IMG/VR virus record: IMGVR_UViG_3300009165_000036
Location: 1 to 24,612 of that record
From: a virus
Strand: one strand, 5' to 3'
DNA length: 24,612 bases
The translations under genes and the position numbers were made by a program. Under the pieces are notes generated by a model, which worked only from the letters and a program-made list of their open reading frames with translations, was not told where the DNA came from and made no database searches. The number at the start of each line of letters is the position of its first letter. Positions within the stretch are counted from its first letter, which is position 1. Of the stretch, positions 1 to 24,612 are shown one piece after another.

Positions 1-185
1 TCGTATTTTAAGCATTTACATGCCCAACAATCCTCCGCTCTCTCCGCCTTGTACCCGAACAGCTCGCCGATCACCGCGTCTACGATCTTGTTAGCCGTAT
101 TTGCCGTCGATGTGCGCAGACTGAAGTCGGATAACCAATGGATCAACAGCTCGATTACCTCTTTTGTCGCCGCTTCTTTATTCAT
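1..185 (-). CDS. Hypothetical small early protein (C-terminus cut by window edge)
   Basis: An open frame of 61 codons begins at ATG 185-183 and runs off the left edge without a stop. The start is supported by an AAAGGGG Shine-Dalgarno just upstream and by an 8-base overlap with the stop of the preceding small gene, the tight packing seen throughout this operon. The product begins MNKEAATKEVIELLIHW and looks like an amphipathic helical protein; a CWACKC cluster near the edge could bind metal or form a disulfide. I do not recognise the family. It is the last visible gene of the leftward operon that probably starts at the promoter near 1995. Confidence 0.6.
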   Translation of the reverse strand, partial: MNKEAATKEVIELLIHWLSDFSLRTSTANTANKIVDAVIGELFGYKAERAEDCWACKCLKY

Positions 186-339
186 CGTTTTCCCCTTTCA
201 TCTCCTGTTTCAGCCATCGCCGTTCTTCTCGCCGCGCTTGCCGTTTCTTTTTCCGCCGCTCGCGCATTTTACCAAACTCATTCCAGCGCATGTCAGCGAG
301 TGCACGAGCATGGGTCCACGGTACACGACGACCGGTCAT
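178..339 (-). CDS. Very basic 53-residue hypothetical protein
   Basis: The chosen ATG at 339-337 has AAGGAG eight bases upstream and overlaps the stop of the preceding gene as ATGA; an in-frame TTG further upstream lacks a comparable site. The product (starting MTGRRVPWTHARAL) is dominated by Arg, Lys and Glu, with a central run of basic residues at about 26-42, suggesting a nucleic-acid-binding or purely helical charged peptide. No conserved family is recognised. It lies between a CxxC mini-protein and the edge gene in the leftward operon. Its reality rests on the start overlap and Shine-Dalgarno, not on homology. Confidence 0.55.
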   Translation of the reverse strand: MTGRRVPWTHARALADMRWNEFGKMRERRKKKRQARREERRWLKQEMKGENDE

Positions 340-491
340 TCGTTCAACTCCTTGCCACAGTATCGGCAAGCCCAGGTTCTCTCTCCTGTTTGATCTTCAT
401 GCCATGCCCACTGATGCAGCCCGAGAAAACACATAATTTTATTTATCGATTTCCGCAATTTCCATTTCAGCATCCATATATTGATTTTCAT
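336..491 (-). CDS. Small CxxC protein, DUF1660-like phage mini-protein
   Basis: A 51-residue frame starts at ATG 491-489, preceded by GGGGGAGG, and overlaps the upstream gene's TGA (ATGA). Its own TGA overlaps the next ATG. The product has a basic N-terminus, a central MCFLGLHQWAWHED stretch and a C-terminal CRYCGKEL zinc-knuckle-like motif. The order 'short hydrophobic, G-x-H-x-W, then C-x-x-C-G' resembles small phage proteins of the DUF1660 type; that is recognition by eye, not a search result. Two cysteines plus His26/His31 could form one metal site. Function is unknown. Confidence 0.6.
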   Translation of the reverse strand: MKINIWMLKWKLRKSINKIMCFLGLHQWAWHEDQTGERTWACRYCGKELNE

Positions 492-715
492 TTCCGCCTC
501 CCCCTCTTCGTTGCGTCGTAAATAATCCCTATCCCGAGGAAAATCATCGAGAATGAAGATGATCCAAGGATCACGCCCGTATAGATTTCTTGAGGTATCA
601 CCACCTCAATTAGCAATCTACCCATGAACAGAAAGGCGAAAAGAAGCGATGCAAAAACCACCGCAATCGTCCATGGCCAGGACATCGATTCACGTTTTCT
701 ATATCGTCGCATCAT
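488..715 (-). CDS. Small two-helix membrane protein
   Basis: The 75-residue product has a basic N-terminus (MMRRYRKRE), a hydrophobic segment at about 13-33, a second at about 45-66 and a basic tail (KRGRRK). This predicts an inner-membrane protein with two transmembrane helices and both termini in the cytoplasm by the positive-inside rule. ATG 715-713 follows GAGGGG and overlaps the previous stop as ATGA; the adjacent second ATG would shorten it by one residue. Its TGA overlaps the start of the CxxC gene. Possible roles such as superinfection exclusion or holin-like activity cannot be told from sequence; the early-operon position argues against a lysis role. Confidence 0.65.
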   Translation of the reverse strand: MMRRYRKRESMSWPWTIAVVFASLLFAFLFMGRLLIEVVIPQEIYTGVILGSSSFSMIFLGIGIIYDATKRGRRK

Positions 716-888
716 TTCCCCTCTTGAACATACACGTATCCTTCAGTCATTAGCAATTCAATTTTAAAAATTTTCTCGCCTGGTTGATTCTTCACGAAAA
801 CAATCGCCGCATCCGAGAACGTCCCGGCCACGACAACCGCGAAAGGCAATACTCCAGAATAATTCGTATAAACATAATACGCGTTCAT
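712..888 (-). CDS. Hypothetical 58-residue early protein
   Basis: The start at ATG 888-886 (product MNAYYVYTNYSGVLPF...) is preferred over an in-frame extension because GGAGAGG sits just upstream and the ATG overlaps the TGA of the zinc-finger gene (ATGA). The product looks like a small alternating beta-strand protein (YYVYTNY, FAVVVAGTF, GYVYVQEGK). Its pattern of 'aromatic strand, cargo loop, FSDAAIVFVK' recalls small proteins for converting a value or locating an organelle, but I recognise no family. It is coupled at both ends to neighbours in the leftward operon. Confidence 0.55.
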   Translation of the reverse strand: MNAYYVYTNYSGVLPFAVVVAGTFSDAAIVFVKNQPGEKIFKIELLMTEGYVYVQEGK

Positions 889-1196
889 TTCCTCTCCTCT
901 ACCTGTTGCCGTGCCCATGCTCTGACGCCGTCGATACACGTCGCACCGGACGGCCTAATGCATCCGATTATCGCGTAATACCCGCACACATTACATGTCG
1001 ACATCAACGGCGCGCCATCTTCTGCAATTTTTTCAGCCAGCTTGTCGCACATCTTGTTCAGCGTATCAATCTCGCGGTCTTTCGCGTCGATGTCCGCTTG
1101 TGCGTATAGCACGCCGGTGCCTTTGCAATAACCGCAGTCAGACTTGATACCATCATGCATCCATCGTCCATCACCACCGCACCCCGGACACTGCAT
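885..1196 (-). CDS. Small zinc-finger protein with DnaJ-type CxxCxGxG motifs
   Basis: The 103-residue product opens with CPGCGGDG (residues 3-10) and CGYCKGTG (about 21-28), two copies of the CxxCxGxG motif of the DnaJ central zinc domain, which together could bind one zinc. A helical, probably coiled-coil stretch follows (about 33-60), then a third CxxC (CNVCGYY). It lacks a J domain, so it is not DnaJ; such mini zinc fingers are common in phage early regions and may bind protein or nucleic acid. ATG 1196-1194 is preferred to the overlapping GTG three bases upstream; both lie in the repeated AAGGGGGTGAGTGATGC initiation cassette. Confidence 0.7.
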   Translation of the reverse strand: MQCPGCGGDGRWMHDGIKSDCGYCKGTGVLYAQADIDAKDREIDTLNKMCDKLAEKIAEDGAPLMSTCNVCGYYAIIGCIRPSGATCIDGVRAWARQQVEERK

Positions 1197-1199
1197 CAC

Positions 1200-1367
1200 T
1201 CACCCCCTTACACACCGAATGCAAAAATGCTCCTCAGCGTTATACACAGGGAACCATGCAGGATTTAAAACGCAAAACCCGTCAACATTTTTTTCGTAAT
1301 CCTCTTTATTTTTCGGCTTAAAAAACGCTGTACAATCTTTGCACTTACCATAATAGTTTCGTCGCAT
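1200..1367 (-). CDS. Small zinc-ribbon-like protein, 55 residues
   Basis: An open frame starts at ATG 1367-1365, behind the same AAGGGGGTGAGTGATGC cassette used by both neighbours, and ends at TGA 1202-1200 inside the next gene's cassette. The product has CKDC at residues 9-12 and CIRC at 49-52, a four-cysteine arrangement fitting a zinc ribbon, with one further Cys at 32. The spacer is rich in aromatic and charged residues. It fills a gap that would otherwise be unexplained between the 103- and 74-residue genes. Family and function are not recognised; a DNA- or protein-binding accessory role is only a guess. Confidence 0.65.
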   Translation of the reverse strand: MRRNYYGKCKDCTAFFKPKNKEDYEKNVDGFCVLNPAWFPVYNAEEHFCIRCVRG

Positions 1368-1378
1368 CACTCACCCCC

Positions 1379-1603
1379 TTATTTCCAATACCATACACCG
1401 TCTATCTGGACGGCTTGTTTGCCTTTTTTCTGCGCCTCAGGTTCATGATAACTCAATTCCCCGATGCGCCGTTTGTCGCATCCATTCGACTCCGTTATGT
1501 CATATACCTTCCCGTTAATATAATCATAGCGCCGTTCACCGGATTCGATGCCGAAGTTCCACGGGCTGAATGCTCCGCAAACCTGCTTCCTCATGCGCCG
1601 CAT
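1379..1603 (-). CDS. Hypothetical 74-residue early protein
   Basis: The frame starts at ATG 1603-1601 in the third copy of the repeated initiation cassette, with a GTG three bases upstream as alternative start, and ends at TAA 1381-1379, abutting the next cassette. The product starts with a basic MRRMRKQVCG, has a tyrosine-rich strand-like centre (ERRYDYINGKVYDI) and ends QIDGVWYWK. No family is recognised. It is expressed, by context, as part of the leftward small-gene operon. Confidence 0.55.
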   Translation of the reverse strand: MRRMRKQVCGAFSPWNFGIESGERRYDYINGKVYDITESNGCDKRRIGELSYHEPEAQKKGKQAVQIDGVWYWK

Positions 1604-1606
1604 CAC

Positions 1607-1945
1607 TCACCCCCTTGTAAATATCACGCGGATCGATTCACGCGTATCAGCCGGGATCACTTCCTCAACCCGTCCGCCTTCGCAGTGCGCGAGAAAGTCC
1701 GCGATCTGCTGATCTATCTCTTTGAGTCTTGCGAGCCGATCGTTGATCGACTGGTCGAGCTTTTCGACGTGTCCGATAGTCGGTGCGGGAACTTCGTGGA
1801 AATGTCTGGTAAAATACCATAGTCCACATCCAAACTCACCGCACAAATCTCCACCGCTATCAATACTCGTATCTAAACATTCCGCCGGACCATTAAAAGC
1901 CGAATACGTACCGTCCTGATCGTACCATTTGCCTTTCTCAAACAT
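1607..1945 (-). CDS. Hypothetical 112-residue protein, first gene after the internal promoter
   Basis: ATG 1945-1943 has a strong AAGGAGG site and lies about 25 bases downstream of the predicted -10 box, making this the promoter-proximal gene of the small-gene operon. The N-terminal half (about 1-55) is rich in Gly, Cys and aromatic residues (FEKGKWYDQDGTY, CGEFGCGLWYF) and looks like a small beta domain. Residues about 62-90 form a probable coiled coil (LDQSINDRLARLKEIDQQIADFL). The stop lies in the initiation cassette of the next gene. No family is recognised. Confidence 0.65.
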   Translation of the reverse strand: MFEKGKWYDQDGTYSAFNGPAECLDTSIDSGGDLCGEFGCGLWYFTRHFHEVPAPTIGHVEKLDQSINDRLARLKEIDQQIADFLAHCEGGRVEEVIPADTRESIRVIFTRG

Positions 1946-1968
1946 CTCGCCCTCCTTGTTATACCTAT

Positions 1969-1997
1969 AATATATATCTATAGCTGTACTTTGTCAA
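1969..1997 (-). promoter_or_regulatory. Leftward sigma-70-type promoter for the small-gene operon
   Basis: On the minus strand TTGACA (1997-1992) is followed after exactly 17 bases by TATATT (1974-1969). It lies in the 61-base gap between the methyltransferase stop and the first small gene, the only sizeable gap in the leftward arm, and predicts a leader of about 20 bases ending in AAGGAGG. Confidence 0.7.
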
Positions 1998-2006
1998 CAT
2001 TTATTT

Positions 2007-2669
2007 TTAAAAAAGATCGGGTTGTTTTGGTGATGATTCTTCTATTATATTCAGCTTTGGTTGCGCCCGGAAAATCTCAATCCGTTCGCACGCCATCTTG
2101 TAATAATCTTTATCCAGCTCGCACCCGACGTAATCGAATCCCATATCTTCACACGCTATCAGACTTGACGCGCTCCCGACGTGTGTATCAAGGATCAACC
2201 ATCCCGGTTTTGCGAATCTTTGCAAACACCATCTATATAATGCAATCGGTTTACCGGTGGGATGAAAGTTTTTTTCACCTCGTTCCGAATCTTTGAAAGC
2301 TCCGCACCATTGATGCCGAAATATTCTCAGCGTTCCCTTAAACGATGTCCACGCAAATTCACCATCGGAAAAAAAATTAGTTCCGTTTTCCTTATCCCAT
2401 ATTATAGGAGCCGAGCAGTCCCCTAAAAATCTTAAAAAATAATTTCCACCCCATATTATTTGATTAACTGATACGCGAAACAATTCATCGAAAAAAACTT
2501 TATTTGGAGGAACATCCCATTTTACAGTATTGGCCCCTTTACGCTCTTTCATAAATCCTGAAACATTTTTATTATATATACCATAGGGAGGATCAATTAA
2601 GGCTAATTGAAAATGCTTGTCCGGGTATCTTTTCATCAAGTCCATGCAGTCACAATTTTCAAATATCAT
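2007..2669 (-). CDS. DNA adenine methyltransferase, beta class
   Basis: This 220-residue enzyme would transfer methyl from S-adenosylmethionine to DNA, most likely N6 of adenine. Catalytic motif IV DPPY is at 26-29 (DPPYG), before the target-recognition region; motif X (HPTGKPIALYRW) is at about 136-147 and the AdoMet motif I (LDTHVGSASS, replacing the usual D-x-F-x-G-S-G) at about 160-169. IV before X and I is the beta-class order. The C-terminus ends KQPDLF, matching the QxxLF sliding-clamp-binding peptide. The start overlaps the primase stop (ATGA). No restriction endonuclease is adjacent, so an orphan phage methylase protecting against host restriction or regulating packaging is likely. 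The target site is not readable; N4-cytosine methylation is less likely because SPPY is usual there. Confidence 0.9.
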   Translation of the reverse strand: MIFENCDCMDLMKRYPDKHFQLALIDPPYGIYNKNVSGFMKERKGANTVKWDVPPNKVFFDELFRVSVNQIIWGGNYFLRFLGDCSAPIIWDKENGTNFFSDGEFAWTSFKGTLRIFRHQWCGAFKDSERGEKNFHPTGKPIALYRWCLQRFAKPGWLILDTHVGSASSLIACEDMGFDYVGCELDKDYYKMACERIEIFRAQPKLNIIEESSPKQPDLF

Positions 2670-4906
2670 ATCCGGTCCTCGAAAGAGTTTTCTTCGTTTA
2701 TTGATAACCGTATCCCAGTAAAATATATTCGACTTTTTATTTCCTTTTTATTATATCCCTTTTTCGTGAGATCGTTAGAAAATCCTTTCTGCGAAGGTTG
2801 ATCATATTTCGGTAATTTTGACCATTTCAAATAAGCATTAAACAATACGCTTGACGACACACAGAAATCATTTCCTAAATCACAACAATCATCAATAAAG
2901 TTTTTTACATCGTCTGATTCATCCCGATATTCCTCCGTTTTCACCTTTACTGATTCGGGCGTCTTCAATCCATCTTTTTTATATTTACAATATCCGTTGA
3001 TAAACCAATTCATGATTCCAGATTTACCACAATCAAGAATAATATTTTCAAGGCCGAAAATTCTTTTGTCATCTTGTACCTCAAAATTAAACGGCAACAT
3101 TCTCACGCGCCGCCATATTGCGTTATCTGTTTCGTTTATTTTCGGTTTCGGATTCGTAATCAAAAACGGTTTCAATTTTAATTCTATCTTTTCTGGTACT
3201 TCATATTTTTGCGCGACCATGAGAGGTTCACCGCCTGTCAATAATTTTATCAGAGGTACATCAAGCCGACCGCCTTTTTTCGGTTCAAAGCAAAAAAGCG
3301 CCCGTTTATTTTTAAACAGAGCGAGATACGTATCCTTATTGCCGTAACTCTGCATGAGTTTGTCCGCGTCCGTTACCATCGCGTATTCATCCACAAGTTT
3401 TGTAAAAATAGAAATCAATACACTTTTTCCGTTACCTCCGCCGCCATGTAAAATATAAAACTCTTGCCGATCAACTTTTCCCGTCAAGCATAATCCGAAA
3501 AGTTTTTGGACATACTCGATCAATTCAAAATCACCTTGAAATATTTCTTCAAGGAAATCAATGAATCTTTTCGGTACTTTTTCAGATGGATCATATTTAC
3601 ATGCGCACATTTTAGTATGATACTCAGCCCGGTCATGCTCATAAAAGCATTCATCATCAAGATTGTATGTCCCGTTTGTAAAATTAAGTAGTGTATCTTT
3701 ACAATCAAAATCTTTCGCAAAAATTGAGAGTATTGGCCGCGCATCTTTTATGATTGTCGTTCGTTTGTTGTAATTCAAAAGTTTTTTTAGCTTTTCAATA
3801 TATATCTTGCGCTCTTGTCTTTTCATTTCTTTTAATTTCATCTTACCGACTTCAATTCTTTTTTTCATCGCTTGTTTACATGCTTCGTGTATTCTCAATC
3901 CGTAATCCTTGACCCATATTCCTTTGTCGAATGAATACCAGATTCCATGCTCCTCACACCATCGGAAATCATCGCGTATTGCATCCGCTAAAAATAAGGC
4001 GAGATCAATATCATCAAGGTTATATTTATTCTCAATTCTTAGTTTTTCCTGTTCAATTTTATCTCTTCTTGATTGCCATATCTTAATTGCTTTTACTATT
4101 TTCGGCCTTTCCTCTCTCCAATTTTTCGGATGATGAAAAGCATTATTGCATTCTTCAATAAATGATAGTGTTTCGATAGCCTCTTTTTTAAGACTTATGA
4201 TCAAATGCCCTGTTGCTCCAAATAAATGCGCGTTGCGCTCTCCCTCACTACACGTCAAAAAATGTTTTTTTGTTTCATCAAGCGTCAATCCGTACCAGTG
4301 TTCTAGCGTTTTTGCATCACTCTCTTCATCTTGTGTTTCCGGCATTTTTGATAGTTCCTCGAACGCAGTCAACCATTCAAGGACCGATTTCCCTTTGTGA
4401 TAATCATAAACCGCATCGGACCCGGACGCAAAAAACATTCGCACGGGATCAGAGCACGACTTATCACCTTTACACCACATAATTATTTTGTTGAGGTAAT
4501 CCAGATATACAGATTCATCCGTTATTGTTTCACCGAGAGGAAAACCGACGCGAAAATGATCGCCTGATTTTACACCGTGACTCCGTGTTGTGATTAAAAA
4601 ATAATGATAAGGTTCCGCTATTTTTTTGAAATCCTCTATTGATATTTTTCCATCGCAATCTATAACAATCACGTTCGTTTCACAAAACTTTGCACTTTGA
4701 TCGTTTATTACCGCCCTTGAACATCGATTCCCGGCGCCATCTACGCAAAGTGCTGGCATGTAGTCGGACGCCTGTATTTTTTTGAATAATTTTGATATGC
4801 CTTCGTCCGTATTCGGCACATCATATTTATGGGGATATACCGTTTCCTTAATTTCAAATTGTTTGCCTAAAAAATACAGCGTGCAAATCGTGTCATTCAA
4901 TACCAT
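2666..4906 (-). CDS. PrimPol-D5 primase-helicase (phage/plasmid P4-type)
   Basis: This 746-residue protein should prime and unwind phage DNA at the replication fork. The N-terminal part carries archaeo-eukaryotic primase signatures: VIDCDG with the D-x-D pair (83, 85), GDHFRVGF with the His (about 115-122) and DPVRMFF (about 153-159). A D5_N-like region (about 300-400) precedes a superfamily 3 helicase core with Walker A GGGGNGKSV (488-496), the acidic FCFEPKKGG (about 538-546), polar sensor LITNPKPK (about 582-589) and Arg finger IWRRVR (about 597-602). A winged-helix-like C-terminus follows. The gene overlaps the upstream DUF3223 gene by 14 bases and the methyltransferase by 4. Its base composition is clearly more AT-rich than the structural genes. 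Confidence 0.93.
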   Translation of the reverse strand: MVLNDTICTLYFLGKQFEIKETVYPHKYDVPNTDEGISKLFKKIQASDYMPALCVDGAGNRCSRAVINDQSAKFCETNVIVIDCDGKISIEDFKKIAEPYHYFLITTRSHGVKSGDHFRVGFPLGETITDESVYLDYLNKIIMWCKGDKSCSDPVRMFFASGSDAVYDYHKGKSVLEWLTAFEELSKMPETQDEESDAKTLEHWYGLTLDETKKHFLTCSEGERNAHLFGATGHLIISLKKEAIETLSFIEECNNAFHHPKNWREERPKIVKAIKIWQSRRDKIEQEKLRIENKYNLDDIDLALFLADAIRDDFRWCEEHGIWYSFDKGIWVKDYGLRIHEACKQAMKKRIEVGKMKLKEMKRQERKIYIEKLKKLLNYNKRTTIIKDARPILSIFAKDFDCKDTLLNFTNGTYNLDDECFYEHDRAEYHTKMCACKYDPSEKVPKRFIDFLEEIFQGDFELIEYVQKLFGLCLTGKVDRQEFYILHGGGGNGKSVLISIFTKLVDEYAMVTDADKLMQSYGNKDTYLALFKNKRALFCFEPKKGGRLDVPLIKLLTGGEPLMVAQKYEVPEKIELKLKPFLITNPKPKINETDNAIWRRVRMLPFNFEVQDDKRIFGLENIILDCGKSGIMNWFINGYCKYKKDGLKTPESVKVKTEEYRDESDDVKNFIDDCCDLGNDFCVSSSVLFNAYLKWSKLPKYDQPSQKGFSNDLTKKGYNKKEIKSRIYFTGIRLSINEENSFEDRI

Positions 4907-5516
4907 GTTTTCGCCTTCCTTTGTAAGATGTTTTTAAATTATCCTTAGCCAGGATAATTCGTAATTGGCACACAGATTTATGATATTCAAAAAAAGATTG
5001 TTTTAATTCATTATCAAAGAACCTGACGCCAGTTTCCGATTCGTCAAAAACAATAGAGTATAAATCTATATCCTCTTTTTCGATGAAATCATCAACAATT
5101 TTCGAGAATGTTAATGGGGGGATATGATCAACGTGTTCATTATCTTTTTTATTATTTTTCTCTGCAAAGTCTATTATATAGTCTTTTACGGAGTCACGAC
5201 ACGCTATGTCGAATTTATTTTGCGCTGATTTCCCCCCATTTATGCACGCATAAAAGCTGAAATCTATATACGTCCCGTCAATACGCATAATAAAAAAGCA
5301 TTTCTTTCCATATCCATCGGGCGCAACATAAATATAATTTATTCCATTTCCCTTTTTCAATAAAAAATTAGGATGATTTCTAAGAAGTGAAAGTAAAAAA
5401 ACCTCATCTTGACTATCAACTTTTTCTGAAATATTATACTTTTTTAGCATTTCACTAAAAAAAGATATCGCTTGTTTTTTGCTGTTAAATATTCTTTCAC
5501 CTATTTTTATTGGCAT
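4893..5516 (-). CDS. DUF3223/DCL-like protein
   Basis: The 207-residue product begins KIGERIFNSKKQAISFF, then has FLLSLLRNHPNFLLKKG and IRIDG-like/FSFYACI segments. This order matches the DUF3223 family, related to the plant DCL domain, as recalled from memory. Residues about 130-140 (HVDHIPPLTF) fit the D-H-x-x-P-x-x-F element seen in bacterial members and resemble an HNH-type metal site, so a nucleic-acid role is plausible but unproven. It is the first gene of the leftward operon, with a near-consensus promoter 31 bases upstream and AAAGGCGGG before the ATG. It overlaps the primase gene by 14 bases, suggesting a replication-linked job. Confidence 0.7.
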   Translation of the reverse strand: MPIKIGERIFNSKKQAISFFSEMLKKYNISEKVDSQDEVFLLSLLRNHPNFLLKKGNGINYIYVAPDGYGKKCFFIMRIDGTYIDFSFYACINGGKSAQNKFDIACRDSVKDYIIDFAEKNNKKDNEHVDHIPPLTFSKIVDDFIEKEDIDLYSIVFDESETGVRFFDNELKQSFFEYHKSVCQLRIILAKDNLKTSYKGRRKHGIE

Positions 5517-5546
5517 TTTCCCGCCTTTCTCTGCTTAACGAGGATA

Positions 5547-5575
5547 TTTATAACATTTTTTTTATTTTTTGTCAA
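5547..5575 (-). promoter_or_regulatory. Leftward early promoter
   Basis: On the minus strand TTGACA (5575-5570), a 17-base nearly pure A/T spacer, and TATAAA (5552-5547) form a near-perfect sigma-70 promoter, about 31 bases upstream of the DUF3223 gene start. It would drive the replication genes and methyltransferase. Confidence 0.8.
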
Positions 5576-5600
5576 GAAAGTTTTCAAAATACCCTCAGAA

Positions 5601-5707
5601 AAAGAGGATAAGGAGGATAGAGACATCTTTTTAATAGGTACGCATTTTCAAAAAGTTGAAAATCGTGTAAAAGATAAAAATGCCCCTCTATCCTCCTTAT
5701 CCTCTTT
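5601..5707. repeat. Perfect 22-bp inverted repeat with 63-base spacer
   Basis: Left arm 5601-5622 reads AAAGAGGATAAGGAGGATAG plus AG; right arm 5686-5707 is its exact reverse complement. Each arm itself holds two GAGGATA units spaced 9 bases apart. Flanking bases do not match, so the arms are discrete. The arrangement could bind a regulator at both promoters, extrude as a cruciform at an origin, or act in packaging. Confidence 0.9.
5644..5663. repeat. Small hairpin within the inverted-repeat spacer
   Basis: ATTTTCAA, a 4-base AAAG loop, and TTGAAAAT form a perfect 8-bp stem almost exactly midway between the 22-bp arms. It is not followed by a T run, so I do not call it a terminator. Confidence 0.7.
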
Positions 5708-5789
5708 CTTTCTAATGTATGTATAAAAATGAGGAGTAAAATAAATAACATCTATTTTTCTATACACATTAAAAAAATATGTATAAAAT

Positions 5790-5818
5790 TTGACACAAAC
5801 GATATAGTATGATATAAT
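5790..5818 (+). promoter_or_regulatory. Rightward consensus promoter for the structural operon
   Basis: TTGACA (5790-5795), a 17-base spacer and TATAAT (5813-5818) match the sigma-70 consensus exactly. The expected transcription start (about 5825) falls within a few bases of the small terminase ATG at 5828, leaving essentially no leader. Confidence 0.85.
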
Positions 5819-5827
5819 GCACTTCGT

Positions 5828-6178
5828 ATGAATAAAGATACTGTTGCAAAACAACGGAAAAGCAATCATGGCCCGGGGATAGGCGTATCAGGCAACCCGA
5901 AAGGCCGACCAAAAAAAGAAAACTCGCTTTCTGAACTCGCTCGCGAATTCTTGTCCGCGAAGGTCAAGAACAAAGAGCGTATATTGATTTACCTCGAACG
6001 AATGGACGAGATTATTTTACATGGCGAAAAAGACAGCGATTCAATTTCCGCGTTCAATACCGTTTGTGATCGTGCCTACGGCAAACCGGTTCAAGCAATC
6101 ACCGGCGAAGGCGGCGGGCCGATCGAAATAATTTATCACTCTGCATTTAACGGCTGTCAGGCGGAGGGGAAAGAGTAA
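5828..6178 (+). CDS. Putative small terminase subunit (DUF5681-like N-terminus)
   Basis: The 116-residue protein has a GVSGNPKGRPKK motif at about 19-30, the hallmark of the DUF5681-type N-terminal DNA-binding arm common in phage packaging proteins. A helical middle (about 34-85) follows, and AYGKPVQAI near residue 90. Its place directly before the large terminase supports a role in recognising packaging sites and stimulating the large subunit. The ATG at 5828 has no Shine-Dalgarno, and the consensus -10 box ends only 9 bases before it, so translation is probably leaderless; no other in-frame Met precedes the conserved motif. The TAA is followed at once by the next gene's TTG. Confidence 0.75.
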   Translation: MNKDTVAKQRKSNHGPGIGVSGNPKGRPKKENSLSELAREFLSAKVKNKERILIYLERMDEIILHGEKDSDSISAFNTVCDRAYGKPVQAITGEGGGPIEIIYHSAFNGCQAEGKE

Positions 6179-7399
6179 TTGTCGAAACATGAGTACATGT
6201 TCCAGCCGACAAAAAAGCAGCTCGAATTACTCAACCTCATCAACTCCGATGCAACCAACATACTTGCGTTCGGCGGTGCGCGATCCGGTAAAACCGCCCT
6301 GCTTGTCGAATCAATAATTTACCGAGCGCGTCGATATCCCGGATCGCGTCATCTTGTCGCTCGTCTGCATTACAATCACGCGCGTACATCACTTTTCCTC
6401 GAATCGTTTTTGAAGGCACTTTCTTTTTATCCGACCGATTACACAATCAATAAAAGTGATTGTGTGATCACATTTAAAAACGGTTCTGAAATATGGGTCG
6501 GCGGATTTGATGACAGCGACCGCACAGAAAAGATTCTCGGTCACGAATATGTGACCGTTTATTTTAATGAGATATCACAAATCTCATATGATACCATGCT
6601 CATCGGAAAAACTCGTCTCGCACAAAATATTCCCGGCTGTAAACCTAAGGCGTTTTTCGATTGCAATCCGCCGTCACCTTTACACTGGGCGTATAAAATG
6701 TTTGTGCTGAAACGCGAACCGAAAACAGGCGATCCACTTTCACGTCCCGAATTATACGCGTCAATCAAAATGAATCCGACGGATAACGTTCAGAATCTAC
6801 CAGCCGGGTTTATTGAAGAAAATCTCGCGACGCTCCCCGAACATCAAAGGGCGCGTTTTCTCTACGGCGAATGGGTAAAGGCGGAAGGTGTCATCTACGA
6901 TAAGTTCGACGAATCGATGATCATTACGCGCGATAAAGTACCGCCTATCGAGTATTACACGGTCGGCGTTGATTTCGGAATCAATTCTGACGGCGTTTTG
7001 ATCGGATGGTCCGGCGATAATGTTTACGTGCTCGACGAGGTCGGGCTTTTTAACGGTACAGCGTCTAACTTAAATCAGGCGATGAACGATAAATGGAAAG
7101 AGTTTCCGCATATCTCATATTGTGATCCGGCGGGCGGCGAACGTTTGCAAGAGATTGACTACAGCGAAGAAGCAAACAACAGCGTTGAACCGGGAATCAA
7201 TTTCATCAATCAGAAGATCGAGCGGAAACAATTTTTTGTCATTGATACATGCCGTGGTGTTTTAGACGAGATTGTCACATACAGGCGAGATGAAAAAGAG
7301 CGAGTTGTCAAAGAAAATGATCACTACATGGACGCGATGAGATATGGCATCTTCTCGTTTGGATGTAATGGTCAACCGGGGGTCGCATGGGTCGGCTAA
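6179..7399 (+). CDS. terL: Terminase large subunit (packaging ATPase/nuclease)
   Basis: This 406-residue protein pumps DNA into the prohead and cuts concatemers. The ATPase part shows Walker A GGARSGKT (32-39), Walker B VTVYFNE ending in the catalytic Glu (about 125-131) and coupling motif FFDCNPP (about 159-165). The RNase H-like nuclease has VGVDFG with Asp265, YCDPAG with Asp316 and DHYMDAMRY with a third Asp near 385. Translation starts at TTG directly after the small terminase stop, with GGAGGGG upstream; the next ATG is six codons in. It overlaps the portal gene by 13 bases. The length is near the lower end for the family but all motifs are intact. Confidence 0.95.
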   Translation: MSKHEYMFQPTKKQLELLNLINSDATNILAFGGARSGKTALLVESIIYRARRYPGSRHLVARLHYNHARTSLFLESFLKALSFYPTDYTINKSDCVITFKNGSEIWVGGFDDSDRTEKILGHEYVTVYFNEISQISYDTMLIGKTRLAQNIPGCKPKAFFDCNPPSPLHWAYKMFVLKREPKTGDPLSRPELYASIKMNPTDNVQNLPAGFIEENLATLPEHQRARFLYGEWVKAEGVIYDKFDESMIITRDKVPPIEYYTVGVDFGINSDGVLIGWSGDNVYVLDEVGLFNGTASNLNQAMNDKWKEFPHISYCDPAGGERLQEIDYSEEANNSVEPGINFINQKIERKQFFVIDTCRGVLDEIVTYRRDEKERVVKENDHYMDAMRYGIFSFGCNGQPGVAWVG

Positions 7400-9468
7400 C
7401 ATCTGTTATTGATAAATATTACGCTTTCCGCTCGGAAGTTGCGAAGATCAAAGAGAAATATGCTACGAAGGCAAACCGTACATTCCGTTTGACGGATAAA
7501 CTCGCAGATATCATATCGGGCGAAGATCGCGGGAAGATGCGAAATCCATACGCACAAGTCGCGACACTTTATGCGTGCATATCGAACAAGGCGCGGAACA
7601 TTTCGCAAATTCCCATTATGATCACGAAAGAAGGAAGCGATAAGCCAATCAAGGATAATGATCCGCTTATGATTTTGTGGAACAACCCAAATCCATACGC
7701 GACATCAAGACAATTGATTGAAGCATCGGTCATCTTCAAACAGTTGGACGGTGAATGGTTTGTGTACCCGGATTATGCAAAGACGATCAACGGCGGATGG
7801 CCGGTTTATTTGTGGCACTTGTCGCCGAAAGATGTAAAGACGGAAAGGAATGACGGCGGCGTATGGACCGGCTGGAAAGTCGATCGTCTGAAACTTGTCC
7901 TTGAACGTGATGAATTGATCCACGACAAATATTTTAATCCTGATGATTTTATCCGTGGCCTTGCGCCCATGAAGTCACTTGAAAAGACAGCAAACATATA
8001 CTATTACGCGCAGAGATTTACGGAAACATTTTTTGAGAATGACGCGGTTCCAGGCCTCATACTTGAAACCGAAAAACCGTTGTTAAATGATCAAGTAACG
8101 AAGCTAAACGATGATCTTTCGAAAAGAAAGGGCGTCGAAAAAGCACATCAATTTCTTTTGCTTCACTCCGGCCTTACCGCGAAAACAATCACACCGTCAT
8201 CGAAAGACATACAACTTTTAGAAATGTTGAAGTTGACGACAGACGACATATGCGCGGTGTTAGGTGTTCCAAAATCGGAATTGAGTTTACGCGAAGGACT
8301 CAATTATGCAACCGCGTTAAGCGAAGACCTTGGATATTGGAAAAAAACCCTACTTCCCGAACACGCGGCAATATGCGAGACGTGGAACAAACAATTTTTT
8401 AATATTTATGGATACGAAATAAAGGGCGACTATAAAAAGTTAGACGTGCTCAACCGCGAGATACTTGAAAAAGTAACGGCGGTTGCTGATCTTTGGTCAA
8501 CGAAAATGTTTACGATGAACGAATTGAACGAACGGTTTGAACTCGGATTCGAGGAACGGCCTGAGCGTGACGAATTTCCGAGTGAGCCGGAACCCGAACC
8601 GCCCGCGCTTGTGGCCGAACCACCGGATAACACAACCCCTCCGGCGCCATCGGACAATAAACCAACAACAAGCGCGGACGAACCGGGTAAAAAGATCGTT
8701 GATCTGAAATCAATACGCGCGAAAAAATGGCGTGATCTCGTCTCGAAATTATCGCCTGTCACACATAAGGCGATCTCTGATATCCGGGCGTATATCAACG
8801 GCGTAAAAAACAAAACGAGGAAAAGTTTGAAGTCATTCGCCGAAACAAAAATGACGCCGCCTGACATCGACAGCATTATCAACAATTTGAGCGATGCAAA
8901 ATTGAAAAAGGTCATGCAAAAATGGCTCGAACAGGCGAGCGCGGAGGGTGTTGAATCGATCGGCACTCAATTTGCCTTAGCTGATGATGCGGCTGAGGCG
9001 GCGCTGTTGATGCGGCTCGGAAAGATAAAACGGATCAACGACACACTCCGTGAAGAATTGCGGACGGTGTTACAGGATAGCATGATTGCAGCCTCAGAAG
9101 GTCGGACATTATCAGAAGCTGAGACAGCAAAACTATTGGAAGAGAGCGTCGAACAAGTGTTCGCATCCGCTTTGCATCGTGCAAAGACAATCGCTCGAAC
9201 GGAAATACACGGCGCATACTCTGACGCTCGGTATACGGCGATGGATATGTCACATCCGTATGGTAAACAGTGGCTATCAACAAAAGACGATTTCACACGG
9301 GACGCACATCAAGAAATTGATGGTGAGGTGAGGTTGTGGAACGATCATTTTTCGAATGGCCTTGATCGCCCGTATGATCCAGATGGTCCGGCTGAGGAAG
9401 TGATAAATTGTCGGTGTGTGATGGTCCCGATATATGATACGGATGAATTCAGAGAACTTGGAGGCTGA
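7387..9468 (+). CDS. Portal protein fused to MuF-type head morphogenesis domain
   Basis: The 693-residue product joins two proteins usually encoded separately. Residues about 1-390 are an HK97/SPP1-type portal: ATLYACISNKARNISQIP near 57-74, then GVPKSELSLREGLNYATA near 293-310. The dodecameric portal is the DNA gate of the capsid. A Pro/Glu-rich linker (about 392-438, including PSEPEPEPPALV) follows. Residues about 560-690 match the phage head morphogenesis (SPP1 gp7/Mu F) domain: AKTIARTEIHGAYSDARY, then a conserved H-x-E-I-D-G and a terminal EEVINCRCVMVPIYD with the N-C-R-C signature. The ATG lies inside the terminase gene behind a G-rich site. I see no frameshift or stop between the two halves. 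Confidence 0.9.
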   Translation: MGRLTSVIDKYYAFRSEVAKIKEKYATKANRTFRLTDKLADIISGEDRGKMRNPYAQVATLYACISNKARNISQIPIMITKEGSDKPIKDNDPLMILWNNPNPYATSRQLIEASVIFKQLDGEWFVYPDYAKTINGGWPVYLWHLSPKDVKTERNDGGVWTGWKVDRLKLVLERDELIHDKYFNPDDFIRGLAPMKSLEKTANIYYYAQRFTETFFENDAVPGLILETEKPLLNDQVTKLNDDLSKRKGVEKAHQFLLLHSGLTAKTITPSSKDIQLLEMLKLTTDDICAVLGVPKSELSLREGLNYATALSEDLGYWKKTLLPEHAAICETWNKQFFNIYGYEIKGDYKKLDVLNREILEKVTAVADLWSTKMFTMNELNERFELGFEERPERDEFPSEPEPEPPALVAEPPDNTTPPAPSDNKPTTSADEPGKKIVDLKSIRAKKWRDLVSKLSPVTHKAISDIRAYINGVKNKTRKSLKSFAETKMTPPDIDSIINNLSDAKLKKVMQKWLEQASAEGVESIGTQFALADDAAEAALLMRLGKIKRINDTLREELRTVLQDSMIAASEGRTLSEAETAKLLEESVEQVFASALHRAKTIARTEIHGAYSDARYTAMDMSHPYGKQWLSTKDDFTRDAHQEIDGEVRLWNDHFSNGLDRPYDPDGPAEEVINCRCVMVPIYDTDEFRELGG

Positions 9469-9471
9469 GAA

Positions 9472-10134
9472 ATGGACATGAAAAGAATTGTCGGAGAGAT
9501 AAAATCCGAGAATAATAAATATGCCGCATGGGCTACGACGTTGACAATCGATCGGTCGAACGAAGTTGTCGTACCTGAGGGAATTACGAATCAAAAAGAA
9601 TACCTCACGAAAAACCCGATCATGTATTACGACCATGCATGGGCGTCCGGGTTTTCAGGACCGAGTGAATCGTCGTTGCCGATCGGCAAGGTCACGGGGA
9701 TGGAAATTGTAAAAGGCAAAGGGATAAAAATTGATTTTGAGTTTTCATCTTTGCCTTTTGCGCAGAAAATCAAAACTCTTGTGGATGAAAAGATTCTACG
9801 CTCGATTTCAATCGGATTCATTCCGCAGAAAAAGGAACACGATCCGACGATTATACAGAGTGAATTGACACAAGCCGGATTGATGTTGACTAATACCGCG
9901 CCGGATTGTGTTGTCACAAAATGGGAAATGCTTGAAAACTCTGTTGTAGGAATACCGTGTAACAGAGATGCGGTGATCCTTAACAGCTACAAACCGGAAA
10001 TCAAGAAGATCATTGATGATATTGAACACGATATCGAAGATATCAAGAGCACGACGGGAACCGTAAAGGTGGAATCGTGCGGAGATCATCACGAATATCG
10101 ATTCAATACATCGAAAAAATACGGAGGAAAATGA
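9472..10134 (+). CDS. Prohead protease (HK97 family, peptidase U35-like)
   Basis: The 220-residue serine protease would cleave the capsid scaffold domain during maturation. The family's catalytic pair is visible: His55 in YYDHAW and Ser113 in SISIGF (Ser111 is the alternative). The fold's opening strand pattern (IDRSNEVVVPEG) and NPIMYYDH are typical. The C-terminal tail beyond about 165 is acidic and helical. ATG 9472 has GGAGG upstream at good spacing; an ATG two codons later is an alternative. It sits between portal and capsid genes, as the family usually does. Confidence 0.88.
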   Translation: MDMKRIVGEIKSENNKYAAWATTLTIDRSNEVVVPEGITNQKEYLTKNPIMYYDHAWASGFSGPSESSLPIGKVTGMEIVKGKGIKIDFEFSSLPFAQKIKTLVDEKILRSISIGFIPQKKEHDPTIIQSELTQAGLMLTNTAPDCVVTKWEMLENSVVGIPCNRDAVILNSYKPEIKKIIDDIEHDIEDIKSTTGTVKVESCGDHHEYRFNTSKKYGGK

Positions 10135-10135
10135 A

Positions 10136-11536
10136 TTGAACTATATTGAAATGAGACAGAAAAGAATCGCGGAGATTGAAGACAATCTCAAAATGCTTGA
10201 CGAAATGATCAAGAAATCCGCGAACGCAGAGGACGCGAAACCGTATTCGACGAAATACGACGCGCTCCTCATGGAAAAAGGCCGTGTTTCGCTTGAAATT
10301 GAGATCGAGGAAAAGCGGATCGCGGACGAGACGAACGCGCAGCGCAAAGCGGAGACGCCCGCGGTAAAAGCGTTCGGCACGGAACCGAAAATCGTTGTTG
10401 GTACGCCGTCCGATTACAAGGGTTTTAACCTCAAACGGGAAATGGAACATCTGAAAGATCGGATGACCAGAAAAACCGGATGGATGAGCGACGAATCAAA
10501 AGATCGGCTGAAATCCGAAGCAAACGTTGAACTCATTACGAAGATCGGCGCGGACCTGCTCATTAAAGCCGGATACGATCCACGGACCGGAGAATTTTCT
10601 GGAAAATCCCGCCGGGAAGTTGACGCAGAAATGAAAGCCGTTGTCGCCGAGGGTACTTCTGTTGCAACAGGCTCCGGCCTCGTTCCAACGGAAGAGGAAA
10701 ACGAGTTGTATTACTACATGCGTGATACATCGAAGGCTTTGCAGTTTGCAACGGTCGTACCGATGAACTCGGACACAAAAACCTTGAATGGTGAACTCGC
10801 GAAAGTCGATGTCACGTTCGGCGCGGAAACCGAGGCAATCGCAGAGACGGAGCCGACATTTGAACAGACAACGTTGACCGCGCGCAAGGCGACTGGTTAT
10901 TCGCTTGTGACGAATGAGTTTATCGAGGATACGTTCCTCACCGGTGGAATTATCGGCGTACTTCTCCCGCAGTTCCTCGAGGCGATGGGTCAGAAAATTG
11001 ACTCTGTTGTGTTCGTCGGCACGGGTGCGGATTCCGCGCTTTTCTCGGGTATCATGCTTGGGCGCACGGGAATCTATTCGGAGGTATTTTCTACAGGTTC
11101 ATCGAACTTTTCCGAATTGCTTTATGCTGACGTTACCGGAATCCTTTCGCAGGTGCCTGAACTTTACATCGGCGGGAATGGCCGGTGGTACATGAATCAG
11201 GTTGTGTTGTACAACTATTTCGCGAATGTGAAAGACACAACCGGTAACCCACTTTTCTTGGAGACGAGAGGCGGCGGAGGTGTTCCGCGTCGGATTCTTG
11301 GCTATCCCGTTGAACTCGTGACGAAATGTTGGAGCACGACAGCGGCAAGCCGCGCGATGTGTATCTTTGGTGATTTGTCGGGCGTCTATCTCGGACGACG
11401 GATCGCGTCAACATCACTTGTTGTTGATCCGTACACAGCAATCAACAATGATGAGACAAAGTTCTATTTCAGACAGCGGTGGGCGTTCGCGGTCCCGCTC
11501 CCGTCGAAACTTGGACGTATTGTAACGGCCGCATAA
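10136..11536 (+). CDS. Major capsid protein, HK97 fold, with scaffold-like N-terminus
   Basis: The 466-residue protein forms the icosahedral shell. Residues about 1-80 are a charged coiled coil (IAEIEDNLKMLDEMIKK...), acting as an internal scaffold (delta domain). The mature part probably starts before the conserved GSGLVPTEEENELYYYM region at about 178-192. Later segments such as VPRRILGYPVELV and a C-terminal YFRQRWAFAV are typical of HK97-type shells. The upstream protease would remove the scaffold. Translation starts at TTG 10136, chosen because GGAGG sits eight bases upstream; the first ATG is five codons later and too far from it. A strong hairpin follows the stop. Confidence 0.92.
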   Translation: MNYIEMRQKRIAEIEDNLKMLDEMIKKSANAEDAKPYSTKYDALLMEKGRVSLEIEIEEKRIADETNAQRKAETPAVKAFGTEPKIVVGTPSDYKGFNLKREMEHLKDRMTRKTGWMSDESKDRLKSEANVELITKIGADLLIKAGYDPRTGEFSGKSRREVDAEMKAVVAEGTSVATGSGLVPTEEENELYYYMRDTSKALQFATVVPMNSDTKTLNGELAKVDVTFGAETEAIAETEPTFEQTTLTARKATGYSLVTNEFIEDTFLTGGIIGVLLPQFLEAMGQKIDSVVFVGTGADSALFSGIMLGRTGIYSEVFSTGSSNFSELLYADVTGILSQVPELYIGGNGRWYMNQVVLYNYFANVKDTTGNPLFLETRGGGGVPRRILGYPVELVTKCWSTTAASRAMCIFGDLSGVYLGRRIASTSLVVDPYTAINNDETKFYFRQRWAFAVPLPSKLGRIVTAA

Positions 11537-11555
11537 CATATGTGATGCGGGTTAA

Positions 11556-11580
11556 AGGGGAGGGATATCCCTCCCCTATT
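11556..11580 (+). terminator. Terminator-like hairpin after the capsid gene
   Basis: AGGGGAGGG, an ATAT loop and CCCTCCCCT form a perfect GC-rich stem (full palindrome 11556-11577), preceded by AAA and followed by ATTTT. It lies 20 bases after the capsid stop and 16 bases before the glycosyltransferase ATG. It may end most transcripts or stabilise the 3' end of the capsid message while letting some read through; the T tract is short. Confidence 0.7.
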
Positions 11581-11595
11581 TTGAAAGGTGGCGGA

Positions 11596-12753
11596 ATGAC
11601 AATTAACTGGGCTGTGCTGACACACTACATCGGAATTGGTTACGGATACTCGACGCATCAAAAACGTTTGAGCGAAGCACTCTTGCGCGCGGGCGTGAAG
11701 TTTGACAAGGATGCGGATGTCGCGGTCCATCTTACGACACCCGATTGTTTTACGCCCGTTCCCGGAAAGTACAACATCCTCTATACGATGTATGAGTGTC
11801 AAACGCTCCCCGAAAAATGGCAGAAGGAAATTCAACAGGCTGACTTGATTGTTGTTCCGTGTAAACAGAATAAATATTTATTTGAACGATACACGAAAAT
11901 ACCGGTTGAGATATGCACGGAGGGTGTTGAGACGGACAAATATCTTTACCACGAAAGACATTTTCCAGAACCGTGGAACAGGGCGAATCCGTTTGTTTTT
12001 ATGTGGTTCGGCGCGACGAATCCGAGAAAAGGATATGAGCATGTGATCGCGGCATGGGAAAAATTTAACCTTTACCTTTTCAAAAATTACGGGAACTGCG
12101 AGCGCGAAAAGTTTATGCTGATTATGAAAACCACTCAGGAATCAGACCGCGAAGCAACGGTCAAGGTTGATTTCAGATATGAAAATGGACAGATAGCTTT
12201 GAAGGACACGTTGAAAGAGACGTTGAAAGCGGAGCGCGTAATGAAGGTCGCTGGTAATGTGCTCGTTGATACCCGTCGGCTACCTGTTATATGCGAGAAC
12301 GAGAATCAGAAAAGCCCTGAATCGCTCGTCGGATATTACAACGCGGCGCACTGTTTTCTGTTCCCCACACGCGGGGAAGGATTCGGGCTTACACTCGCAG
12401 AGGCGATGTCAACCGGGTGTCCGGTGATCTATACGCCGTGGTCCGGGCCTGTTGATTTTTGCGACGAGACGACAGGATACCCGCTCAACTTTAAGTTTTC
12501 GCCGGTCCGCACAATCGGATTCGACGAAGAAAAAAAGCCGTTCATCTCGAACGAATCGACGGCGGCTGATCCGTCCGTTGAACATCTTGTCAGGCGGATG
12601 ATTCAAGTCTATAAGGATTACGACAAAGCGTTGCAAAAAGGAAAGCGTGCGGCGCAGAGAATCCGCGATGGTTTTACATGGGATATCTCGGCGCGGCATA
12701 TGATCAAAATAATTCAAAAATATACGGGTGAAAGATTGGAGGCGGTCGCTTGA
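11596..12753 (+). CDS. Glycosyltransferase, GT4-like (GT-B fold)
   Basis: The 385-residue protein would transfer a sugar from a nucleotide donor. The GT-B C-terminal domain has the E-x7-E signature: GEGFGLTLAEAM with Glu261 and Glu269, followed by STGCPVIYTPWSGP. The N-terminal domain begins with an IGIGYGYSTHQ strand-loop resembling the Gly-rich acceptor loop, and WFGATNPRKGYEHVI near 136-150 marks the inter-domain strand. ATG 11596 follows AAAGGTGGCGGA; an in-frame upstream ATG inside the capsid gene would add an unrelated extension read through the hairpin. Acceptor is unknown: capsid, tail or host surface are options. No hydroxymethylase is in the window, so DNA glucosylation is less likely. 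Confidence 0.88.
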   Translation: MTINWAVLTHYIGIGYGYSTHQKRLSEALLRAGVKFDKDADVAVHLTTPDCFTPVPGKYNILYTMYECQTLPEKWQKEIQQADLIVVPCKQNKYLFERYTKIPVEICTEGVETDKYLYHERHFPEPWNRANPFVFMWFGATNPRKGYEHVIAAWEKFNLYLFKNYGNCEREKFMLIMKTTQESDREATVKVDFRYENGQIALKDTLKETLKAERVMKVAGNVLVDTRRLPVICENENQKSPESLVGYYNAAHCFLFPTRGEGFGLTLAEAMSTGCPVIYTPWSGPVDFCDETTGYPLNFKFSPVRTIGFDEEKKPFISNESTAADPSVEHLVRRMIQVYKDYDKALQKGKRAAQRIRDGFTWDISARHMIKIIQKYTGERLEAVA

Positions 12754-12754
12754 A

Positions 12755-12790
12755 AACTTTCGGAAAACTTTTGAAAACTTTTGAAAATAG
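12755..12790 (+). repeat. Short tandem repeat upstream of the radical SAM gene
   Basis: GAAAACTTTCG, GAAAACTTTT, GAAAACTTTT and GAAAA follow one another, a 10-11-base period that fills the gap after the glycosyltransferase stop and precedes the GAAAGGA ribosome site. Regulatory binding, or simple slippage, are both possible. Confidence 0.75.
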
Positions 12791-12802
12791 AAAGGATTCA
12801 AA

Positions 12803-13633
12803 ATGATAAACATTTTATTTTTCCCGACGATGCGGTGTAACCTTAAATGTGAATATTGTCATTTCAAGGTTGAGAATGTCGAGGGTGGCTACACATGGGA
12901 AGGGTACGGGAAAGAGCATCGGATCGAAAATGAAGTTTCACCTCACGATGTATTAGATTTTCTATTGAAGAATAAACCTTTTCATTTAGAGTTTTCAGGT
13001 GGCGAGCCGACACTCTGGAAAGGTTTCAAAGAACTCGTCAACAGTATCCCTGAGGGTAACACATGGGCAGTAACATCAAACACACTCGGGAATGTTGATG
13101 AAATAGATTTCGCAAATTGTAAAGCGTGGACCGCGTCATATCACGGCGTCAACTTAGAGAAGTTCGAGAAAAATATTTTTTCGATCCGTGATAGGTTCCC
13201 GTATATATTCGTCAATATCGTTGCTCAAAAAAGCAACGTTGATGAGGCAGTGCGAAGAGCGTTTCATTTTATGGCGCGCGGCGTGCGCCCGAACATTCTC
13301 CGGGAATTGAACCCCGGCGTCGATTGGCGTGAAAGCAAAGAATGGGATTTTCTCGCTGACTTGAAAACGGTCGGCATGAATATTGTTGAAGACGACATCC
13401 CGCCTTCGTTTGACTTCGCGGCCGGATACACATGCCATGGAGGCGAATCGTATTTCGCAGTTATGCCTGACGGATCGTTGTATCGTTGTTATTCGGACGC
13501 GATGCGTGGGGAATCGATCGGAAAGATAAATGAATATGAAAAAAATGATGAAATGTATCGGTGTTTCAAGCCGTGCCTTGGTTGCGCGATGGACCACAAA
13601 GCACGAGTTACAAAAATAGGCGGCGCAAAATGA
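12803..13633 (+). CDS. Radical SAM protein with SPASM/twitch-like C-terminus
   Basis: The 276-residue protein would use an Fe-S cluster and S-adenosylmethionine to make radicals. The cluster motif C-x3-C-x2-C is at Cys12, Cys16, Cys19 (TMRCNLKCEYCHF), and the AdoMet-binding GGEP at 66-69. The C-terminus shows Cys211-x12-G-x4-Cys229 (CHGG...MPDGSLYRC), the first part of the SPASM pattern, followed by Cys254, Cys258 and Cys261. This suggests one auxiliary cluster, closer to a twitch domain than a full seven-Cys SPASM. Family members often modify peptides or proteins. ATG 12803 follows GAAAGGA. It sits between a glycosyltransferase and a membrane peptide within the structural operon; substrate unknown. 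Confidence 0.88.
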   Translation: MINILFFPTMRCNLKCEYCHFKVENVEGGYTWEGYGKEHRIENEVSPHDVLDFLLKNKPFHLEFSGGEPTLWKGFKELVNSIPEGNTWAVTSNTLGNVDEIDFANCKAWTASYHGVNLEKFEKNIFSIRDRFPYIFVNIVAQKSNVDEAVRRAFHFMARGVRPNILRELNPGVDWRESKEWDFLADLKTVGMNIVEDDIPPSFDFAAGYTCHGGESYFAVMPDGSLYRCYSDAMRGESIGKINEYEKNDEMYRCFKPCLGCAMDHKARVTKIGGAK

Positions 13634-13707
13634 CAGCGGCTCCACTGCTCGGGCTGATAGGATTGATCGTACTCGTCATTGCTCTGATTATATGGAGGAA
13701 AAAATAA
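13630..13707 (+). CDS. 25-residue single-span membrane peptide
   Basis: ATG 13630 overlaps the radical SAM stop (ATGA) and the TAA overlaps the next gene's start (TAATG), so the frame is tightly coupled at both ends. The peptide is MTAAPLLGLIGLIVLVIALI followed by IWRKK: one hydrophobic helix with a positively charged C-terminus, predicting a short transmembrane peptide with its C-terminus in the cytoplasm. There is no Cys, Ser or signal cleavage site. The Shine-Dalgarno is weak (AGGCGG), fitting translational coupling. It could be a small-membrane accessory, or a substrate or anchor linked to the radical SAM protein; function is inferred only from position. Confidence 0.55.
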   Translation: MTAAPLLGLIGLIVLVIALIIWRKK

Positions 13708-14198
13708 TGGGTGAAATGCTTGTCAAGAAAGCCGACTCTCACTGGACGGATTTTCTCACGCCGGAACAGCTTGCAGAGGACAATATAAAGCTCATAGCAT
13801 ATCTCGAAAAATCTCCAGGCGGGTTTATCGTTGAGGTACAGCCGGACGGTTTTTTTGCGACGCCTGAAAACTTGACCGGGCGCGGATGGCGCGGCGATAA
13901 ATTCAATCTCGTAAAAGTTACGAATGGAACAGTCGCGCAGATATACGCGACGGTCAAGAACAAAGAGAAGATTATAATTTTCAACGGGCAGGAAATCCCG
14001 GCTTTATCTGAAGTACTCGATCTGACGAAACTCGATCCGCCCGTACCGTGGGAAACTGGATTGTATCCCGTGCGATATATCTACACATCGACACTAAACA
14101 AACTGAAATACAAAACAGTCGATTACTCCAAAGTAGCCGACTTGATTGAACAAACTGATATTGACCCTAAGATTGCAAAGGCGGCAAGGCTGAAATAA
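13707..14198 (+). CDS. Hypothetical 163-residue protein between cargo and surface protein
   Basis: The start MGEMLVKKADSHWTDF at ATG 13707 is preferred to an in-frame ATG five codons earlier, because GGAGG at 13694-13698 is correctly spaced for it and would otherwise lie inside the gene. The product has a small beta-rich centre (GGFIVEVQPDGFF, FNLVKVTNGTVAQIY, IIIFNGQEIPAL) and a helical C-terminus. No family is recognised. Both ends overlap neighbours as TAATG, so it is co-translated with the beta-helix surface protein gene and may be its assembly partner or a head-associated protein. Confidence 0.7.
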   Translation: MGEMLVKKADSHWTDFLTPEQLAEDNIKLIAYLEKSPGGFIVEVQPDGFFATPENLTGRGWRGDKFNLVKVTNGTVAQIYATVKNKEKIIIFNGQEIPALSEVLDLTKLDPPVPWETGLYPVRYIYTSTLNKLKYKTVDYSKVADLIEQTDIDPKIAKAARLK

Positions 14199-15586
14199 TG
14201 GCAACAGCGCGGACACGATATGCAAATACTGATGTCTCAGGCGGCGCGGCGGATGGTACGAGTCTCGCGAATGCTTACTCCTCTTTGTCCGCGCTCGAAG
14301 CTGCCGAGGATGATCTGGGGAATCTCGTGTCACGCGATGAGTGGCTCGATGTTCGCGCATATGCGAGCGCGGGAACAGCTGATACAACAAAATGCACGAT
14401 CGCCGGGTGGACGTTAGATGGTACACGATACATACAGATCGATAGTCCTGACGGATCGTACAAGCTCGAAGTGAGCAATGATGACGCGCTTGTCATTCAG
14501 TGCACGAACATCAAGTTTAAACGAATTCGCGGAACCATCACAAGCGGCGACAGCACGAACGATATTTTCTTTGATGGTTCGTATGTAGCGGCAGCCGCAA
14601 CGTGTGAAATTGATCGGTGTTATGTGTACGCATCTGGTTCGACAGTGTTCACCGTATTCTCATTCACCGATTCGGATTTTACTTTTTACATACGCTCGTC
14701 AATTTCGGAATCTGTTTCGACTGGACGCGGGCATTATCACGTCGCGAACACCGGGTATATTTATCAGTGTACCCACAAGGGAGGCGCGAGCGGTTTCCGA
14801 TCAGGTACAAGTGGCACATACACGCTTACGAACGATATCTTTTTCTCTACGGCTGATGATATTATTGTCGGAGCAGGATCAACAGTCAACACTCTTAATT
14901 GTGGTACGGACGATGGTGATGGAACAAATCCGATCGATGCGGTTGACGATGACTGGTCGAACGAATTCACAGACTACGCGAACGGCGATTACACGCCTCT
15001 GAACTCAGGCAACATCTATCAGGCCGGAGCTGACCTCGATATTGCCGCGGACTACGCCGGTAATGCGTTTGATTCATCAACTCCGACAATCGGAGCGTAT
15101 GAATATGTATCAGCGTCATCCGACACCGAATTGACGGTTGCGGATATTGATATTGGCCTTGATGTCGCGTTGGATGCGAATCCGTTGACCGCCGCCGCGC
15201 AATTATCAATCGATGATATTGATATCGGCCTTGATGTTGCGATGGACTCAAACGCGCTCACGACAGCCGCTCTGTTGAGTGTAGCGGATATTGATATCGG
15301 CCTTGATGTTGCGATGGATGCGCCGGACATTATTTATTATACACTTGGCGATACTGTGCTTGTCGTCGATGATGTGAGTATCGGCCTTGATGTCGCGATG
15401 GATGCGCTTGTGCTTACATCCGCGTCGACACTATCGGTCAATAATATTGATATCGGTTTAGAGATAATTTTTGATGAAGTACCGGACGCTGATAAACCGG
15501 TAAGCGTAAGTTTGACGGCGACCGTTAAATCAATTACGGTGTCGGCGTCCGTCGAACAGATAACAATTGAAGCGGTGGAGGTATAA
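14198..15586 (+). CDS. Beta-helix virion surface protein with repetitive C-terminus
   Basis: The 462-residue protein begins MATARTRYANTDVSGGAADG, then AYSSLSALEAAEDD, an N-terminus typical of phage and environmental right-handed beta-helix proteins. Residues about 65-290 show regular strand-turn repeats (CTNIKFKRIRGTI, CEIDRCYVYAS, YIYQCTHKGG). STPTIGAYEY at about 293-302 resembles the end of choice-of-anchor Q-type domains. Residues about 314-430 hold five copies of a 24-28-residue unit around DIDIGLDVAMDA. Such architecture suits a head fibre, spike or adhesin that binds host glycans. It is flanked by small structural genes, supporting a virion role; enzyme activity on polysaccharide is possible but no catalytic residues are recognised. 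Confidence 0.75.
   Translation: MATARTRYANTDVSGGAADGTSLANAYSSLSALEAAEDDLGNLVSRDEWLDVRAYASAGTADTTKCTIAGWTLDGTRYIQIDSPDGSYKLEVSNDDALVIQCTNIKFKRIRGTITSGDSTNDIFFDGSYVAAAATCEIDRCYVYASGSTVFTVFSFTDSDFTFYIRSSISESVSTGRGHYHVANTGYIYQCTHKGGASGFRSGTSGTYTLTNDIFFSTADDIIVGAGSTVNTLNCGTDDGDGTNPIDAVDDDWSNEFTDYANGDYTPLNSGNIYQAGADLDIAADYAGNAFDSSTPTIGAYEYVSASSDTELTVADIDIGLDVALDANPLTAAAQLSIDDIDIGLDVAMDSNALTTAALLSVADIDIGLDVAMDAPDIIYYTLGDTVLVVDDVSIGLDVAMDALVLTSASTLSVNNIDIGLEIIFDEVPDADKPVSVSLTATVKSITVSASVEQITIEAVEV
15143..15480 (+). repeat. Coding tandem repeats in the surface protein
   Basis: Five units start at about 15143, 15215, 15287, 15371 and 15443 (spacing 72, 72, 84, 72 bases). The best three share near-identical DNA such as GATATTGATATCGGCCTTGA. 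The outer copies are more diverged, and the fourth carries a four-codon insertion. Recombination between units could change copy number in frame. Confidence 0.9.
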
Positions 15587-15587
15587 C

Positions 15588-15674
15588 ATGGATACGGTTT
15601 TGAAAGTCGATAACATTTCTATAAAATTAAGAAAGCGTCTCGTCAAAAAAGAGAACGCGGAGGAGAAGAAATAA
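15588..15674 (+). CDS. 28-residue basic peptide
   Basis: ATG 15588, two bases after the surface protein stop, has GGAGG about eight bases upstream. TAA 15672-15674 overlaps the next ATG (TAATG). The product MDTVLKVDNISIKLRKRLVK plus KENAEEKK is short, with a strand-like start echoing the V-x-N-I-x-I rhythm of the upstream repeats and a charged tail. It is too small to classify; the ribosome site and stop/start coupling favour a real gene over chance. Confidence 0.5.
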   Translation: MDTVLKVDNISIKLRKRLVKKENAEEKK

Positions 15675-16063
15675 TGGCAAAGTCATTTAATGAAACCGCG
15701 CCTCTTGATGCGGCGCTCAACGTCATCAAAAACAACGCCGTTGAATTGACGGTGTGCTCAACACAACCGACGACATACGCGGAGGGTCATACGACCTATA
15801 AACTCGCGGGTGTTACGATTGACACCGGAGATTTCACAGGTCCGGCGGCGGGTGATGCGGGCGGACGGAAATTGACCGTCGCGCAACAGGCGACAATCAC
15901 AATCACAGCGTCCGGGACCGCCGCGCATGTCGCGTTGCTCGATAGTGACGACACGCTGTTGCTCGTGACGACGTGCACCAATCAGGCGTTAGTCGATAAT
16001 GATGCAAATACGGTTACGGTCCCGGCGTGGGATATTGAAATTGATGTGGACACAATAACATGA
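15674..16063 (+). CDS. Small beta-rich structural protein
   Basis: The 129-residue product (MAKSFNETAPLDAALNVIKN, then a Thr/Ala/Val-rich beta region: KLTVAQQATITITASGTAAH, TLLLVTTCTN) resembles small phage proteins sitting between capsid and connector genes, recalled by eye. Such proteins may decorate heads, but no named domain is certain. Its start overlaps the 28-residue peptide stop and its TGA overlaps the connector ATG (ATGA), placing it inside the morphogenesis operon. Confidence 0.72.
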   Translation: MAKSFNETAPLDAALNVIKNNAVELTVCSTQPTTYAEGHTTYKLAGVTIDTGDFTGPAAGDAGGRKLTVAQQATITITASGTAAHVALLDSDDTLLLVTTCTNQALVDNDANTVTVPAWDIEIDVDTIT

Positions 16064-16995
16064 CGCTATTAACGACGAAGCTGACAAATAAAAGCGGCGC
16101 AAGTATCGAAGTTACCCTCAAAGATGAGGCGAGCGATAATATCTCCGCGTCGTTTATCTCGAACCTCAAATGGTCGCTCTATGATGCGGACGATGCGGTC
16201 ATAAACAGCAGGTCCGATGTTGTCGTGACGCCGATCGCAAATCCGTTTTATGTGACGCTTACGGCAAGCGATACGGACAACGCGGACGGGTTAAAGAGAA
16301 AACTTGTTGTGACGTTTGACGCCGATACATCGTTAGGTGACGACATTGCGCAGGAACAGACAATTATTTTTGAGATTGAAGGCGACGCGGACGAAGCGGT
16401 CATACTCGACGTTGAAAATAATCTGATTACGTTGACACAATTGCAGACGTATTTAAACGTCTCGACGGCGGACGGGTACGACGACAGACTTGAAGATATT
16501 ATCAACGCAGTGTCTGAGTTTTGCAACACGTACACTGGAAGAAAACTTAAGGCGCGGAATCTCGTCGAGTATTACGACGGGGACGGCGGTGATGAGCTGT
16601 ACGTTGATAATCCTCCGATCAATTCTACGCGGTCAACTATCCAGATATGGGGTGACACCGATGTGCCGCGTTCGTATGACACCGCCGATCTGTACAGCGC
16701 GGACAGCATCGATATTTATTCAGACCTCGGAAAAATCATTTTACTCGATGACTCGTTTTTGTCCGGTAGAAAAACAATCAAGGTATCGTACAACGGTGGA
16801 TATACGGTTATTCCGTATCAGTTGCAAAGGGTCGCGCTTAAGATTTGCGCCGCGCTCTGGAAAACGGAGGTTGATAAGCTCGCCGGGGTTCGCACGATCG
16901 CGGGCGGTGGTGGATCAATCAATCTCGATATTGAATCAGTGTTGACACAATTCGATCGCGATGTGTTAGACACGTTCAAGAGGATAAAGATTTGA
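16060..16995 (+). CDS. Head-tail connector with extra N-terminal beta domain
   Basis: Residues about 120-311 match the gp6-like head-tail connector pattern: LITLTQLQTYLNVST near 121-135, DDRLEDIINAVSEFCNTYTGRK near 140-161, then YYDGDGGDELYVDNPPI near 170-186. It ends in a helical segment that would stack under the portal ring. Residues about 1-115 are a separate beta-sandwich-like domain (ASIEVTLKDEASDNI, LKWSLYDADDAVI, FYVTLTASDTD) resembling Ig-like or upper-baseplate domains. The usual connector is about 100-200 residues, so this is a fusion. It overlaps the neighbours upstream (ATGA) and downstream (TTGA). Confidence 0.82.
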   Translation: MTLLTTKLTNKSGASIEVTLKDEASDNISASFISNLKWSLYDADDAVINSRSDVVVTPIANPFYVTLTASDTDNADGLKRKLVVTFDADTSLGDDIAQEQTIIFEIEGDADEAVILDVENNLITLTQLQTYLNVSTADGYDDRLEDIINAVSEFCNTYTGRKLKARNLVEYYDGDGGDELYVDNPPINSTRSTIQIWGDTDVPRSYDTADLYSADSIDIYSDLGKIILLDDSFLSGRKTIKVSYNGGYTVIPYQLQRVALKICAALWKTEVDKLAGVRTIAGGGGSINLDIESVLTQFDRDVLDTFKRIKI

Positions 16996-17543
16996 TAAAC
17001 ATCCGTGTTGAGGACCTTGGCGACTCCTCAAAAAAAGCGATTGAAACTCTGCAAAGGATCAAGCGCGAGTTCCCCGATATCACTGAAATGATCATCCGTC
17101 GATGGTGTGAAGGCGTTATCAAGATTGCACAAAAAGAATATTTAAACGCGCCTACCTCCGACATGTCGAGATTGCATCGAGTAACGGGAAAGCTCGCCGC
17201 GTCAATGCAATATTGGATGGTCGGAAAAGATACGGGGGATGTAGGATCAAACTTGATTTATGCGCGTATACAACACGAAGGCGGGATTATATCGCCGGGC
17301 GCAAGGGGTTTCCTTGCGTGGCCGATTATGACCGGTGTGTATATTACGCGAACCGGCGCACTACGAAAAAAGCCGACGAAGGCCGTGGCTGGATATGCAT
17401 TTACAACGCGCCCCGTAACCATTCCCGCGCGCCCGTATATCAAGCCGTCGATCCATGATTATTTTGCGCGTGGGATCGGGGAAAAAGAAGCGGAACGGGT
17501 GCTCGAACAAGAGATAAAAAAGAGGGCTGAAAATGGCGTATGA
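16992..17543 (+). CDS. Tail completion / virion morphogenesis protein (gpS/gp10-like)
   Basis: The 183-residue protein has the core YARIQHEGGIISPGARG near 90-106 and IPARPYIKPSI near 143-153, the two elements of the phage virion morphogenesis (tail completion) family. The N-terminal helices (IKREFPDITEMIIRRWCEG) fit too. It would join connector to tail. The start is TTG 16992, overlapping the connector's TGA as TTGA, with AGAGGA upstream; no nearby ATG keeps the whole helical N-terminus. It overlaps the next gene by 11 bases. Confidence 0.82.
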   Translation: MINIRVEDLGDSSKKAIETLQRIKREFPDITEMIIRRWCEGVIKIAQKEYLNAPTSDMSRLHRVTGKLAASMQYWMVGKDTGDVGSNLIYARIQHEGGIISPGARGFLAWPIMTGVYITRTGALRKKPTKAVAGYAFTTRPVTIPARPYIKPSIHDYFARGIGEKEAERVLEQEIKKRAENGV

Positions 17544-18012
17544 ATCGAGAATTGAAGACATCATCACGGATGTAAAAGAATATTTTGAGGATAATATCGA
17601 TACGTATTTGAACGGAATCGAGACATTGAAAAATGATTCGATTCTTGTTCCGAATTTCCTCGAAGTCGTTCTGGATGATATTGACATTTACAATTGTGCA
17701 AAATATCCGATCTGCATGTTTGATCCGACGGAAATAATCATCGAACCATTATCTAAAGGTTCCGACCTTTTGCAGATATCATTCAACATCGTGATAGTGA
17801 TCACCGGCGGAAAGCGGTCGAATATCACGACACAAATTATGCGGTATGTTGACGGCGTTAGACAGTTGTTTGCCGCTGAACCGACGTGCGGAAATGCGGT
17901 CGATGAGACCGATGAAAATATCAAGGTTCAAATCTTTCCGAGTCTCCCCGGAGATACGGAAAAGAAAACGGCGGTCGTGACCGTGACCGTCCGCAAATCA
18001 GTAGGGAGGTAA
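17533..18012 (+). CDS. Putative tail terminator protein
   Basis: The 159-residue product has an N-terminal helix (SRIEDIITDVKEYFEDNID), a central strand pair (SDLLQISFNIVIVITGGKRS), a helix (TTQIMRYVDGVRQLFAAEP) and a terminal strand (AVVTVTVRKS). This alternating layout and the place between tail completion and tail tube genes fit the ring-forming tail terminator of siphoviruses. Sequence recognition alone is weak, so the name rests mainly on gene order. ATG 17533 lies within the previous gene, after AGAGGGCTGA. Confidence 0.65.
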   Translation: MAYESRIEDIITDVKEYFEDNIDTYLNGIETLKNDSILVPNFLEVVLDDIDIYNCAKYPICMFDPTEIIIEPLSKGSDLLQISFNIVIVITGGKRSNITTQIMRYVDGVRQLFAAEPTCGNAVDETDENIKVQIFPSLPGDTEKKTAVVTVTVRKSVGR

Positions 18013-18017
18013 AGGAC

Positions 18018-19007
18018 ATGGGAAACATTACCGGACAAGGCGCGGTCATACAGTTTGCGTCAAAGGCAGATTGGAATATCACGCCTGAAACACCGACTTT
18101 ACAAGTCGAATTTACGAGTGAGGGTTTGAAGCTCAATAAAAATTATATTGACTCAGACGCCCTTCTCGGAAACATCACAACAAACAGGATGGACCCCGCC
18201 GGGCAGTCGTGCGACGGTCCATGGTCGATGATCGTGCATCCGAATAACATTGGATTGTTGTTATCAGCGGCGTTCGGATCGGAGTCGTCAGCGGACGGAG
18301 TCGGCGCAACATCGACAATTTACGCACATTCATTTTCATGTGTCCCGTGTGGGAGCGCATACAGCTTGCCGATCTTGACGGCGGTCGTCGATCGTGTGCA
18401 GTCGTGCGTCGCGTATCCGGCGGTTAAAATCGACTCACTTTCGATTAACGCGAAAGTAAATGATTACGTGCGAGCGGATTTCTCGTCGCGAGGGATCGGG
18501 GAAGTTGCCGGGACAAAGGCGAGTCTTTCATATTCAACTTTGCGGCCGTTCCAGTTTATTGATCTCGCGGTTTCGGTCGATGGAACTCCGCTTGCGGATG
18601 TGACCGACCTGAAATTAACGATCAACAACGGACTCGAAACTGATCTTTATTGCGCGGGCGCGAGCGCGGAATACATGAAAGAGATCGAACCGCAAGCGCG
18701 GGAAATTACCGGTACGATCGAGATGTTGTATCAGGATGAAGCGGACACAATTCGTGAATCTAATTTCAAAGTCGGGACGGCGCTGTCCGCCGTATTCACA
18801 TTTACATCAACCGAACTCGCCGGGGAAGGTGAATATTATGTTCTTCGCATAACGTTGCCAACATGTTACATCACCGATGCGCCGGTAAACGTAGGCGGAA
18901 AAGATAGAATCCGAATACCGCTGTCATTCAAGGCGGTGCAGGCGACGGGCACGGAACCAATTACAATTGTACTTGTAGACAAACAAGCTACAAAATATAT
19001 CACATAA
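18018..19007 (+). CDS. Major tail tube protein
   Basis: The 329-residue protein starts MGNITGQGAVIQFASKADWN and has beta-rich segments including VKIDSLSINAKVNDYVRADF and LSVDG-type strands (DLAVSVDGTPLADVTDLKLT). These match the siphovirus tail tube fold in which hexameric rings stack into the tail. It sits after the terminator and before the chaperone and tape measure genes, the conserved order. GGGAGG precedes the ATG. No sheath gene follows, supporting a non-contractile tail. Confidence 0.85.
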   Translation: MGNITGQGAVIQFASKADWNITPETPTLQVEFTSEGLKLNKNYIDSDALLGNITTNRMDPAGQSCDGPWSMIVHPNNIGLLLSAAFGSESSADGVGATSTIYAHSFSCVPCGSAYSLPILTAVVDRVQSCVAYPAVKIDSLSINAKVNDYVRADFSSRGIGEVAGTKASLSYSTLRPFQFIDLAVSVDGTPLADVTDLKLTINNGLETDLYCAGASAEYMKEIEPQAREITGTIEMLYQDEADTIRESNFKVGTALSAVFTFTSTELAGEGEYYVLRITLPTCYITDAPVNVGGKDRIRIPLSFKAVQATGTEPITIVLVDKQATKYIT

Positions 19008-19023
19008 CGAAAGGCAGGCGGCT

Positions 19024-19359
19024 ATGAAAGTATCAGAGATCAAAGGATTTTTTACAACACGAATCGACCTCGGAAAGTTTTTTGAAAAAGAAGACTCCGA
19101 GGTATGGATCGAGTTACGCGAACCGACGGAGGATGAGATTATGAAAGCGTCCGGGAAAGACGCGGATCGAAACGTCGAGAACTTGAAAAAAATGTGGAAA
19201 TCGTGCGTCGTCGATCACAATCTCTACAACGACGACGACACGAAATTGACGGACAAGGAAGTGTGTGAAATCTTGTCTAAAAAAGGGTGGTGCGTTGTCC
19301 ACATCGTGAACGAGTGGAACAAACAAATCCCTTTAGTGATGGAGAAAAATTCGGTTTGA
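19024..19359 (+). CDS. Tail assembly chaperone (G-type)
   Basis: The 111-residue acidic/helical product (KVSEIKGFFTTRIDLGKFF, then VWIELREPTEDEIMKA) fits the first tail assembly chaperone that coats the tape measure protein before tube polymerisation. 'W-I-E-L-R-E-P-T-x-x-E' is typical of this class. It lies directly between tail tube and tape measure genes. An A6 run at 19279-19284 precedes a reading frame that stays open in the -1 frame to 19623, so a longer frameshifted chaperone may also be made. The ATG follows AAGGCAGG. Confidence 0.82.
   Translation: MKVSEIKGFFTTRIDLGKFFEKEDSEVWIELREPTEDEIMKASGKDADRNVENLKKMWKSCVVDHNLYNDDDTKLTDKEVCEILSKKGWCVVHIVNEWNKQIPLVMEKNSV
19279..19287 (+). other. 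Candidate -1 ribosomal frameshift site
   Basis: The zero-frame codons AAA AAA GGG follow TCT. The -1 frame has a stop (TAA at 19278) immediately before the A run and is open from there to 19623. A -1 slip here would join 87 chaperone codons to 113 downstream codons, about 200 residues. The heptamer is not the classical X-XXY-YYZ form, so efficiency is uncertain. Confidence 0.45.
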
Positions 19360-19625
19360 ATGTAGCCGCCACCACGTTGTTCAACGGACTCGCTGTGACA
19401 AGCGAGTCCCGCGAACACGTGAACGACTGGGCGCGGATCATCCGGGTTTTTCTCCGATGCATCGACCGGGAACACGGGCATTACATCCGGTTCCCGTGGG
19501 GGGGTTGCGAGCGTGAGCAACCGATCAAGACGATGGAAGCATTCGACCTGTTGCAACAAGCATTCGTAAGGTGCATACACAACAGTATCGAAACGGCAAA
19601 AAGTAAAATAAACGTGCGGAGGTAG
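19356..19625 (+). CDS. Second tail assembly chaperone part (T-type)
   Basis: This frame encodes ...NVAATTLFNGLAVTSESREH, then a basic/aromatic stretch (RIIRVFLRCIDREHGHY) and ends KSKINVRR. It lies -1 relative to the chaperone upstream and just before the tape measure gene, the position of the lambda gpT part. Two modes of expression are possible: the -1 frameshift at the A run, or independent initiation at TTG 19356, which overlaps the chaperone stop (TTGA) with GGAG upstream (89 residues). Sequence does not decide; frameshift is favoured by conservation of that mechanism in siphoviruses. Confidence 0.65.
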   Translation: MNVAATTLFNGLAVTSESREHVNDWARIIRVFLRCIDREHGHYIRFPWGGCEREQPIKTMEAFDLLQQAFVRCIHNSIETAKSKINVRR

Positions 19626-19630
19626 TAGGA

Positions 19631-21544
19631 ATGGCAGAGATAAAATACAGGATAACCGCCGAGGACAAAACCGGCGCGGCTACGAACTCCGCATCGAATA
19701 ATATTTCCGGCATGGCAAACAAGTTTGTCAAAATGGCCGGGGTAGCAATGGCCGCGATTGCGGGCGCAAAGGTCGTAATTGATTTCGGTGTTGCTTGTTC
19801 TAAGGCATTTATGGACGCTGAAAAATCAGCGATGAAACTTGAAACAGCAATAAAAGCCACTGGGATGTCAGGGAAAATATCCTCAAAAAATCTCGCCGAA
19901 CTCGCGGCGCAATTGCAAGAGGTTACGAGATTCGAGGATGACGCGACAATTGCGGCTATGGCGACATTACAAATGTTCGGGGAACTCGATGAAAAATTGA
20001 TTACCGATTTGACTCCTCATGTGATGGATGTTGCAGAGGCGCTTGACGTTGATCTTAATCAAGCGGCGATGATGGTTGCAAAAACGCTTGACGGATCGAT
20101 GAATGCCTTTGCGCGATACGGTATCGAACTTGATATGACAAAATCAAAAACCGAACGCGCCGCGCAATTGACCGAACAGCTTGAAGGAAAATTCGGTGGG
20201 CTTGCAAAGGCAATGGGCGAAACGACAGAGGGAAAGCTCGCGATACTTGCGAATAAATGGAATGATGTTATGGAAGACATCGGAGCGGTCATAAATGAGG
20301 TACTTGTACCGATACTCGGTGTACTGGGTGATATTATAGACGCAGTTGGAAAAGTCGTAAAAGGTTTCCGGGACATGCTCGGCGCGATAAAAAACACCGT
20401 TGAATGGATCGGGAAAGGCGAAAAAGAACAAGAGAAAATGCAAAACGCCTTGCACCTCACGACAAAGGGAATTGAAGCGTACCAGAAAGCGACCGGTGAA
20501 ATGCTCTTGCCAAAAAACGCATCTAATAATCAACTGATTGCATATCTCGAACAGGCTAAGGGGAAATTAAACGAACTCGGAACCGCTCACGATAAACTCG
20601 TGAAAGACATTCAAAATGCAGTTGATAAAAACGAAGTCGCGGCTGGTCCCGATCTTGTGTCGAAGTTTACAAACAAAATGACGGACATGTACAAGTCGCG
20701 GGATGAATACGAAAAGTTGATGATTGCGAATGAACAGGAACAAGGCCGAATGTTGGCGTACATCGAACAGCTTGAGGCGGCAATCACAACATCGAAAAAA
20801 GGACAGAACGCAGAATCTGAAAAGCAGACGGAAGAATTATTGAAACAACTTGACATCATGAAAGAACGTCAAAGATGGATCAACGAAATCAACGAGATCA
20901 ATCCGACGGTCCAGAAATATCAAGGAATGGGCGGATATAAAGGATCGGAGGGAATGGGAGAAGCAAAACCGAAAGAACCAGATATGTTGTCTGGACTTAT
21001 TGACGGTGCGTTCGGTCATCTCATCTCAAACGTTGAGAATCTCGGAAAGTTGCTTGATCCAATAACAACTTTCCTTGACGGTTTCCTTTCGATTATCGGC
21101 GGACCGTTGAACGACGCGCTGCAACCGCTTGTGAATCTTCTGATGCAACTCGGAAAAATTGTCGGTCAATTATTGCTCCCTGTTATTCAGATTTTAGGAT
21201 TTGTAATTAAGGGTGTTGCCGCGTTCATCGCGATGATATTCAACGGGATCGCGACGGTCATTAACTTTTTACTCGGATGGGCTGGTGTGCATATCGATTA
21301 CATGAACGTCGGTAATCTATCGCAGGAATCAGGCGCGGCGTCAAGTGGTTCAACATCCGGCACATCGTCTGAAAGCTCAACCTATTCCGGCGGAATGTCT
21401 CAATCGACCGCCTCACCGGTGTATAATGTAACCGTAAATGTTTACGCTGGTATTCTTGAAGCAGGGGATAAGGTCATGACGACAGACGACCTTGCATTAT
21501 TTATTCGTGACAGGATTTCTGCGCTCGCGGAGGTTGGCAAGTGA
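19631..21544 (+). CDS. Tail tape measure protein
   Basis: The 637-residue protein sets tail length and probably helps DNA entry. It begins with AEIKYRITAEDKTGAATNSA, then hydrophobic segments near 33-60, and the tape-measure signature KTLDGSMNAFARYGIELD near 150-167. Long helical and coiled-coil stretches (about 160-460) follow, then a hydrophobic block at about 513-552 (LLLPVIQILGFVIKGVAAFI...). A Ser/Gly/Thr-rich segment (about 565-592) and a short folded C-terminus end it. At the usual 1.5 angstrom per residue, a tail of about 95 nm is inferred. ATG 19631 has CGGAGG upstream; the TGA overlaps the next gene's GTG. Confidence 0.9.
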   Translation: MAEIKYRITAEDKTGAATNSASNNISGMANKFVKMAGVAMAAIAGAKVVIDFGVACSKAFMDAEKSAMKLETAIKATGMSGKISSKNLAELAAQLQEVTRFEDDATIAAMATLQMFGELDEKLITDLTPHVMDVAEALDVDLNQAAMMVAKTLDGSMNAFARYGIELDMTKSKTERAAQLTEQLEGKFGGLAKAMGETTEGKLAILANKWNDVMEDIGAVINEVLVPILGVLGDIIDAVGKVVKGFRDMLGAIKNTVEWIGKGEKEQEKMQNALHLTTKGIEAYQKATGEMLLPKNASNNQLIAYLEQAKGKLNELGTAHDKLVKDIQNAVDKNEVAAGPDLVSKFTNKMTDMYKSRDEYEKLMIANEQEQGRMLAYIEQLEAAITTSKKGQNAESEKQTEELLKQLDIMKERQRWINEINEINPTVQKYQGMGGYKGSEGMGEAKPKEPDMLSGLIDGAFGHLISNVENLGKLLDPITTFLDGFLSIIGGPLNDALQPLVNLLMQLGKIVGQLLLPVIQILGFVIKGVAAFIAMIFNGIATVINFLLGWAGVHIDYMNVGNLSQESGAASSGSTSGTSSESSTYSGGMSQSTASPVYNVTVNVYAGILEAGDKVMTTDDLALFIRDRISALAEVGK

Positions 21545-24465
21545 TAACAGATACATATACGTTTGAGGTTGATTTACAAGGCGGCGCAGGATGGCAGGAC
21601 ATTTCAGACTATGTCGATGCAAAATCATTCGTCCGCGAACGGTCAATATACAACAATCTCAAACCGACGATCAACACAATGCGGTTAAGCATCAATCGTA
21701 ACGCTACACTTTTCAATTCATTTTTCACCTGCCAGAATGAAATACTTTTCAAAGCGACAAAAAACACTGCGGCATATTTCACCGGGTACGTGAAACCTAC
21801 TTTCAAGTATTCAGTGAAAAGTACACTCCAAAAAATGAACCTTGAAATTATTGATAACGGTTATCGGCTACAACGGCGGATCATGTCCGATATTACATAC
21901 ATCGGATATAATGTGATCGATACAAGCACGACGACGGAATCAATCATTCACAAATTATTGACTGCCGCTGGATACTCGGCGGGCGAAATAAATGTGACAT
22001 CAATCGCGAAGACAATCGACTATTTCACGATCGAAAAAGGCAAGCAAACATATCAAGAGGCAATAACTAATTTACTTTTTGAATTCGGATACAATTATTA
22101 TCATGACGAAAGCGGAGACTTTTGTATTTATAAATGGTTGCAAGACACAATTTCGACGACTGACAAATTTCAAAACACGGGAGCCGGAAAAAATATAACC
22201 GGAGAATTATCGGCATCCGTTAAACCGGTTGAGATAAAAGGCGTCGATGTTGCATACTGGCCGCACTATCAGATAACGGAAAACATACCGGTGTTCAACG
22301 AACAGGAAGGGAGTGAATCAAGCTACGCGACAAGGAAAGGGAAAAACTGTTTCGTCGAATTATCGGATGATGAATACTACCCACCTAACTCCGGGACAAC
22401 AGATGTATATATTCCATACTCTGTGAATCTTAATACAGTTAAAAAAAATAATTCTGATTCTGGTTTGACTGTTGGCGTCTATCATATTGTGAATGGAACT
22501 TATCTACCGCCGGATAATAAAACAGCGAACAATTTTTCATCTCATGAAGTGATATGTGTACCGGACACAATCACATACAAAGTTGATGCAATCAATGAAT
22601 ATTTAGCGTCGAAAACATTGACACCGACAATAACGAATTATTATACGCGCGCAAAAGTCGTGATGCAAAACACTCACGGTGAAACTGTGTGGATGACAAA
22701 GTTTCAAATCCTCGGAAAACCGATTTTGCGTGGTGACACTCAAATTGTCATGCGACGATTGATTGAAGATACCGAAAAGATATTGTCGGTCAAAGCACAA
22801 TACATCGTGACAGAGGCAGACGCGACTGCTCTTGCATCCGCGCTCGAACGGTATTACCGATTCGGTGTGTACACATATCAATTGAGATCGCGCGATGTGT
22901 TTGACCCAGGCAATTACGTTTACATCGACGAGGATTACAACATCGGAATCAATGCGCTCTGCCGCATAACAGGTGTTAAAGACGATGAATGGAAAGGCGA
23001 ATACACATACACACTTGAAGGCGTCGCTGCTTATGAGGTCGAAACAATAACAACCGAGGGTGTGCGGGAAATGCCGTCTGTTATATTGCCGTCGGGCGTT
23101 GAAACGGCGGTTGATAAAGCTCCGCAAATACAGTTTATCTCCGCGAGCGGCACGACGACATACGACGCGCCGGGTGAGGGTGATCTATCAAAAATATACG
23201 AGGATGGTGTTGATAATTATTATGAATACACGGGGGGTGCGTGGGTGCAAACAACATCAATTAAAATCGGCGCGATAATTGCCGCCGCGTTTACGGGTTT
23301 GATATCGTGTCTCGCGATTGTAAATCCTGAGGCCGATGTAACATCCGGGGAATGGTTGCCAAATAAGGATTTTCGCATGTTTGCGTTTGAGAATAATTAC
23401 GAGGACCAGAACGGAGTTGATGATTGGTTTGCTAAAAATTATTTACAATTTGAATCAACGATTAAAAAGTTTGGAAGTTATTCCATTAAACACAACTTAT
23501 CTACTGACAACTCAGCTATATTAGTAGCATCTAATACGTGGCTCGGTACTGTTGGAGAGTCTCAGGCGTGGGGTTGTTGGTGTCAATTCAAAACAATTCC
23601 AACAGGATATGGGCAGGCAGTTATATTTGTTCAAGCAGATGGTAATAATTATTTTAATATACAAAACAACGAGGGAACTATTTCTTTGATTATTAAAAAA
23701 GGTGGAACTACGACAACAATTACAGGGCATGAGATAACTAATGATGAATGGCATTATCTTGCTTTTTCGTATGACTCTGTAAATGATGTCGGTTATTTAG
23801 TCATTGATAATAGTATTTATAGTGATACGCCGACAGGTTCATGGGGTGTTGGTACATTTCAGGGTCAATTGAATGTTGGACAACGTATTAGCTCTGTTAA
23901 TGTTTATGAAGCATATTTTGATGAATTGCTTCAATATTACGATAAATATCTTGACCCAAATATCCTCGTCCAGCATTACAATCACGGCTTACCGTGGAAC
24001 ACGGATTATGCGAAAGATGATGTGACACTGATTGCAAAGACAGGCGGACGAGTTTATGCAAAAAATAAATTGACGATCGGTGAAGCTGAATCTGAATTCT
24101 ACAATCCTGAAAACGATATATCAGCCGGTACATTAAAATTATTAAGTTCGACAATTGAACTATTAAATAGTTCCGTCACGTCTACAAGTCTACAAACGCT
24201 CGATGTCAGTTCTTTTATTCCTACCGGAACAAAGGCGTTATTGATTTTATGTCAAATGCAAGAGGGTGGTGGAGCCGTTAGAAGTGTTTATCTATATGCA
24301 AAATCAGATGAATCATATGTAACCGGAAGAATATTAAACTACTCAGGAAACATTGAACATAAACAAATTATTTTTCCGTTAATAACTCCGTATAAAATTT
24401 ACTGGAAAGCCAGTGATACTGATATCGATCTTTTCAAAATAGATTTATTAGGCTATTGGATATAA
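21541..24465 (+). CDS. Tail tip hub/fibre protein with LamG-like domain
   Basis: The 974-residue protein starts at GTG 21541, overlapping the tape measure TGA. Residues about 1-500 look like a tail tip/hub protein: YTFEVDLQGGAGWQDISDYV, then AYFTGYVKPTFKYSV and later VYTYQLRSRDVFDPGNYVYI, resembling distal-tail and gp27-like domains. Residues about 610-806 form a LamG/concanavalin-like module: FENNYEDQNGVDD, KKFGSYSIKHNLS, DEWHYLAFSYDSVNDVGYLV and YFDELLQYYDKYL. Such domains bind glycans. The last ~110 residues form another beta domain. The LamG stretch is noticeably more AT-rich than its flanks. It is probably the host-recognition protein, combining Dit-like and receptor-binding roles; no separate Dit gene is seen. 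Confidence 0.78.
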   Translation: MITDTYTFEVDLQGGAGWQDISDYVDAKSFVRERSIYNNLKPTINTMRLSINRNATLFNSFFTCQNEILFKATKNTAAYFTGYVKPTFKYSVKSTLQKMNLEIIDNGYRLQRRIMSDITYIGYNVIDTSTTTESIIHKLLTAAGYSAGEINVTSIAKTIDYFTIEKGKQTYQEAITNLLFEFGYNYYHDESGDFCIYKWLQDTISTTDKFQNTGAGKNITGELSASVKPVEIKGVDVAYWPHYQITENIPVFNEQEGSESSYATRKGKNCFVELSDDEYYPPNSGTTDVYIPYSVNLNTVKKNNSDSGLTVGVYHIVNGTYLPPDNKTANNFSSHEVICVPDTITYKVDAINEYLASKTLTPTITNYYTRAKVVMQNTHGETVWMTKFQILGKPILRGDTQIVMRRLIEDTEKILSVKAQYIVTEADATALASALERYYRFGVYTYQLRSRDVFDPGNYVYIDEDYNIGINALCRITGVKDDEWKGEYTYTLEGVAAYEVETITTEGVREMPSVILPSGVETAVDKAPQIQFISASGTTTYDAPGEGDLSKIYEDGVDNYYEYTGGAWVQTTSIKIGAIIAAAFTGLISCLAIVNPEADVTSGEWLPNKDFRMFAFENNYEDQNGVDDWFAKNYLQFESTIKKFGSYSIKHNLSTDNSAILVASNTWLGTVGESQAWGCWCQFKTIPTGYGQAVIFVQADGNNYFNIQNNEGTISLIIKKGGTTTTITGHEITNDEWHYLAFSYDSVNDVGYLVIDNSIYSDTPTGSWGVGTFQGQLNVGQRISSVNVYEAYFDELLQYYDKYLDPNILVQHYNHGLPWNTDYAKDDVTLIAKTGGRVYAKNKLTIGEAESEFYNPENDISAGTLKLLSSTIELLNSSVTSTSLQTLDVSSFIPTGTKALLILCQMQEGGGAVRSVYLYAKSDESYVTGRILNYSGNIEHKQIIFPLITPYKIYWKASDTDIDLFKIDLLGYWI

Positions 24466-24478
24466 GAAAGGAAACAGC

Positions 24479-24612
24479 ATGGAAGATGACAGATTTACAT
24501 CGGAACAAATCAACGTACTCGCCGGACTTTTTAAACCGATGCATGACCGGCTCGACTCCTCACTTGAAAAGCAAACGGTATTTAATGAGTCAATCTTGCA
24601 TGCGTTAGACGA
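24479..24612 (+). CDS. Hypothetical protein, N-terminal part only
   Basis: ATG 24479 follows AAAGGAA in the 13-base gap after the tail protein stop. Forty-four codons (MEDDRFTSEQINVLAGLFKP, then MHDRLDSSLEKQTVFNESIL...) run to the window edge without a stop. The polar helical start looks like a small coiled-coil protein such as those near tail-tip or lysis genes, but too little is present to name it. Confidence 0.6.
   Translation, partial: MEDDRFTSEQINVLAGLFKPMHDRLDSSLEKQTVFNESILHALD

Follow-up and report, generated by a model that had tools for sequence, protein, structure and literature searches.

Why should a phage head module carry a glycosyltransferase (GT) and a radical SAM enzyme (rSAM)? 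The window, by which we mean the whole analyzed stretch of 24,612 nucleotides of IMG/VR virus record IMGVR_UViG_3300009165_000036, holds both genes between those for the major capsid protein and the head-tail connector (Table 1). An initial annotation proposed that the two enzymes and a coupled 25-residue membrane peptide form one system, foreign to morphogenesis, that modifies a virion protein, the peptide itself, or the host surface. We consider it probable that the locus is a modular virion-decoration cassette in which the GT would glycosylate the adjacent structural protein and the rSAM would tailor the sugar; the acceptor, the donor, the action of the rSAM on sugar, and the benefit are what we infer. 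Two sibling contigs are 99.98 to 100% identical to the window, and one of them, 41,025 bases long, has the same 123 bases at both ends, which closes the genome at roughly 40.9 kb. The sibling genome also contains a GIY-YIG nuclease gene, likely a homing endonuclease (L011:7541-8122, E = 2e-11), and two genes that match the gp34- and gp33-like families of phage Pam3 (L011:14019-15531), a hint of kinship (Pam3 early genes).

Table 1. Gene map of the cassette region and its surroundings in the window
Feature	Position	Strand	Remarks
HK97-type major capsid protein gene; its product is the likely acceptor	10136..11536	+	Pfam Phage_capsid E 6.7e-35; cassette directly 3' in most relatives
Palindromic hairpin in the capsid/GT gap, weakly terminator-like	11556..11577	+	
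GT4 glycosyltransferase, E261/E269	11596..12753	+	
Short stretch of AAAACTTTTG-like repeats separating GT and rSAM	12754..12802	+	Relatives may hold a sulfotransferase, SDR, or methyltransferase gene here
Radical SAM enzyme, type A, with CX3CX2C and CX12GX4C...CX3CX2C auxiliary-cluster motif	12803..13633	+	
Predicted membrane peptide ORF, 25 residues, probably outside the cassette	13630..13707	+	
Lineage-specific insert (p168, p462 with C-terminal repeats, p129) in the rSAM/connector gap	13692..16063	+	Most relatives lack the insert, with the rSAM abutting the connector
Head-tail connector, bounding the cassette site on the right	16060..16995	+	phrog_442 head-tail adaptor E 2.9e-16
Tail protein (label from gene order)	18018..19007		PHROG label: minor tail protein

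The GT is a 385-residue protein read from an ATG start. Its GT4-like character, first suggested by an E-x7-E motif, is confirmed by matches to Pfam Glycos_transf_1 (E = 1.1e-11, 45.0 bits against a gathering cut-off of 26.4) and to a PHROG glycosyltransferase family (E = 8e-25), and by both glutamates of the GT4 EX7E motif, which are conserved among relatives. The GEG...E motif reappears in nearly all aligned GT relatives.

The window's rSAM, which we call type A, is a 276-residue protein that carries C12-x3-C16-x2-C19 and GGEP at residues 66 to 69, as annotated, and scores 31.0 bits against PF04055 (cut-off 29.5). The five C-terminal cysteines described earlier as a partial SPASM layout (211, 229, 254, 258, and 261) are arranged as CX12GX4C...CX3CX2C. 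Since all five columns are kept as Cys in five divergent type-A homologues, the set reads as a genuine auxiliary-cluster signature, with one Cys beyond the minimal twitch. The general SPASM/twitch motif CX9-15GX4C - gap - CX2C is present both in type A and in a second form, type B, discussed below, while the Pfam SPASM profile (cut-off 21.5) gives 14.5 bits for the window's protein, below threshold, and 28.7 bits for type B, above it. An AF2 model of type A, weak at its C-terminus, finds its best structural matches among the rSAM enzymes PqqE, BlsE, and MoaA, with TigE also high. A direct tblastn search of 50,697 phage records with type A returned nothing at 1e-3, and relaxing the threshold to E 10 brought up no more than short stretches of weak similarity. 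Scans of GTDB genomes detected no relative of the rSAM and, using the GT alignment, none of the GT.

Whether the two genes belong together was addressed by scanning IMG/VR independently in GT-first, rSAM-first (type A and type B), and capsid-first directions. The GT scan used an alignment of the GTs of the window and locus L019, and it yielded 20 further divergent loci. Clustering at 90% DNA identity left 42 non-redundant loci, all found through similarity to this cassette; a relative comes within reach of the searches only if it has short conserved peptides in common with a query, and remote, scattered forms may have escaped them. Of the 42 loci, 37 have a GT4 relative, accompanied by an rSAM in 30 and without one in six; the remaining locus, L048, ends before the slot. 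Put the other way, every rSAM locus carries the GT (30/30), and 30 of 36 testable GT loci carry the rSAM. Independent scattering of the two genes is thus not seen. Adjacency of GT and rSAM is not a matter of local chance, as the arrangement recurs in about 30 divergent phages, and the rSAM is not obligatory for the GT because six GT loci do without it. Distances between GT and rSAM correlate at r = 0.78, compared with 0.66 for GT and capsid; tighter co-travel of the two enzymes than with the capsid gene is the direction expected, but the difference in this distance-matrix test is not significant (bootstrap 17% at or below zero).

Five distant capsid relatives (L089 to L093) have the connector straight after the capsid gene with no cassette, and the cassette is therefore an insertion into a simpler head module. 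This bears out the earlier placement of the two genes as an insert, here at the capsid-connector junction. The other parts of that annotation fared less well. The 25-residue peptide, whose ORF overlaps the rSAM stop by an ATGA, occurs in identical siblings and is absent from relatives, so that the single system stands for the GT and rSAM and the peptide is probably neither a member nor a substrate. The hairpin after the capsid gene is a real, perfect G+C-rich palindrome (fold z -2.2); its terminator character is weak, with a weak T tail, and the region has about as many terminator-like sites as chance would give (9 against an expected 7.8). Within the lineage-specific insert, p462 (window 14198-15586) has 462 residues, shows no family match in Pfam or PHROG, and repeats a motif of the form DIDIGLDVAMD four to five times at its C-terminus. 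L043 carries an HMM match to this protein near its far end (20205-21029).

The usual gene order is terminase-portal-protease-capsid-GT-(accessory)-rSAM-connector. The accessory slot may be filled by SDR proteins of the nucleotide-sugar epimerase type (L029 and L036, SDR E = 1e-16 to 1e-20), methyltransferases (L019, L036, and L067), or sulfotransferase-like proteins (L028, L032, L041, L065, and others), the matches of which fall below Pfam cut-offs except in L088. GNT-I is another accessory type. Loci without the rSAM contain other glycosyltransferases or methyltransferases (L046, L047, L085, and L087) or a sulfotransferase (L043). Individual genes are also exchanged within an otherwise constant frame. 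L052 and L061 align at about 81% DNA identity over the stretch that runs from the terminase gene to the tape measure gene, and their GTs are 92% identical in amino acids. One of the two, however, has type A as its rSAM and the other type B, proteins without similarity to each other (E = 2.4); the DNA match breaks off and restarts at the borders of the rSAM ORF. The same kind of difference separates L066 from L068, there at a sulfotransferase gene. Such single-gene exchange is what would be expected of surface-structure diversification.

The cassette is found at two sites. In L062, L069, L070, and L043 it lies among tail genes, and a major tail protein (phrog_10528) is encoded directly after the cassette in L062, L069, and L070 and directly after an extra GT in L071. 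In the two loci tested, L069 and L070, the site is 3' of the tail terminator. The pairing is kept even in L062, L069, L070, L084, and L088, which have the cassette genes in inverted order. In the GT tree, the four tail-site GTs form one clade (support 0.91) within the capsid-site GTs, and the extra GT of L071 branches apart from it. That gene (L071:7754-8794) is a second GT4 copy, in a phage that has both GT and rSAM at the capsid site. In L062, an HK97-gp10-like head-tail gene (8235-9578) contains what looks like an intein (Hint_2 E = 1.5e-6, Intein_splicing E = 4.5e-4) with a DUF559 endonuclease-like part.

These locations bear on what the enzymes modify. Changing host surface glycans is a common role of phage GTs, and the PHROG category of this GT is moron/host takeover; the cassette could accordingly serve receptor masking or superinfection exclusion, its place in the late operon being incidental. 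We regard this as improbable, as neither the GT, which has no obvious membrane segment, nor the rSAM shows an evident membrane anchor in its sequence, and as the cassette occurs in inverted orders and at two locations, each next to the gene for an abundant virion protein, with a separate clade of tail-site GTs. The DNA bases of some phages are modified by rSAM enzymes and GTs, which would offer a role in base hypermodification. That role is very hard to credit here: no thymidylate-synthase-like, hydroxymethylase, or base-hypermodification family was found among ten of the larger genes elsewhere in the sibling genome, and the cassette tracks structural genes. Among the outcomes listed in the initial annotation, glycosylation of a virion protein is favored because of the position beside capsid and tail-tube genes and because sulfotransferase, epimerase, and methyltransferase genes are swapped in.

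Clues to the rSAM substrate come mainly from type B, first found in L019, which has C191-x11-G203-x4-C208 and C251-x2-C254, with the cysteines invariant in 25 sequences. With its AF2 model (pLDDT 94.6) as query, the top Foldseek matches are BlsE and BtrN; the entry title of BlsE assigns this enzyme to blasticidin S biosynthesis. A type-B profile run against PDB sequences matches BtrN alone (E = 1e-6), whereas type A has no detectable sequence match to BtrN. BtrN is a twitch rSAM that oxidizes an aminocyclitol and uses four cysteines to hold its auxiliary cluster (PMC9012708). A function read from type B may extend to the window's type A by analogy, on the basis of their common slot. In VIA-align, SuiB, anSME, and BtrN tie at Z of about 19, such that the fold does not split sugar- from peptide-acting enzymes.

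It is conceivable, if rather unlikely, that the rSAM acts on protein, giving the capsid or tail protein a radical cross-link, epimer, or oxidized residue, either independently of the GT or as a glycan anchor. Twitch/SPASM rSAMs often have peptide substrates, the best structural matches include SuiB, anSME, SkfB, and PqqE, and the cassette adjoins structural genes. However, these rSAMs lack an N-terminal recognition domain or extension, with CX3CX2C starting at residue 11 to 12, and the same absence, together with that of a conserved precursor, disfavors the RiPP-like system with the small peptide as its substrate. Tailoring of a glycan by the rSAM is the likelier activity, because every other exchangeable cassette gene is of a glycan-tailoring type, neither a recognition domain nor a precursor is seen, and the nearest sequence match (for type B) is BtrN, a small-molecule enzyme.

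In the virion-decoration reading, a soluble GT4 would move a sugar from an activated donor onto the major structural protein encoded next door, within the infected cell; the acceptor would be the capsid protein at one site and the major tail protein at the other. The rSAM/twitch enzyme would modify that sugar, before or after transfer, by hydrogen abstraction, with oxidation, epimerization, or deoxygenation as possible outcomes, and its auxiliary 4Fe-4S cluster would take up an electron. Optional sulfotransferase, SDR, methyltransferase, or further glycosyltransferase genes would vary the final glycan, and the presumed benefit is an altered particle surface. More tentatively, this may be a widespread phage system in which rSAM and GT jointly build and switch radical-tailored glycans on capsid and tail-tube proteins, gene-by-gene exchange acting like particle serotype switching.

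Few cases of glycosylated phage particles have been described, and here a conserved, exchangeable enzyme set with a radical enzyme accompanies the capsid and tail-tube genes of divergent uncultivated phages. If the proposal holds, radical chemistry is used for virus-particle decoration, the cassette could serve as a marker for spotting decorated particles in metagenomes, and the rSAMs form a new group of twitch enzymes with a substrate predicted by position.

Comparison with known systems places the locus as a variant, since capsid glycosylation and GTs in head-tail blocks are known and the rSAM partner is undescribed in the literature searched. Virion glycosylation in phages is thus familiar, and the new element is the rSAM as a core partner; no description of a phage rSAM and GT capsid cassette was found in that literature, which excluded preprints and most subscription papers. 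For the same reason a GT in a morphogenesis module is not abnormal, contrary to the initial annotation: GTs in such regions and glycosylated capsids are on record (KellEzio; PMC11256854). Gene 28 of Arthrobacter phage KellEzio encodes a related GT4 (22.5% identity) inside the head-tail block, directly after the tail terminator, but its annotation shows no adjoining rSAM gene. Mycobacteriophages Che8 and Rita carry glycans covalently on their major capsid proteins (PMC11256854, citing Freeman et al. 2023); they resemble the present case in having phage-encoded GTs, and their glycosylated major capsid proteins parallel the modification proposed here. In the related phage Maravista, the GT genes are instead near the 3' end of the genome, and the accessible sections of the same source mention no rSAM partner. 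On the enzyme side, BtrN (2-deoxy-scyllo-inosamine dehydrogenase) resembles type B in its length of about 250 residues, its rSAM fold, and its single four-Cys auxiliary cluster (VIA Z 19.1, rmsd 2.8 over 218 residues). It differs in sequence (16% identity), in belonging to a cellular antibiotic pathway, and in having no tie to a GT4 or virion, and the window's type A is further set apart from it by a fifth C-terminal Cys.
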